Shown in pieces: positions 1 to 64,000 of a stretch of 64,000 nucleotides of DNA. Origin of the DNA: Spartobacteria bacterium LR76 (GTDB taxonomy: Bacteria > Verrucomicrobiota > Verrucomicrobiia > Chthoniobacterales > Terrimicrobiaceae); NCBI GenBank assembly GCA_003054655.1, contig QAYZ01000015.1, positions 62,001-126,000 of the forward strand, given 5' to 3'. Below the pieces are notes generated by a model. That model was not told where the DNA came from. It searched no databases and saw only the letters and a list, made by a program, of their open reading frames with translations. Each line of letters starts with the position of its first letter. Position 1 is the first letter of the stretch. A program made the translations under genes and the position numbers.

Positions 1-254
1 CGTTCCACGCCCTCGAAATGCCCTCCAGCAAAGCCGACTGGCGAGGGCAAAACAACCGGCTTCCGGTCAACGGTCAGCGCGTGTGTCACGCCGCCGTCAG
101 CGGCGACCTCGAAGATCAGCTTAAGACGGCCGTCGGGAGAATCGAGCTGGACGGTTTCGGCGAAAGCGGCCGAGGCGCCCAGCAAGGTGGCGATGAGGAC
201 GGGGGCGCGGCCGAGGGGGGCGAAGGGCTTGAGGGATGAGCTGACGATGTTCAT
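1..254 (-). CDS. GH97 family glycoside hydrolase, N-terminal part (cut by window edge)
   Basis: Only the first 84 codons are inside the window; the gene continues beyond base 1. The start ATG (bases 254-252) overlaps the TGA of the upstream GH2 gene as ATGA, so translation is probably coupled. Residues 1-32 form a signal peptide ending AAFA. They are followed by the SPDGRLKLIFEV stretch typical of the beta-sandwich N-domain of GH97 enzymes, which also appears in the complete GH97 at 3370-5367 (SPDGRLTLVV). The product should be a secreted or periplasmic alpha-galactosidase or alpha-glucosidase. The catalytic barrel is not visible, so activity cannot be judged. It is the last visible gene of the glycan cluster. 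Confidence 0.75.
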   Translation of the reverse strand, partial: MNIVSSSLKPFAPLGRAPVLIATLLGASAAFAETVQLDSPDGRLKLIFEVAADGGVTHALTVDRKPVVLPSPVGFAGGHFEGVE

Positions 255-2854
255 TGTGAGAGGAGTCCAGAAACGGTAAATTCGGAAAGGGCTGCGGGTT
301 TTCCGGGCGGCGTGCCGGTGAAGGTCACGCGCACGAAACGCCCGATCGTGCCGGGGACGGCGGTGTCGACGCGCGATTGCGCGGCGGCGGTGGATTGCGT
401 CTGATCGACGGCGAGTTTCCAGTCGGCGGCGTCGTTGGAAACTTCGATGCGATAGCGCCAAGGGCCCTCCTCGGGAAACGTGAGGGCAAATTTCTCGATC
501 ACAATGATTCGCTCGAGGTCGAGTTGCCACCAGGCGTTCTGCATCGCGCTAGCCGCCTGCCAGAACGTCGCGGGATTGCGATCATTTGCGAGACCGCCGC
601 TGTGCCCGGTCGCCTCGCTGCTCGCGCGCGTCGGGTTTTGCGCGCCATGGGCGGTCGCGGTGCCCTTCCCATTCCGTTCGGTCACCGGATGATATTCGCG
701 CGGCTGCACGGGCGGAGTCTCGCCCTGCACATAAGCCGGGCCGCCTTTCGACGTGATCGTGAGGGTCGCGTCTTTCAAACCGGCCGAGGTGGCGCGGATG
801 ACCGTAGTACCCGCGTAATACGAGCGAAACTCGATGGCCGCCTGGCCATCGCGGATCGCGATGTCGGAATTGGACGCGAAGGTGATCGCCGGGCCGGTGG
901 GGAACTCGCCCGGGCCCGACTCGATCGCCAGCGTGACGGGCGCGGAATTGCTGATCGGTTTTCCTGCGGCGTCCACCACCGTGGCCACGAGAAGCGTGTC
1001 GTCGGTGCCATCCACGTGAGCGAGCGTCGTCTGACCTGCCTCCAGCTTGAGACCGACCGGAGTGCCCTCCTTCGGCCACTCGGGCGGCGGGATGTGGCGG
1101 TATTCATTGCGATACCAATACCACGAGCGCTTGGGCAGGCGGTGGTAATCGATCAGCCCCATGCCGCCGAAGCGGCGTCCGGCGATGCTGCCGTGGTCGA
1201 AGCCGCACCAGATGACCTCGCCGCTGCGCCAAGGCAGCCGCCACGAGCCGATCGCCTTGGGATCGATGCCGGGCGTGTTCGTCAGGTCGCCCCAGCCCGC
1301 CTCGTATTTGCCGGGACGGTCCACCATGGCGGAACCGTATTCGCTCACGACAGATGGCAGGCCGGGGTTCTGGTATTCTCTCAACCGCGCGCCATCGCCA
1401 TTGTAGCCGGCCACGTCGCCGAGCTTGTCGATATCGCCACGCTGGCTGCCACCGATGGCGGCCGCCCGCGTCGGATCAAGCTCGTGCGAATACGTCACCA
1501 ACTCCTTCAAAAACGCCCGCACCTTCGGCATGACCGCCGCGTCCGAAAAGAACGGCTCGTTGCTCATGCTCCAAATCACGATGGAAGGGTGGTTGCGGTG
1601 GATGCGGATCATGTCGCGCAGACTCGCCTTCACGCTTTCCTCGAACGGTTTTTCGTCCTCCGGCTTTACTGGATAGGCGCTGCAATCCCAATAGCCGTCG
1701 CCCTTGAAGCTGCCCGTGCCCCAGAAACAGTTTTCCGACCAGAACATCACGCCCTTCTCGTCGCACGCCTGCGTGAACGCTGGCGCGTGCGGGTAATGCG
1801 AGCCGCGAATAAAATCGAAACCCGCGTCCTTGATCATCTGCACATCGCGCGCGGCCGCAGCGCTGGTAACCGCATCACCCCAGCCGGCATGGTCCTGATG
1901 AACGTTGGCGCCTTTGAAATAGCGGTGTTGACCGTTGAGAAAAAAGCCGCGGTCAGCGGTCCACTCGATCCAGCGGAAGCCGAAGGGCGTTTCGAAGCGG
2001 TCCGCCAGTTTCTTGTCGTCGAAAATGGTGCTCACCACGCGGCAAAGCACCGGGTTCTCGGGCGACCACAGCTTGGGATTGGCGATGGATGCGCTCGTCT
2101 GGTCGAACGTCACCGTCGTGCCCGGAGCGATGGTCCGCGTTTCGGTCATGCTCGCAAGAACCTCGCCCGAAGGATCAAGCACCTCGGTGCGCAACTGGCA
2201 GAACTTCGAGGCAGATGAATCATTAACGACCTCGGTCTTCACGTTCACCGTGCCGGAGGCCGCGGAGAGCTTCGGCGTCGTGACGAACGTGCCATACCAA
2301 GCGACGTGCAGGGGCGACGTGGCGACGAGCCAGACATTGCGGTAAATCCCACCGCTGAAGTGGTGCTCTCCGGCGCGAGGCGCGAGGCGGGCGTTCCAGA
2401 GGTTGTTCAACCGCACGGCGAGCACGTTTTCGCCCGTTTTCGCCGCGCCGGTGATGTCGACTTCAAATCCATTGTAGCCGCCTTGATGCGCGCCGACCTT
2501 TTTGCCGTTCAGGAAAATCTCCGCATCCTGAAACGCGCCCTCGAATTCAAGAGTCAGCCGCTTGCCGACTTGCCGGGGCGAGAGTTCGAAGTGTTTCCGA
2601 TACCAGCCGTAGCCGACATAGAAGGCATTGCCAGCCGCGAAATACGGCATGCTAAACGAGTGGGGCAGGCCGATAGAGTCCCACTTGGCGTCGTCGTAGG
2701 CGACAGCATCCGCACCAGTGTGGTCGCCGAGTTGGAACTTCCACTCGCGATTGAAATTCTGCCGCTCGCGCGGAGAGGCAGGTTCTGCTGCGACCGAACG
2801 GGCGGCTAGGCCGAGGCAGAGGGCAAACAAAAGGCCTTGATGTTTTAGTTTCAT
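251..2854 (-). CDS. Secreted GH2 family beta-glycosidase with C-terminal discoidin domain
   Basis: The 867-residue protein has a signal peptide of about 23 residues ending SVAA. Next come a GH2 sugar-binding jelly roll (about 33-175), an Ig-like domain (about 180-290) and a TIM barrel (about 295-590). The barrel carries the acid/base Glu433 in SNEPFF and a candidate nucleophile Glu505 in VVSEYG. An Ig-like linker follows, then a discoidin (F5/8 C) carbohydrate-binding module over about the last 125 residues. This layout fits exported beta-galactosidases or beta-glucuronidases acting on plant or mucin glycans; the exact sugar cannot be read from sequence. It sits between a zinc-ribbon gene and a second GH97 gene whose start overlaps its stop. 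Confidence 0.93.
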   Translation of the reverse strand: MKLKHQGLLFALCLGLAARSVAAEPASPRERQNFNREWKFQLGDHTGADAVAYDDAKWDSIGLPHSFSMPYFAAGNAFYVGYGWYRKHFELSPRQVGKRLTLEFEGAFQDAEIFLNGKKVGAHQGGYNGFEVDITGAAKTGENVLAVRLNNLWNARLAPRAGEHHFSGGIYRNVWLVATSPLHVAWYGTFVTTPKLSAASGTVNVKTEVVNDSSASKFCQLRTEVLDPSGEVLASMTETRTIAPGTTVTFDQTSASIANPKLWSPENPVLCRVVSTIFDDKKLADRFETPFGFRWIEWTADRGFFLNGQHRYFKGANVHQDHAGWGDAVTSAAAARDVQMIKDAGFDFIRGSHYPHAPAFTQACDEKGVMFWSENCFWGTGSFKGDGYWDCSAYPVKPEDEKPFEESVKASLRDMIRIHRNHPSIVIWSMSNEPFFSDAAVMPKVRAFLKELVTYSHELDPTRAAAIGGSQRGDIDKLGDVAGYNGDGARLREYQNPGLPSVVSEYGSAMVDRPGKYEAGWGDLTNTPGIDPKAIGSWRLPWRSGEVIWCGFDHGSIAGRRFGGMGLIDYHRLPKRSWYWYRNEYRHIPPPEWPKEGTPVGLKLEAGQTTLAHVDGTDDTLLVATVVDAAGKPISNSAPVTLAIESGPGEFPTGPAITFASNSDIAIRDGQAAIEFRSYYAGTTVIRATSAGLKDATLTITSKGGPAYVQGETPPVQPREYHPVTERNGKGTATAHGAQNPTRASSEATGHSGGLANDRNPATFWQAASAMQNAWWQLDLERIIVIEKFALTFPEEGPWRYRIEVSNDAADWKLAVDQTQSTAAAQSRVDTAVPGTIGRFVRVTFTGTPPGKPAALSEFTVSGLLSQ

Positions 2855-2914
2855 TAGTTCGTTGCTCGGTTAGTAAAAATGAGACAAGCGACCAGGCGAG
2901 GGGCCGATGAGCGC

Positions 2915-3354
2915 TTACAGTTTTGCATCTTTCAAAGATTTCGACAGGGAAATGGTGCCTCCGCTGTTGCCCCGCAGGCCGAGTTCAGCAACCGCCACGC
3001 CGGAGCCCCGTTGTTGGCGGTGATGTCGAGCCGGTAGTAACGATAGGCCATGGTGTTGCCGATCTCGCCCTCGTTACCCCAAATATTAAGCGTCGCAGAC
3101 CGCTGCAGCGCGACCTCCTTTGGAGCGCGCTCCTTGTGCTCAAGCAGCCAGGTCAGCGGATCAACCGGCTGCGCGGCAGGCTCCGGTGCGACGACTGGTT
3201 CCGGGATTGTGGTCAGGCCCTGAGCGGGCGCAGGCGCGGAGGGAACGGCAAGCGCCTGCTGGCAGTTCGGACAGTGCACGGCATGCCCTGCCCATTCGTC
3301 GGCAATTTCGAGGGACTGAGTGCAATGCGGGCAGGCAAAGTTCATCAATGGCAT
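2915..3354 (-). pseudogene. Zinc-ribbon protein with discoidin-like tail, interrupted by a 1-nt frameshift
   Basis: The frame opens with a CPHC...CPNC zinc ribbon (residues about 8-33), then a Pro/Ala linker, a WLLEHKERAPKEV segment, and AYRYYRLDITANNG, a motif of discoidin-like domains. As written, this frame ends at base 2932 with an unlike tail (LLNSACGATAEA). Adding one base at about 2985 gives WRLAELGLRGNSGGTISLSK and a stop at 2915-2917, which continues the discoidin-like pattern convincingly. So the gene has lost one base or the assembly has an error. It lies 15 bp downstream of the GH97 gene, in the same operon direction. The zinc-ribbon plus WLL/PKEV pairing is one I associate with Verrucomicrobiota; function unknown. 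Confidence 0.6.
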
Positions 3355-3369
3355 GGGAAGCAGGACAAG

Positions 3370-5367
3370 TTAATACGGAGCAATCACGGCCGCATAGCCG
3401 CCCCCGCCCTGGAGGTGAATCGAGAGGTTGCGAGCTTTGCCGAGCTCACGTGTGGTTTCCACGACCGTTTCCGGCGCGGCAGGATCGTCGCCATCGGCAA
3501 ACTCGCGCAGACTCCAGTTGCCGCTTTGGGAACGGAGAAAATCGAGACGGACGTCCAGCGTGGCGGGAGCGTCGCCGTTCATCGCCGCAAGATACCAACG
3601 GTCCCCGGAACGACGCGCGATGACGACATGCTTGTCGATTTCGGCGGAGAGAACGACGCTTTCGTCCCAGACCGTGGGGAGACCGCGGAAGAACTCGACG
3701 CCGGGCTGCCCGCGGTAGTTGGCAGGGCTGTCGCAAAGGACGAGCAGCGGACTGCGATAGACGACGGTCATGGCCAACTGGCGCGCGCGGGTGCCCATCA
3801 CCTGCGCGGGAAACGTCGTCTTGAACGTGGAAGGCGTACGGTTGAGGAAGCCGCCTGGGGTGAAATCCATCGGCCCGAGAAGGCCACGGGTGAAGGGAAG
3901 AATGAGCGTGTGGCGGGCGTCCGCCCGGTTGCCGCCGAGTTTGTTGTATTCATTGCCGAGGACGCCCTCCTGGGTGACGAAGTTCGGGTAGGTGCGGGCG
4001 AGGCCGGTGGGTTTGTAGGTGCCGTGAAAATCCACCATGAGATGATGGCGGGCGGCGGCCTCCAGGGTGCGGACGCACCATTGTGCGGCTTCCTGGGAAT
4101 CGCTGTTGATGAAGTCGATCTTCACGCCGGCCACGCCGATGGAGGCGAGGTAAGCGAACGTTTCATCGACGCCGGCGGTCTGGAGATCGAGCGAGTGCCC
4201 CCAGACGAACAGGCGGACGTTTTTGGAGCGAGCGTAATCGACGAGGCTGGGCACGTCGATATCGGGTGTGGATTTGGTGAAGTCGCCGGAGGGGTTGTTG
4301 GGGCGGGAGAAGAGGTTTTTCCGCTCGTTGGTCATATTCTGATACCAGAACCAGTCCACAAGCTGGTAGGGCCAGCCCATCTCAGAGGCGAAATCGATGT
4401 ATTCGCGGTGCGAACGGTTATCGCCGCGGGCCTGAAGGCCGGTGAATTGGGGCTGGGAAGAGTTGACGCCCGTCCACCACGCGTCCCACGCGCTGACGCC
4501 GGGCTTGATCCAGGAGGTGTCGGCGATCCGGGAAGGCGTGGCCAGCGTGGCCACGAGGTCGCTGGTGACGAGATCGCCGGCGGTGCGACCGACCATGAGG
4601 ACGCGCCAGGGGCTGACCATCGGCACGCGACCGACGACGGCGCCGCGTTTGTCCTCGCGCGGGGCAAGTTCGGCGCGCACGGCGTTTCCGCCGGTGCCAG
4701 TGAGAAAGAGACCGGCCCAGTCGAGGAGGTCGGACTCGGCCACGGCGACATAGGCGGCGGGCGTCTCGACCAGGAGCGGTAGGACGGAGCGGAAGGGTTG
4801 GTTGCCGCGGCCCTGTTGAGGGATGGCGGAGAGTTTGCGTTCGCGATAGGTGTTTTCGGCGCAGGCCGATTCGTCGCCCACCCAGGAGCGGTGATCCGCG
4901 GGGAAACGGAACTCGGTCAGTTCGCGTTGAAGGGTGAATTCGCCGAGGCCGGAGGCTTCGGGCAGGTCGTAGCGGAAGGCGACGCCTTCGTCGTAGGCTC
5001 GGGCGACGAGCGCGAAGGTGCGGACGGGTGTGCCGGCCTCGCGGAGTTCGATGCGAAGTTCACGGAAGCGGTCGGGCACAGTGCGGCGTTGGCCGAAAGG
5101 ATTGTCCCACGTAGCGTTTCGCGCAGTAGTCTTGGTCGTGGTGATCTTGGCGCTGGGGCCGAGCGTGGTTCCGTCGGCGAAGGCGAGACCGAGGACGGAG
5201 TCGGCGAGGAGGGGTTTGCCATCGAGTTCGACGCGGTAGCGAAGGCCAGCGGTGTCGGAGACGACGAGCGTGAGCCTGCCATCGGGCGAGGTCACGCGCT
5301 GTTCGTTGGCGGATGCCAAAGTGGCGAGCATGGCTGTGAAGGCGAGGAGGAGAGTGACGACGCGCAT
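3370..5367 (-). CDS. GH97 family alpha-glycosidase (alpha-galactosidase type likely)
   Basis: A 665-residue protein with a signal peptide of about 20 residues, then the GH97 N-terminal beta-sandwich (SPDGRLTLVV), a TIM barrel and a short C-terminal beta domain, the normal length for GH97. The barrel shows GVKIDFINSD, where retaining GH97 enzymes carry an Asp nucleophile, and a Glu-rich NFVTQEGVLGNEY segment. These features suggest a retaining alpha-galactosidase rather than a SusB-like inverting alpha-glucosidase; this assignment is inference. It lies 29 bp downstream of the GH127 gene in the same direction, so both probably act on one substrate, such as arabinogalactan or pectin side chains. 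Confidence 0.93.
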   Translation of the reverse strand: MRVVTLLLAFTAMLATLASANEQRVTSPDGRLTLVVSDTAGLRYRVELDGKPLLADSVLGLAFADGTTLGPSAKITTTKTTARNATWDNPFGQRRTVPDRFRELRIELREAGTPVRTFALVARAYDEGVAFRYDLPEASGLGEFTLQRELTEFRFPADHRSWVGDESACAENTYRERKLSAIPQQGRGNQPFRSVLPLLVETPAAYVAVAESDLLDWAGLFLTGTGGNAVRAELAPREDKRGAVVGRVPMVSPWRVLMVGRTAGDLVTSDLVATLATPSRIADTSWIKPGVSAWDAWWTGVNSSQPQFTGLQARGDNRSHREYIDFASEMGWPYQLVDWFWYQNMTNERKNLFSRPNNPSGDFTKSTPDIDVPSLVDYARSKNVRLFVWGHSLDLQTAGVDETFAYLASIGVAGVKIDFINSDSQEAAQWCVRTLEAAARHHLMVDFHGTYKPTGLARTYPNFVTQEGVLGNEYNKLGGNRADARHTLILPFTRGLLGPMDFTPGGFLNRTPSTFKTTFPAQVMGTRARQLAMTVVYRSPLLVLCDSPANYRGQPGVEFFRGLPTVWDESVVLSAEIDKHVVIARRSGDRWYLAAMNGDAPATLDVRLDFLRSQSGNWSLREFADGDDPAAPETVVETTRELGKARNLSIHLQGGGGYAAVIAPY

Positions 5368-5396
5368 GGGAATGGGATGTATTTAATCAACCGGGA

Positions 5397-7757
5397 TCAA
5401 GGGTGGGACGGTTCGACACGGAGACCGAAGAGCCCGCCGACGCGGCCCTGGCCCGTGCCTTGAAAACGCACAGTGAGATTTTGCTGGCCGGTGAGCGCCT
5501 CGGTCGGAAGCGGATAAGCAACATCGAAGGTTTTGCCCGGGTGGCGGCCATCGAGAGCCTGCGTGGCGATGGCGACGCCGTTGACCACGATGTCGAAGCT
5601 GCGGTCGCGATCGCTTCCCCAGTAGGTGCAGATCAGAGCGGGCTTGGGCGTAGTCGGCAACGCGAGCACATAGGAGAAAGCGCCGTGCGGACCGGTATCT
5701 CGCCAGGCGCGGTCTGCGATGCGTTCTGTCTCGCTCTGCTCCGCAGAGAGATCGTGGGCGCGCTCGGAGTCGGCGTCGCTGATGATGACGCGGTCGAGCA
5801 CCGAGGCGTCGCCTGCGGCGGGTGCGGTAGTGGATACCGAGGGCGACGGGGCGACGGAATCGGTGAGTTCCCAATAGACCGAATACCGCTCATGGTGCAC
5901 GGCATAGAGCGGCTGAAAGATAAAGCCAGAGGCGGGACCTGCGTAGTGGGCCTGGAAAGTGAGCGTGGAAGCGTCAGTGAGAGTCAGCCAATCGGCAGGA
6001 TTGGAGGAAGCGTTGACGATGGCCGACACCGGCGCGGGCGGGAGTTTGAGATAGGCATCCTTGTCGGCAAAGTCGTTAGGCATGCCTTCGCGCCCGAGGC
6101 GACCGGCGAGGAGGACGGGGCCATAAAAAATGGAGACCATGGAGGGGATGTCCCTGGCCCGTTCGAGACGGAGCGCGGCTGGGAGCTTGAGGGTGAGGAC
6201 GTCGCCGGTTTGCCAGACGCGTTTCACGAAGAGGTAGCTGGAGGGCGTGGCGGTGGCGGCTTGCGGGCGGCCATTGACGGACAGCTCCACGGGGCCGGAC
6301 ACCCAGCCGGGAACGCGGAGGAACAGCGTGGCCTCGGCGGGACGATCAGCACGCGTGACGGTCAGGCGAACGGTGTCGGTAACGGGCGGAAACCCTTCCT
6401 GCTTGATCACGAGACCTTGGGCGGTCCAGTCGAGAATGGACGGGATGTAGAGGTTCACCCAGAGCTGGCCCGGGCGCTGAAAGTAGATGCCTTCGTTGTA
6501 CCGGGCGGTGTTTTCAATGCCGGAGCCGACGCAGCATTGGGTGCCGTTGAGGTAGGTGCGGAAGTCGCCGCGGAGGGGCGTGAAATAGGTCATCGCGCCA
6601 GTGTCGGGAGCGACGGTGGCGAGGAGGTGGTTGTAAATGGCGCGCTCGAAATAGTCGGCATAGTCGGCGCGCTCTGGCGCACGCTCGATGAGCCGAGCAG
6701 TGAGCTTTAGCATATTTTGCGTGTTGCAGCTCTCGGCGGTGGTGGGCGGGAGGCACTTGCGGTTGTCTATGGAGGGACCAGCCTCGATGTCGGGGCCGTC
6801 AAACCACTCTTTGTAAGAGTTTCCGCCGAGCGCGAACGAGTGGTGGCGGGTGATGATCTCCCAGGCGTTTTCCGACGCGCGGAGCTCGGCGGCGGAGCCG
6901 GTGAGATTGGCGTAGCGAGCGATGCCGGCCAGTTGAGCGATGTGGGTATTGCCATGGAGGGACGCCAGACGGTCCTCGTTGGCGGCAAGCGGGGCAATGA
7001 GCCAGGGACGGTTGAAGAGAGAGGCGAGCTCAAGCTGACTTTTGTCGCCGGTGATCGAATACAATTCGGAGAGGACGTCGGCCATGCCGCCGAATTCGGT
7101 CTGCGGGTTGCGGCTGCGGTCGGTGCGAAACATGCGCTCGATCTGCTCGGGCTGCAGTGCGAGGAGGCGCTTTCGGAGATACCCGGACATCTTCAGCGCC
7201 ACGTCGAGCGCCTGCTGGTCGCCCAGGTAGTGGTGGGCGTCCACGAGACCGGCCATGATCTTGTGGATCGTGTAGTACGGCACGACCACGCCGCCCGAAT
7301 TCTTTGAAGCGCCTTCCTGCCAGTCGAGCGCGACGGACGGAAAGGCGGCGAGGTAGCCGTCTTGTTTCAAGGCCTCCTGGCATTTGGCGAGCTCGCCGAC
7401 AAGGTAGAGGACTTTCTTGCGAAAGGACTCGTCGCCAGTGGCAGCGGCCATGCGGGAGGCGGCGGAGAGATAGTGGCCGGCCATGTGTCCCTTGATGAAT
7501 CCACTGTCCCAGCCACCATAGCCGCCCGTAATTCCAGAGGCCTGGGGCAGCCCGGCCAGCTTGCGGTATTCGAAGAGCAAACGGTCGGGATCGAGATGCC
7601 CGACATAACCGGTGCGATGCAATTCCTGTCGGTCGTAGAATGGGCCGCCGGGGAGCAGACGCACCTGCGAGGCATCCATCATCCCGGCGGAACGGGCGTC
7701 GTTTTCCGCATGGGCCACGGCGACGGCGAGAAGAGAGAGATAGATGATCAGGCGCAT
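5397..7757 (-). CDS. GH127 family beta-L-arabinofuranosidase
   Basis: A 786-residue exported protein (signal peptide about 17 residues ending AHA). GH127 enzymes remove beta-L-arabinofuranosyl residues using a zinc-bound cysteine nucleophile. All four expected zinc ligands are visible: Glu342 and Cys344 in AESCNTQ, and Cys408 and Cys409 in TQCCVGSGIEN, with one of the paired cysteines being the nucleophile. The first about 500 residues form the alpha/alpha barrel and the rest beta domains. The gene is upstream of the GH97 gene with a 29-bp gap, indicating an arabinose-releasing locus. Related GH146 enzymes share this fold, so the exact family number is less certain than the activity class. 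Confidence 0.93.
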   Translation of the reverse strand: MRLIIYLSLLAVAVAHAENDARSAGMMDASQVRLLPGGPFYDRQELHRTGYVGHLDPDRLLFEYRKLAGLPQASGITGGYGGWDSGFIKGHMAGHYLSAASRMAAATGDESFRKKVLYLVGELAKCQEALKQDGYLAAFPSVALDWQEGASKNSGGVVVPYYTIHKIMAGLVDAHHYLGDQQALDVALKMSGYLRKRLLALQPEQIERMFRTDRSRNPQTEFGGMADVLSELYSITGDKSQLELASLFNRPWLIAPLAANEDRLASLHGNTHIAQLAGIARYANLTGSAAELRASENAWEIITRHHSFALGGNSYKEWFDGPDIEAGPSIDNRKCLPPTTAESCNTQNMLKLTARLIERAPERADYADYFERAIYNHLLATVAPDTGAMTYFTPLRGDFRTYLNGTQCCVGSGIENTARYNEGIYFQRPGQLWVNLYIPSILDWTAQGLVIKQEGFPPVTDTVRLTVTRADRPAEATLFLRVPGWVSGPVELSVNGRPQAATATPSSYLFVKRVWQTGDVLTLKLPAALRLERARDIPSMVSIFYGPVLLAGRLGREGMPNDFADKDAYLKLPPAPVSAIVNASSNPADWLTLTDASTLTFQAHYAGPASGFIFQPLYAVHHERYSVYWELTDSVAPSPSVSTTAPAAGDASVLDRVIISDADSERAHDLSAEQSETERIADRAWRDTGPHGAFSYVLALPTTPKPALICTYWGSDRDRSFDIVVNGVAIATQALDGRHPGKTFDVAYPLPTEALTGQQNLTVRFQGTGQGRVGGLFGLRVEPSHP

Positions 7758-7824
7758 GATGCGATGTCGACGGGAGCCGGGCGCATGAGGAAAGGCGGAT
7801 GCGCCTGGGACGAGGTGCGGTATT

Positions 7825-7965
7825 TTATTTAAGTGTGATCTTGAAGACGAAGGCAGGTTTGACGATCCCCGAGGAAGTTGCCGTGCTCGGGATGGATTCA
7901 GCGGCGGCGTGACCGTCCGGACACAGCACGCCGACGAGAGCGAGGATGGGTTTATGGTGTTTCAT
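7825..7965 (-). CDS. Possible 46-residue secreted peptide or gene remnant
   Basis: A short open frame starting ATG at 7965 with a Lys/His start, a short hydrophobic run (ILALVGVL) and an AAA segment that would suit a signal peptide, leaving about 20 mature residues ending FKITLK. It lies in the 290-bp space between the GH43 and GH127 genes. I recognise no family. It may be a remnant of a secreted protein, since the tail looks like the last strand of a beta domain, or it may be chance. Confidence 0.22.
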   Translation of the reverse strand: MKHHKPILALVGVLCPDGHAAAESIPSTATSSGIVKPAFVFKITLK

Positions 7966-8047
7966 CGGGGAAATCATAGGTTTCTTCAGAATGTTTGACG
8001 CGAGCGGAGGGAACGGGGACGCTGCACGCGACCTGGGCTGAGAGTGT

Positions 8048-9304
8048 TCACTTTTGTATCTGATAGGCGCCGTCAGCGGCGGGAGGACTGAACTCCGGAA
8101 AACCGTCCGCACGCCATCGGATGGCCTGGGCGCGAATGGACCGGTCGGGATTATCGAGCGAGTTGCCCTGGATCTTTTCGTAGTCGCGGGCGTGATACAC
8201 GAGTATGTCGGTTAAGCCATCGGGCGTGGTGGTGAAACTGTTATGGCCTGGGCCGAAAACCGAGACAGCTGGATCAGTTTTGAAGACGGGCTCGGGAAGC
8301 TTGCTCCAGGAGGCGGAATCCAGAAGATCCGTGTTTTCATCGGCATAGAGCAAACCGAGGCAGTAGTTGGCATCGGTGGCGCTCGCGGAATAGGTAATAA
8401 AAACGCGACCGTTTTTGATCAACACGGCCGGGGCTTCGCAGACCGCGGGACCGCGGCGTTCCCACTCGTGGTCGGGACGGGCGAGCAGGGTGATCTTGCC
8501 GGTGAGGGATAGCGGGGTGTCCATCCGGGAGATGTAGATATTGGTGCCCTTTACGCCGTGCTCGGCCTGCGCCCACACGAAGTAGCGTGTGCCGCGATGT
8601 GCGAACGTGGTGCCATCAAGGCTGAAGGACTCCCAGCCGAGCTTGAGCGGACCTTTCTCGACCCAGATGGCTTCGAGCGGGTTGGCGCCTGTCCCCTCGA
8701 GCACATAGGGTCGGATCGCCCATTTGTTCTCCGCCGATCCGGCCGTGAAGTAGATATACCATTTTCCGTCGATGAAATGGAGCTCGGGAGCCCAGATATG
8801 CGCTCCCATCGGACCATGATCGTGCTTGCGCCATATCACCTTCGGCTCGGAGGAACTCAGTTCACCCAAGGTCCGGGCGCAGCGAAGCTCAATGAGATCG
8901 TATTTCGGAACGGTGGCGGTGAGATAATAATAGCCGTCGGAATGAAACGTGACGTGGGGGTCGGCCCGCTGGGGAAGGATTGGGTTGGTCCACCGCAGAG
9001 GATCAGCCTCCGCCCGGACCTCCGAGGCGAACGGCAGCCACAGCAAGACCGCAAACGTCGCGAGATTGGCAGAACACGCGCTAAGTCCTGGTACCAGCGG
9101 AATGGAGTTAATTACGAGGTATCGCCATAAACGAATGGAATCTAGTACACGGGAGAATCCCCCACCCCGAGTTCGCCGGAAAAAACGGCTAGCAGCAGGA
9201 TACGACGATCCTGGAACGGAACCGAGGAAAGCTCGGACCGCCGAAAATGCCGCGGATTGAATCTGGGAGTGGACAATCGAGATCATGGAGGAACCGCTCG
9301 CCAA
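8048..9304 (-). CDS. GH43 family glycosidase (arabinosidase/xylosidase type)
   Basis: The catalytic part (from about residue 100) is a five-bladed propeller typical of GH43: ADPHV with the catalytic base Asp, HIWAPELHFIDGKWYIYFT, and VCEAPAVL with the likely acid Glu. The 418-residue frame has about 60 unlikely N-terminal residues before a hydrophobic segment (ANLATFAVLLWLPFA) that resembles a signal peptide ending VRA. There is no ATG, GTG or TTG directly before that segment, so the true start is unclear; ATG at 9304 and ATG at 9286 are the options. The odd leader borders a worn non-coding stretch and may itself be rearranged. It opens the arabinan/galactan cluster. Confidence 0.85.
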   Translation of the reverse strand: MASGSSMISIVHSQIQSAAFSAVRAFLGSVPGSSYPAASRFFRRTRGGGFSRVLDSIRLWRYLVINSIPLVPGLSACSANLATFAVLLWLPFASEVRAEADPLRWTNPILPQRADPHVTFHSDGYYYLTATVPKYDLIELRCARTLGELSSSEPKVIWRKHDHGPMGAHIWAPELHFIDGKWYIYFTAGSAENKWAIRPYVLEGTGANPLEAIWVEKGPLKLGWESFSLDGTTFAHRGTRYFVWAQAEHGVKGTNIYISRMDTPLSLTGKITLLARPDHEWERRGPAVCEAPAVLIKNGRVFITYSASATDANYCLGLLYADENTDLLDSASWSKLPEPVFKTDPAVSVFGPGHNSFTTTPDGLTDILVYHARDYEKIQGNSLDNPDRSIRAQAIRWRADGFPEFSPPAADGAYQIQK

Positions 9305-9893
9305 AGCGAGCCAACTTTCTCACCATCGCACTACGGAGAGCCCATGCCATCGCGAGCCATCTGATCCGGTTTAGAGAAAGGCGATCTCGTTTTCGGGATT
9401 TGTGAAAAGTTCTGATGGAGTGGCTGACCGAAACTCCGCGAGCCTTCCATGAGTGGCCCTTTATCTCGGGCTGCCCGTCTAGGTCACTTCCCTCGCAGGT
9501 TCTCCGAAGGCTGCTCATTCGGGCACGGCCTGGACCAATGGCCGAAAAAATCCAGCCGACGCCTGGACCTTTCACCTGGTCGATCTTTACTAGAGCAACT
9601 CCACCATCTCAGAAAACATCCACGTGCGCCGCGACATCCGAGCGGCTGGCTGTGATAATGCGCCGTACGGAGCCCTCCCCTCCTACCTTTCTATGCGCTG
9701 CTCCGGACTGCCGCCCTGTACGCATATCCTGGCGAATACCTTCAGGCCATTCGGCCTCCGAAAAAGCGAGCCTCGCGCGCTCAAAAAATCAGGACCAGAC
9801 TTCGGACGGCGGTCCTGAAAGGCCCTCGGGATTTTCTCTTCCTTTCAGCGGGTTACCGGCCCAGTAAGACCGACAACGTCTGGAAGATGGCGC
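9305..9893. other. 589-bp stretch with no supportable gene
   Basis: Frames on both strands are low-complexity shadows rich in Arg, Ser and Pro with no recognisable domain. One plus frame (about 9487-9780) reads vaguely protein-like but is broken by a stop. I see decayed DNA between the GH43 gene and the RbsD-like gene. It could also hold the GH43 promoter, but no clear promoter elements were found. Confidence 0.5.
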
Positions 9894-10286
9894 CTATGCC
9901 GAAACCAGAATCATATTGGCGTATTGCGTGGTATCGCCCGTTCGGATGAGGCCGATGGCATGCGGAACTCGAGGCTTGAATGTTGCCTCGTGCGGCTCGT
10001 AGGTCACAGGCAATCCCTTCAGCGCAGCGGCGAATTCCTTTTTGCGCTTCACGCTGTTATTCGCCAGGAATTCCTGCGCCATGAACACTCTCCCGATGGT
10101 GAAGTTGGAACGCAGCGCCGTAACAACCTGAAGGACAGTCGGGACGTCATCGACCAGGGAAAGATCCACGTATTCGATGGCAGGCCAGAAGGGAAATCCG
10201 CGATCGGCGATGACGAGGGTGTTCGTGTGGCGGACGCGTGCGAGCAAATCGAGGACTCGCGGGTTTAAAATACCGGCTTTCAGCAT
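9894..10286 (-). CDS. RbsD/FucU family sugar mutarotase (D-ribose pyranase-like)
   Basis: A 130-residue protein of the usual family length. RbsD/FucU proteins interconvert pyranose and furanose or alpha/beta anomers of ribose or fucose in the cytoplasm. The N-terminus (KAGILNPRVLDLL, then RHTNTLVIADRGFP with the conserved His) and the C-terminus (IRTGDTTQYANMILVSA) match the family end to end, so the gene looks intact. No ribose or fucose transporter or kinase is adjacent; its neighbours are non-coding or decayed DNA and a gene tail whose stop is 3 bp before this start. The choice between ribose and fucose cannot be made from sequence alone. Confidence 0.85.
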   Translation of the reverse strand: MLKAGILNPRVLDLLARVRHTNTLVIADRGFPFWPAIEYVDLSLVDDVPTVLQVVTALRSNFTIGRVFMAQEFLANNSVKRKKEFAAALKGLPVTYEPHEATFKPRVPHAIGLIRTGDTTQYANMILVSA

Positions 10287-10289
10287 GGA

Positions 10290-10364
10290 TTAGTGGCAAC
10301 CGCTGAATTCATCGCCATTGATGTGCGGCAGGTAAAGAATTTTGGAACGACGAACCCAGTCGGA
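10290..10364 (-). pseudogene. Possible C-terminal remnant of a lost upstream gene
   Basis: A 24-codon open stretch ends with KILYLPHINGDEFSGCH and a TAA three bases before the RbsD-like start. That spacing is what one expects of the last codons of an upstream operon gene. In-frame stops cut it off at 10365. I do not recognise the family. It suggests the RbsD-like gene once had an operon partner that was deleted or decayed. Confidence 0.28.
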
Positions 10365-10607
10365 TCACATGGTCCGGGGCTACTTATGGTACCGTTGTTC
10401 CCAGCTCCACCGCCTGAGCTCTGAAATCCGCTGTGTATCGGTTTCTGACGATTGCTCTCATTGTTGCTTTCTCTCTTATTCGCTGGTCCAGAACTTTCGC
10501 GCATCTCACCTTATTCCGTCTCTTTTCAGCGCAAACGAAGCGATCTTAGCAGCATCATCATGTCCAGCCCAGCGTCATTCACCGGACAATAACCTCCACG
10601 GCATCTT
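10365..10607. other. Non-coding stretch upstream of the gene remnant
   Basis: No frame here has domain-like sequence on either strand and no clear promoter or hairpin was seen. It lies between the gene tail and the broken recombinase and is probably debris from the same rearrangement. Confidence 0.4.
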
Positions 10608-11673
10608 TCAAGATACGCAACTAAAATCCTGAGTGGTCCAAGGGAGCTTTGCTTGCCGATTGAGTTCCCTCAAACGATCGGCGAAAGCGTTGCTGCTCCA
10701 GCGCTGACCAGAGGGAGAAGCAATGAGCCAATCGGTTTCGAGTATCGAAAGGTGACGGGCTCAGTTGGCTTTCAAGTTCGGATCTGACGGTGACGAGCCG
10801 CTCCCCAGTTTTGAGTTTAGTGCTACGGCCCGAAGTCGGCTGCGGCACAAGCAGCCGGATATAGGAGAAGTCCTCGGCAACGCTGGCACGGCGTAGCGCC
10901 AGAGCTTCATGAAGGCGGAAGCCACCTTCGATCATGATCTGGCAGCCGAAGAGAATTTTGGGGTCGGAAGCGACTGCGGCGTATTGCCACTCGACCTCCT
11001 CCTCGGACAAAACGGTAATAGGCGCATCGGTGCCCTTGTAACTCGGGAGTTCCGAGGCAGGATTGGGCGCATAGGGGTTGGTGGGCACATAGAAGCCGTT
11101 GACCAGCGCAACGCGAAACAACTCATGAAAAATTTCCCGGTAGTGCCGCTTGCTGCTCTGTCCGTATTTCTTTTCGTGCAGGAATGTGAGCAGCACGTCC
11201 GGAGTAATGTCAGCCAACTTCGTTCCTTTGAACCAAGGCTCCAACGGCTCACGCCGCCTGGCACGACGGCGGTTTTCTGGCGGGCGGGGATCGATCTCGT
11301 CGATCAATGCAGAGCCGAAAAACTGGCGGAGTTGGGACAGTTTGTTGTTGAGCGCGGCATGGACGTTGCCAGCGGCGCTACGCGTGAGGAAGGCGCGTAG
11401 CGCAGGATTAAGGTTATTCGGTTCTTCTTTTTTGGGCGCGGATTCGATGGTCATCAAACGCGGCAGCCCCTCGAACCGCGCCAGGATTTTCTCCGGCACT
11501 GGCACGTCCTTGAGCCGTTCGAGAGCAATCAGCAGCTTCACCTTCTCAGGAATCCGCCCGGCTTCGCGCGGATCCTCCGTCGCCGTGCTCGCACGCACCA
11601 GCAGGCTGCCCGGCTGGGGATAGCAGGCGAGCCAGAGCTCCTTGCTGTCTTTGCGGTGGTAGAGTGAGGCCAT
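10608..11673 (-). pseudogene. Tyrosine recombinase/phage-type integrase, frameshifted and truncated
   Basis: Reading from ATG 11673 (MASLYHRKDSKELW), the protein has an N-terminal arm, a SAM-like core-binding domain and the first half of the catalytic domain: GGFRLHEALALR carries the first catalytic Arg and TKLKTGERLVTV the beta-hairpin Lys. At about base 10761 the original frame leaves the homology. One base out of frame it continues as ARHLSILETDWLIASPSGQR, WSSNAFADRLRELNRQAKLP and WTTQDF, then stops at 10608. The following HxxR box, His/Trp and nucleophile Tyr are absent. So there are two lesions, a 1-nt insertion and a 3' truncation. It should be inactive. It lies next to an initiator tRNA gene, a common setting for integrated elements. 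Confidence 0.8.
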
Positions 11674-11815
11674 GATTCGGTGCCTTTCAATGCACTGGAA
11701 CCAGCAACCTGCGGCTTCCCTCACACCGCCCGCGCCCAAGAACCCGACTCCGCTACGAGCGTGATTTATTCACGTTTTTCGGGGTTTTTGTTCACGTTTG
11801 GCCTAAAACCCATTT

Positions 11816-11863
11816 CCCACCAAAAACAAAAACGCCTTGCAAGTCATTGACTCACAAGGCGTT
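11816..11863 (-). terminator. Intrinsic terminator after tRNA-fMet
   Basis: On the minus strand a 9-bp stem AACGCCTTG / CAAGGCGTT with a 15-nt loop is followed directly by TTTTTGTTTTTGG. It begins six bases past the tRNA CCA end, as expected for the tRNA transcript's terminator. Confidence 0.75.
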
Positions 11864-11868
11864 GAAAT

Positions 11869-11945
<77 letters not shown>

Positions 11946-11993
11946 GTAAGGAAGGTTTAAGCTACATGCGGTTCAGAAAACCGCAAGGGCTAT

Positions 11994-12551
11994 TTACAGA
12001 TTTGTTTGAGAACGAAATTGCGGAGGGAGCGAGCCGGGGATGATCAAGACCCGCGCTCCGGTGCCGACCGTGTCGTAGAGCGAGATGACATCGACAGACC
12101 TCATGCGGATACAGCCGTAGCTGGCCGGGAGGCCGATGTTTCGCTCTTCCGGCGTTCCATGGATATAAATGAGGCGGTCGAAGGAGTTTTTGTTTCCGGG
12201 TTCCAAACCATCCAGCCACAGGATGCGGGTGACGATGGGGTCGCGACCTGGGGCGTCGATCGCGATGATTTCCGCTGTCGGTCGTCGCGATTTGAAGACT
12301 GCTCCGGCGGGAGCGCCTTCACCGATCTTCTTCTTGATGCGGAAGAGCCCCACGGGAGTCGCATTGCTGTTGGGCCGGCTGCCGAGGCCGAACTTGGAGG
12401 TCGATACCGGATACTCGGCGATTTTTTCGTCATCGCGAAATACCACCATGCGCTGGTCCGCCGCACTGATCAGGATGCGGTGATGGGTATCTCCCGCACA
12501 TCCCGCCAGGAGGGCCAGTATCGCCGCTGCGAGAAAGACCCTTGGTTTCAC
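11994..12551 (-). CDS. L,D-transpeptidase (YkuD/ErfK family) lipoprotein
   Basis: L,D-transpeptidases make 3-3 peptidoglycan cross-links or attach proteins to the wall. The start is taken as GTG 12551, which overlaps the TGA of the GT2 gene (GTGA) and places a lipoprotein signal at residues 1-19 ending LLAGC. An ATG at 12698 in the same frame would give an implausible N-terminal extension. The YkuD domain carries IYIHGTPEE and SYGCIRM with the catalytic Cys. The mature protein is small (about 165 residues) with no LysM or other binding module. The overlap with the polysaccharide synthase gene suggests co-regulated envelope functions. Confidence 0.9.
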   Translation of the reverse strand: MKPRVFLAAAILALLAGCAGDTHHRILISAADQRMVVFRDDEKIAEYPVSTSKFGLGSRPNSNATPVGLFRIKKKIGEGAPAGAVFKSRRPTAEIIAIDAPGRDPIVTRILWLDGLEPGNKNSFDRLIYIHGTPEERNIGLPASYGCIRMRSVDVISLYDTVGTGARVLIIPGSLPPQFRSQTNL

Positions 12552-14056
12552 GCGTTGCTGCGGGCCATGAGTCCCAATCCCGCCTGCTGAAGCCAGAAGG
12601 AAACCGATTTCCAGGCTACGTAGGTGAATCCGCCGAAGAACATCAACAGAAATGGCACGGAGACCCACTGCCCGAGCGCGGCAGAATTCCAAATGCAATA
12701 GCCAAAGTAGAGGGCGAAAAGCAGCTCGATGAAGGGCAGGAGCGACTTGATCGGCATATAGCGCGCCCGCCCGACATTGACGGGCTTCTTCTCAATGCCG
12801 TATTTCGGCGTGCGGGTAAACTCCGACTGGCGATTGAGGACGGCCTCGATCACGCCGCGGGCGTTATTGACCGACATGCCGGTCGCCAGGGCGAGAGTGA
12901 AAGGCATGAGCCAGATATCGCGCCACCAGCCGCGAGGATTCTGGTGCATCTGGCCCACGAGATAAAACAGAGCGATGGACACCGATGTGGCAAAGAAGAT
13001 CGGCAGATCCACGAGCAGCGAATACATGGCTCCATGCTTGGCCGCGAAGGACTGCGGCAGGATGAGCACGCAGAGCATGACGAGGAGGAGGTAGCCAAAG
13101 TTTGACGTCAGGTGGGCAGTAGCCTCGAGCTTGATGAGGAGCGGTAGCTTGGCTTTCCAGACCTCGGGGAGCAGCTTTTTGCAGGTCTGGATCGAGCCCT
13201 TCGTCCAGCGATGCTGCTGGGACTTGAAGCCATTCATGTCGACAGGCAGCTCTGCCGGCACGATGACGTCGGGCAGATACACAAATTTCCACCCGCGCAT
13301 CTGCGCACGGTAGCTGAGATCGAGATCCTCGGTGAGAGTGTCGTAGTGCCAGCCGTCGGCGTCCTCGATGCACGACCTGCGCCAGATCCCGGCGGTGCCG
13401 TTGAAATTGAAGAACCTCCCGCTGCGACTGCGTGCGGTCTGCTCAAGCAGGAGGTGGCCATCGAGAAACATGGCCTGCACTTTCGTGAGGAGGGAGTAGT
13501 TGCGGTTCAGGTGCCCCCACCGCATCTGGACCATGCCCACTTTCTCATCCGTAAAGAAATCGATGCACTTTTTCAGCACATCCGGGGCGGGAACAAAATC
13601 GGCATCGAGGATGAAGATATAGTCGCCCTTCGCTTTCTCCATGCCTGCGGCCAGGGCCCCTGCCTTGAAGCCTTCCCGGTTATCCCGGTGGAGGCAATCG
13701 ACATCGAACCCCTCCTCGCGCAGGCGCAACGCCTCCGCCTCGGCGATCTGAGAGGTCTCGTCGGTGGAATCGTCGAGAATTTGAATCTGCAGGAGGTGCT
13801 GCGGGTAATCGAGGCTCCTCACGGACTCGATCAGCCGCCGAATGACATAAAATTCATTGAAAACCGGCAGTTGCACCGTGACCAGAGGGAGCTCTGAAAA
13901 AGTACCTGCGGGCTTCGCCGGTCGCCTGCGGTGCTTCAGAAAGAGGTAGATAATGCAATACCGATGAATGCCATACGCCGAAAGGCCTATGAGCACACTG
14001 ACATAGCAAACTGTCCAGATGACGCTTTGAAACATCGCGTCAAGCGATCCACTCAT
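12548..14056 (-). CDS. Membrane GT2 processive glycosyltransferase (cellulose/mannan synthase-like)
   Basis: A 502-residue inner-membrane enzyme: one or two N-terminal helices, a cytoplasmic GT-A domain (about 50-300) and several C-terminal helices. Family motifs are visible: VTVQLPVFNE, DDSTDET, DADF, TEDLDLSYR and QQHRW (the QxxRW of processive synthases). This pattern is shared by bacterial homologues of plant CslA/CslC mannan or glucan synthases. The product polymer cannot be predicted. No BcsB, BcsZ or PilZ partner is adjacent. It is translationally coupled to a downstream L,D-transpeptidase. Confidence 0.9.
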   Translation of the reverse strand: MSGSLDAMFQSVIWTVCYVSVLIGLSAYGIHRYCIIYLFLKHRRRPAKPAGTFSELPLVTVQLPVFNEFYVIRRLIESVRSLDYPQHLLQIQILDDSTDETSQIAEAEALRLREEGFDVDCLHRDNREGFKAGALAAGMEKAKGDYIFILDADFVPAPDVLKKCIDFFTDEKVGMVQMRWGHLNRNYSLLTKVQAMFLDGHLLLEQTARSRSGRFFNFNGTAGIWRRSCIEDADGWHYDTLTEDLDLSYRAQMRGWKFVYLPDVIVPAELPVDMNGFKSQQHRWTKGSIQTCKKLLPEVWKAKLPLLIKLEATAHLTSNFGYLLLVMLCVLILPQSFAAKHGAMYSLLVDLPIFFATSVSIALFYLVGQMHQNPRGWWRDIWLMPFTLALATGMSVNNARGVIEAVLNRQSEFTRTPKYGIEKKPVNVGRARYMPIKSLLPFIELLFALYFGYCIWNSAALGQWVSVPFLLMFFGGFTYVAWKSVSFWLQQAGLGLMARSNA

Positions 14057-14182
14057 CGATTAATTCCCCCCGTTATAAGTGCCGGGCTATCAACCCAAAC
14101 CAGCGGGAACGGTCAAGCGCAAAAACCCTCTTCGGCAAACGGCTTGCTGGAGTTCCGCCCGGGGATCTGGTAGAGTATTTCC

Positions 14183-15535
14183 ATGCCTTCCGTGGATTCC
14201 ATTACAGCGGAACTGCAGTCCCTCGACCGGCAGTATCAGATCCATCCCTTCACCAATCACTCCGACATGCATGGGACGGGTACGCACATCGTCCAGAGGG
14301 GAGACGGGTGCTATTTCATCGACGAAACCGGCACGCCCATCCTCGATGGCCTGGCCGGGCTGTGGTGCGTGAATGTCGGGTACAACTGCCGCGAGATCGT
14401 GGATGCCGTGACGGCCCAGATGACGCAACTCCCCTACTACCCGTCGTTCTTCAATTCCACCACCGAGGCGCCGATTCGAGTAGCCGAGTTTCTCGCGAAA
14501 CACGCACCGGCCCGATTGAACCACACGATTTTCTCCAATTCAGGCTCCGAGGCGAATGAGACGGCTCTCAAGGTCATTCGCGGGTACTGGAAGCTCAAAG
14601 GCCAGCCGCAGCGTCGCAAGATTCTCTGCCGCACCTATGCCTACCATGGCGTGACGCTCGCCACCACCAGCCTGACGGGCCTCGTTAACTGCCAGGAACC
14701 GTTTGATCTCCCGCTTGAGGGCTTTATACGCATTCCCGGGCCTTATCACTATGGCGCTCGCAGCGAACTGACCCCGGAGGACTACGGCAAGTGGTGCCTG
14801 GAAGAAACCCGCCGCGTCATTTTGGCCGAGGGTCCGGAGACGATCGGAGCGCTCTTTGCCGAGCCGATCCAGGGCGCGGGCGGGGTGATCATCCCGCCAA
14901 AAGGTTATCTGAAAGGCTTGCGGGAAATCTGTCGGGAGTACGGCATACTGTATGTCTCTGACGAGGTGATTACCGCCTTTGGCCGGGTGGGATCATGGTT
15001 CGCCAGCGAAATGTGGGATCTCGATCCCGACATTATTTGCGTGGCCAAGGGTATCACCAGCGGCTACCTGCCCCTCGGCGGCACGATGGTCAGCGACGAA
15101 ATCGCCGAGCCTCTACTCAAGGGCGGCTACTTTGCCCATGGGTTCACCTACTCGGGCCACCCCTCCTGCTGTGCGGCAGCGTTGGCGAATCTCCAGTACA
15201 TCGAGGCTCATGGCCTGGTCGCCAAGGTTAAGAACGATCTCGGCCCGTACTTCGAGGCCAAGCTCGCCAGCCTCGCCTCGCATCCGGCCGTGTCGGAGGT
15301 GCGAGCCATCGGTCTCATCGGAGCGGCGGAGCTGGTTCCCAAGGGGGGCAGGGACGCGCTCACCCCGTCCTCACTGCTCGGGGCCAAGGCGTCCAATCTG
15401 GTCCGGGCGGAAGGAGCCATGGTGCGAGGCATCCGCGACCTCATCGCCATCTCGCCCCCGCTGATTATCTCCCGGGAGCAGATCGACAGCCTCTTCGCCA
15501 GCATCGTGCGAGGTCTGGACAAGCTTTGGGATTAG
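14183..15535 (+). CDS. Class III PLP-dependent aminotransferase (omega-aminotransferase)
   Basis: A 450-residue enzyme of fold type I. It shows FSNSGSEANETALK, AYHGVTLATTSLTG, a DE pair in YVSDEVITAFGR, and the PLP-binding lysine in CVAKGITSGYLPLGG. Such enzymes move the terminal amino group of beta-alanine, putrescine, GABA or similar amines to pyruvate or 2-oxoglutarate. The TFTNH-type start (HPFTNHSDMHG) and length fit the beta-alanine:pyruvate or putrescine:pyruvate group, but the substrate is not settled. It is divergent from the GT2 gene with a 126-bp spacer. A polyamine-related amidase is encoded at 50545-51429, far away. Confidence 0.88.
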   Translation: MPSVDSITAELQSLDRQYQIHPFTNHSDMHGTGTHIVQRGDGCYFIDETGTPILDGLAGLWCVNVGYNCREIVDAVTAQMTQLPYYPSFFNSTTEAPIRVAEFLAKHAPARLNHTIFSNSGSEANETALKVIRGYWKLKGQPQRRKILCRTYAYHGVTLATTSLTGLVNCQEPFDLPLEGFIRIPGPYHYGARSELTPEDYGKWCLEETRRVILAEGPETIGALFAEPIQGAGGVIIPPKGYLKGLREICREYGILYVSDEVITAFGRVGSWFASEMWDLDPDIICVAKGITSGYLPLGGTMVSDEIAEPLLKGGYFAHGFTYSGHPSCCAAALANLQYIEAHGLVAKVKNDLGPYFEAKLASLASHPAVSEVRAIGLIGAAELVPKGGRDALTPSSLLGAKASNLVRAEGAMVRGIRDLIAISPPLIISREQIDSLFASIVRGLDKLWD

Positions 15536-15615
15536 GTCCCGGTACGTAAAAAAAATCTTCGGTCCGGCCGCTCGCGGGACTTGTCGAACGCAAAGAAGCG
15601 AGGCAAGTTGCCGCT

Positions 15616-16638
15616 ATGGCGACGGCTGCCGGAGACGACGCGGAAATCGTTCTACCACCCGAGGATGTGGAAATCCCACTCGCGGTGGATACGAAGCCGT
15701 CCCGTCCTGTCCGCAGTGCACGGTACTTCTACCGCCTCGAGAACAACCGCCTCGTCGACTGTCCCGATGAGGAGGCCCAGATTTTTGTCTACATCGCGCC
15801 GACGATCGACGATGAGGCCGAGCTGCAGGAACTCTACAATATTGATTATCACACCCTGCAGTCTTCGCTCGATCCGGATGAGCTGTCCCGGCTTGAGTTC
15901 GAAACCGACCACGCCGCGCTGATCTTCAAACGCCCCAAGAGCTTCTGCGCCGACGACAATTTCCTGCTCAAGCTCACCTCGACCGGCGTCTTCCTCTACG
16001 AGGAGCAACTCGTCATCGTCATGCCCGACGACGCGCCGCTCTTCGAGGGCCGCGTCCCCTTTCAGATCCAGTCCATCCACGACGTCATCCTCCGCCTCCT
16101 GTATCAATCCACCCTCCACTTTGAGGGGCATCTCAAGGCGATCAACATGCTGTCCGACTCCCTCGAGCGGCGCATCAGCACCTCGCTGGAAAACAGGTAT
16201 CTCCTCAACATGTTCGCGCTGGAGAAGAGCCTCGTTTACATCGTGAACTCGATCAGCTCCAATGGCGCTCTGCTGGAGCGCCTGCGCTCCTCGGCCGAGA
16301 GGCTCGGATTCGACCGCGACCAGACCGGCATCATCGAGGACATGATCATCGAGAACAAGCAGTGCTACCGCCGCGCGGAAATTCATACCCAGGTCATCGG
16401 CGGCCTCATGGATGCCCGGGCCTCGATCGTCAGCCACAACCTGAACCAACTGATCAAAAAGTTCACGATCTGGACCGTTGCGATCATGCTGGCCAATCTC
16501 GTGATCGGCGTTTTTTCGATGAATGTTGATCTGCCCCTGCCCGAGGATCACTCATGGTGGCCTTTCCTGCTGATCAACATGCTCGCTCTGGGCACAGCGG
16601 GACTCGTTTTCTGGATTTGGCGCGTGAAAAAGTGGTGA
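15616..16638 (+). CDS. CorA-like divalent cation transporter with altered GMN motif
   Basis: A 340-residue protein with a large cytoplasmic N-domain, a long stalk helix and two C-terminal transmembrane helices, the CorA plan. CorA channels carry Mg2+, Co2+ or Zn2+ inward through a pentamer whose GMN loop selects the ion. Here the loop reads VFSMNVDLP, so the Gly of GMN is Ser. The second helix (WPFLLINMLALGTAGLVFW) and a basic C-terminus are normal. It overlaps the next gene by four bases (GTGA), linking it to a putative ligand-gated channel. Its ion specificity is uncertain. Confidence 0.88.
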   Translation: MATAAGDDAEIVLPPEDVEIPLAVDTKPSRPVRSARYFYRLENNRLVDCPDEEAQIFVYIAPTIDDEAELQELYNIDYHTLQSSLDPDELSRLEFETDHAALIFKRPKSFCADDNFLLKLTSTGVFLYEEQLVIVMPDDAPLFEGRVPFQIQSIHDVILRLLYQSTLHFEGHLKAINMLSDSLERRISTSLENRYLLNMFALEKSLVYIVNSISSNGALLERLRSSAERLGFDRDQTGIIEDMIIENKQCYRRAEIHTQVIGGLMDARASIVSHNLNQLIKKFTIWTVAIMLANLVIGVFSMNVDLPLPEDHSWWPFLLINMLALGTAGLVFWIWRVKKW

Positions 16639-17714
16639 GGACATTGTTATTGGCGTTTCTCCTGTGGAGCGCCGCCCCCATGGTCTGGTCACAGGAAGCT
16701 ACGCCGGCACAGGCGCCTTTGAAGGTCGCAGTCTCCGGGGACATCCCATTTGTCATCAGCAACGATGATAATACCTTCTCGGGATACTCGATCGAGGTCT
16801 GGGAGGATATCGCAGCCCATAATGGCTGGACATTTGTCTACACCAAGTACTCGAGCAAGTTTGATGCGCTGGCCGCGATGAACAGGAAAGACGCCGACGT
16901 GATCGTAGGCGATCTCGGCATCCTGAGCGTCCTGCAGGGGAAGGTGGAGTTTTCCCAACCGTACTTTCGCTCCGGCCTGCATATCATGGTGAGCGATGCG
17001 CGTCCGCATACTTTTGCCCGCATCTTTTCCGATGTCTACAATTGGGGGCATCTCAAGCCCTTCTGGTACCTTCTGGGAGCAATCGTCGTAGGTACCGTGT
17101 TCGTCGCGTGGTTTGAGCGGAAGCACAATCCGGATTTCCCCAAGGGGCACCGCGATGCCCTGGCAGAGGCCTTCTACTATGTCATTTCGCTGTCGTTGGG
17201 TAAAAGCGCCTACAAGGGATTTGGCGGATGGTTCGGCCGCATCGTCATGTGCGTCTGGACGATTCTCAGCGTGGTGATCGTCGCTTATGTGACATCCTCC
17301 ATCACCAGCGCGATGACCGTGGAGAGCCTGCGCGGGCATATCGCCGGACCTCAGGATCTCCCAGGGCACACGGTCGGTGTGGTGAAGGAGACCGCTGCTA
17401 TCCTGTATCTGCGTCAGCACTCGATCGAGACACACGAATACCCAACCCTCGAGGCCGCCGTACAGGCGCTGATCAAAGGCGAGGTGCCAGCGTTGGTCGG
17501 AGCCGCACCAGAGCTGCAATACTACGACAACACCCATCCGAAACTGCCAATCACGGAGGTAGGCCCCGTCTTCTCGCCGTACAATTACGGATTTGCGCTT
17601 CCGATCGGCAGTCCGATTCGGCTGCAAATGAATAGCGCCATCCTCGAACTTCAGGAGCGAGGCACTCTACTCGACCTGGGACGCAAGTATTTCGGATCAG
17701 TCTTTCAGCCTTAG
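16635..17714 (+). CDS. GluR0-like prokaryotic glutamate-receptor-type ion channel
   Basis: The start is taken as GTG 16635 because it overlaps the corA stop and gives a clean signal peptide (RTLLLAFLLWSAAPMVWS) in a 359-residue protein. The order is S1 half of a periplasmic solute-binding domain (DIPFVIS to VEFSQPYF), helix M1 (FWYLLGAIVVGTVFVAWFE), a re-entrant pore segment, helix M2 (RIVMCVWTILSVVIVAYVTS), and the S2 half. This is the GluR0 architecture. The pore reads SLSLGKSAYKGFG rather than a K+-selective TVGYGD, so selectivity is unclear. It may be ligand gated by an amino acid; this is inference. An amino-acid permease gene follows convergently. Confidence 0.85.
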   Translation: MRTLLLAFLLWSAAPMVWSQEATPAQAPLKVAVSGDIPFVISNDDNTFSGYSIEVWEDIAAHNGWTFVYTKYSSKFDALAAMNRKDADVIVGDLGILSVLQGKVEFSQPYFRSGLHIMVSDARPHTFARIFSDVYNWGHLKPFWYLLGAIVVGTVFVAWFERKHNPDFPKGHRDALAEAFYYVISLSLGKSAYKGFGGWFGRIVMCVWTILSVVIVAYVTSSITSAMTVESLRGHIAGPQDLPGHTVGVVKETAAILYLRQHSIETHEYPTLEAAVQALIKGEVPALVGAAPELQYYDNTHPKLPITEVGPVFSPYNYGFALPIGSPIRLQMNSAILELQERGTLLDLGRKYFGSVFQP

Positions 17715-17774
17715 CATTCAGTCATCGCCTGGCCGGGGGGCTCACCGGAAAGAAAATGCGGGCCGTTGGGTCCC

Positions 17775-19253
17775 TTACTGCGACACCCTTTGGAGCTTGC
17801 TGCGCTTGCGCCCGTAGAAGAAATAGATCACGAGTCCGATGGCGAGCCACACCGCCAGGCGTATCCAGGTATCGAGCGGCAGCGCCAGCATCATCGCCAG
17901 GCACATCAATGCCCCGAGGATCGGCACCACCGGCACCCAGGGAACCCGGAACTGGCGAGGGGCATCAGGCTTGGTCACCCGCAGCACGATCACTGCGAGG
18001 CAGACCATGACAAAGGCCAGCAGCGTACCGATACTGCACATGTGCCCAACGACATCGCCTGGGACAAAACCGGCGAACGCGCTGACAAACAAGGCGAAGA
18101 GGATGTTGGATTTCCACGGCGTGCGGAACTTCGGATGAATGTCGCTGAAAAATCCGGGGAGCAATCCGTCCCGTGACATCGAATAAAACACCCGCGATTG
18201 GCCGAGCAGGAGAATCATGATCACCGAGGAAAAGCCCGCCAGGATTGCGACCTCAACCAGCAGGGTGAAGACCTTGAAAGGCGTCTGCTCGATGGCCACC
18301 GTGACCGGGGCCAGCCCTTCCAGGCCGATGAATTGCTTGTAGCTCACCATGCCCGTCAGCACATAGGAGAACAGGCAGTAGAGAACCGTGCAGACCAGCA
18401 AGGAAACCAGAATGCCGATGGGCATGTCGCGCCTGGGATTCCGAGCCTCCTGGGCAGCAGTCGATACAGCGTCGAAACCGATGTAGGCAAAGAAAACAAT
18501 CGCCGCGCCGCGCAGGACGCCGCTCCAGCCAAAATGCCCAAACTGCCCCTCGTTCGGCGGGATGAAGGGGGCGTGATTGGCGGGGTTGATAAACGACCAC
18601 CCGACCGCAATAAACGCCAGCACGACCGTGACCTTTACCGCCACCATGACGGCATTGAAGACGGCGGACTCCCGGATGCCCTTGATCAGCAGCCCCGACA
18701 TCAGGATCACGATAAAGATCGCCGGGAGATTGACGATGCCGTGCACCTTGGAGCCATCCTGCAAGGTCAGCACGCTGAAGGGCGATGCCGCGAGTTGAGA
18801 GGGAAAGGCGATACCGATGTGCCCGAGAAACTTGATGAGATAGACCGACCAGGCGCTCGCCACGGTCGCGGCTCCGACCGCGTACTCGAGCACGAGATCC
18901 CATCCGATGACCCAGGCGAAAAATTCACCGAGAGTGAGATAGGAATACGTGTAGGCGCTGCCAGCCGCAGGGACCATCGAGGCAAACTCGGAATAGCATA
19001 GCCCAGCAAGGGCGCAGCCGATGCCCGCAATCACAAAAGACAAGACGATGGCAGGTCCCGCGTAAGAACCGGCAGCCGAACCGGTGACCGAGAAAATACC
19101 AGCGCCAATAATGACGCCAATACCGAAGAGCACCAGATTGGTCGGTCCCAGTGCCCGGTGAAGTTTGACCTTGTCCGTTCCTTCGCCAGTCAGCTCCTGC
19201 TGGAGCACCTCGATGGATTTGCAGCGTAGAAACGAACGGAGAACGGATTTCAT
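17775..19253 (-). CDS. APC superfamily amino-acid permease (cationic amino acid transporter type)
   Basis: A 492-residue integral membrane protein with about 12 or more helices. The first helix holds GIGVIIGAGIFSVTG, the unwound substrate-binding motif of APC transporters, and helix 3 starts with the SEFASMVPAAGSAYTYSY signature. The length and pattern fit the CAT/YfnA group that imports cationic or other amino acids by proton coupling. It is monocistronic, with the amtB-glnK operon upstream on the same strand across about 200 bp containing hairpins. Substrate is not determinable. Confidence 0.9.
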   Translation of the reverse strand: MKSVLRSFLRCKSIEVLQQELTGEGTDKVKLHRALGPTNLVLFGIGVIIGAGIFSVTGSAAGSYAGPAIVLSFVIAGIGCALAGLCYSEFASMVPAAGSAYTYSYLTLGEFFAWVIGWDLVLEYAVGAATVASAWSVYLIKFLGHIGIAFPSQLAASPFSVLTLQDGSKVHGIVNLPAIFIVILMSGLLIKGIRESAVFNAVMVAVKVTVVLAFIAVGWSFINPANHAPFIPPNEGQFGHFGWSGVLRGAAIVFFAYIGFDAVSTAAQEARNPRRDMPIGILVSLLVCTVLYCLFSYVLTGMVSYKQFIGLEGLAPVTVAIEQTPFKVFTLLVEVAILAGFSSVIMILLLGQSRVFYSMSRDGLLPGFFSDIHPKFRTPWKSNILFALFVSAFAGFVPGDVVGHMCSIGTLLAFVMVCLAVIVLRVTKPDAPRQFRVPWVPVVPILGALMCLAMMLALPLDTWIRLAVWLAIGLVIYFFYGRKRSKLQRVSQ

Positions 19254-19370
19254 AATTCTGGAAGCCCTGCCTGCCGCTTCAAGTGCCCGAGGGCAACTGC
19301 GGCGGCCAGAAGTCGCGCGCTATTTAATGCAATGCCCACCCGCATGGCAACGCCGGGAGGGGAACAATCT

Positions 19371-19423
19371 GCATTTTCCCGGAAAATGCGAAGCCGGCGA
19401 GGTCTCTCCCTACCCCGCCGGCT
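19371..19423 (-). terminator. Two nested-order hairpins after glnK (probable terminator)
   Basis: Downstream of the glnK stop lie AGCCGGCG/CGCCGGCT (19392-19399 with 19416-19423) and then the near-perfect palindrome GCATTTTCC-C-GGAAAATGC (19371-19389). On the minus strand the first stem is followed closely by an AT-rich stretch inside the second. A role in ending the amtB-glnK transcript is likely but there is no long U tract. Confidence 0.45.
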
Positions 19424-19461
19424 CGCTGTCTCCCCTGTAGTACCCTTATGAGTTTTACTTA

Positions 19462-19812
<351 letters not shown>

Positions 19813-19835
19813 TTATTGCTATGTTACTTCCGCAA

Positions 19836-21299
19836 TTAGTCGAGGAGGTAACCCTCTTCGCCGTGTTCCGCGATGTCGAGACCGCCGGATTCCGTTTCGG
19901 CGCTCGGACGGAGACCAATCGTGAACTTCACGAGGAAGGCGATGATCGTGGTGGCAACCACCGAGAGAACGATGGTGACCGCAACCGCCTTGAGCTGGTT
20001 GGCGAGCAGACCGTCCTTGAGGCCGGCGACGACCGGGTTGGCGTCAGCACTGGCGAGGATGCCAGTCATGATCGCACCGAGCGTACCACCCACACCGTGA
20101 ACACCGAAGGTATCCAGCGCGTCATCATAACCGATGAGCTTCTTGAGATAGGTCACCGCGAGGAACGGGATGATACCGGCGGCGATGCCGATGATCACAG
20201 CTCCAGAGGCAGTCACGAAACCGCAAGCCGGGGTGATGACCACGAGGCCAGCCACGATACCCGAGCAGAAGCCGAGCACGCTGGGCTTGCCCTTGAGGAG
20301 CCATTCCACGACAGCCCACACGAGACCGGCGATCGCCGCAGCGAGCATCGTTGTGCAGAAAGCATTGGAGGCAATGGCATCAGCACCGAGCGCGGAGCCG
20401 GCGTTGAATCCGAACCAGCCAACGAAGAGCATTCCAGTACCAACCATGCAAAGCACCATCGAGTGCGGAGGCATGGGCTCCTTGCCGAATCCGAGACGAG
20501 GCCCGAGGATGAGGCAGAGGACGAGAGCCGACCAACCGGAGGACATGTGCACAACCGTGCCGCCTGCGAAGTCGATGGCCTTGATGCCAGCGTCAGGATT
20601 GAGCGTACCGCACATGAAACCCTTCACCGACCACACCATGTGGGCGAGCGGGAAATAGACGGCGAACATCCAGATGGCAGTGAAAACGAGGACCGAGATG
20701 AACTTCATGCGCTCCGCCGTGGCACCAAAGATAAGGGCCGGCGTGATGATCGCGAAGGTCAGTTGGAACATGGCCCACACGGAATCGGAGATCCAGTAGT
20801 AGCCAGCTCCGACGGAACCGGGCTTGATGCCGTTGAAGAAAGCCTGGCTGAGATCGCCGTAGAACGGGCTGCTGCCGTTAAAGGAGAGGCTATAACCAGC
20901 AATGAACCAGAGCAGAGTCACCAGACCGGTGATACCCATGCACATGGCGAGAATGGAAAGGACGTTCTTGGAACGAACCAAGCCACCGTAAAAAAGAGCC
21001 AAACCAGGGAGCGTCATGAACAGAACGAGAGCCGTAGCCGTCATCTGCCACGCATTGTGACCCGGACCAGGACCTGCAACCTTCGACGCGACGTCCGGAG
21101 TACGTGCACCGTTGTTTACATAAGCCTCAAGATCCGCCAGGCGCTGTTCCAGCGTTGGTTCTGCAGGTGTTGCAGCGGCCTCGGCCGGGGGTGGTGTGGT
21201 CGCTGGAGCATCCTGCGCGGATACCCAGCCAGGAAGTGCAAACGCGCTGGCCATTACGGCGGCAGCGATCGTTGCAAGCATGGGTTTACGTGTGAGCAT
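19836..21299 (-). CDS. amtB: Ammonium transporter AmtB with signal peptide
   Basis: An Amt/MEP/Rh channel of about 487 residues. The start at 21299 (MLTRKPMLATIAAA) gives a signal peptide ending WVSAQ; a longer frame from 21380 would run through the sigma-54 promoter and is rejected. After a short linker with Ala/Pro/Glu repeats come eleven helices with family motifs: ALFYGGLVR, DFAGGTVVHMSSG with the first pore His, and TFGVHGVGGTLGAI with the second. It conducts ammonium and is controlled by the co-transcribed GlnK. The pre-channel linker of about 45 residues is periplasmic. Confidence 0.95.
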   Translation of the reverse strand: MLTRKPMLATIAAAVMASAFALPGWVSAQDAPATTPPPAEAAATPAEPTLEQRLADLEAYVNNGARTPDVASKVAGPGPGHNAWQMTATALVLFMTLPGLALFYGGLVRSKNVLSILAMCMGITGLVTLLWFIAGYSLSFNGSSPFYGDLSQAFFNGIKPGSVGAGYYWISDSVWAMFQLTFAIITPALIFGATAERMKFISVLVFTAIWMFAVYFPLAHMVWSVKGFMCGTLNPDAGIKAIDFAGGTVVHMSSGWSALVLCLILGPRLGFGKEPMPPHSMVLCMVGTGMLFVGWFGFNAGSALGADAIASNAFCTTMLAAAIAGLVWAVVEWLLKGKPSVLGFCSGIVAGLVVITPACGFVTASGAVIIGIAAGIIPFLAVTYLKKLIGYDDALDTFGVHGVGGTLGAIMTGILASADANPVVAGLKDGLLANQLKAVAVTIVLSVVATTIIAFLVKFTIGLRPSAETESGGLDIAEHGEEGYLLD

Positions 21300-21363
21300 T
21301 GGTTTTATTACGTCTTGGTTGTGGTTGATTTTGGCCTTCCCAAAGGACGGCAAAAACAGCTCA

Positions 21364-21379
21364 AGCAACAACCGTGCCA
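21364..21379 (-). promoter_or_regulatory. Sigma-54 (RpoN) promoter for amtB-glnK
   Basis: On the minus strand the bases read TGGCAC, then GGTTG, then TTGCT. This matches the -24/-12 consensus TGGCAC-N5-TTGCW exactly, with correct spacing. It lies 65 bp before the amtB ATG, giving a predicted leader of roughly 55 nt. Sigma-54 control implies an NtrC-type activator binding further upstream, toward the dedA 3' end; no activator gene is in the window. Confidence 0.88.
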
Positions 21380-21473
21380 ACCCTTTTCAACCTGCTCACC
21401 CGAGCTAATCCATCCGGATTTGCTCAATTATCCACAGATCAAAGACCCGTGGATAAAATGTCACATTCGACAA

Positions 21474-22133
21474 TTACCCCTGCTTCGCGGCCTTGCGCTT
21501 TGCGAGCCAGGCAGCGAAAAATTCCCAGACAATCGGCAACACCGAAACCACGATAATGCCGAGAATCACGAGCTTCATGTTTTTCTGCACGATGGGATGG
21601 AGACCGAAGAAATAGCCTCCTCCAAGGAAGAGTCCCACCCACAGGATGGCTCCAATCACGTTGTAGGAGAAGAACTTGCGATACTCCATCGTTCCCACGC
21701 CCGCCACGAAGGGAGCAAAAGTGCGCACAATGGGCACGAAGCGGGCCAGGATGATCGCCCGTCCGCCGTACTTCTGGTAAAAGGCATGCGCCTTGTGCAG
21801 GTGCTCGGGATTAAAGAATCGGCTTTTCTCGAAATGGAAGACCTTCGGGCCAAACCATTTTCCGATGCCGTAGTTCACCGAGTCGCCCAGAACCGCCGCG
21901 ACCAGCAGCAAGGGCAGAACCACCTCCATCGCGATGAGCTTCTGGGCAGCGAGCGCACCGACAGCAAAGAGGAGCGAATCGCCCGGCAGGAACGGGGTGA
22001 CCACCAGACCGGTCTCACAAAAGACGATCAGAAAAAGGAGGACATAAATCCACACCCCGTAGTTCTCGATCACCCATTTGAGGTGATTTTCGGCGTGCAA
22101 AAGAAACTCGATGAACTGCTTCAGGATCTCCAT
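21474..22133 (-). CDS. DedA family membrane protein
   Basis: A 219-residue inner-membrane protein of normal length for the DedA (VTT/SNARE-associated) family. It shows FCETGLVVTPFLPGDSLLF, GDSVNYGIGKWFG, and the family's FVPIVRTFAPFVAGVGTM with the conserved Arg. DedA proteins take part in lipid-carrier (undecaprenyl phosphate or phospholipid) flipping and in membrane energetics and stress resistance. It stands alone, divergent from exoD with a 127-bp spacer. Its 3' end neighbours the amtB control region. Confidence 0.93.
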   Translation of the reverse strand: MEILKQFIEFLLHAENHLKWVIENYGVWIYVLLFLIVFCETGLVVTPFLPGDSLLFAVGALAAQKLIAMEVVLPLLLVAAVLGDSVNYGIGKWFGPKVFHFEKSRFFNPEHLHKAHAFYQKYGGRAIILARFVPIVRTFAPFVAGVGTMEYRKFFSYNVIGAILWVGLFLGGGYFFGLHPIVQKNMKLVILGIIVVSVLPIVWEFFAAWLAKRKAAKQG

Positions 22134-22260
22134 GGCGAGCGGTTACCAAACGCGACGCGACACGTCTTGGGAAGGAAATTCAGCGCCCTCTCGCGGTTGC
22201 AGAGCCGGGGAACCGCTGCTAAACAACCCTTGCCCATGATTCCTGCCGTCTGCTCCGCCC

Positions 22261-22929
22261 ATGATGCCCGCTGAACCCGTTCCGCAGGAACCTTTCAGCA
22301 TCGATGCGGCGCTCGAGGACTGCCTCAAGGAGGTCGAGGGCGAAGGTATCCTCCTTCAAACCGCCCTGGAACGCCTGGGACCGGCGAGCTTTTGCTTCGT
22401 CTCGCTGCTCCTGAGCGTTCTGTTTATCCAGCCGTTTTCCCTCGGGCCGCTGACCATGGCGAGCGCACTGACCTTCATGGCAGCGGGCTGGCAGATGGTC
22501 CGGCGCGCGCAGTATCCCAAGCTTCCCAAGCGCATGAAGGATGCGCGCCTTCACGGCAAGGGATGGAAGATGGTGCTCCTTTTCTGCCAGAAAACCCTGC
22601 GCTTTTGCCGAAAATTCACCCGCCCGCGCCTGCAAAACTGGGTCAGTGGAGACAAGGGCGAGCAGTTTATCGGCTGGCTCATCCTCATCGGCGGCTTCCT
22701 CCTCGCGCTCCCGGCCGCCAACCTGCCACTCAACAATACCCTGCCCGCCTTCATGATCCTCTTTGCCGCCATCGCTTGGCTGGAGAAGGACGGGACGATG
22801 ATCTTTATCTCCCTCGTGTGGGGAGTGCTCACCCTGATCTACTTTCTCATCGTCGGTCTCGTGCTCTGGTTCTTCGGCGAGCAGGTCGCGGCATGGCTGC
22901 ACACCTTCTGGGGGCATTTCTGGAAATGA
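22261..22929 (+). CDS. ExoD family membrane protein
   Basis: A 222-residue integral membrane protein similar to ExoD, a family first linked to exopolysaccharide production and alkaline tolerance in rhizobia. Visible are an amphipathic N-terminal segment (LLQTALERLGPASFCFVSLL), paired hydrophobic helices, and FLLALPAANLPLNNTLPAF, a conserved ExoD segment. Two adjacent ATGs (22261, 22264) could start it. Its stop overlaps the ABC transporter start (ATGA), suggesting a shared role in export of an envelope lipid or polysaccharide; biochemical function of ExoD is not known. Confidence 0.88.
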   Translation: MMPAEPVPQEPFSIDAALEDCLKEVEGEGILLQTALERLGPASFCFVSLLLSVLFIQPFSLGPLTMASALTFMAAGWQMVRRAQYPKLPKRMKDARLHGKGWKMVLLFCQKTLRFCRKFTRPRLQNWVSGDKGEQFIGWLILIGGFLLALPAANLPLNNTLPAFMILFAAIAWLEKDGTMIFISLVWGVLTLIYFLIVGLVLWFFGEQVAAWLHTFWGHFWK

Positions 22930-24674
22930 ACGTCTTTCTTCGAGTCCTTCCCTACGTCCGCCGTTACCCGGCTCTCGCCTTGGGTACCCTGGCCTGCGCG
23001 GTTGTCGGTACTTTGATGGTGATCGTCTTCCCGACGGTCACGCAGTACATCATCGACGAAGTCATCCGTAAAAATCAGCCGCAGATGCTGCTACCCCTCG
23101 TCGCCATCGGGTTTGCGTCTTTCATCGCCCAGGACGGCCTGAATGGCATCCGCATCATTCTCAACAACAGCTTCGAGCAGCGCGTCATCTTTGATCTGCG
23201 CAGCGAACTCTACGCACACATCCAACTCCTGCCGCTCAAGTGGTTCGACAACCGTGCCACCGGCGACATCATGACCCGCCTCATCGAGGATGTAACCTCG
23301 GTCGAGCGAGTCCTCATCGATGGCATCGAGCAGGGGTCGGTCGCCATCCTTCAGATCGTCATCGTGGCAGGCGTGATGCTCGCCTATAGCTGGGAACTCA
23401 CCCTCGTTGCCCTACTGCCCATCCCCCTCCTCGCAGCCGGCGCTCTCGCCTACACTCTCACAGCGCGCAGCCGCTACCGCCAGCATCGCAAGGCGGCCTC
23501 CGCCCTCAACGCCCTGCTACACGACAACATCGCGGGCATCCGCCAGATCAAGACGTACACCAGCGAGCAGCGGGAACATGCGCGCTTTGACTCCGCCAGC
23601 GAGGCCCTGCGCCAGGCCTCTCTCATCGTGATGCGGGCCTGGGCCATCTACAGCCCGTCGATGAACTTTCTCTCGTCGGTGGGAATGCTGCTCATCACCG
23701 GCTACGGAGCCTATCGCGTCGTGCATTCCGGCATGGAACTCGGCGTCCTGGTGATGTTCATAGTCTTCGCCCGGCTCCTTTACGAACCAGTCGGCCGCCT
23801 GCATCAGCTCAACCAGCTTTTCCAGTCGGGTCGCGCCGCAGGTGAGCGTGTTTTCGAAATCCTGGACGAGCCGATCGAGATCGATGAGGGAGCAGACCAT
23901 ACAGCTCCTTCCGTAAAGGGCGAGGTGGAATATCGGCACGTCTCTTTCGGCTATACCGAGGAACGCGAGATCCTGCAGGACATCAACCTTCATGCCCAAG
24001 CCGGCGAGATGATCGCCCTCGTCGGTACCACTGGCGCAGGCAAATCGACCGTCATCAATCTCCTCATCCGCTTCTACGAATACGGAGACGGCGACATCCT
24101 CATCGACGGTCGGTCCATCCGGGATTTCTCACGCCACGACCTCCGCAAGAGTATCGCCATGGTCACGCAGGAGAGCTTTCTTTTCAACGGCACCACCGCC
24201 GAAAACCTCCGCATGGGCAAACCCGACGCCACCGAGGAGGAAATGTGGCAGGCCCTTGAGGCCGCAAACGCCGCGGAATTCATCCGCCGCATGCCGGAAG
24301 GGCTGCACTCCGCCGTCGGCGAACGTGGCATCAAGCTGAGCGTGGGTGAAAAGCAGCGCGTCTCCATCGCCCGGGCCCTGCTGAAAAACCCGCCCATACT
24401 CATCCTCGACGAGGCGACAGCCAGCGTCGATACGGCGACAGAGCGCCTCATTCAGGAAGCCCTCGACCGCCTGATGACCAACCGCACGAGCTTCGTCATC
24501 GCGCATAGGCTCTCGACCGTCCGCCACGCCGACCAGATCCTCGTCCTGGACCGCGGCCAGATCGTCGAGCGCGGCAAGCATGCCGCCCTGATCGACCACG
24601 GCGGCATCTACGCCAAGCTCAGCCGCCTGATGGAAGACGACGCCTCACTGAACGAAGCGACGCGCCCAGGCTGA
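22926..24674 (+). CDS. ABC transporter, fused permease and ATPase (MsbA/lipid exporter type)
   Basis: A 582-residue half-transporter that should act as a homodimer. Residues 1-320 hold six helices of a type IV exporter domain, and the rest the ATPase: Walker A GTTGAGKST, Q-loop TQESFLF, signature LSVGEKQR, Walker B ILILDEAT, and switch His in IAHRLST. The signature is LSVGE rather than LSGGQ, a tolerated variant. The start ATG 22926 overlaps the exoD stop; a longer frame in the same phase begins within exoD and is an artefact. It may be a lipid A, lipid or drug exporter; substrate unknown. Confidence 0.93.
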   Translation: MNVFLRVLPYVRRYPALALGTLACAVVGTLMVIVFPTVTQYIIDEVIRKNQPQMLLPLVAIGFASFIAQDGLNGIRIILNNSFEQRVIFDLRSELYAHIQLLPLKWFDNRATGDIMTRLIEDVTSVERVLIDGIEQGSVAILQIVIVAGVMLAYSWELTLVALLPIPLLAAGALAYTLTARSRYRQHRKAASALNALLHDNIAGIRQIKTYTSEQREHARFDSASEALRQASLIVMRAWAIYSPSMNFLSSVGMLLITGYGAYRVVHSGMELGVLVMFIVFARLLYEPVGRLHQLNQLFQSGRAAGERVFEILDEPIEIDEGADHTAPSVKGEVEYRHVSFGYTEEREILQDINLHAQAGEMIALVGTTGAGKSTVINLLIRFYEYGDGDILIDGRSIRDFSRHDLRKSIAMVTQESFLFNGTTAENLRMGKPDATEEEMWQALEAANAAEFIRRMPEGLHSAVGERGIKLSVGEKQRVSIARALLKNPPILILDEATASVDTATERLIQEALDRLMTNRTSFVIAHRLSTVRHADQILVLDRGQIVERGKHAALIDHGGIYAKLSRLMEDDASLNEATRPG

Positions 24675-24685
24675 TAAAAACTTTC

Positions 24686-25219
24686 CTAGTGGCGGCAGCC
24701 GCAGCCGCCTCCACCTCCGCGACACTCTCCGTCGCCATGTTGATGATCGTGATGGTCGTGGTCATGAGCGTGGCCGTGGCCTCCGCAACAGCCCTCGCCA
24801 GCATGAGCATGCTCATGATCGTGGCTATGTCCATGCCCACCGCAACATCCGCCGCCCTCGTGATCATGGCCGTGCCCACCACAGCAGCCCTCCGGTTCCG
24901 CCTGATAAACTGCGAACTCGATTTTCTGGAAAGCGAGTTGCTCGCGGATGCGCACGATCAGAGTTGCCGCACTGTCATCCGGCAGGTGCGTGGTGCGGAG
25001 CTGGATCTCCACCGGCTTGTCGCGGAGCTGCGGAAAGGCTTCCGTCATTTCTCCATCGAGGATGAAGGAGAGGTAGGCATTCACCTTGTTCTCGAGCTGG
25101 GCCAGTTGCTCTTCGCCGCCGGTCCATTCGCGGGTCTCGTACATGGCGAGCATGACCTTGTCCGTGGCGGAATCGAGGGCCATGGCATCGAGAACAGAGG
25201 GATTTTCAAGTCCGGACAT
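24686..25219 (-). CDS. DUF6572 protein with His/Cys/Gly-rich metal-binding tail
   Basis: Residues 1-105 resemble DUF6572 (starts LENPSVLDAMALD), a small cytoplasmic domain of unknown function. The last about 70 residues are an unusual tail with three copies of CCGGHGH, each followed by a His/Asp/Glu-rich run (HDHEGGG, SHDHEHAHAGEG, AHDHDHHDHQHGDGEC), ending GCGCRH. This resembles metal-storage or chaperone tails such as those of HypB, SlyD or UreE. As the last gene of the haem A/SCO/CtaM group (27 bp after the DUF420 gene), it may bind copper for oxidase assembly. Nickel or zinc is equally possible; this is inference. Confidence 0.75.
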   Translation of the reverse strand: MSGLENPSVLDAMALDSATDKVMLAMYETREWTGGEEQLAQLENKVNAYLSFILDGEMTEAFPQLRDKPVEIQLRTTHLPDDSAATLIVRIREQLAFQKIEFAVYQAEPEGCCGGHGHDHEGGGCCGGHGHSHDHEHAHAGEGCCGGHGHAHDHDHHDHQHGDGECRGGGGGCGCRH

Positions 25220-25246
25220 AAAATTGCAGGGTAGGATTGTAAGGGT

Positions 25247-25684
25247 TTAGTGCCGGGCGGCCGGCCACCATTGATAGAGGAAGAAATACACGAGCACTCC
25301 GGTGACGGAGACGTAGTACCAGAGCGGGAATGTCCAGCGCGCCCAGGCCCGGTGCCGGTCGAGGTTTCCCTTGAAGGCATGGCGCAGGGTGATGATCACC
25401 AGCGGCACGATGGCGATTGCCAGTAGGATGTGGGAGATGAGCATCCCGTAGTAAATGCCCCGGATGGCTCCCTCGCCGCCGAATGGCGTGTGCACACCCC
25501 GGACGAGAATTTTGTGGATCACGTAGGTGACCAGAAAGACAACTGACACCCCAAAGGCAGAGAGCATCGCCACGCGGTGGGCCGCAGGGCGGTTCGTTTT
25601 GATCAGGATAAAACCAGCCGTCAGCAGCACCGTGGCGATGCCGTTGAGACTGGCGTTGACTGCGGGTAGGTCGCTAACACTCAT
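25247..25684 (-). CDS. DUF420 membrane protein (CtaM-like oxidase assembly factor)
   Basis: A 145-residue protein with four predicted helices and conserved His residues (RPAAHRVAM, YVIHKIL, ISHILLA, DRHRAWARWTFPLWYYVSVTGV), matching DUF420. The Bacillus and Staphylococcus member CtaM is needed for a functional aa3-type or similar haem-copper oxidase. Its location after ctaA, ctaB and sco supports that role. The start codon shares one base with the stop of the small ORF upstream (TGATG), so reinitiation is likely. Confidence 0.9.
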   Translation of the reverse strand: MSVSDLPAVNASLNGIATVLLTAGFILIKTNRPAAHRVAMLSAFGVSVVFLVTYVIHKILVRGVHTPFGGEGAIRGIYYGMLISHILLAIAIVPLVIITLRHAFKGNLDRHRAWARWTFPLWYYVSVTGVLVYFFLYQWWPAARH

Positions 25685-25851
25685 CAGGCGCGAGGAGCAT
25701 GCCCGAGAGCATGGGTGGTGATCCAGACGGAAAAGGAGTTTCTATTCACGGTGCGGTCTACGAGTCGGTCTTCCCTCCGGATGCCCCGGATGGAATGCCC
25801 GCCCGGAAAGGTCGGCTGATTGAGCGTAAAATCAAGCCCCGCCTTCCTCAT
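25684..25851 (-). CDS. Small 55-residue ORF nested between sco and the DUF420 gene
   Basis: A short frame starts with ATG 25851, overlapping the sco TGA by four bases, and ends with a TGA that shares one base with the DUF420 start. The perfect fit on both sides and the fact that it fills the only gap between two assembly genes suggest that it is translated. The predicted peptide (MRKAGLDFTLNQPTFPGGHS...) is polar and basic, with no membrane segment, signal peptide or metal motif. I recognise no family. It may be a real small protein, a coupling ORF that hands ribosomes from sco to the next gene, or a remnant. Confidence 0.4.
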   Translation of the reverse strand: MRKAGLDFTLNQPTFPGGHSIRGIRREDRLVDRTVNRNSFSVWITTHALGHAPRA

Positions 25852-26516
25852 CGGGAAGCACTCTTCCCCTCGCGCAGGAGATCGCCGATGTCCATGAGGA
25901 GCTTTTGCACCACCTCGGGGCTTTCTCCATCCTCGTAGCCACGGATCACGCCCTGCTGATCAACGACGACGAAGCGGGTCGAGTGAGCAGGCATTCCGTC
26001 CTTGTCGGTCCCGAGCGGGAGGAGGAATCCTTTGACCATGACATTGTGGATCTGGTCGGTCGGGCCGGTGAGAAGCTTCCAGCGGGCCGGATCGGCGCCG
26101 AAGCGCTGGCCGTATTCCGCCAGGACTTCCGGGGTGTCGTTCTCGGGATCGACCGTCACGCTGATGAGTTGCACCTCATCCAGCTTCGGGCCGAGCGCCT
26201 GGTTGAGATGCCCCATCTGGGCACTCATCCGGGGACATGGCCCCATGCAGCGGGTGAAAATGAAATTCAGGACGGTTACCTTTCCTTTCAATACGGCGTC
26301 CGTCACGGTCTTGCCCTCCTGCGAGGTGAGGGAGAAAGCCGGAGCCTGGTCGAGCTTCGGCAGCGAGGACGCAACTGGGCGCATCTTTTGCAGGCTCACG
26401 TAGGCGAACGCCACGAGACCCACCAAAATGACGAAAACAATCACCCAGCCGAGGCGAGGGATGCGCTTGGGAGCTTCAGTGGGAGCAGAGGCGGAGGGGG
26501 TGGATTCGGTCGGCAT
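25848..26516 (-). CDS. SCO1/SenC family copper chaperone
   Basis: A 222-residue membrane-anchored thioredoxin-fold protein. One N-terminal helix (about 22-43) precedes the SCO domain with the copper-binding pair in FTRCMGPCPRM and the third ligand His in HSTRFVVVDQQG. SCO proteins deliver copper to, or reduce, the CuA site of cytochrome oxidase subunit II. Since no subunit II gene is in the window, its client must be encoded elsewhere, or the protein has another client. It lies 91 bp after ctaB and overlaps a small ORF downstream. Confidence 0.93.
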   Translation of the reverse strand: MPTESTPSASAPTEAPKRIPRLGWVIVFVILVGLVAFAYVSLQKMRPVASSLPKLDQAPAFSLTSQEGKTVTDAVLKGKVTVLNFIFTRCMGPCPRMSAQMGHLNQALGPKLDEVQLISVTVDPENDTPEVLAEYGQRFGADPARWKLLTGPTDQIHNVMVKGFLLPLGTDKDGMPAHSTRFVVVDQQGVIRGYEDGESPEVVQKLLMDIGDLLREGKSASR

Positions 26517-26607
26517 CGACTACAAGTCTGTAAAGTGGGTCATTTTCCCCGACTCCGTCCGCACTGGCGAGCAGCAATCTGCGCAAGCCGCCTCATGGAG
26601 AATCCGG

Positions 26608-27498
26608 TTAGCGCTGGGTGACCAGCAACAGACCGAGCAGCAGGGGCAGGTAGGCAATCGAGGCGAGAAACAGCAGCCGGGCCGATGGACGATCCCGGCG
26701 GAGCATGAAATGAAGGGCGCATCCGGCAAAGGCCGCCCCGAGGAGCAACGCCCCGAAGAAGTAAACCGCCGTGTTAAAAAAGAGGATGGCTGGCAACAGA
26801 CTCACCATGAGGAGACACAGCGCGTAGAGAAAGGCCTGTCGGCTGGTCATTACACCGCCCTCGTCACTGCCCGAGAGCATGACGCACCCGGCATTGGCGT
26901 AGTCCTCACGGTACATCCAGGCGATGGCAAGGAAGTGCGGCATCTGCCAGAACCACAGAATCGCAAAAAGGAGGCTGCCTTCGAGATCGTACACGCCGTG
27001 CGCAGCGATCCAGCCGATGAGCGGAGGCAAGGCTCCTGGAATCGCTCCCACCAGCGTATTGAGCGAGCTCATGCGCTTCATCGGAGTGTAGACCAGCACG
27101 TAGATCGCGATGGTGGCAAAAGCGAGAAAGGCCGCCCGATAGTTCGTAAAGAGAGCAAGGACGAGCAGGCCGGCGACGGAGAAAAGCAGACCAAACAAAA
27201 GCGCATCCTGCGGGTGCATCCTTCGCCCGGGCAACGGACGGTTCCGGGTGCGCTTCATCAGACCATCGAGATCGCGCTCCCACCATTGGTTCAAAGCGGC
27301 GGCCCCGGCGGCGCAGAGGGCGGTGCCGAGCAGCGTGGCCGAGAGCAGGACATAGTCCATCGGCCCCTGCCACCCCACCATGAAGCCGACAAAGGTGGTG
27401 ATGAGGACAAGAAACGAGAGCCGCGCCTTCGAAAGCTCGAGCAAATCCCCGAAAAGGGACTCGAGTCGGGATAGGGCGGGTGCGGCTGTCTTCATCAT
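26608..27498 (-). CDS. ctaB: Protohaem IX farnesyltransferase (haem O synthase)
   Basis: A 296-residue UbiA-family membrane prenyltransferase that adds a farnesyl group to haem B, giving haem O. The start is placed at 27498 (MMKTAAPALS), which overlaps the ctaA stop as ATGA; a longer frame runs back into ctaA. The first Asp-rich motif is NQWWERDLDGLMKRT and the second region YTPMKRMSSLNTLVGAIPGALPPLIGW, both typical of CtaB/CyoE. It acts directly before CtaA in haem A synthesis, so the organism makes an A-type oxidase. Confidence 0.95.
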   Translation of the reverse strand: MMKTAAPALSRLESLFGDLLELSKARLSFLVLITTFVGFMVGWQGPMDYVLLSATLLGTALCAAGAAALNQWWERDLDGLMKRTRNRPLPGRRMHPQDALLFGLLFSVAGLLVLALFTNYRAAFLAFATIAIYVLVYTPMKRMSSLNTLVGAIPGALPPLIGWIAAHGVYDLEGSLLFAILWFWQMPHFLAIAWMYREDYANAGCVMLSGSDEGGVMTSRQAFLYALCLLMVSLLPAILFFNTAVYFFGALLLGAAFAGCALHFMLRRDRPSARLLFLASIAYLPLLLGLLLVTQR

Positions 27499-28676
27499 GC
27501 GGCGTTCATCAATGGGTGTTTTGGAGCGTCCGGCCAAGCGAAATTTCCCGCCCGCAAACCGCAAAACATTCGCAGGGAAAGTAGCCCCCCGACGACCAAA
27601 ATCAAGGCTCCAACCGCGACATGCCCTGTCGCAATGTCCGCCGCCTTGTTGGACCAGATCGTCCAGGCTCCCAGGCAGACCTGCACGATGACCAGGGCGA
27701 GCCAGACCGCTGCCCAGCGGCGGATCGGCGCGGCCTGCCGCGTACGCCATGCCCGAGAGAAGACCATCGTGATGCCCACGAGGATGCATACTGCCGTCAG
27801 GCGATGCACCATTTGCACCCACACCTGAAAGGCCGTGGTCTGAGGCTGCCCAGCCTGAACCCGGGCGGCATTGATCTGCGCCATGGCTTCCGCCGAGGTG
27901 TCAGGAATCACGCGACCATAGGCCAGCGGGAAGTCGGGAATCGAAAGCCCGATGTGCTCGTGACGCATCGTTGCGCCAAGGCCGAGCTGGAAATAGATGA
28001 TGATCGTCGTGACCAGCGTCATGTACGCCAGTGTGCGATCAGGCATATATGCAACCCAGCGACCTTCTCGAAAGGCGCGGCTGGTCAGTACAGCGAGGAT
28101 TGCCAGAGTCAGCAGAAAGGCCTGGGCCAGAAGACCATGGAAGACGCCGATCTGATCCTTGAACCAGACAACTCGCAACCCGCCGAGCACTCCTTGAAGG
28201 ATAACAGCCGAGAAGACTGCAACCCCGAGCCAACGGAGATCGCGCGGATTCCGGCAAAACTTGAAGATGCCGAATGCGATCATCGGCAGTGCCAGCACCG
28301 CGCAGGTCAGATAGACCGGCATCTCGCGGACGCCGAGAAGCAGGACGATGAAGATGATGGCCGAAATGCCGGCGGCCTTGATCTTTCCTGTCGTTTCCCG
28401 CCCCCAAAGACAGGCAGCGAGGACTGTGGTCAACACGCCGACGCCGGTGGCGATGAGGCGATGCCCGTGCTCGTAGAAGATACCCCCCACCCAGCGCGAG
28501 ATCGGGAAGGCAAACATGTTGTACCCGTAGGTATTCGGCCAGTCTGGCACCGACATTCCCACTCCCTTTGAGGTTACCAATCCCCCGCTCCAGATGAGGA
28601 TGAGCGTGACGAAGGCCGTCAGGATGGCCCAGCCGTGGATGAATGAATCACTAAAAGTCCAGGTGTTCTTCTTCAT
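27495..28676 (-). CDS. ctaA: Haem A synthase (CtaA/COX15)
   Basis: An eight-helix membrane enzyme that oxidises the C8 methyl of haem O to give haem A. The start at 28676 (MKKNTWTFS) fits the first helix better than an upstream ATG in frame. Conserved histidines appear in YEHGHRLIAT, FHGLLAQ, VHRLTAV and TGHVAVG, the ligand positions of the family. DWPNTYG and DFPLAYG are the paired loops after helices 1 and 5. It starts 132 bp after the CcoP-like gene, so it may have its own promoter or be read through from the act operon. Confidence 0.94.
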   Translation of the reverse strand: MKKNTWTFSDSFIHGWAILTAFVTLILIWSGGLVTSKGVGMSVPDWPNTYGYNMFAFPISRWVGGIFYEHGHRLIATGVGVLTTVLAACLWGRETTGKIKAAGISAIIFIVLLLGVREMPVYLTCAVLALPMIAFGIFKFCRNPRDLRWLGVAVFSAVILQGVLGGLRVVWFKDQIGVFHGLLAQAFLLTLAILAVLTSRAFREGRWVAYMPDRTLAYMTLVTTIIIYFQLGLGATMRHEHIGLSIPDFPLAYGRVIPDTSAEAMAQINAARVQAGQPQTTAFQVWVQMVHRLTAVCILVGITMVFSRAWRTRQAAPIRRWAAVWLALVIVQVCLGAWTIWSNKAADIATGHVAVGALILVVGGLLSLRMFCGLRAGNFAWPDAPKHPLMNAA

Positions 28677-28808
28677 ATCAACATCAATGCCTGCTGCGTT
28701 TGCGCGTGCGGGAGCTGGCACTTTCGGCAGAAGTCGCCCGGCGGTCAATCCCGGCACGCGAAAGATATACGACGGCCGGACGCTTGGGGGTGACGATACG
28801 TGAATTTT

Positions 28809-29519
28809 TCAGGCTGCCGGAGGTGATTGCACCGGTGACGGACTGCTCGTCGGCGGGGGTGTGGGTTCCGGCAGCGGCGGGGGAGAAACCTGCCGGGGGA
28901 TTTCCTGTAGCTCTTTTTGTGTCCAGGCTGCCCGGCGCTCCCTGGTTTCCTCCCGCACCTGGGCGACGAATTCTTTCGAGATAGGCGGGGCAGAGTTCCC
29001 CCACTCCGAGCGCACGTAGGTCAGGATGGCGGCGATCTGGTCATCCTTGAGGACGCCGCCCCATGGGGTCATCACGTTGTTGAAGCTCCGACCCTCCACG
29101 GTGATAGGTCCCTGCAATCCGTGAAGAACGACGCGGACGAGGTGATTGTCCCCATGCCACTCCTGCCCGAGCACCCATTCGCTCCCCACCAGCGGTGGAT
29201 AGGTTCCCGGGATGCCCATGCCGTTCGGCTGATGGCAGGCTCCGCAATTTTGCATGTAGAGCCGCCGACTGAGCATTCGCGGGTCTGGTGCCGGTTTCGG
29301 CGCACCGTTATCTTTTCCCGCAGCCAGTCGGGCCGGGTCGTAAACCGAGGAGCTGAATCCTCCGCTATTCGCCCAGAGGAACATGCCTCCCACGAACATC
29401 ACCGCCATGATCACTCCCAGCAGCCAAAGTTTCACGGGCTCGCGCGCCGCCGTGGCATGGAGTTCCACGAGGTCGAGGGCCTCCTGCGGCGAGGTGGAGT
29501 CGCGCTGCGGATCGCTCAT
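28809..29519 (-). CDS. Membrane-anchored mono-haem cytochrome c, CcoP-like position
   Basis: A 236-residue protein with one helix (about 30-50), then a class I cytochrome c domain holding NCGACH and a probable axial Met in NNVMTPWGGVL. A Pro/Ser-rich tail (about the last 30 residues) follows. It occupies the place of CcoP after CcoN- and CcoO-like genes but has one haem, where CcoP has two. It is coupled to the preceding gene by ATGA. It may pass electrons from alternative complex III, through the CcoO-like protein, to an oxidase. Confidence 0.85.
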   Translation of the reverse strand: MSDPQRDSTSPQEALDLVELHATAAREPVKLWLLGVIMAVMFVGGMFLWANSGGFSSSVYDPARLAAGKDNGAPKPAPDPRMLSRRLYMQNCGACHQPNGMGIPGTYPPLVGSEWVLGQEWHGDNHLVRVVLHGLQGPITVEGRSFNNVMTPWGGVLKDDQIAAILTYVRSEWGNSAPPISKEFVAQVREETRERRAAWTQKELQEIPRQVSPPPLPEPTPPPTSSPSPVQSPPAA

Positions 29520-30130
29520 TTCGCCTTCTCCAGCGGAGCCTCCGGCAGTGAGTAGTCTTGCTTGAGCGAAAGCAGGTAGGCCGCAAGCGCGCGAGCCTCG
29601 GGGGTGGGAACCACCTCGTAGCCCTCAGGCGGGGAATATGATCCGCGCAATCCCACCAACGCCTCAGCGGATTGCTGCCCGGAGATTGGCCGCACAATGT
29701 AGAGATACCGATAGGACGGCATGGCGGAGCCCGTTTGATAGAGCAGCCGATGAACCTCCGCCTCGTCCTTCGCACGCAGACCATAGTTCGCCAAATCCGG
29801 CCCGATGCGCAGATAACCGAAGGCGGCGGGTTGTTGATAGAGAAAGTCCCTCGCGACAGTGCGCCGGGAGCCGAGCTTTTTCTCGATATCCCCGCTGATC
29901 GACGCAGGCCTCACCTGCTGGGTATGGCAGTAGGCGCATCCCTCGGCGGCAAAGACCCGCTGGCCTGCATCGGCCAGGCCCGAGAGAGCCGGGGGCAACG
30001 TCGAATCGCTGGCCTTGTCCGGCACGGACGTCAGATACCCGAGCGTCATGTACGAATACATCGCGACGCCCAGCCACGCCGAAGCAAAGACCAGGACGAC
30101 ACCTACTATGACCGGAGGCGTACGGTTCAT
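29516..30130 (-). CDS. CcoO-like membrane-anchored cytochrome c
   Basis: The start is ATG 30130, overlapping the CcoN-like stop by four bases, giving 204 residues. A helix (about 6-28, VIVGVVLVFASAWLGVAMYS) is followed by the CcoO-type haem site EGCAYCHTQQVRP, RRTVARDFLYQQP, and a probable axial Met in GSAMPSYRYLY. These closely follow CcoO/FixO of cbb3 oxidases. Because the neighbouring subunit I lacks metal ligands, this cytochrome cannot be feeding a normal cbb3 site. It is probably a periplasmic electron carrier tethered to that membrane protein. Confidence 0.88.
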   Translation of the reverse strand: MNRTPPVIVGVVLVFASAWLGVAMYSYMTLGYLTSVPDKASDSTLPPALSGLADAGQRVFAAEGCAYCHTQQVRPASISGDIEKKLGSRRTVARDFLYQQPAAFGYLRIGPDLANYGLRAKDEAEVHRLLYQTGSAMPSYRYLYIVRPISGQQSAEALVGLRGSYSPPEGYEVVPTPEARALAAYLLSLKQDYSLPEAPLEKAK

Positions 30131-31521
30131 GGCGGCGTGATCAGGTGACGGACCAAAGCCCTGTGAACCCGGAGAAAAAGGCAAATCGCCCCGGCGAGGA
30201 AAATCAGCAAGCCGAGAAGCGCAAGAAAGCGGAACGGCATCACGTAGTCGACCGAGTGGCTGAAGACAATTCCGGGATCGGACTGGGCGAACCCCTGCAG
30301 GATTCCCCCCAGTACGAGGCAAACTACCGCCCCGCCGACGCCGATGATGGTCAGCCACAGGTGCCACGAACCCAGTTTCTCAGCCAAGGAATCGCGGCGC
30401 TCGAATTGCGGGAGGACGAATTGAATCAACCCGCCAAGTGACAATGTCACAAAGCCGCCCAGGCCCAGCAGCCCGACGGCGACCGCGATGTCGGTAAAGT
30501 TGAAGATGCCTGCCACCGGAGGAAAAGCCAGGATGGCTGCCAGCAGGTAGGTGCCCGCGAATGCCCCGATGCCGGCAGCCGCGTGGCGCAGCGGGAGGGT
30601 CCACTCGGAAGTGCCTTTCAGCACACCGAAGACATTCACCCCGGCGATGAGCACCGGGATCATCATGAGGAACGAGGTTACGAAACCCATGCTCGCCATC
30701 CACGCCGGGACGGGGCCGCCAACCATGCGGCCCATTCCGCACCATGCGGCAAAGAGCATGAAGCTCCAGAAACCGAGCTGGCTGAGATTGTACGCGGCGA
30801 GCCTGCGCCCGAGCACCTGAGGCACGATGTAAAAGATCGCCGCCAGCGAAACCGGCGCAAGCCAGAGATTCAGCATCCCCCCGGCGAACCACGCCGCCAC
30901 CGGAGCCTGGGCCGGACCGGGAATCGGCAACCAGACCAGCAGGACATTGCCCGTCACGACCAGCCACGGGAAGCACAGCAGCGCCGCCACAAGATACCAC
31001 GAGGAGGCAAAGACTCCCGGGATTCGCCGTCCTCGGAAGAGCGCATACCCCCAGATCGCCATGGCCACGTAGGCCAGCAGGATCGTCACATTGGCAAAGG
31101 GAGGGAGTTCCAGCAGGAGCAAACCATTTCCGCCAATCGCCAAGATGGCGCACAGGCCAAGAAGCAAAGCGAGATTCCACGCACCCAGGGCGCAGTAGGC
31201 CAGCCGTCCCGACGGCATGGTGACGCCGCCGAGACGGGACAGGAGATACAGGATCGTCGCCACGGCGGCAAGCGAACCCCAGCCATAGACGAGGGCATTG
31301 ATTCCCGCCGGAACCAGCCTCCCATAGGTGAGAAAGGAAATACCACCGAGAAAGGCGGGATTCACGACCTGGACCCCGGCAACGATCAGCAATGCCAGGC
31401 CGACCACCAACCACGTCGCGGCTGAGGCGGAAAACCACAGCAGCAATCGCGGCAGCGGATCAGTCCAGCCCTCCGGCCACCGACCCGAATTTTCCACAGT
31501 ATCTGACGAACCCAGGCTCAT
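30127..31521 (-). CDS. CcoN-like haem-copper oxidase subunit I homologue lacking all metal ligands
   Basis: A 464-residue protein with about 12 helices that follows CcoN along its length: TYGRLVPAGINALVYGWGS corresponds to the SFGRLRPLHTNAVIF region, and WFAGGMLN to WYGHNAVG. Yet each haem and copper ligand is replaced: low-spin haem His by Gly73 and Val349, high-spin haem His by Leu351, and the CuB histidines by Gly214, Gly264 and Arg265. The cross-linked Tyr is gone too. The six His present lie elsewhere. It therefore cannot bind haem b or CuB in the usual way, so it is likely a structural or electron-transfer scaffold. It is coupled by ATGA on both sides, between the act operon and cytochrome genes. 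Confidence 0.85.
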   Translation of the reverse strand: MSLGSSDTVENSGRWPEGWTDPLPRLLLWFSASAATWLVVGLALLIVAGVQVVNPAFLGGISFLTYGRLVPAGINALVYGWGSLAAVATILYLLSRLGGVTMPSGRLAYCALGAWNLALLLGLCAILAIGGNGLLLLELPPFANVTILLAYVAMAIWGYALFRGRRIPGVFASSWYLVAALLCFPWLVVTGNVLLVWLPIPGPAQAPVAAWFAGGMLNLWLAPVSLAAIFYIVPQVLGRRLAAYNLSQLGFWSFMLFAAWCGMGRMVGGPVPAWMASMGFVTSFLMMIPVLIAGVNVFGVLKGTSEWTLPLRHAAAGIGAFAGTYLLAAILAFPPVAGIFNFTDIAVAVGLLGLGGFVTLSLGGLIQFVLPQFERRDSLAEKLGSWHLWLTIIGVGGAVVCLVLGGILQGFAQSDPGIVFSHSVDYVMPFRFLALLGLLIFLAGAICLFLRVHRALVRHLITPP

Positions 31522-31877
31522 GGCGTGGCGGCAGGGCTGGGCGAAGGCGATGCCTCCGGCGATGGCACAAGCAGAACAGCATGCGGTGATGTCCCTGCAT
31601 ACTTCTTGACGATAAGTTCCATCGCCCGGTCGATCGGAATTTGAAACGAGTCCCCTGCCCGGTCGATCACGGCATAGGTATTCAGTCTCTCGGAGTCTTT
31701 CTTACGAAGCTCGGCCAGCTCCGTGCGGCGCTCCTGCGCGCGAGCGGCATCCTCCCGGGCCGGGCCGGGATCACCAACCCTCACGACCACCACCGCAACC
31801 GCGAAAAGCGCAAAAACGCCCAAGCCCCCGGCGATCAACCGGAGAGGAAAATGGCGGGGTTGTGGAGAGTTGGACAT
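31518..31877 (-). CDS. Small single-helix membrane protein in the ACIII operon
   Basis: A 119-residue protein starting at ATG 31877, which shares one base with the actF stop; its own stop overlaps the next gene by ATGA. It has one hydrophobic helix (about 13-33), a charged region likely to be a coiled coil (DAARAQERRTELAELRKKDS), a short IPIDRAMELIVKKY segment, and a Pro/Ser/Ala tail. No haem or metal motif is visible. Its fixed place between actF and the CcoN-like gene suggests an accessory subunit of alternative complex III or of a supercomplex. Confidence 0.75.
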   Translation of the reverse strand: MSNSPQPRHFPLRLIAGGLGVFALFAVAVVVVRVGDPGPAREDAARAQERRTELAELRKKDSERLNTYAVIDRAGDSFQIPIDRAMELIVKKYAGTSPHAVLLVPSPEASPSPSPAATP

Positions 31878-33058
31878 CAGTTTTGCAAGTCGATGGATTG
31901 TTGCAGCCTCGGGTCGCGGATCGGGTAGAGGGCGGAATCGCCAAGGGCCTTCAGGAAGACGGCCACCAGCGTTGAGCCGATCGCCAGGACGGCGAGCAAA
32001 TCCAGGATGCTCGGTCGGAAGCCGGTGCGATGCAGCTCCGGCAACACCATCAGATAAACATCGAGCAGGTGCATCGCGAGAATCCACCCCGCCACGCCGC
32101 AGAGAAAACCTGGGCGGCGTTTGCCCAAGCTCGGCAGCAGGAGCAGGAACGGCACCACAAAATGGCCAACCACCAGAAGGATGCTGAGCACATTCCAGCT
32201 CCCGGTGTTCCGCAGGATGAAGTAGCTCGTTTCCTCCGGGATGTTGGCATACCAGATCAGCATGTATTGGCTAAACCCGATGTAGGCCCAGAAAATCGTG
32301 AAAGCGAGGAGGAGCTTGCCGAGGATGTGGTAGTGCTCCTCCGTGATGAGGCCTTTGAAATACCCCACCGACCGCAAAGCCGTCACCACGAGTACCAGCA
32401 CACAAAGCGAACTCAACGCCGCTCCGGCAAAGAGATAAACGCCCCATATGGTGGAGAACCAATGCCAGTCGAGGCTCATCAGCCAGTCCACTGCGGCAAA
32501 GGTGACGCACAGGGCGAGAGGCACGATGGAGGCAAACGCCACGCGCCGATTATAAATCGTACACCGTACCGACCCGCTCGCATCCTGCGCCACCGAGTAC
32601 GCGCGCAGCAGATAGGCTGAACCGATAAAGACCGCGAAATAAACCAGCGTGCGCCCCCAGAAGAACGGGCGATTCAGGTACGCCGCCTTTTCTTGCAACA
32701 CGGGATTGCCCGCATTCGCCGGGTCCATCCACGCCCACAGGTCCGGAGCGACAAAGACCAGCGGAATAAACAAAACCGCCAGCGCCGAGAAAAGGCACGC
32801 GCTGTTCTCAAGTTGGCGTCGCATCACCACACTCCACTCGGCATCGACCGCATGATGAACGATCACCCAGAACAATGCTCCGAGCGAAATCGTGAAGAAA
32901 AACACGAAGGCGAAGAGATACGAAAACGCAAACTGCCGCACGTCGAGGATCGCGCCGATGAGCAACCCGAAAAACGCCAGCGCCGAAAGCGCACATGCGG
33001 CAAGAAAACCGTAGCCCACATGCCGATAGTCAAATTTCTGATCAGGCCGCAGGCTCAT
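31877..33058 (-). CDS. actF: Alternative complex III subunit ActF
   Basis: A 393-residue membrane protein with about ten helices. ActF, like ActC, belongs to the NrfD-like quinol-binding membrane family of alternative complex III, a quinol:electron acceptor oxidoreductase replacing the bc1 complex. Features include LGALFWVIVHHAVDAEWSVV, the Trp-rich DWLMSLDWHWFSTIWGVYL, and FWAYIGFSQYMLIWYANIPEE, typical of this subunit. The start overlaps the actE stop as ATGA, and the stop shares one base with the next start. Confidence 0.93.
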   Translation of the reverse strand: MSLRPDQKFDYRHVGYGFLAACALSALAFFGLLIGAILDVRQFAFSYLFAFVFFFTISLGALFWVIVHHAVDAEWSVVMRRQLENSACLFSALAVLFIPLVFVAPDLWAWMDPANAGNPVLQEKAAYLNRPFFWGRTLVYFAVFIGSAYLLRAYSVAQDASGSVRCTIYNRRVAFASIVPLALCVTFAAVDWLMSLDWHWFSTIWGVYLFAGAALSSLCVLVLVVTALRSVGYFKGLITEEHYHILGKLLLAFTIFWAYIGFSQYMLIWYANIPEETSYFILRNTGSWNVLSILLVVGHFVVPFLLLLPSLGKRRPGFLCGVAGWILAMHLLDVYLMVLPELHRTGFRPSILDLLAVLAIGSTLVAVFLKALGDSALYPIRDPRLQQSIDLQN

Positions 33059-33747
33059 GGCGTGGAAAGCAGTTTTGCCTGCTCCTCCGGTGGCAGGTCG
33101 TTGGCTGTCGCGCCGCCCTGGGATTTTTGCAGCGCACGCAGATAGGCGATGATGGCCCAGCGATCGGGCACCTGCACGCGGTCGCCCAGGCCGAACATCG
33201 TGTTCTTGCCATTCGTGATCGTGTTAAAAATCTCGCCATCTGACATCGTGCGCAGGCGATCCTGATGAAAGCTCTGCACGGTATTCAGGCCAAACTGCTT
33301 TGCCATTCCGTCCCCCGCCCCGGTCGCGCCATGGCAGATCGCGCAGTTGATGGCGTAGCGTTCCTGCCCCCGCCGCATGGTCTCCATCGTCACCTCAAAG
33401 GGAATGCCCGTTCCCCATTGGGCACCGATGCGTCCGGTATTGAAGTAGTCCGTGCCAGCACCAAAGTTCACGCGGTCGTACGGGCTGGCGGATTCCGTCA
33501 CGACGCCTTTGATCGGGCGCTCCAGCGGCTGGTCGTATCCCAGCGGCACCGTTCCGGGCACGGGAGGACGCGCCGCCCGGCCATCCGCGTAGAATGTGCT
33601 TGGGTCCTGGGCTTTCACCTTCGGCTGACGATCCATATCGGGGAAAATCTCAAACGGCGGAGCCGCAGACTTTTGCCCGCGCACGCCAAACATCACGATC
33701 ACGAGAATCGCGATAAAAGCCAGCAGGATGAAAAAGGTGCGCAGCAT
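33055..33747 (-). CDS. actE: Alternative complex III cytochrome c subunit ActE
   Basis: A 230-residue mono-haem c-type cytochrome with an N-terminal membrane helix (about 2-20). The haem site is INCAICHGATGAGDG and a plausible axial Met lies in GKNTMFGLGDRV. In alternative complex III, ActE is the small cytochrome that takes electrons from the multihaem ActA and passes them outward. The stop overlaps the actF start by four bases. Confidence 0.93.
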   Translation of the reverse strand: MLRTFFILLAFIAILVIVMFGVRGQKSAAPPFEIFPDMDRQPKVKAQDPSTFYADGRAARPPVPGTVPLGYDQPLERPIKGVVTESASPYDRVNFGAGTDYFNTGRIGAQWGTGIPFEVTMETMRRGQERYAINCAICHGATGAGDGMAKQFGLNTVQSFHQDRLRTMSDGEIFNTITNGKNTMFGLGDRVQVPDRWAIIAYLRALQKSQGGATANDLPPEEQAKLLSTP

Positions 33748-33750
33748 CGG

Positions 33751-34314
33751 TTAATCCTCGTGGATCACGGTTACGTTGCTGCCGCCCAGCGACTCCAGAA
33801 ATCGCCCGGTTTCGTCTTTTGAAAACTTCGGATCGCGCGACTCGATCACCGCAAAAAAACCATCAGCGCTCACGCCCTTGAAGCGGTCCCAGTTGAAAAG
33901 CGGATGATTAAAGCGCGGCAGCCCGATCATCATCAGCAACCCGATGAAGGCGGTGAACGCCGAAAAGAGCACGGTCGTTTCAAAGAGGATCGGAAAGTAC
34001 GCCGGGATGGCAAAAAAGCCGAACGGCTTCCCATGCACGATGAGCGGATAAATGACCGCCGAGGGAATGTATTGCAATGCCACCGCCGCGAGAAAACCCG
34101 TCAATCCGCCGATGAAGACGATCCGCCCCAGCGGCGAACGACGGGATTGCACGGCCTTGTCCATTCCATGGATCGGAAACGGCGAAAAGACATCAAAGCT
34201 CTCGTATCCTGCGGCGCGGAGTTCCTTGGCCACGCGGACAAGGTCAACCGCAGAGGCAAACTCGGCGCCGACTCCGTACAAGGGCGATGAGGGATTCCCG
34301 GCGATATCCATCAC
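33751..34314 (-). CDS. actD: Alternative complex III subunit ActD (DUF3341)
   Basis: A 187-residue protein with a cytoplasmic ferredoxin-like N-domain ([20 protein letters not shown]) and two membrane helices (about 65-85 and 100-125), matching DUF3341/ActD. ActD anchors the peripheral part of the complex. Two adjacent ATG codons (34314, 34311) may start it; the first overlaps the actC stop by four bases. Confidence 0.92.
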
Positions 34315-35714
34315 AGCTTACCTCCCGAATCAGGATTGGCTGACGGCAGCACCGCCTTGACCTCAAACATGCAGATCATGGGCAGGAACCGGATGAAGAG
34401 AAGGAAGAGCGTACCAAAGAGCCCGAACGTCCCGGCGAACATCGCGATATCCACCCAGGTCGGGTGAAACATGCCCCACGACGACGGCAGGAAGTCGCGA
34501 GTCAGCGAGGTCGCCACGATGACAAAGCGCTCGAACCACATCCCGACATTGGCAAACATCGCGATGACAAAGACCCAGATCACATGCGTGCGGAAAAAGC
34601 GGAACCAAAGCAGTTGCGGCACCGCGACATTGCAAAGGATCATCAGCGCATAGGCCCACCAGTACGGCCCCGTCGCCCGATACCAAAAGGTGGCGCGTTC
34701 AAAGGGATTGCCGCTGTACCATGCCATGAACATCTCCATGAGGTACGCGTAGCCGACGATGGACCCGGTAAAGAGCAGGACCTTGCACATCTTGTCGATG
34801 TGGGAAACGGTGATCAGATCGCCCAGCGGACGATAAACCGCACGCGCCGGGATGAGGATCGTCAATACCATCGCGAACCCGCCAAAGATTGCCCCAGCCA
34901 CGAAATACGGTGGAAAAATCGTCGTGTGCCAACCCGGAATCACGGATGCCGCGAAGTCGAAAGAAACCACCGAGTGAACCGAGAGGACGAGCGGGGTGGA
35001 AAGCCCGGCGAGCAGCAGGTACGCCATTTCGTAGTGCCTCCACTGGCGATTCCCCCCGCGCCATCCCAGCGCGAGAATGCCGTAGAAGAACTTGCGAACC
35101 TTCGTCGTCGCCCGGTCGCGCAGGGTGGCGAGGTCGGGTATCAACCCCGTGTACCAGAAAAGCACCGAGACCAGGAAATACGTGAGTACCGCAAAGGCAT
35201 CCCACATCAGCGGACTGCGGAAGTTTTGCCAGATCCCATTGGCATTCGGCACCGGGATGAGGAACCACGACATCCAGACGCGACCCACATGCATCGTGGG
35301 ATAGATCGCCGCGCAGATCACGGCGAAGAGCGTCATGGCCTCTGCGGCGCGGTTGATCGAGGTACGCCATTTCTGGCGGGTGAGGAAGAGAATCGCCGAG
35401 ATCAGCGTACCCGCGTGGCCGATGCCGATCCAGAAGACGAAATTCGTAATATCCCAGGCCCAGCCGACCGGGTGGTTGTTTCCCCACACCCCGACGCCGG
35501 TGGCGACGAGATAGGTGGTGCAGGCGATCAGTACGAGCAGCAGGGTTCCCGTGATGGAAATCGCCACCCACCACCAGCGCGGAGTCTTTGCCTCGACGAT
35601 GGAGCTCACATAATCCGAGATCCAGCCCCTCGTGCGCCCAGGGGCAACCAGCGGCGCACGCTCCACAGAAGCGCGCGCTCTCTCTTCGACAGGGCTGAGA
35701 GTTCCTTCCGCCAT
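34311..35714 (-). CDS. actC: Alternative complex III subunit ActC (NrfD/PsrC family)
   Basis: A 467-residue polytopic protein of the NrfD/PsrC family, which binds quinol at the membrane side. Helices are clear, with [39 protein letters not shown], and [19 protein letters not shown], a stretch strongly conserved in ActC. A long hydrophilic N-terminus precedes helix 1. The start lies 2 bp after the actB stop and the stop overlaps actD. Quinol oxidation by ActC and electron transfer to ActB or ActA is known for the family. Confidence 0.94.
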
Positions 35715-35716
35715 GG

Positions 35717-38700
35717 CTAGTGAGGCCCTCCTTCCGGCCCATTCGCCATTCCCACACTGGTTGCGTCCGGCATGGCGGGATTGGGATTCTTGATGCGGGC
35801 GAGATAGGTCACGCGCGGCTGAGTGTTCAGGTACTTCAGCGTCACGTATCCGCGATTGCTTTGCCGCAGGCGGGTTACGCGATCTTTGGGATCAGCGATA
35901 TTGCCAAAGACAATCGCATCGCTTGGGCAAGCCTGCTGGCACGCGGTCTGAAACTTCGGGATCGGCACCTCGTATTTATTCCGAGGCCCGGCCTGCACCA
36001 TGCGGGAAATCTTGGCCTCCTCGATGCGCTGGATGCAAAAGGTGCATTTCTCCATCACACCGCGCATGCGCACGGTGACGTTGGGATTCTTCGCCATCTT
36101 GAGGCTGTCCGCCATGCCCTTTGGCGCGAGCGGCCCCCAGTAAAGTTCCTCCAGCGGACGTTGGTTGTAGTCGAAATAGTTGAACCGCCGCACCTTCCAC
36201 GGGCAGTTGTTGGCGCAATACCGCGTGCCGATGCAGCGATTGTAGGCCATGAGGTTCAGCCCCTCCTCGCTGTGGACGGTGGCATTGACCGGGCAGACCG
36301 ATTCGCATGGCGCGTTTTCGCAATGCTGGCAGAGCATCGCCTGCGCAAGCATTTCCGGATTTTCCGGATTTCCCGCAAAGTAGCGGTCAATACGCATCCA
36401 CGCCATGTCGCGATTACGCCGCACCTCCGCCTTGCCGACCACGGGCACATTGTTCTCCGCCTGACAGGCGACGGCACACGCGCTGCATCCGATGCAGGCA
36501 TTCAGGTCAATCGCCATGCCCCATTGATCCGGGGCGGTGAGCTGCGGGTGCTCGTACAGGGAGGTCGTGGGTGGATTATGCGCGTCCACGAGTCCCATCG
36601 ACTGTACGAACGTCGGGTCTTTTTTGTACCGCTCGCGGGTTCCCTCACGGAAAAGGTCGCGGCCCTCCATGCTCTTGTGCTCCTGCGTGCGCGCCAGCGG
36701 ATAGCTCCTTCCCGAGCCGCTCACCGAGATCGCAGAGCGAAAGCGCGGGCCGTCGCTCGTCCGCAGCGGATACGCATCGAAGCCCACGTTATCAAACAGG
36801 GCGGAGACGCCCTTGCGTCCGTAGCCTAGCGCGAGTGAGATCGAGTCATCCGCGTGTCCTGGTGCCACGATGGCGGCAGCCTCGATAGAAACATCGCCCG
36901 CCTTCAACGTGATCACGTCGGCCACCATGTCGAAATCGACCTCGTGATTGAGCGCGGTCACCTTTTGCAGCAGGCCAAAGTTATTGGCGCGGATACCCAG
37001 CCGCGCCGCTGTCGCCGGGCTGATCAGGGCGACATTGTCCCATGTCACTTTCGTCTCAAAATCCGGCGTCTCCTGCAGCCAGCTATTATTCGCGTACCGC
37101 CCGTCATCGACGCTGGAACTCTGGAGGAAAACCAGCTCAACCCCTTCCTCGACCGGCGAAGCCGCCTCCGCGAGCCTCACCGCCTCCGTCGCGCGAAACG
37201 CGAGATCCTTACCCGCCCACTGCGAGCCGGGCAGGAATCCATTGCGTAAAAACTCGTTCCATCCTTCCAGAGACACCGCACCGGCAAGGAGACCATAAGT
37301 TTGCTGAACCAGATCGAGGCCCGATGGCTGGGCATTGCCGCCCAATCGCGCCAGTATTTCCAATTCCGACACTCCGCCCCACAACGGCAGGATCATGGGC
37401 TGGATCGCCGTATAGGTTCCGTCAAAGGTCCGCACATCCCCCCACGCCTCCAGATAATGCGCCGCCGGGACATGCCACTCGGAAACCGCCGAGGTCTCGT
37501 CCTCAAACATCCCGACCCGGACCACCTCCGGCACGCGGGCCAGCAGGTCGCGCATGGCGAAGTTCGCCGGGGCGTTGTAGGCGGGATTCCCCCCAAGAAC
37601 AAAAAGCGTCTTCACCCCGCCCACGCGAATCGCGTCCACGAGCCGGCTCAGAGGAGCGGCAGACGGAGCATCATCGGCCACGCCCAGAATGGTCATGCCA
37701 TGGTTGCCCAGCGCCTCATTGATGCCGAAGACGAGCGCCTGCACCCAGGCAGGTTGCTGTCCACCGACCAGCACCATGCTGCGTCCGGGATTCCTCGCGA
37801 GATCGGCGGCGCATTCGGCGATCCACTTCTCATCAAAATTCGCCCCGTTTTGCGGCACCGCGCCGAGCACCGTGGCCAACCCGGAATGGTTGGTCAGGTC
37901 AACGATCCGCGTCGCCAGACGCCGGGCAAACTCCCCGATGAGCGAAGCCTTGCAGCGATAGCGATGATCCGCCATGCCGCCGGTGCAGGTGTAGTGATTC
38001 TCCACCACGTACAGGCGGTTCATCGGCGCACCGGGCTGATCAGGATTCCGGCGTGGATAGAATCCCGCCGCATACGCCGGCCCGTACTCGCTGGCGGATG
38101 AAAGGAAATCGCTGTCGAGCGCCAGGATCACATCGGCCCGCTCAAATTTCGGCACGAGACGCACTCCCGCCCCGAAGGCTGCCGCCACCACCTCGCGATC
38201 ATCGCCAAGCGGTTCGTATTCGCTCCAGATCAGGCCGGGGAACCGCTGCTCAAGCTCGCCCCGCAGCCGGTCACGACTGGGCGAGTTTTTCCGTTCCACT
38301 AGGAAAGCCAGCCCCTCCGGGCGCTTCTCGCTGAGCTGGGCCAGATACGCCTCAAACTCCCCGGCCAGCACCTCGCGGCCCCCACGCTTCACCGTTCGAG
38401 ACCGATGCGGATCATACAGATCGAGCACGCTGGCCTGGGCAAAGGCATCCGTCGCGCCATTGCTGGCGGGGTGCAGGGGATTGCCCTCCAGTTTGGTAGG
38501 CCGCCCGTCGACCGTGCTTGCCACCAGCGGCATCGCCCCGCCGCGAATAGGCATCGCCGTGGCGTAATAGAGAAACTTCCCCGGCACACTCCACTCGACA
38601 CCCTTGGTAAAGGGCACGAGTTGCGCCTCGGGACGGCGGCATCCCGTCAAGGCCGTGAGGGCGACGGAGGCCCCCATGAGTTTCACAAAATCGCGCTTGG

Positions 38701-38845
38701 TCAGCCCGGAGCTGTTGCGCTCAGCCCCACCCGGGAACTCCCGCTCGACGACATGCTCAAACTCCGGCGTATTCTCCAGCTCGGCAAAGCTTCGCCACAG
38801 AGCCGGGCGGCTTTCGCGCGGGGGATGAGGCAATTTCCGCTTCAT
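35717..38845 (-). CDS. actB: Alternative complex III subunit ActB (MoCo-like domain fused to Fe-S domain)
   Basis: A 1042-residue fused protein starting at ATG 38845, which overlaps the actA stop. A twin-arginine-like/lipoprotein signal ([14 protein letters not shown]...LTGC) suggests periplasmic location. The first about 740 residues resemble a molybdopterin oxidoreductase but without recognisable cofactor ligands, as in other ActB proteins. The last about 280 residues hold iron-sulfur motifs: [35 protein letters not shown] and CTFC with CQQAC. That is 15 cysteines, fitting three 4Fe-4S clusters and one 3Fe-4S cluster as described for the complex. Confidence 0.95.
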
Positions 38846-39507
38846 CGGTGGCACCCTCCGCAATCCGTGGGCGGATTCACGCCCCACTCCGCCTTGAACC
38901 TGCTGCCGAGCTGGTACTGCTCGTGCGCCGACGTCGCTTTCCAGTTCAGGTTAAACACCTCCGAGGGCGGGCGCAGCGCATTCTCCGGCTGGCGATGGCA
39001 GTCGAGGCACCAACTCATGCTCTGCGGCTCATGCTGGTAGACCACCTCCATCGTATTGACGTTTCCATGGCACGAATAACAGCTCACCCCGCGGTTCACA
39101 TGCGCGGCATGATTGAAATAGACGTAATCGGGCAGCCGGTGGATGCGCACCCAGTTCACCGGCGGGCCGTCCATCTTCCCGCCATTCCAGGCGGCGCGCA
39201 CCGGAGCGAGCTTCGGGCTGTCGGGCTTGATCTGCGTGTGGCAGCTCATGCACGTTTGCACGGAGGGGACATTCGAGTGCGAGGCCACCTCGACGAAGCT
39301 GTGGCACGTCCGGCAGTCCATGCCGAGCTGGTCAACGTGCAGGGCGTGGGAGAAGGGAACAGGCTGCGTCGGCTGATACCCCACCCTGGTGAACTTCGGG
39401 GTAAAATAATACGTGACCGCCGCAGCGATCGAGAGAGTCAGAACGCCCAGGCAGATAACCACTTTCCACGGAAGCTGATTTGTCCATTTCGGGAAGAAGT
39501 TGGCCAT
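38842..39507 (-). CDS. actA: Alternative complex III pentahaem cytochrome ActA
   Basis: A 221-residue protein with an N-terminal membrane helix and five CXXCH sites: DCRTCH, TCMSCH, SCYSCH, WCLDCH and DCGGCH. Pentahaem ActA is the first gene of alternative complex III operons and carries electrons in the periplasm. The five haem sites match the family. It is the first gene of the long minus-strand block. Its upstream region (39508-39662) is divergent from a DUF192 gene and probably contains the operon promoter, though I could not identify clear -35/-10 boxes. Confidence 0.95.
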   Translation of the reverse strand: MANFFPKWTNQLPWKVVICLGVLTLSIAAAVTYYFTPKFTRVGYQPTQPVPFSHALHVDQLGMDCRTCHSFVEVASHSNVPSVQTCMSCHTQIKPDSPKLAPVRAAWNGGKMDGPPVNWVRIHRLPDYVYFNHAAHVNRGVSCYSCHGNVNTMEVVYQHEPQSMSWCLDCHRQPENALRPPSEVFNLNWKATSAHEQYQLGSRFKAEWGVNPPTDCGGCHR

Positions 39508-39662
39508 TTCGGTCGAGACTCTTTTCGGGGGCGAGACTCACATATCCCCTGCCAGCCGTGGAGGGCTGACAACTGATCGCAAGAGCCTAAAAATGAAAGC
39601 CGGATTGGCAAACTTTTTCGGGCGGAAAGCGGAAATTCATGGCACTAATCCGCGACCGAAAT

Positions 39663-40121
39663 ATGAGTAACGCCATGAGACTCTCCGTGTGGATTTGCGC
39701 CCTCTTCTCGGCGGGCGCGCTCTGGGCCCAGACCGCCGCCCAGCCGCCCCTCCCTACCGTCAAGCTCACGATCAACGGCAAGGCGCTCACCGCCGAGGTC
39801 GCAGACGACAACACCGAGCGCGCCACCGGCCTGATGTTCCGCGAAAAACTGGCCGAGGACAGCGGCATGCTTTTTGTGATGCCCCGGGTTGAGCAGGCCA
39901 CGTTCTGGATGCGCAACACACTCGTCCCTCTTTCCGTCGCCTACGTCGATCCGACCGGCACGATTCTCGAAATCCACGACATGAAGCCCCGTGATGAGAC
40001 CCCGGTCCAGAGCAGGTTTCCATACGTCGCCTATGCCCTGGAAATGGACAAGGGGTGGTTTGAGAAAAAGGGCATCCTCCCGGGAGACCGCATTATCGGA
40101 CTCCCGGCAGGTCCAAGGTAA
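39663..40121 (+). CDS. DUF192 exported protein
   Basis: A secreted protein of about 152 residues. The family motifs are ERATGLMFRE, GMLFVMPR, ATFWMRNTLVPLSVAYVD and a closing DRIIGL. DUF192 proteins are small exported beta-barrel-like proteins of unknown function, often lipoproteins or periplasmic. ATG 39663 or ATG 39675 is a better start than the upstream ATG at 39639, because either places the hydrophobic segment (LSVWICALFSAGALWA) properly at the N-terminus. It is divergent from actA and convergent with the antiporter gene. Confidence 0.88.
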   Translation: MSNAMRLSVWICALFSAGALWAQTAAQPPLPTVKLTINGKALTAEVADDNTERATGLMFREKLAEDSGMLFVMPRVEQATFWMRNTLVPLSVAYVDPTGTILEIHDMKPRDETPVQSRFPYVAYALEMDKGWFEKKGILPGDRIIGLPAGPR

Positions 40122-40127
40122 ACGAGC

Positions 40128-41636
40128 CTACCGCAGGAGCATAAAGGCCGCCGCCGCGATGAGCGTCGGCCCGAGCGCCCCGGCCAGCAGCCCCAGGGGA
40201 TTCACTCCGCCAGGGCCAAAATGCTTCTGGAGCAGCGACTGACCCGCGGGATTCGGCGCATTGGCGATTACGGTCAGGCCGCCTCCGACGACCGCTCCCG
40301 CCACGACCGCGTACTCAAGGGCTTCGCTGAAGTTCGGCACCAGCGTCGCCAGATAGGTGATGGCGGCGTTGTCGTTGAAGGCCGTCAGCAGCACCGCGCC
40401 ACCAAAAAGCGGCCACTCGCTCAGCCCGCCCAGGACGGGAGCGATCCACCACTGCTGGCAGCCGCCGTGAATGACCAGGGAGGCGAGGAAAAAGCCCACC
40501 AGCATCGGTCCCCGCAGGCTGATTGTGAATTGATGGCGCTCGGTCGCCTTTACGTAAGCGAGGAAGAAAAGCAGCCCGAGGAGAACCAGCGCCGGATGAT
40601 GCGCCACCAGCACCGTCCAGGTCACGGCGAGCAGATGCACAAAGGTTACCGTCCAGGGAATCGGGATATCGTCGGACTCATGGTGACCCTCGGGGGTTGC
40701 CTTCAGGGCGAGGAGTTCGCGCGAGAAAATCGCCAGAACGAGCAAATTGGAGACGAGAATGGAAAGCGCCGCCTTCCAGCCAAAATGGCTCATCATGAAC
40801 TCCAGGCCCCACTGCCATTTGGTCGCCACCATCACCACCGGAGGCGCGGCGAAGTGGGTAAGGGTGCCACCGATGGAAACATTGACAAAAAGCAGGCCGA
40901 TCGTCGCATAGGCGAGAGCCTTGCCCGGCTTGAGCTTGTAAAAGCGATCCGCCAGCAGCATTGCGCTGATCGTCATGGCCGCCGGCTCTGTGATGAATGA
41001 TCCCAGGATAGGTCCCAGCGTTAAAATCGACAGCCACCACGCGGCAGGCGTTCCCTTGCCCACGGCGGCAACCAGAGCGAGGCATTTCTCCGCCACAAAC
41101 AGGATCGGCCGGGAACTCGCAATGGCCATGATGACAAATACGAAGATCGGCTCCGTGAAGTTCACCCCGTCCACGTAGTGCACCATGGAGTCCCATCCCT
41201 TGAAAACCACGATGGCGATGCCGAGCGGAATCAGCCAGATGCCAAAGATCGCCTCGATTTCGCCGAGAAAATGAAACAGTGTCGCCCGAAATTGCAGCCG
41301 GTCCCGCTGCCGGGCCACGCGGTAGCCGTCGGCCCGCTCGTCCTTGTCCTCCAGCACGTCGTATTTGTGCCGATAGTCGTGCGCGATTTTGAGGAACTTC
41401 GACGCAAAAAAGGTATGGATGATCGCGAGCAGGAAGATGCCTGTGGCAATCAGGTTGAAAGGGTCTGTCGCGATTCGGCCCGCCAGTTTGGCCTCCAGCG
41501 ATGGGACATTATCGTCATGATAGCTTTCCAGCGGACGCGGGAAGTCTCCGCCTCCCCCGCCGGACGCTGCTCCGGCGACCGCCACCCCGGCCAGCAGGCA
41601 GACCAGGGTCAGGATCAGGACCGATCTCGCTGTCAC
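40128..41636 (-). CDS. Putative Na+/H+ antiporter (PF07399-type)
   Basis: A 502-residue membrane protein with a signal-like first segment (residues 1-25), a Gly-rich stretch and about 12 helices. Motifs include SFITEPAAMTISAMLLADRF, IGGTLTHFAAPPVVMVA and LTAFNDNAAITYLATLVPNF, a pattern of the putative Na+/H+ antiporter family and of ion-transporter superfamily members. It would exchange sodium for protons in the inner membrane. It lies 3 bp after a nitroreductase gene on the same strand. Confidence 0.85.
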   Translation of the reverse strand: MTARSVLILTLVCLLAGVAVAGAASGGGGGDFPRPLESYHDDNVPSLEAKLAGRIATDPFNLIATGIFLLAIIHTFFASKFLKIAHDYRHKYDVLEDKDERADGYRVARQRDRLQFRATLFHFLGEIEAIFGIWLIPLGIAIVVFKGWDSMVHYVDGVNFTEPIFVFVIMAIASSRPILFVAEKCLALVAAVGKGTPAAWWLSILTLGPILGSFITEPAAMTISAMLLADRFYKLKPGKALAYATIGLLFVNVSIGGTLTHFAAPPVVMVATKWQWGLEFMMSHFGWKAALSILVSNLLVLAIFSRELLALKATPEGHHESDDIPIPWTVTFVHLLAVTWTVLVAHHPALVLLGLLFFLAYVKATERHQFTISLRGPMLVGFFLASLVIHGGCQQWWIAPVLGGLSEWPLFGGAVLLTAFNDNAAITYLATLVPNFSEALEYAVVAGAVVGGGLTVIANAPNPAGQSLLQKHFGPGGVNPLGLLAGALGPTLIAAAAFMLLR

Positions 41637-41639
41637 TCC

Positions 41640-42284
41640 CTAGATGTACTGAATGACCTGGCTCTTCTCGAAGCGCACCTTCGGGAGCTTGGCGTATTTA
41701 TCCGTCTCCGCACGGTATCCCGCCGGGCAGGCTGCGACGGTGAAGTAGCCGGAACCCTCCAGGCCGAGCACCTTGTCGTATCCAGCGGGGTCGAGGCCCT
41801 CCATCGGGCAGGTATCGACGCCGAGCAAGGCCGCCGCCGTCATGAAATTGCCAAAGGCGATGTAAAGCTGGCGGGTGGCCCAGGAGCGCACGTCAAACTC
41901 CGACTCCGGCTTGGAGATGAAGCCATTGACTACGGCTTCAAATCCCGAGAGCTGTTCGACAGGAAGACTGCGGACCTCCGCCGTGCGAAGGATGTGTTTG
42001 CGCACATCATCCGCCGTCACGGGGTGCTTCACGGCAAAGACCACGAGATGCGACGCATCGACCACCTGCGTCTGCCCCCACGAAAGCGGCACAAGCTGCT
42101 GGCGTAGCTCGGGATTGTTCACCACGAAAAACTTCCACGGCTGCAAGCCGAACGAGGAGGGGGAAAGCACCAGCGTCTCCTCCAGCGCCTGCCATGTCGC
42201 CTCGTCGATCTTCTTGGAAGGATCGAACTGTTTCGTGGCGTAGCGCCACCGGAGGGCGGCAAGAATCGTTTCCGTCGGCTTCAT
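41640..42284 (-). CDS. NAD(P)H nitroreductase family flavoprotein
   Basis: A 214-residue FMN-dependent enzyme of the NfsB group. The start at 42284 (MKPTETILAALRWRYATKQF) matches the family N-terminus, where RWRYATKQFD contacts the FMN phosphate. SPSSFGLQPWKFFVV and LGVDTCPMEGLDP are further family stretches. It reduces quinones or nitro compounds with two-electron chemistry; the natural substrate is unknown. An upstream in-frame ATG at 42404 runs into the divergent lipoprotein gene and is unlikely. The antiporter gene follows 3 bp downstream. Confidence 0.9.
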   Translation of the reverse strand: MKPTETILAALRWRYATKQFDPSKKIDEATWQALEETLVLSPSSFGLQPWKFFVVNNPELRQQLVPLSWGQTQVVDASHLVVFAVKHPVTADDVRKHILRTAEVRSLPVEQLSGFEAVVNGFISKPESEFDVRSWATRQLYIAFGNFMTAAALLGVDTCPMEGLDPAGYDKVLGLEGSGYFTVAACPAGYRAETDKYAKLPKVRFEKSQVIQYI

Positions 42285-42379
42285 GGGCTTCAAAGGGAGC
42301 CTTGAGGCGGCTTTTCCGCAAGTCAAAAGCGCCTCATTTGAGCTTGTCGGACCGATTGTCTCTCGTCTAAACGGATCAG

Positions 42380-42922
42380 ATGAGTCCGCAACTGTTGCAA
42401 ACAAGCGCGATCGTCGTCTCCCTCGGTCTACTCACCTCCGCCTGCGAAAATCTCTCTCCGGGTGAGAATGCCGGTCTCTTCGGAGCCGCCGCCGGTCTGG
42501 CCACGGGCATCCCGCTCGCCGCCGCCGGGGTCGACCCGGCCATCACGATTCCTGTCACGGCAGGAGCCGTGGCCGTCGCCGGAGTGAGCGCCTATGTCAT
42601 CGCCAAGCACCAGGCGAGCGAGCGTCAGCGCAAGATCGCCGAGCAGCGCGCCCGGGTTTACCTCGCAGAGCAGGCGCAGAAGCAGAAGGAGCAGGAAGCC
42701 GCCGCTGCCGCCGCCAAGGCGAAGCAAAAGAAGCCCCGCTACATCGCAGTGCAGACGGTGAAGGAAGACACCAACCAGGGTAAATCCCAGGTCATGATCT
42801 TCGACACCCAGAGCAACGAACTCGTGGGCAATAACGTCTACGACCTCAAGTCTTCGCCGAAAGTGGGCCAGACGACCAAGTTTGACACCTACTCCGCCGA
42901 GTACGTCGGCACGGGTTCCTAG
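42380..42922 (+). CDS. Lipoprotein with Gly/Ala-rich zipper segment, unknown function
   Basis: A 180-residue protein with a lipobox (LLTSAC, Cys at about 22). A Gly/Ala-rich stretch (AGLFGAAAGLATGIPLAAAG, about 31-70) could insert in a membrane, followed by a Lys/Glu/Gln/Ala-rich helix (about 75-115) and a short globular tail with YDLKSSPKVGQTTKF. The layout resembles glycine-zipper lipoproteins of the outer membrane. The stop codon shares CTAG with the convergent rluE stop. Function not recognised. Confidence 0.75.
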   Translation: MSPQLLQTSAIVVSLGLLTSACENLSPGENAGLFGAAAGLATGIPLAAAGVDPAITIPVTAGAVAVAGVSAYVIAKHQASERQRKIAEQRARVYLAEQAQKQKEQEAAAAAAKAKQKKPRYIAVQTVKEDTNQGKSQVMIFDTQSNELVGNNVYDLKSSPKVGQTTKFDTYSAEYVGTGS

Positions 42923-43485
42923 CCAAAGATCTGCCGCCTCTCGCCTGCCGTCAGCTCCCGCCACTGGCCGGGATTCAGGTCGGTCGGAAGGCAATAGTCA
43001 CCGATCTTCACCCGGATGAGCCGCAGGGTGGGAAATCCCACTGCGGCCGTCATCCGGCGCACTTGGCGATTTCTTCCCTCGCGGAGTTCCAGCTCCAGCC
43101 ACGAGGTCGGAATGTTCGCCCGATAACGAATCGGCGGATCGCGCGGCGGCGGCTCGGGATTGGGAATGACGGGGCGCGCACGGGCAGGCAGGGTTTTCTT
43201 CCCTTGAATCACCACGCCCTGCTCCAGCTTGCGGGCAGCCTCGGCGGTGACTTCCCCCTCCACCTGCGCCCAATACGTCCGCCAGTGGCTGCGGCGCGGA
43301 TCGAGGAGCCGGGTATTTAAACCGGGTTCGTCACTGAGCAAAATCAGTCCCTCGGAATCGTAGTCCAGCCGTCCCAAGGGATAGACGTTCTTGGGAAATC
43401 CAAACTCCGCCAGCGTGCGCTGCCCCTCCACATCGGGAGTGAACTGCGAGAGGACGTTGAACGGCTTATGCAGCGCCAGCAGCAT
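42919..43485 (-). CDS. rluE: 23S rRNA pseudouridine synthase RluE-type
   Basis: A 188-residue enzyme of the RsuA family. The catalytic motif is GRLDYDSEGLILL with the nucleophile Asp, and ELREGRNRQVRRM is the second RsuA signature. It has no N-terminal S4 domain, which fits RluE (modifying U2457 of 23S rRNA in E. coli) rather than RluB/RsuA. It lies 7 bp after the exonuclease III gene. Assignment to RluE rests on length and domain content. Confidence 0.88.
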   Translation of the reverse strand: MLLALHKPFNVLSQFTPDVEGQRTLAEFGFPKNVYPLGRLDYDSEGLILLSDEPGLNTRLLDPRRSHWRTYWAQVEGEVTAEAARKLEQGVVIQGKKTLPARARPVIPNPEPPPRDPPIRYRANIPTSWLELELREGRNRQVRRMTAAVGFPTLRLIRVKIGDYCLPTDLNPGQWRELTAGERRQIFG

Positions 43486-43492
43486 TTCGCCG

Positions 43493-44245
43493 CTACTCCA
43501 GCACCACGCCGACCGGGCAATGGTCGCTACCCGTCACATGCGGCCAGATGAAGGCGTCCTTGAGCCTCGGACGCAACTCGGGCGAGATACACACGTAGTC
43601 AATGCGCCACCCGATGTTCCTCTCTCGAGCATTGCTCTGGTAGCTCCACCAGGTGTAGTGCCCCGTGGCAGGCTGAAATTCCCGAAAAGTGTCGATGAAG
43701 CCCCCGCCGATGTACGTATCAAAGCTGGCGCGCTCCTGGGGAGTGAATCCGGCGTTGTTGATATTCCCCTTGGGCCGGGCGAGGTCGATCTCCTTGTGGG
43801 CCACGTTAAGGTCGCCGCAGAAGATGACGGGTTTCGTTTTTTCCAGCCCCTTGAGGTAGGCCAGAAAATCCGGCCCCCACGAGTTCACGCGATAATCCAG
43901 CCGGGTCAGCTCGCGCTGGGAGTTGGGTACGTAGACGTTGACCACGTAGTAGTCGGCAAATTCCGCCGTGATCACCCGCCCCTCGCGGTCATGGTGATCG
44001 TGCCCGATGCCGTTGCGCACGGAAAGCGGCGTGGTTTTCGTAAAGATTGCCGTGCCGGAATACCCCGGCTTCTCGGCAGCGTTCCAGTAAATCTCGTAGC
44101 CATCAAAGGTGGCCCCGACCTGCTCCTGCCGCGCCTTGGTTTCCTGGAAGCAAACGATATCCGCCTGCGCCGTCGCCAGCATGTCATGCAATCCCTTGCC
44201 CAGAACGGAGCGAATGCCGTTCACATTCCACGAAACGAGTTTCAT
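43493..44245 (-). CDS. xthA: Exodeoxyribonuclease III
   Basis: A 250-residue AP endonuclease/3' exonuclease of base-excision repair. It shows [45 protein letters not shown] and GSDHCPVG with the catalytic Asp/His. The length is typical of XthA. The start ATG directly follows the TAA of another endonuclease/exonuclease/phosphatase family gene, so both are probably in one transcript with rluE. Confidence 0.94.
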
Positions 44246-45010
44246 TTATACGAAAGAAAATTCCGCCCGTACCGCGTCATGGTCCGACGCCTTGGTCGGG
44301 ACCACCCGGGAAGACTCCAGCCGGAACGGGGCATTGTAAAAGATATGGTCGACGACGAAGGGCATGCGCTTCCACGTGATCTGATCCGCCTGGGCGGTAA
44401 GGAAGCCCGCCTCGCCGAACTGCGCCAGCAGCGTCTCCTCCGGGGAACTGTTGAAATCCCCCGCCAGCAGGGTCGGCGCACCGGATCGGCGGAGTTCCCG
44501 CTCCACGAGATCCCGCTGCTCGCGAAACTCGTTGCTGGAGGCCTTGATCATGAAAAACGCCTGGAGGTGGGTATTGATCAACCGGACGGCGCGTCCCTCG
44601 ATCTCGGTCTCGGCGGCAATCAAAAGCCGATAAGAGGGCCGGCGCTCAATACCCGCATATTCAAACCGGATGTCCGCCGGGGGCAGGTCGATGCGGTGAA
44701 AGTTCCGCAATGGTGTTTTGGAAAAGATCGCCAGCCCAAGCCCGAAGGGTAATTCCAGGGGATTTTTCAACGGATATCCAAAAACCGCGTCGTATCCCGG
44801 GAGCTGGGAGCGGAGAAATTCATAGTTCGGCGGAGGCTCGATCTGGCCGCCTCCCTCGAAGCCGCACTCGACCTCCTGGAGGAAGACGATGTCGCAATCC
44901 TGCTCTTGAATAAAGGCGGCGGAGGCGGCGAGATCGACCGGAGTGGTATCCGGCGAGGCGTCGTCCCAAAGCTGCCCATTCTGCATGTTAAAGGTGAGCG
45001 TACTAAACAT
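44246..45010 (-). CDS. Endonuclease/exonuclease/phosphatase family hydrolase
   Basis: A 254-residue cytoplasmic protein with the EEP fold: FNMQNGQLW, FLQEVE, LINTHLQAF, LLAGDFNSSPE and KASDHDAV holding the metal and catalytic residues. It is too divergent from xthA (next gene, 0 bp) to be a simple duplicate, and the substrate may be a nucleic acid or phospholipid. The start is placed at 45010 (MFSTLTFNMQNG) since the catalytic Asn lies eight residues in; an in-frame ATG at 45073 lies in the spacer to the divergent gpmA. Confidence 0.85.
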   Translation of the reverse strand: MFSTLTFNMQNGQLWDDASPDTTPVDLAASAAFIQEQDCDIVFLQEVECGFEGGGQIEPPPNYEFLRSQLPGYDAVFGYPLKNPLELPFGLGLAIFSKTPLRNFHRIDLPPADIRFEYAGIERRPSYRLLIAAETEIEGRAVRLINTHLQAFFMIKASSNEFREQRDLVERELRRSGAPTLLAGDFNSSPEETLLAQFGEAGFLTAQADQITWKRMPFVVDHIFYNAPFRLESSRVVPTKASDHDAVRAEFSFV

Positions 45011-45081
45011 TGTCGAGACCGCGCCTTGCCGCGGGATGCGGGTTTGTATAAACACGATCCGCCGACAAGGCAAATCTGACC

Positions 45082-45828
45082 ATGCATAAACTCGTTCTCA
45101 TTCGTCACGGCGAAAGCGCCTGGAACAAAGAAAATCGGTTCACCGGCTGGACCGATGTTGATCTCACCGACAAGGGCCGGGAAGAAGCCCGCGAGGCCGG
45201 CCGTCTCATGAAGGCAGAAGGTTTTTCGTTCGATATCGCCTACGTGTCGGTCCTCCGCCGCGCCCTCACCACCCTCTGGCTCGCCCTCGACGAGATGGAT
45301 GAGCTCTGGATTCCGGTCGAGAAGTCCTGGCGCCTCAACGAGCGCCACTACGGTGCGCTCCAAGGCCTGAACAAGGCCGAGACCGCCGCAAAGTTCGGCG
45401 ACGACCAGGTGCTCGTGTGGCGCCGCAGCTACGACATCCCGCCGCCAGTCCTGGAAAAGACCGACGAGCGCTGGCCCGGCCACGATCCCCGCTACAAAAA
45501 TATCCCGGAAGCCGAGCTTCCCGTCACCGAGTGCCTCAAGGACACCGTCGCCCGCTTCCTGCCCCTCTGGCACGAGACGATCGCCCCGGTCGTTCGCTCC
45601 GGTCAGAAGGTCATCATCGCCGCGCACGGCAACAGCCTCCGCGCGCTCGTGAAGTACCTCGACAACGTCTCGGACGAGGAAATCATCAGCCTCAATATCC
45701 CGACCGGCGTGCCGCTCGTGTACGAGCTCGACGACGATCTCAAGCCCATCCGCCACTACTACCTCGGCGACCAGAGCGCCATCGAGGCTGCCATGCAGGC
45801 GGTCGCCAACCAGGGAAAAGCCAAGTAA
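45082..45828 (+). CDS. gpmA: 2,3-bisphosphoglycerate-dependent phosphoglycerate mutase
   Basis: A 248-residue glycolytic enzyme interconverting 3- and 2-phosphoglycerate. [20 protein letters not shown] contains the phospho-accepting His, [19 protein letters not shown] is the second signature, and [12 protein letters not shown] has the second active His. Length and motifs fit the dPGM type. Four bases after its stop begins a DUF4337 gene. Pyruvate phosphate dikinase at 57008-59758 acts in the same lower-glycolysis branch. Confidence 0.96.
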
Positions 45829-45832
45829 TCTG

Positions 45833-46471
45833 GTGAGCGAATCGAAGGACGCGGCGGGAGAGCAGCAGCCCGGCTCCCGCTTTGAGTTGCTATGCGGTGT
45901 CACCATCGCCATCCTCGCCGCCCTTCTGGCCATCAACGAACTCGGGTCCGGGAAATTCGGCGGTGATGAAATCGCCGCCCGGAACGAGGCAACGAAGGCC
46001 TATTCGTGGTATGGTTCCAAGAGCCTGAAGGAGAACCTGGCAGAAGGTCAGCGCGACCTTCTGCTGGCTCTCCGGGCCGCTGGGGCGATCGCCCCGGAAA
46101 AAGCCTCCGCCGTCCAGGGCACTCTCGACCGGCTCGACGGCGAGATGGATCGCTACTCCCGGGAAAAGCAGGAAATCCTCGTCGGCTCCGACGCTGTTGG
46201 GAAAGACAACTGGGCTCAGGCCGTCGACGGCCAGCTCGGCAAGGTCCGCGGCGCGAAGCAATGGGATGCCGAGTCGGATCAACTCGACCGCGCGGGCGAT
46301 ATCTTCGATACCGCCACACTCTTCCTCCAGCTCTGCCTCGTAATGGGCGCGATCAGCCTCATCATGAAGGCACCCGCCCGGCGGAACGCCTTCTTCGCCG
46401 CCATGCTGATCCTCGGGATAGCAGGCGTCGGGTTTTCCGCCCGCGCCTTCTATATCGCATTCAATCTCTGA
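45833..46471 (+). CDS. DUF4337 membrane protein
   Basis: A 212-residue protein starting with GTG 45833, four bases after gpmA. It has one N-terminal helix (about 20-35), a soluble middle rich in charged helices, and two C-terminal helices (FDTATLFLQLCLVMGAISLI and FFAAMLILGIAGVGFSARAF). This matches DUF4337, whose function is not known. It ends directly against the convergent HAD hydrolase gene with no gap. Confidence 0.85.
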   Translation: MSESKDAAGEQQPGSRFELLCGVTIAILAALLAINELGSGKFGGDEIAARNEATKAYSWYGSKSLKENLAEGQRDLLLALRAAGAIAPEKASAVQGTLDRLDGEMDRYSREKQEILVGSDAVGKDNWAQAVDGQLGKVRGAKQWDAESDQLDRAGDIFDTATLFLQLCLVMGAISLIMKAPARRNAFFAAMLILGIAGVGFSARAFYIAFNL

Positions 46472-47089
46472 TCAGAGAACGAGGTCTAGCTTCGCGAGTT
46501 TTTCCCGCGTTTCCGTCGCGTTGCGGTTCAGTACGGAATTGATTCCGAGTCGCGAAGCCACTTCGCAGAGCAGCGGGCGATCCTCGATATAGGCCACCTG
46601 CTGCGGCTTCACCTGCGCCACGTCGATGGCGAGGCGGTAGATGTCGAGGTCCGGCTTACGGAAGTGGACAAAGGCCGACACGATGAAGAAATCAACGAAG
46701 CTCTTGAGATTGAAGCGCTCGATGCGGTCCTCGGCGACTTCGCGACCTTCATTGCTCACCACCGCGACGCGGAGGCCGTAGACCGCCTTGAGACGGGTCA
46801 CGAGGTCGATCATGTCCTGATGGGGCTTGGCCTCCTCAAGGATATACTTCTTGACGTCGTCCGGCGTGAAATCCCGCTTTTCGTAGAAAATGATCTGCCA
46901 CAGGTACTCGTCGAGGGACATCTTGCCTTCCTCGTACGTGTCGTAGGTGACGTGATGGCGGTGGTAGATCTCCTCGTAATCGAGGCCAAAATGGGCGGCT
47001 GTCTTCTTGCGAAGCTCCGTATCCCAGCCGTTGGTGAGGAGAACTCCGCCGATATCGAGGAAAAGCGTGGTGATGGGGGTTTGCGCCAT
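46472..47089 (-). CDS. HAD family hydrolase (class IA)
   Basis: A 205-residue phosphatase-like protein. Motif I is LFLDIGGVLLTNGW, with the nucleophile Asp but Gly in place of the usual second Asp (DIGG rather than DxDG), a variant common in one HAD-IA subgroup. Motif II is AVVSNEG, the motif III Lys is in RKPDLDIYR, and motif IV is YIEDRP. The cap lies between motifs I and II. Substrate unknown. Its gene abuts the convergent DUF4337 gene. Confidence 0.88.
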   Translation of the reverse strand: MAQTPITTLFLDIGGVLLTNGWDTELRKKTAAHFGLDYEEIYHRHHVTYDTYEEGKMSLDEYLWQIIFYEKRDFTPDDVKKYILEEAKPHQDMIDLVTRLKAVYGLRVAVVSNEGREVAEDRIERFNLKSFVDFFIVSAFVHFRKPDLDIYRLAIDVAQVKPQQVAYIEDRPLLCEVASRLGINSVLNRNATETREKLAKLDLVL

Positions 47090-47143
47090 AAGGTGGATTT
47101 ACTGTTCCAGTCGTTTGCGTCGGACGCAAGGTTTCCTGCACAA

Positions 47144-47178
47144 CAAAAAAGCCGGGCTCCGCGAGGAACCCGGCCTTT
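47144..47178 (-). terminator. Intrinsic terminator after the outer-membrane protein gene
   Basis: A GC-rich hairpin (GCCGGGCTCC, loop GCGA, GGAACCCGGC) is followed on the minus strand by TTTTTTGTTG, the classic form. It lies 25 bp past the stop of the gene at 47203-47736. A shorter T run (CCTTTT) on the plus side means weak activity in the other direction is possible. Confidence 0.85.
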
Positions 47179-47202
47179 TGCAAAACAAGGAGAACGAACT
47201 TT

Positions 47203-47736
47203 CTAGAACACGAAACGAACGCCCGTGCGGAAGAGACCGAAGGCGTTGCTGTTCGATTCGGTGATGACACCGCGACCATCGGCAAACCAGCCGACATGGT
47301 AAAGAGGACGCCATTCGATGCCGCCGCCCACCTGGACGCTGCCCTTGATGTCGCCGTCGATGTGAGCACCACCGCCCACGAGGGCATAGGGAGCGATCCG
47401 CCACGCGCAGATCGGGTAGCGAACCTGGAAGGTGCCGGTGAAGTTGTGCTCGGCCGTGCCGTCATTGCCATACCACCAGGCTTCCGCACCGATGCCGAAG
47501 TAGCGAAGGAAGTAGAAGTTGGCTCCGGTGCCGCCACCCACGCCGCCGTGAAATCTCGCACCTTGTCCGACCACGCCGGCAAAGAAGCCGTCGATCTGGA
47601 ACTCAGTGTCGCGGAAAACGCAGCTTTCCTCGGGGACGACTTCTTTGATGGCCTTGAAGCTCTTCCCGTCTCCCGCCTGGGCGGATACGGCTACGACAGC
47701 AAGGCTTCCAATAAGGGAGAGTAGGAGTCTTTTCAT
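47203..47736 (-). CDS. Predicted small outer-membrane beta-barrel protein
   Basis: A 177-residue exported protein: signal peptide of about 21 residues (ending SAQA), a short linker, then alternating amphipathic strands rich in Gly, Tyr, Trp and Phe (GIGAEAWWYGN, FTGTFQVRYPI, APYALVGGGAHIDG, VGWFADGRGVI) and a C-terminal FRTGVRFVF ending in Phe, as for Bam-targeted barrels. The family is not recognised. It is monocistronic with a strong terminator downstream. Confidence 0.75.
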   Translation of the reverse strand: MKRLLLSLIGSLAVVAVSAQAGDGKSFKAIKEVVPEESCVFRDTEFQIDGFFAGVVGQGARFHGGVGGGTGANFYFLRYFGIGAEAWWYGNDGTAEHNFTGTFQVRYPICAWRIAPYALVGGGAHIDGDIKGSVQVGGGIEWRPLYHVGWFADGRGVITESNSNAFGLFRTGVRFVF

Positions 47737-47811
47737 TGCGCCCCGAGGTATGCCTCGCCTAAGTCCTTGCGGTCAATAGAGTTCGTATCAGGGAACACCC
47801 TGAGAAAAACC

Positions 47812-48522
47812 TCAAAGCCTGGGTAGGGGCGGTGTGATCTTTCCGTCGTACAGCGCCTTGCCGATGATGGCTCCGTAGAGTCCCTTCATCTCGGCAAGCT
47901 TGTGCAGATCCTCCACGGCGGAGACGCCCCCGCTGGCGATGAGGTTGCACTTCAGGGTGTCGAGCATCACCTGAAGCTCGGCGTAGTTCGGCCCCACGAG
48001 CATGCCGTCGGTGGCGATGTCGGTGTAGATGATCGTTCCCACGCCTTCCGCCTGGGCGGAAAGAGCGAGATCCGTGGCTTTCTGGGTGGTGGTCTCCGTC
48101 CAGCCTTTCACGGCCACGAGGCCATTCTTGGCGTCAATTCCGACGGCAATGCGCTCGCCGCCAAACTCCTGGCACATCTCGCGCACATAATCTATCGACT
48201 CGCTCGCTCGGGTTCCGAGGATGACCCGGCTCACGCCAGCGGCGAATGCCGCGCTCACATTGTCGGCGTTGCGCATACCGCCACCAAGTTCGCACGGGAT
48301 GTTCACCGCCTCGCAAATCTTCTGCACGTACTCGAGATTGCGCGGCACGCCTCCGAAGGCGGCGTCGAGATCGACGATATGCAGCCAGTCCGCCCCGGCA
48401 TCCTCCCACTTTTTCGCAAAAGCGACGGGATCATTCGAGTAGACGGTTTTCTCGGTGGCCAGGCCGCGCTTCAAGCGCACGACTTCGCCACCCATGAGGT
48501 CAATCGCGGGCAGGAGCAGCAT
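47812..48522 (-). CDS. hisA: Phosphoribosylformimino-ATCR isomerase HisA
   Basis: A 236-residue TIM barrel for the fourth step of histidine synthesis. PAIDLMGGEVVRLKRG contains the first catalytic Asp and YTDIATDGML the second; GGGMRNADNV and IASGGVSAVEDL bind the phosphates. It is the last gene of the unit aguB-M14-hisB-hisH-hisA and starts right after the hisH stop. HisF is not in the window. Confidence 0.96.
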   Translation of the reverse strand: MLLLPAIDLMGGEVVRLKRGLATEKTVYSNDPVAFAKKWEDAGADWLHIVDLDAAFGGVPRNLEYVQKICEAVNIPCELGGGMRNADNVSAAFAAGVSRVILGTRASESIDYVREMCQEFGGERIAVGIDAKNGLVAVKGWTETTTQKATDLALSAQAEGVGTIIYTDIATDGMLVGPNYAELQVMLDTLKCNLIASGGVSAVEDLHKLAEMKGLYGAIIGKALYDGKITPPLPRL

Positions 48523-49143
48523 TTAGTTGAGGGATTTGAGGAAATTCTTCAGGAGCGCCTGGCCGGATGCCTGGCTCTTCTCGGGGTGAAACTGGGTGGC
48601 GTGGATCGCGCCGGATGAGATGCTCGCGGCAAAACGCCCGCCATATTCGCAATACGCGCTCACGAGCGAAGCGTCGTCCGGTATCGGGTAATACGAGTGG
48701 ACGAAGTAAAAGAACGGATCGGCGTCCATCCCGGTGAAGAGCGGGCCTGTCGTGTCCTTGAGCTGATTCCAGCCCATGTGCGGAATCTTCCCGGCATCCG
48801 GGGTGAAACGCACCACCTTACCCGGGAAAATCCCGAGCCCTTTAGTGCCCGGCGACTCCTCGCTGGTTTCAAAAAGCAACTGATACCCGAGACAGATGCC
48901 GAGATACGGGCGGCCAGCCTTGATCCATTCGATGATGGCGTCCCACATGCCGCTGGCGCTGAGATTCTTCGCACAATCACCAAAAGCCCCCTGCCCCGGC
49001 ACGACGATGGCATCGCAAGCCTCGAGCTGAGCCACGGTCGTCACGAGGTCGGGGCTGGAACCGGCGGCCTCCAGCGATTTGGTCACGCTGCGGAGGTTGC
49101 CGCTGCCGTAGTCGATGACGCCGATCTTTTTCTGTGTCTCCAC
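48523..49143 (-). CDS. hisH: Imidazole glycerol phosphate synthase glutaminase subunit HisH
   Basis: A class I glutamine amidotransferase of 206 residues that gives ammonia to HisF. The start is GTG 49143 (VETQKKIGVIDYGSGNLRSV), which fits the family N-terminus; upstream in-frame ATG 49287 lies inside hisB. The nucleophile Cys is in LGICLGYQLLF and the catalytic His/Glu in ATQFHPEKS. The partner hisF is encoded elsewhere. Spacing is 7 bp after hisB and 0 bp before hisA. Confidence 0.95.
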   Translation of the reverse strand: METQKKIGVIDYGSGNLRSVTKSLEAAGSSPDLVTTVAQLEACDAIVVPGQGAFGDCAKNLSASGMWDAIIEWIKAGRPYLGICLGYQLLFETSEESPGTKGLGIFPGKVVRFTPDAGKIPHMGWNQLKDTTGPLFTGMDADPFFYFVHSYYPIPDDASLVSAYCEYGGRFAASISSGAIHATQFHPEKSQASGQALLKNFLKSLN

Positions 49144-49150
49144 GGATCGA

Positions 49151-49741
49151 CTATAGCACACCCTTCGTGCTCGGGATGCCCTGCACGCGGGGATCGATCT
49201 GGGTGGCGACATCGAGAGCGCGGGCGAGAGCCTTGAAGACTCCCTCGGCCATGTGGTGCGCGTCGCGCCCGGCGAGGATGTCGACATGGAGATTCATACC
49301 TCCCGTCACCGAGACGGCGCGGAGAAACTCCTCGACGAGCTGGAACGAAAAATTGCCCCCGATGGCTTCAACGGCCTTCGGCGGATTGTACGCGAGGTAG
49401 GGACGCCCGCTCAGGTCAATAACGGCGCGAACGAGCGCTTCGTCCATCGGGACATACCAGAAGCCATAGCGGCGGATGCCTGCCTTGTCGCCGAGCGCCT
49501 TCGTAATGGCCTGACCGAGCGTGATACCCACGTCCTCGACGGTATGGTGAAAATCCACCTCGATGTCTCCCTTGGCGTCGACGTCGAGGTCAAACAGCCC
49601 GTGACGGGCAAACAAGGTGAGCATGTGGTCAAAGAATGGCACACCCGTGGCAACCTTGCTTTTGCCGGTGCCATCCAGATCGAGCCGCAGGCGGATGCTG
49701 GTTTCGCCTGTCGTGCGTTCGACTATTGCTTCGCGAGACAT
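49151..49741 (-). CDS. hisB: Imidazoleglycerol-phosphate dehydratase HisB (single-function)
   Basis: A 196-residue enzyme with the two metal-binding signatures [16 protein letters not shown] and [18 protein letters not shown]. It has no fused histidinol-phosphatase domain, so it is the usual monofunctional form. The start at 49741 ([16 protein letters not shown]) matches the family; a longer in-frame extension lies inside the M14 gene. It lies 7 bp after that gene, so the histidine genes ride on the polyamine-related transcript or have an internal promoter. Confidence 0.95.
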
Positions 49742-49748
49742 CCGCGCA

Positions 49749-50540
49749 TCATGCCTCCACCGGGCTGTTAGGCAAAGAAAACTCTTTTTGAACCAGCTTG
49801 ACCGCCCGATCGACCAGGGCGACCTGCGCCTCGATGCGGTCATCGAGGTGAAATTCCGACGGCGTCTCCACCGTGAGAACCCGCGCAACATTCTGAAAAC
49901 AAAGAACAAACGCCTCCGGCCACTCCGGCATCATGTCGGGGGTGACCTTGCGCCGCACCACGCCGTGGCGGGCCGAACGGCCTTCGATTTTGCTGCGCGG
50001 ATCGGGGTCGATATGCTTCGATGCCGCCTTGAGCAGCTCCTCCGCCCAGTAGGGCTTTTTTCCCGTCACCTCGTAAATGTAGACGCCCTGCCCGTCGTAA
50101 TCCTCGTGCAGCATGAGCGCGAGGTCGAAGGCATGATCGGAAAACAACGCCATCTGGAGCGCGATCTGCGGCACCTTACTGCTGTGGTACGAGCGATTCA
50201 GGTCGCGCCCCTCGGAGTCATAGCGGGAATTCGCAATTAGCCCCCAAGGATTCAGGCACGGGAAGATCAGGAAATTCAGTTTCTCGATCAGTTCGGGATT
50301 CCGCTCCGCCCAGGCGAGCAGGCCCTCCGTGGCCGCCGACTCATCGCCATGGATGCCCGCCGAGATGTAGATCGACGGCACGTCATTGCGAATCTTGCGC
50401 GAGCGGAGGAAATACAGGTCGTTCCCCCCCGCCTCGGCGAATTTCCGCATGATCAGCCCAGCGCTCCGGGCCACGGCGCGCCAGCGGCGTACGAGATACC
50501 CGTAGTCGTGCGACCGGGTATGCCTGAGACGTACCGGCAT
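49749..50540 (-). CDS. M14 family zinc carboxypeptidase/deacylase-like protein
   Basis: A 263-residue protein. The zinc site HxxE is in [10 protein letters not shown] and the third ligand His probably in [29 protein letters not shown] is the substrate-binding segment of M14 enzymes. The compact size fits the MpaA/aspartoacylase-like group that trims muropeptides or acylated amino acids. The start at 50540 lies 4 bp after the amidase stop; longer in-frame starts lie in the amidase gene. Substrate unknown. Confidence 0.85.
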
Positions 50541-50544
50541 CGGC

Positions 50545-51429
50545 TCAGTCGATAAACCGCTTCGTGATGTCGCCGTAGGCGTCGATGCGGCGATCGCGCA
50601 GGAACGGCCAATGGGTGCGCTGGGTGTCCACCACGTCGAGGTCGACCTCAGCCACGATGACCTCCTCCTGATCCACCGAGGCCTTTTTGATGATCTGGCC
50701 GGAAGGATCGGCGATGAAGCTCTGTCCCCAGAACTCCAGCCCATCCCCGCCATCCGGAGCCTCATGGCCGATGCGATTTGGCGCTGCGACGTAGCATCCA
50801 TTGGCCACGGCATGACCTCGCTGCACGGTCTCCCAGGAGGAGTGCTGGCGCACGCCGTACTTTTCCTTCTCGGTGGGATGCCAGCCGATGGCCGTGGGAT
50901 AAAAAAGAATCTGCGCCCCGCGCAATGCCGTCAGGCGTGCCGCCTCGGGATACCACTGGTCCCAGCACACGAGCACGCCTATGCGGCCAAACTTCGTCTG
51001 CCAGGCGTTGAACCCGAGGTCGCCGGGGGTGAAGTAAAACTTCTCGTAGAAAAGCGGGTCGTCCGGGATGTGCATCTTGCGGTACTTGCCGAGGAAAGAA
51101 CCGTCTGCGTCGATGATGGCCGCCGTGTTATGGTAGAGGCCGGGAGCGCGCTTCTCGAAAAGCGAGGCCACGATCACGACGCCCAGCTCTTTGGCCAAAT
51201 CCTGGAAAATCTGCGTGGTGGGGCCGGGAATCTCCTCCGCGAGTTCAAAGTACTTGTGGTCCTCAATCTGGCAGAAATAGACGGAGCGAAACAGCTCCTG
51301 GAGACAAATGATCTGGGCGCCCTGTCTGGCTGCCTCCCGCACCCCGCGAATGGCGGCAGCGACGTTCTCATCCGGGTTCAGCGTACAGCGATGCTGCACG
51401 AGTCCGATATTCACCTTCTGTTGCGACAT
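50545..51429 (-). CDS. aguB: N-carbamoylputrescine amidase (nitrilase superfamily)
   Basis: A 294-residue carbon-nitrogen hydrolase releasing putrescine, CO2 and ammonia from N-carbamoylputrescine. The catalytic triad is Glu in [11 protein letters not shown], Lys in [12 protein letters not shown] and Cys in [14 protein letters not shown]. The length and RRHSS-like region ([16 protein letters not shown]) match AguB. The start at 51429 ([15 protein letters not shown]) matches the family. Agmatine deiminase (aguA) is not adjacent, which is unusual for this pathway. It begins only 26 bp from the divergent cyclophilin gene. Confidence 0.9.
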
Positions 51430-51455
51430 CCGCCAAACGTGGCACAATTCCACGA

Positions 51456-52025
51456 ATGAAAAAGCTGCTTTTCGCCCTTTTTGCCGTGACAATTCTGTCA
51501 CCGTTCGCCACGAACGCCTCCGCTATGTCCGATATCCGTATCATCGTCAAAACGAACAAGGGTGACATCGAAGGCACTCTGTTTGCCTCCAAGACCCCCA
51601 TCACCGTCGCCAATTTCCTCAACCTCGCCAAGCGGGGCTATTACAATGGCATCACCTTTCACCGCGTGATCCCCGATTTCATGATCCAGGGCGGCGACCC
51701 GTCGGGCACCGGCGCAGGCGGCCCGGGGTACACCTTCGAGGATGAAGTCAAAACCGGCCTCAAGCACGACAAGCCCGGCATCTTCTCGATGGCCAACCGC
51801 GGTCCGGCCACCAACGGCAGCCAGTTCTTCATCACCCATGTCCCCACCGCGTGGCTCGATGGCAAGCACACCGTCTTTGGCGAAGTGACCAAGGGCCAGG
51901 ACATCGTCAATGCGATCAAGCAGGGCGACAAGATCGAGAGCATCGTGGTTCTCGACCCGACGGACGAGCTCTTCCAGAGCCAGGCCGACAAGATCACCGC
52001 GTGGAACAAGGTTCTCGACCGCTAG
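51456..52025 (+). CDS. Exported cyclophilin-type peptidyl-prolyl isomerase
   Basis: A 189-residue protein with a signal peptide of about 23 residues ([20 protein letters not shown]) and a short bacterial cyclophilin domain: [44 protein letters not shown] and [10 protein letters not shown]. The active-site Arg and Phe residues are present. It should speed folding of proteins in the periplasm. An internal ATG at 51525 would give a cytoplasmic form. It shares a 26-bp divergent spacer with aguB. Confidence 0.94.
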
Positions 52026-52132
52026 TCCTCCCACGCGTTTTTTGAAGGAATCGCGCTTCAGGCCTCCTGTTTGAACAGTTCGGAAAGCCCGATCTTGCAT
52101 CATCGGCGGATGCCGTTGAGTGTGAGGGTTCC

Positions 52133-53512
52133 ATGAACACCGACTTGCGGGAAAGCCTGCAGCGCGAATTTCCTCATCTGGAATTCCTTCACGAGAAGGA
52201 AGACCTCATTCCCTATAGTTTCGACGGCACCGCCGCCCACTACAGCCAGGCGGAGTTGGTCGTCTTTCCCAAGACCACGGAAGACGTCTCGAGGCTCGTC
52301 CGTTTTGCCTCGGATCGCAACATCCCGATCGTCACGCGCGGCTCGGGCAGCGGCCTGAGCGGGGGAAGCCTCCCCATCCCGGGCGGCCTCATCGTTTGCC
52401 TGAGCAAGATGGACCGCATCCTCGAGGTGGACACCAAAAACCTCTGCCTCCGGGCCGAGGCCGGAGCCATCACCGCCCAGATCGCCCAGGCCGCCGATGC
52501 CGTAGGGCTTTTTTATCCTCCCGATCCCGGCTCGATGCGCATCTCCACCATCGGAGGCAATGTGGCCGAGAACAGCGGCGGATTGCGCGGACTGAAATAC
52601 GGCGTCACCCGCGATTACGTGATGGGGCTGGAGGTCGTGCTGGCCTCGGGTGAGGTTATTTTCACTGGCAGCAAATGCGTGAAGGACGTCGCCGGCTATA
52701 GCTTGCGCGACCTCTTCATTGGTTCCGAAGGCACTCTGGGCATCGTCACCCAGGTCGTCCTGAAGCTCATTCCCAAACCCCAGGCCCGGAAAACCCTCCT
52801 CGCCATCTTTGACAAGATGGAGGACGCCGCCGAGACCGTCTCGGCCATCATCGCGGCCAAGATCATTCCCTGTACGCTCGAGTTCCTCGACGCCATGACC
52901 ATCAACAGCGTGGAGGACTACGCCAAGGTCGGCCTGCCCCGCGATGCGGCGGCCATTCTCCTCATGGAGACCGACGGCCCCTCGGGCGCAGTGGAGGAAG
53001 AGTCTCAAAAAATGGCCGGTCTCGCCCGGCAGCATCATGCTCGTGAGGTCAAGATCGCCCAGACCGCCGAGGAGTCATTCAAGCTCGCTGAAGCTCGTCG
53101 CGCCGCGTTTTCCGCCCTCGCCCGAGTGGCTCCGACCACCATCCTCGAGGACGCCACCGTGCCCCGCAGCGAACTCGCCAAGACGGTGAAGTTCATCCAG
53201 GAGACTGCCGATCGATACGGGCTCAAGGTCGGCACCTTTGGCCACATGGGCGATGGCAACCTGCACCCCACCTTTCTCACCAATGAGAAAAACGAGGAGG
53301 AAATGCACCGCGTGGAAAGCGCGATGAAAGACATTTTCGACTTCGCGGTCGGCCTCGGAGGCACGATCACCGGAGAGCACGGCGTCGGCGTGGCGAAGAA
53401 ACCCTTCCTCGCCAAGGCCCTCGGCGACCTCAACATCTCTGTCATGCGCCAGGTGAAGAAGTCCTTCGATCCCAAGGGCATCCTGAATCCGGGAAAGATT
53501 TTCGATCTTTAG
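52133..53512 (+). CDS. glcD: Glycolate oxidase FAD-binding subunit GlcD
   Basis: A 459-residue flavoprotein. The PCMH-type FAD domain shows VTRGSGSGLSGGSLPIPGG and DPGSMRISTIGGNVAENSGG, followed by GSEGTLGIVTQVVLKL. The C-terminal domain has FGHMGDGNLHPTFL and TGEHGVGVAKKPFL, typical of GlcD/lactate dehydrogenase-type oxidases. With GlcF, it oxidises glycolate or D-lactate and reduces the respiratory chain. No GlcE gene is seen, as in many bacteria. It starts 107 bp after the cyclophilin gene; glcF follows after 3 bp. Confidence 0.94.
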   Translation: MNTDLRESLQREFPHLEFLHEKEDLIPYSFDGTAAHYSQAELVVFPKTTEDVSRLVRFASDRNIPIVTRGSGSGLSGGSLPIPGGLIVCLSKMDRILEVDTKNLCLRAEAGAITAQIAQAADAVGLFYPPDPGSMRISTIGGNVAENSGGLRGLKYGVTRDYVMGLEVVLASGEVIFTGSKCVKDVAGYSLRDLFIGSEGTLGIVTQVVLKLIPKPQARKTLLAIFDKMEDAAETVSAIIAAKIIPCTLEFLDAMTINSVEDYAKVGLPRDAAAILLMETDGPSGAVEEESQKMAGLARQHHAREVKIAQTAEESFKLAEARRAAFSALARVAPTTILEDATVPRSELAKTVKFIQETADRYGLKVGTFGHMGDGNLHPTFLTNEKNEEEMHRVESAMKDIFDFAVGLGGTITGEHGVGVAKKPFLAKALGDLNISVMRQVKKSFDPKGILNPGKIFDL

Positions 53513-53515
53513 GCC

Positions 53516-54814
53516 ATGTCGGACTCGCTTCGTTCGCTCAACTACCTCGACCTGCAACAGTGCATGCACTGCGGCATGTGCCTGCCCACCTGCCCGACCT
53601 ATACCGAGACGCAGAATGAGCGCAATGGCCCCCGTGGTCGCATCTCGCTCATGCGCGCCATTGCCGACGGACGGCTCGACGTCACCAAGACCTTTGGCGA
53701 GGAGATGTACTTTTGCCTCGGCTGTCTCGCCTGCGAAACCGCCTGCCCCGCCGGAGTTCAGTACGGGCATCTTTTCGAGACGGCCCGGGCGGAGATCGAG
53801 CACTCCGCCGTGCTCGATAATCCGAAACGCAACGCCATCCGGTCGATGCTGCTGAAAGGGCTATTCACCCGGCCCCGCTTGCTTCGTTTCGTGGGACGCC
53901 TCTTGTGGCTCTACCGGGCCACCGGCGCACAAGCCATATTCCGAGGGCTGAAGCTAAACCGCCTCTTGCCCGAAAAGCTGCGCGGTCTTGAAGCCCAGAC
54001 TCCCGTCGCCCAGGCGAAGTTTTCCCACGAACTCATCCCTTCCGTCATGGGCCGGGGCCGCAAGGTCGCCCTGCTCACCGGCTGTGTGCAGGACATCGTA
54101 CTGGCCGACGTCAACCGCGATACCGCCGAGGTGCTCGCCGCCAATGGCTGCGAGGTCCATACCCCTCCCGTGCAACCATGCTGCGGTTCCCTCCACGCCC
54201 ACAATGGCGAACCCGACACCGCCCGTCTCCTCGCCCGGCGGATGCTCGACCTGATCAACCCCACCAATTACGACGCCATCATCACGAATGCCGCTGGCTG
54301 CGGTTCCCACCTCAAAACCTACGGCCGCCTGCTCGCAGACGACCCGGCCTATCGGGAGCGTGCAGAAGCCTGGTCCGCCAAACTCAAGGACGTCCACGAG
54401 TGGCTCGACCTCATCGGCCTGCGCAAACCGCAATCACCTGAAACTCCCTGCAAAGTGACCTACCACGAGGCGTGCCACCTCTGCCACGGCCAGAAAATCA
54501 CCAAACAACCCCGCGAAGTCCTCAAAGCCATCCCAGGCCTGGAACTGGCCGAACTCGGCGAATCCACCTGGTGCTGCGGCAGCGCCGGGATCTACAACAT
54601 TACCCAGCCCGAGATGTCGGCCAAGCTCCTGAAGCGCAAGGTCGGGCACATCGAGAAGACCGGGGCCGAGGTCGTTGCCGCCGCCAATCCCGGCTGCCAC
54701 CTCCAAATTGCCAACGGACTCCACGAAGCAGGCAGTGAAGCGACGGTGGCTCATCCCATGTCCCTGCTGGCACAGGCCTACCGGGCGGAAACCGGTCGTT
54801 CCCAGGCGGGTTGA
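53516..54814 (+). CDS. glcF: Glycolate oxidase iron-sulfur subunit GlcF
   Basis: A 432-residue protein with two 4Fe-4S motifs near the N-terminus (CMHCGMCLPTCPTY and CLGCLACETACPAG), then the two CCG domains (PCCGSLHAHNG and STWCCGSAGIYNITQP), the standard heterodisulfide-reductase-like C-terminal part. It passes electrons from GlcD to the membrane quinone pool. An ATG 3 bp after glcD marks a two-gene operon. Confidence 0.94.
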   Translation: MSDSLRSLNYLDLQQCMHCGMCLPTCPTYTETQNERNGPRGRISLMRAIADGRLDVTKTFGEEMYFCLGCLACETACPAGVQYGHLFETARAEIEHSAVLDNPKRNAIRSMLLKGLFTRPRLLRFVGRLLWLYRATGAQAIFRGLKLNRLLPEKLRGLEAQTPVAQAKFSHELIPSVMGRGRKVALLTGCVQDIVLADVNRDTAEVLAANGCEVHTPPVQPCCGSLHAHNGEPDTARLLARRMLDLINPTNYDAIITNAAGCGSHLKTYGRLLADDPAYRERAEAWSAKLKDVHEWLDLIGLRKPQSPETPCKVTYHEACHLCHGQKITKQPREVLKAIPGLELAELGESTWCCGSAGIYNITQPEMSAKLLKRKVGHIEKTGAEVVAAANPGCHLQIANGLHEAGSEATVAHPMSLLAQAYRAETGRSQAG

Positions 54815-54914
54815 GGGACGCCCTATCGAGCACTCAGGGGCTGTCCCTATTGAGGGTCTTTGCCGGGAGGAATATGAATGGCGTCGCTGCTCTCGGCCAT
54901 TTCCCAACACAGCC

Positions 54915-55100
54915 ATGAAGACCGCCTCGAAACCTATCAAGAAGTCCCAGGATGAGAGTTCCACGCGCAACCGCCGTCGTCTTCAGAAACTGCTCAAGGA
55001 GCTCCTGAGCGGCGGGGCCAGCTTCTCTTCCCTCAGCCTCCTTCAGTCTCTCGAATCTCAAAAATATCCTCCACTGCCCTACCGCCGCATCATCGAGTAG
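54915..55100 (+). CDS. Small basic helical protein, 61 residues (hypothetical)
   Basis: A short frame (MKTASKPIKKSQDES...) with a basic N-terminus, a predicted amphipathic helix (RRRLQKLLKELLSGG) and a Ser/Leu-rich segment ending YRRIIE. It starts about 100 bp after glcF. There is no strong ribosome site. I do not recognise the family; it might be a small DNA- or RNA-binding protein or a chance frame. The rest of 54815-55198 holds no other frame I would trust. Confidence 0.4.
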   Translation: MKTASKPIKKSQDESSTRNRRRLQKLLKELLSGGASFSSLSLLQSLESQKYPPLPYRRIIE

Positions 55101-55135
55101 CGCACCGATTTGTGAAAAAAGGCACGTTGAAGACA

Positions 55136-55166
55136 GCTAGCTGTTCTTTTCTATCGTACAGCTAGC
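55136..55166. repeat. Inverted repeat with internal palindrome before the GT-C gene
   Basis: GCTAGCTGT (55136-55144) and ACAGCTAGC (55158-55166) form a 9-bp stem around a 13-nt loop; the left arm also makes the self-complementary ACAGCTAGCTGT. It lies 33 bp before the ATG of the next gene. With no U tract after it, an operator or a leader hairpin is more likely than a terminator. Confidence 0.5.
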
Positions 55167-55198
55167 GAAGGGGTACGGGATGTGCTACAGGGCAGCGC

Positions 55199-56812
55199 AT
55201 GCTTAAGGAATTCAAGGGGCTGCTGATCGTTGCCGCCATCGTGGCGGCTCTCGTCGCGGGTGTTTTTGCCCGCGTCGCAACATGGGATCGCACCGACAGC
55301 ATACGGTTTTCCCGCGACTTCCAGAATGGCTACTTCTGGGGCAGCCAGGTGATGAAAGACGCCCGGCTCATCGGACCGGGCTCGGAGGATGCTCCTCAGG
55401 GATTCGGGCGATGGGTCCGCTTTTTTGACTCCTACGTCGATATCTACGACCGGGTCTACAACGAAGCAGCCGATCGCGAAAACGATTACTGGCTGGACTA
55501 CCCTCCGCTCCGCCTCCTGATCATGTCGATCTGGGCCAAGAGCATCCGGGAACAGAATCCGACCCTGGAGAAACCCTCCTCACCCGATGTCGCACCGCTT
55601 CTTGTCTTCAACGGCTTGATGGAGATTCTCTCCGCCGTGGCGATGTTTTACCTCGTCCGCCTGTGGATCACGCGCATCCGGGCGCAACGCCCCGGCAAGC
55701 AGTGGAAGATTTCCGCCGACACCTTTGCCTTCGGAGCAGCCCTGCTGGTGTGGTTCAATCCCGCCTGCCTGCTCAACTCCCACGGTTGGCCGCAATGGGA
55801 CATCTGGATTGTCCCGTTTTTCATCTTTGCCGCCCTGTCGGCCTCGTGCTCCCGCTGGATACTCTGCGGATTGCTTCTCGGAACAGCCGCCTTCCTCAAG
55901 GGGCAGATCCTGATCGTCAGCGCCTTTTTTCCGCTGTGGGCCTTCTTCTCCGAGGGCCGCATGGCTGGGCTGCGCGTCCTGGCCGGCTGGGTGGGCGCTT
56001 TTGTCGGAGTCGCCAGCCCGTGGCTGCTCAAGGGTTTCGGCCCCTACATGTGGATCATCGTCGATGCCTTGCTTCTCGCCCCGATCATCTGGCTCACCTG
56101 GAAAGGCCGTATCGGCCAGGCGACATGGTCCCTGGTTGCCGCGATTGGCGTACTGGTCTTCCTCGGATGGAACTTCAAAGGATCTTTCACATGGCTGGAA
56201 ATCGGCTTCCACTATGGGTCCACTCGTTACGCAGAGATGTTTAGCGGGGTGGTTTACAATGTCCCAGCCGCTCTGGCTCACCTCGGCTGGAACCTGAAGG
56301 ATCCCATCTATACCCTTCATCTCTCACACGACCACTCCCTCGCCCTGCCGAGCATCCGCATCATGCTGATGGTGGTCTATCTCGCGTTGCTGCTGATCGC
56401 GGCCTACTCCGTCTCTTTCCACGCCCGGAGGCATCGCTCGGAGGTCCTCCTGGCCATGGCCTGTCCGTGGATCCTGATGTTCGCCCTGCTGGGCCAGATG
56501 CACGAGCGTTATCTGCTCTGGGGGGCATTGATGAGCGCGGCGGCAGCCATCCTGCGGCCCTCGCTTTTTTTGCTCTATCTCACGCTTTCCCTCGGCACGT
56601 GCGCGATGATCCTGACGGTCATGCTCAAGCAGGCCCACGAGGAAATCCTCCCGCCGAGCGTGGCGTTCCTCGATCAGTATGCGGCCCTCGCCAACATCGT
56701 TTTTTCGATCATCATGGCTGGCGCGTTTCTCTACGTCGCCTGGGCACCCTTCCGGCACGCGACCTCGGAGATCCTGAAGCGCGTGAAAAGCTGGCGGACT
56801 ATCGAGGCGTAG
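55199..56812 (+). CDS. GT-C-like polytopic membrane glycosyltransferase
   Basis: A 537-residue protein with about 12 helices. Periplasmic loop 1 is long (residues about 28-105, with NDYWLDYPPLRLL), and HGWPQWDIWIVPFFIFAAL and GQMHERYLLWG resemble loop motifs of the ALG6/ALG8-type and other GT-C glycosyltransferases (acting on lipid-linked sugars). Specific family and donor are not clear. The gene is alone. An inverted repeat 33 bp before the start may be a control site. Confidence 0.7.
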   Translation: MLKEFKGLLIVAAIVAALVAGVFARVATWDRTDSIRFSRDFQNGYFWGSQVMKDARLIGPGSEDAPQGFGRWVRFFDSYVDIYDRVYNEAADRENDYWLDYPPLRLLIMSIWAKSIREQNPTLEKPSSPDVAPLLVFNGLMEILSAVAMFYLVRLWITRIRAQRPGKQWKISADTFAFGAALLVWFNPACLLNSHGWPQWDIWIVPFFIFAALSASCSRWILCGLLLGTAAFLKGQILIVSAFFPLWAFFSEGRMAGLRVLAGWVGAFVGVASPWLLKGFGPYMWIIVDALLLAPIIWLTWKGRIGQATWSLVAAIGVLVFLGWNFKGSFTWLEIGFHYGSTRYAEMFSGVVYNVPAALAHLGWNLKDPIYTLHLSHDHSLALPSIRIMLMVVYLALLLIAAYSVSFHARRHRSEVLLAMACPWILMFALLGQMHERYLLWGALMSAAAAILRPSLFLLYLTLSLGTCAMILTVMLKQAHEEILPPSVAFLDQYAALANIVFSIIMAGAFLYVAWAPFRHATSEILKRVKSWRTIEA

Positions 56813-56950
56813 ACGCTCTTTCCGACGAGGGTTTCGCCCCGAACGGCAAAGCGGCGGTGACCTACCAGCCAGTCGCACTTTTGCCCCCGCTGCGCGCCCT
56901 GGAGATGCCCTGACCGAGGACCAGTTCCTCAACTGTATCGCCCTGAAAAG

Positions 56951-56987
56951 CAAAAAGCGCCGGTCCTTTCGGACACGGCGCTTTTTG
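56951..56987 (-). terminator. Intrinsic terminator shared by the GT-C and ppdK genes
   Basis: An almost symmetric hairpin (AAAAAGCGCCGGTCC, loop TTTC, GGACACGGCGCTTTTT) has A/T tracts on both sides. On the minus strand it lies 20 bp after the ppdK stop; on the plus strand it may also end the convergent gene. Confidence 0.85.
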
Positions 56988-57007
56988 TTGGTTGGGGAGG
57001 GAAAGGG

Positions 57008-59758
<2,751 letters not shown>

Positions 59759-59894
59759 ATAAAGGGAGCGCGGAAAACCGCCCTATTTAACAAACCGGAC
59801 GGCAGTGTCAAAGACGAACCCGCGAGAGCGGGCAATTCGCCACGCGCGACCGGCATCGACCGGCTCGCGAAAAACAGAGATAATTATCTTTGGA

Positions 59895-60092
59895 TCAGGC
59901 GTTTACAGCGAGAACCTCATTCAAGAGCCGCTCAAAGTCTGCCAATCCTGTGCTAGGGATGATCACCGTGTTTCTGCGACCGTGAGCCTCTTCGGTAATG
60001 CGAAGAAAGCGACCGCGTTCATTTTCACGGAATTCTATGAAGAAGTGTTTGCGCTCAACCTGAAGCTCGCGCGACTCGAGTATCGTATCCAT
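59895..60092 (-). CDS. PUR-domain small nucleic-acid-binding protein (DUF3276)
   Basis: A 65-residue protein of one PUR repeat: RKHFFIEFRENERGRFLRITEEAHGRRNTVIIP, followed by a helix (LADFERLLNEVLA). This is the four-strand and helix layout of PUR-alpha/DUF3276 proteins, which dimerise and bind single-stranded DNA or RNA. Such small PUR proteins are known in Bacteroidetes and spirochaetes. It lies between ppdK and rnr on the same strand with its own spacers. Function in vivo unknown. Confidence 0.8.
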   Translation of the reverse strand: MDTILESRELQVERKHFFIEFRENERGRFLRITEEAHGRRNTVIIPSTGLADFERLLNEVLAVNA

Positions 60093-60197
60093 TAAGTTAC
60101 ACGTTTGGGGATTTGTTAACTATGTTAGAAAAAGCCAACAGTCTCAACCCTATTTTCCTTTGGCCCTCCCCGTCCGGGTGAGGAAAAGCTCAATTTA

Positions 60198-62297
60198 TCA
60201 CACTATTTTGAAGTCGATTTGCTGCTTGTGGGTATCCACGCGCGCAACGATCACCTCGACGGTATCGCCCACCTGAAAGACCTTTTTGGTCTTGCGCCCG
60301 ACCAGGCGTCCGCGAGGGACATCGAGCATGTAAAAATCCCCATCCAGGGAGGAAACATGCACGAGGCCGGAAATCAGGAAATCGGGCAATTCGACGAAAA
60401 TGCCGAAGTTTCGTACCTCCATGATCCGGGCCTTGAAAGCCTCTCCGCGCCCCCTGGCGACCTGGATCTGGAAATACTCGAGCTTCTTGAGTTTGACCGA
60501 CTCCTTTTCCGCGTCGGCGGCGACTCGCTCGGTATTCGAGATATGCTCGGAGACAGTGGCCAGTGCGGAGGAATCCGGACCCTTTTTCGTCAAGCCGAGC
60601 ACTCGCTCGAGGGAGCGATGCACCACGAGGTCGGCGTAACGCCGGATCGGGCTGGTGAAGTGGGCGTAATCGGCCTTGTTGAGTCCGTAGTGCCCGAGAG
60701 GATCAGGGGCATACCGGGCGCGCTTCAGGCTCTTCAGGAGTCCGAGCTTGATGGCGTACTCCTGCGGCCGCCCGCGGACGAGCCGGAGGAGCTTCTGGAG
60801 TTCCTCGCGTTTCGATAAGTCACCTATACGGAAGCCATTGGCCAGGGCGGTCTCGCGGTATTCCAGCAGCCTGTCCTCGTCGGGCATCTCGTGGACACGG
60901 TAGACCGTAGCCTGCCGGTGGCGTTTGAGTTCGCGGGCCACGAGTTCGTTGGCGAGGAGCATCAACTCCTCGATGAGCTGGTGGGAAATGTCGTTCTCGA
61001 CCTTCTCCAGACGCTCCGGGCGGCCCTGGTCATCGAGCCACACCTTGACCTCGGGAAAATCAAGGTCGAGCGAGCCGTGAGCGAAGCGGTTCTTGCGGAG
61101 GAGGGAAGACAGCTCCCAGGCGGTGTGGAGTTTGCGCGTCAGGTCGTCGTGCGCCGGTTTCTGGAGATGCGCAAAGGCCTGCCGGTAGGTGAGGCGGACC
61201 TTGCTCCGGATGATCGTGCGGGCAAATCGCGCCGAGAGGATTTTCCCCCGCTTGTCGACCTCGGCAAAGACGGAAAAGGTCAGTCGATCCTCGTCGGGGC
61301 GGAGGCTGCAAATGCCATTGCTCAGAGCCTCGGGGAGCATGGGAATCACGCGATCCGCCAGATAAACACTATTTCCGCGCGAATATGCCTCCCGATCCAG
61401 CGCATTACGGGGACGTACGTAATGCGAGACGTCCGCGATATGCACTCCGACGCGCCAGCCATTGGCAGTGCGCTCGACGTCGATGGCGTCGTCAAAATCC
61501 CGGGCGTCGTCGGGATCGATGGTGAAAATAAACCGACCGCGCAGATCCTCGCGGCGTGCGGCCTCGCGCTCATCGATGACGGGCGAGATGGCCTCGGCCT
61601 CCTTCTGCACCTCGGGCGGGAATCCGGCAGGCAGGTGGTGCTTGCGGATGATGGAGAGCATGTCCACGCCGGGAGCGCCCGTGCGACCGAGCACCTCGAC
61701 GATGTGACCCTCGGGATTCACATGGCGCGAGGGCCAGGAATCCAGCAGCGCCACCACCTTGTCACCTTCTTTTGCCGCGATGGGCGGCTTGGGCGCGGGA
61801 ACGTAGAGATTGTGAACGAATCGCGGGTCGTCGGCGGCGACGTAGAAGAAGTTGCGCGACTTTTGCAGGGTGCCGACGATCGTGGCATTGCCGCGCTCCA
61901 GGATGCGAATGACGACGCCCTCGAGCCTGCCGGGCGTTTCGCCGCGTGCGGCTCCAGGCCTCGGGCGATTAACCCGGGCCACCACCCGGTCGCCATGCAG
62001 GGCGACGAAGGTATTTTCCCCGCTCACGTAGAGATCGGGCTGGCCCGCCTTTTCATTCAGGACATGGGCGGCACCGCTGGCGTGAAACTGGATCGTGCCG
62101 GTAAAGAGGTCGGCGTCGCGCGGGATGACGTAGCGATCCTTGCGGATGCGGGCGATGTCGCCATCGACCTCCATCTGGCGCAGGGTATCGCGCAGCTTGG
62201 CCCGGTTTTGGGGCGGAAGCCGCAGCACCTTGGAGATTTCCACCTTGTCCAAGGGACGATCGGTGATGGCTTTCAGGATGGACTCGCGGAGGTTCAT
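60198..62297 (-). CDS. rnr: Ribonuclease R
   Basis: A 3' to 5' exoribonuclease of about 699 residues. N-terminal winged-helix and cold-shock domains precede the RNB domain with the metal site TIDPDDARDFDDAIDVE and the HYGLNKADYAHFTSPIRRYAD region. A C-terminal S1 domain (EAFKARIMEVRNFGIFVELP) follows. The start is placed at 62297 (MNLRESILKAITDRP), since it begins with the winged helix; ATG 62339 would add a basic 14-residue tail and is possible. Longer starts overlap the divergent pseudopilin gene. It degrades structured RNA. Confidence 0.94.
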   Translation of the reverse strand: MNLRESILKAITDRPLDKVEISKVLRLPPQNRAKLRDTLRQMEVDGDIARIRKDRYVIPRDADLFTGTIQFHASGAAHVLNEKAGQPDLYVSGENTFVALHGDRVVARVNRPRPGAARGETPGRLEGVVIRILERGNATIVGTLQKSRNFFYVAADDPRFVHNLYVPAPKPPIAAKEGDKVVALLDSWPSRHVNPEGHIVEVLGRTGAPGVDMLSIIRKHHLPAGFPPEVQKEAEAISPVIDEREAARREDLRGRFIFTIDPDDARDFDDAIDVERTANGWRVGVHIADVSHYVRPRNALDREAYSRGNSVYLADRVIPMLPEALSNGICSLRPDEDRLTFSVFAEVDKRGKILSARFARTIIRSKVRLTYRQAFAHLQKPAHDDLTRKLHTAWELSSLLRKNRFAHGSLDLDFPEVKVWLDDQGRPERLEKVENDISHQLIEELMLLANELVARELKRHRQATVYRVHEMPDEDRLLEYRETALANGFRIGDLSKREELQKLLRLVRGRPQEYAIKLGLLKSLKRARYAPDPLGHYGLNKADYAHFTSPIRRYADLVVHRSLERVLGLTKKGPDSSALATVSEHISNTERVAADAEKESVKLKKLEYFQIQVARGRGEAFKARIMEVRNFGIFVELPDFLISGLVHVSSLDGDFYMLDVPRGRLVGRKTKKVFQVGDTVEVIVARVDTHKQQIDFKIV

Positions 62298-62407
62298 CGC
62301 AGGCCGACGGGCCTTACTCGGGGTTTTGGGCCTTGGCATTGCCTGTGGAATCGCTGCTAAACGCCTTCGAGGCAAGAAAATGCTTGGATGTCACTCCCGC
62401 CATCGGG

Positions 62408-62947
62408 ATGTTTGAAAGCGTGAAGCGTTCCTCCCACGGCCTGACTTTTCCGGAAATTTTGATCGCCGCCTGCACGGTGATTCTCGTGTTGTTTATCGCC
62501 GGGGCGATGCTGATCCCTAGGCTAATCGAGGGAGACAACATGGTCCGCCCTCAAGCTAGGAACGACGTGACACAGATCGCAACCGCCATCAGCGCCTATG
62601 ATGCGGAATACGGCCGCCTGCCGCCTCACGCAAATGGGCCAGTCAGCCGCGCATTGATCGACATTCTGACTGGGAATGACGCGGAGGCAAACCCGCGGAA
62701 GATCGTTTTCATCGAAATCAACCCTTGGAAACTCTACCGCAGCGGCACCAACTCCGCCGGAGACTTCCTTGACCCGTGGGGCAACCCGTATTTTATCGCC
62801 ACGAGCGAGAGCAACACCATCAGCCAGGCTGGCAGCGTACCCGGGCGCACCGTCCACGATCTGCCCAAATCCGTCGCCGTCTGGAACGTCCCCACCACGA
62901 CCCTGACCCGCGAAGCACACCGGCAGGCAGTCACCTCCTGGGAATAA
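62408..62947 (+). CDS. Type II secretion G-like pseudopilin with atypical leader
   Basis: The start at 62408 (MFESVKRSSHG) gives a 179-residue protein whose leader is cut before LTFPEILIAACTVI, a type III prepilin signal with Leu at +1 and Glu at +5. The C-terminus follows the GspG-like pattern AISAYDAEYGRLP and [14 protein letters not shown]. The hydrophobic helix is less regular than usual (LVLFIAGAMLIPRL). It is a tandem paralogue of the next gene, with 60 bp between them. No secretion ATPase or secretin lies nearby, so it is an orphan of the kind abundant in Verrucomicrobiota. Confidence 0.82.
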   Translation: MFESVKRSSHGLTFPEILIAACTVILVLFIAGAMLIPRLIEGDNMVRPQARNDVTQIATAISAYDAEYGRLPPHANGPVSRALIDILTGNDAEANPRKIVFIEINPWKLYRSGTNSAGDFLDPWGNPYFIATSESNTISQAGSVPGRTVHDLPKSVAVWNVPTTTLTREAHRQAVTSWE

Positions 62948-63007
62948 CCTCGCATTCCCGAGAGAAAAATGCTTGCCCGCGATGCCCGGTGGCCGCACTT
63001 TTGGGGC

Positions 63008-63553
63008 ATGATTCGTTCCTCCCGCGGCTTTACGCTCATCGAGCTTCTGATCGTCATCGCCATTATCGGCATCCTGATGGCCCTCCTCTTCCCAGCCGTC
63101 GGCTCTGCCATCGACGCCGCCCGCCGCGCCCAGGCCAAGAACGACGTGACCCAGCTCGCCACCGCAGTCACCGCCTACGAGACGGAATATGGTCGTCTGC
63201 CGATATCAGGAAACACTGACGATAAGCAGATTCAAGTCGGCAAGGATCTCGTCGAGATACTGACGGCCACAGGTAGCGGCACGAACGACAATCCGCGCAA
63301 GATCACCTTCATCGAAATAAACACCTGGAAGAAGGGAAAAAGCGGCACCAACTCCTCAGGTGACTTCCTCGACCCGTGGGGCGGCTACTACTACGTCAAG
63401 CTCGACTACAACTACGACAACAACTTGACAGGTGTTGGAACCAACGGCACAAACGTTCGCAAAAAGATCGCTGCGTGGAACAATCCCACTACCCAAAAGG
63501 ATAACCCGTCGGCAGGTCAAAAAACCCGCCGCTACGTCAATTCCTGGGAGTAA
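63008..63553 (+). CDS. Type II secretion G-like pseudopilin
   Basis: The start at 63008 (MIRSSRG) places a canonical class III signal, with cleavage before [20 protein letters not shown] and Glu at +5. The 181-residue protein then shows [13 protein letters not shown], an Asn-rich middle and [20 protein letters not shown], as in GspG-like pilin heads. It resembles the upstream gene along its full length (NDVTQ, AYxxEYGRLP, [22 protein letters not shown]), so the pair arose by duplication. It ends 12 bp before a tRNA gene. Confidence 0.88.
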
Positions 63554-63565
63554 GCACCATTTTTC

Positions 63566-63636
63566 GCGGGTGTAGTTCAATGGTAGAACGGCAGCTTCCC
63601 AAGCTGCATACGGGGGTTCGATTCCCCTCACCCGCT
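63566..63636 (+). tRNA. tRNA-Gly (anticodon CCC)
   Basis: A 71-nt cloverleaf: acceptor GCGGGTG/CACCCGC, D arm GTAGTTCAATGGTAGAAC, anticodon stem GCAGC/GCTGC with loop TTCCCAA (anticodon CCC), and T arm GGGGGTTCGATTCCCCT. The discriminator base is T and no CCA is encoded, unlike the initiator tRNA gene in this window. Confidence 0.94.
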
Positions 63637-63857
63637 CTCCCCTTCCCCTCCGGCTCAGCGAGCCGGGTGTAACAAGAGTGTAGCATGCCATGGAGTCCGT
63701 GGCATCTGATCACCGCGCAGGTGATCGAGTTTCTGCCTCTCATGCGACAGCAGACGCCAGCGGCGGAATTTTCCCGTCATCACCGAAGCCGGAGCGGCGG
63801 CAAAACGTCCACTTCATGCAAATCCCCTCGTGGGCGTGACGGACTGTCGCGGAAATC
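63637..63857. other. Non-coding spacer with small inverted repeats
   Basis: This stretch has two short inverted repeats, ATGCCA...TGGCAT (about 63684-63704) and TGATCACC...GGTGATCGA-like (about 63706-63727). There is no convincing frame. The first may be an end-of-transcript hairpin for the tRNA or the convergent gene. Confidence 0.35.
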
Positions 63858-64000
63858 CTAGCAACGGAGCCGCGAGGAGAGCCCTCCGATTCTCTTCGCC
63901 AAGGTGGAGAGCGAGCGTTCCGGGAAGAAGTTCAGCCCCGTCCTGATCTCGTCCTGGAAAGGCGCGAGCCAGCGCCGGTCGAGGTAGTCCTGTCCCCAGA
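63858..64000 (-). CDS. C-terminal end of an unidentified gene (cut by window edge)
   Basis: The last about 47 codons of a minus-strand gene run off the right end. The frame reads GQDYLDRRWLAPFQDEIRTG and LNFFPERSLSTLAKRIGGLS and ends at a TAG (63858-63860). It is free of stops and has a natural amino-acid mix, with Trp/Phe/Arg spacing as in a globular enzyme or glycosyltransferase tail. The family cannot be recognised from this fragment. Confidence 0.5.
   Translation of the reverse strand, partial: WGQDYLDRRWLAPFQDEIRTGLNFFPERSLSTLAKRIGGLSSRLRC

Follow-up and report, generated by a model that had tools for sequence, protein, structure and literature searches.

The window analysed here, a stretch of 64,000 nucleotides from Spartobacteria bacterium LR76, encodes a prokaryotic iGluR-like channel that belongs to a clade with basic filters, has lost, throughout its genus, both residues that contact alpha-amino acids, and is read in a frame overlapping that of an upstream CorA-type gene. 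Our preferred reading, to which we give a probability of about 40%, is that of a non-K+, Group 2-type channel with a basic filter that would be weakly selective, of low conductance and probably permeable to anions, would give no response to alpha-amino acids, and would serve CorA as an accessory. Because non-K+ prokaryotic iGluRs were known already, in the form of Group 2 as described in the relevant passages of Ger 2010 (PMC2950845), the channel is a real and testable variant within a known family, not a new kind of machine. What is new is the basic-filter clade, the conserved corA-channel pair and the repeated loss of an arginine within the linked clade; the literature searched yielded no description of an all-basic filter clade, of the corA pair or of a stepwise loss of the amino-acid site, and no anion-selective or lysine-filter bacterial iGluR.

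Read from position 16635, the channel frame extends to 17714 and specifies 359 residues comprising a signal peptide, S1, M1, a re-entrant pore, M2 and S2. In Pfam, an SBP_bac_3 match (1.2e-15) is split over residues 29-354 around a Lig_chan match (7.4e-11, residues 144-246), placing the S1 and S2 halves of an SBP-type domain on either side of M1, pore loop and M2, as in iGluRs. Among PDB sequences, the nearest solved structures are the bacterial GluR ligand-binding domains 2pyy and GluR0 1ii5, and the next solved relatives after the bacterial iGluRs are a plant glutamate receptor, amino-acid binding proteins and animal iGluRs. An AlphaFold model built from seven sequences (mean pLDDT 78, pTM 0.60; an input of two close channel sequences only gave pLDDT 37 and an unusable model) was matched by Foldseek to LBD-TMD chains of AMPA, kainate and delta receptors over ~370 columns (E ~1e-20). 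Sequence and model together place the protein in the prokaryotic iGluR family by fold and descent, and they bear out the S1-M1-P-M2-S2 order of the original prediction.

Table. Features of the corA-channel locus (positions within the window)
Feature	Position	Strand	Remark
Class III aminotransferase gene (PRK07480-like)	14183..15535	+	80 bases upstream of corA
CorA-type (2-TM-GxN superfamily) divalent cation channel gene	15616..16638	+	PF01544; overlaps channel gene
SMN codons, residues 301-303	16516..16524	+	in place of GMN
7-nt overlap, GTGGTGA	16632..16638	+	channel start inside corA stop
iGluR-like channel gene	16632..17714	+	start GTG at 16632 (conserved position) or 16635 (as first reported)
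Putative signal peptide of channel	16635..16697	+	sequence inspection
S1 half, ligand-binding domain	16716..17009	+	
Leu100	16932..16934	+	where iGluRs carry the alpha-carboxylate-binding Arg
M1 helix, residues 140-164	17052..17126	+	AlphaFold model
Pore helix, residues 172-187	17148..17195	+	AlphaFold model
Filter loop LGKSAYKGFGG, residues 188-198	17196..17228	+	Lys190 at 17202-17204
M2 helix, residues 199-233	17229..17333	+	AlphaFold model
S2 half, ligand-binding domain	17334..17702	+	
Ala290	17502..17504	+	where iGluRs carry the alpha-amino-binding Asp

The two genes had been described as overlapping by 4 nt. The overlap itself is confirmed, and its length is more likely 7 nt, because the last 7 nt of corA open with a start codon in the 11 linked loci checked (GTG in the window's genus, otherwise ATG), at the conserved position 16632 in the window, and because one congener (L034) lacks the GTG at 16635.

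The pore does lack a TVGYG-type filter, as had been proposed. Its sequence, SLSLGKSAYKGFG, aligns with TMTTVGYGDKTP in a paralogue encoded by this genome and reads SLSLGKSAYKG at the place of the TxxTVGYG characteristic of Group 1; iGluR topology combined with a P region that does not resemble a K+ filter is the pattern of Group 2. The genome holds three iGluR-like channels, namely L003 with the K+-type TMTTVGYGDKTP, L002 with LLVGGADNKGP, and the window channel. Among the relatives aligned, K+-type filters are not universal and G[KR] filters recur across several genera and phyla, a recurrence that rules out an assembly error as the source of the pore divergence. In a tree of 52 channels (IQ-TREE), the G[KR]-filter channels form one clade with 100/100 support and a stem of 1.0 changes per column, hosted by Opitutales and other Verrucomicrobiota, proteobacterial plasmids (Paracoccus, Agrobacterium, Devosia, Roseibium, Phyllobacterium, Chelatococcus), a Salmonella plasmid and one phage contig. 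The filter segment is free of Asp and Glu in 28 of 29 clade members, with a net charge of +1 to +4; Asp or Glu is present in this segment in 22 of the 24 other prokaryotic iGluRs, where the charge is mostly zero. Animal, plant and GluR0 receptors are reported to share a conserved acidic residue at position +4 relative to the Q/R/N site (PMC12226733). In the basic clade this residue is absent and a basic one (Lys, Arg or, in L007, His) is fixed at +1 or +2, whichever register is used, the register being uncertain by one residue and the window's genus being one residue shorter than most relatives.

On Salmonella plasmids (L084, typed as conjugative, and hits H15-H17 and H20), the basic-filter iGluR-like gene is annotated merely as a transporter substrate-binding domain protein. 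Another basic-filter iGluR-like gene, with the filter SGRPAARKN, lies within a phage head gene block at L115:2893-4008 (IMGVR_UViG_3300020599_000097), flanked by genes for a portal protein with a C-terminal Acb1 domain and for a head maturation protease, and appears to be a ligand-gated-type ion channel gene carried by a phage or prophage. K+-type iGluR-like genes occur on several IMG/VR viral contigs of 40-264 kb (L117-L121), and no relative was found in the INPHARED phage records. A Rhizobium plasmid (L085) carries the filter MTQASTGHRG, and tandem iGluR-like genes at L033:205-2556 (G092), with the filters MTQAGAAAGEK and MTQIGGAAAGGK, represent a further unusual pore type.

The ligand-binding domain has diverged as well. 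In the passages concerned, Ger 2010 (PMC2950845) describes the S1 Arg, which binds the alpha-carboxylate, and the S2 Asp, which binds the alpha-amino group, as totally conserved in both prokaryotic groups. The window channel has Leu100 in place of the S1 Arg and Ala290 in place of the S2 Asp or Glu, and the same two residues are found in all three members of its genus. L007 has Asn for the Arg and Ser for the Asp; Asn replaces the Arg and the Asp is retained in L012, L014, L015 and L055; and L008 and L009, both linked to corA, keep both contacts. Altogether, 8 rows of the linked clade have Leu or Asn instead of the Arg, which is retained in 24 of 24 rows outside the basic-filter clade and in all other readable clade members. 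On the channel tree it was lost at least twice, always inside the corA-linked group. With both contacts gone, alpha-amino acids are unlikely to be ligands in the usual mode in the window's genus, which speaks against the ligand control that had been suggested, with amino acids as the ligands to try, and the label 'amino-acid receptor' would not be supported despite the homology to iGluRs.

A channel with a basic filter was found in 12 of 26 genomes of the window's family, representing genera g1, g2, g4 and g5 (in G022 it is cut by a contig end), and it lies directly behind corA in 11 of these 12, showing that the pair is conserved. Basic-filter channels outside the family (L011, L013, L016-L019 and the plasmid loci) are not adjacent to corA. 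Because all linked channels fall into one group of the tree, which includes a single unlinked member, L012 (support 85/76; IQ-TREE, 52 channels), the simplest history of the link would be one origin followed by inheritance. An apparent channel fragment behind corA in L043 proved to be an unrelated frame and was discarded, and no Rfam elements were found near the pair. The aminotransferase gene precedes corA in all four genomes of family f9, which have no channel, and, along with the channel, in g1, g4 and g5; aminotransferase-corA is the older pair. In g2, no aminotransferase was found in the upstream DNA examined, and the corA-channel pair remains. The channel thus stays with corA while other neighbours change, which argues for a functional tie, though not for any particular mechanism, and the coupling of the two genes is real.

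The upstream protein is a CorA by its PF01544 domain (2.6e-30, 106 bits vs a cut-off of 27), and its loop reads FSMN where textbook CorA has YGMN, a departure from GMN and from the broader GxN that agrees with the SMN reported originally. A second, canonical YGMN CorA is encoded elsewhere in the genome (L086). SMN-CorA is present in nearly all of the 26 searched genomes of the window's family, and all readable CorAs of the family have FSMN. This loop also occurs in f11, in f9 (three of the four genomes, with FGMN in the remaining one) and in CorAs of other Verrucomicrobiota families that have no adjacent channel; the loops of the wider CorA subfamily are FGMN, FSMN and GGMS. SMN, carried by essentially all CorAs of this subfamily, is a trait of the subfamily, not of the corA-channel pair. 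Its widespread occurrence without the channel rules out co-evolution of the two, and the altered selectivity motifs that the original prediction linked are not tied together, since FSMN is common in loci with no neighbouring channel. Among the more distant members, a large group of relatives of CorA within the phylum (L092, L094, L099-L114) carries GGMSEF or FGMSEF, with the signature Asn changed to Ser. The glycine of GMN is said to be essential in Thermotoga CorA, and a natural SMN family would for this reason be of interest of its own for testing.

Between the window and two congeners, the dN/dS of the channel is ~0.06-0.1, a rough estimate with synonymous sites near saturation, and this rules out both a chance open reading frame and a pseudogene. 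Across M1-P-M2 the ratio is ~0.02-0.03, the lowest in the protein. The altered pore is clearly under strong constraint. In the comparison with L034, corA has a dS of 0.43, about one third of the value for the channel gene that overlaps it (1.26); the difference could stem from codon bias, from recombination or from an additional constraint acting on the corA DNA.

From these observations we infer tetrameric assembly, conductance, permeant ions, gating and cooperation with CorA. Going by its family, this pore-loop channel would be a tetramer, and a ring of four lysines, with the usual acidic residue gone, would make the pore neither K+-selective nor divalent-permeable. Edited animal receptors with a basic filter residue show reduced divalent permeability and some chloride permeability, and the basic ring of edited GluA2(R) gives lower conductance and Ca2+ permeability and a PCl/PCs of ~0.14 (PMC6754398). 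By this precedent the lysine-ring pore would be weakly selective, of low conductance and probably anion-permeable, although GluA2(R), the one precedent, stays mainly cation-permeable (PMC6754398). The ligand domain would, in this genus, be deaf to alpha-amino acids and either constitutive or tuned to another ligand. Because the channel is presumably co-translated with a CorA-type divalent channel, it would most likely share the membrane with CorA and act as an accessory there, such as a charge-balancing shunt while CorA carries divalent cations. Gene order is the sole pointer to this cooperation, and the restriction of the link to one family, together with the many SMN-CorAs that have no adjacent channel, weighs against it. 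A bolder version, which we consider unlikely, has the lysine ring turning the pore of an iGluR-fold clade from cation- to anion-permeable, with one branch losing amino-acid gating and becoming a dedicated charge-balance partner of CorA. We found no electrophysiology on any member of the basic-filter clade in the literature, and no functional study of non-K+ prokaryotic iGluRs.

Other readings draw on the same evidence. The channel might be an ordinary sensory iGluR, a nonselective cation channel gated by amino acids or small molecules, with corA as an incidental neighbour or one shared for expression only. Arg and Asp are indeed kept in most of the basic-filter clade, including the linked L008 and L009, and no clade member from outside the family is close to corA; we nonetheless find this doubtful, as the window's genus has lost both contacts and most linked relatives have lost the Arg, and as the pair persists in 11 of 12 carriers in the family amid changing neighbours. 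It is quite unlikely that the protein conducts no ions and serves as a receptor-like subunit, binding the CorA-type channel and regulating it. The tight gene pair, the decayed ligand site and a filter altered beyond known conducting sequences would suit such a role, but constraint on the protein is strongest in the pore, and distant members without corA retain the same filter, which argues that the filter is in use.

The original prediction combined both genes into a joint, perhaps ligand-controlled, cation system, of which the gene coupling stands, while the cation and ligand-controlled parts are not supported. Ligand-controlled passage of related (divalent) cations through both pathways would accord with the conserved overlapping pair and with the deviation of both proteins from textbook motifs. 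However, loss of the acidic filter residue and gain of a fixed basic one disfavour divalents by the precedent of the edited receptors (PMC6754398), FSMN occurs independently of the channel, and the amino-acid contacts are gone, making this reading highly improbable.

Most fast excitatory signalling in animals is carried by receptors for which prokaryotic iGluRs are the simplest models, and the basic-filter clade offers small natural proteins in which the filter is fully changed and, in one lineage, the amino-acid site disabled. The clade would test the capacity of the iGluR fold for anion permeability and for partnership with divalent cation uptake, and the corA neighbour provides a concrete hint of a physiological role for the channel.

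Compared with known systems, the window channel shares with GluR0 (Synechocystis slr1257) and Group 1 a signal peptide, the S1-M1-P-M2-S2 order, the fold, and the absence of an N-terminal domain and of M4, but it has GKSAY where these have TVGYGD and has lost their Arg and Asp contacts, while the paralogue L003 in the same genome carries a K+ filter. With Group 2 (Ger 2010, PMC2950845) it has in common the topology and a non-K+ pore region, of undefined selectivity in that account, whose passages concerned do not single out a basic filter and describe Arg and Asp as totally kept, whereas the window channel has lost both. Edited animal GluA2(R) likewise presents a ring of positive side chains in the filter, but its Arg occupies the Q/R site and the +4 Asp is kept, in contrast to the Lys at +1/+2 and the lack of any acidic residue in the window channel. 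The partner protein, for its part, matches CorA, ZntB and Mrs2 (2-TM-GxN) in its CorA domain, KKW C-terminus and x-M-N loop, and differs from them in reading FSMN in place of YGMN.
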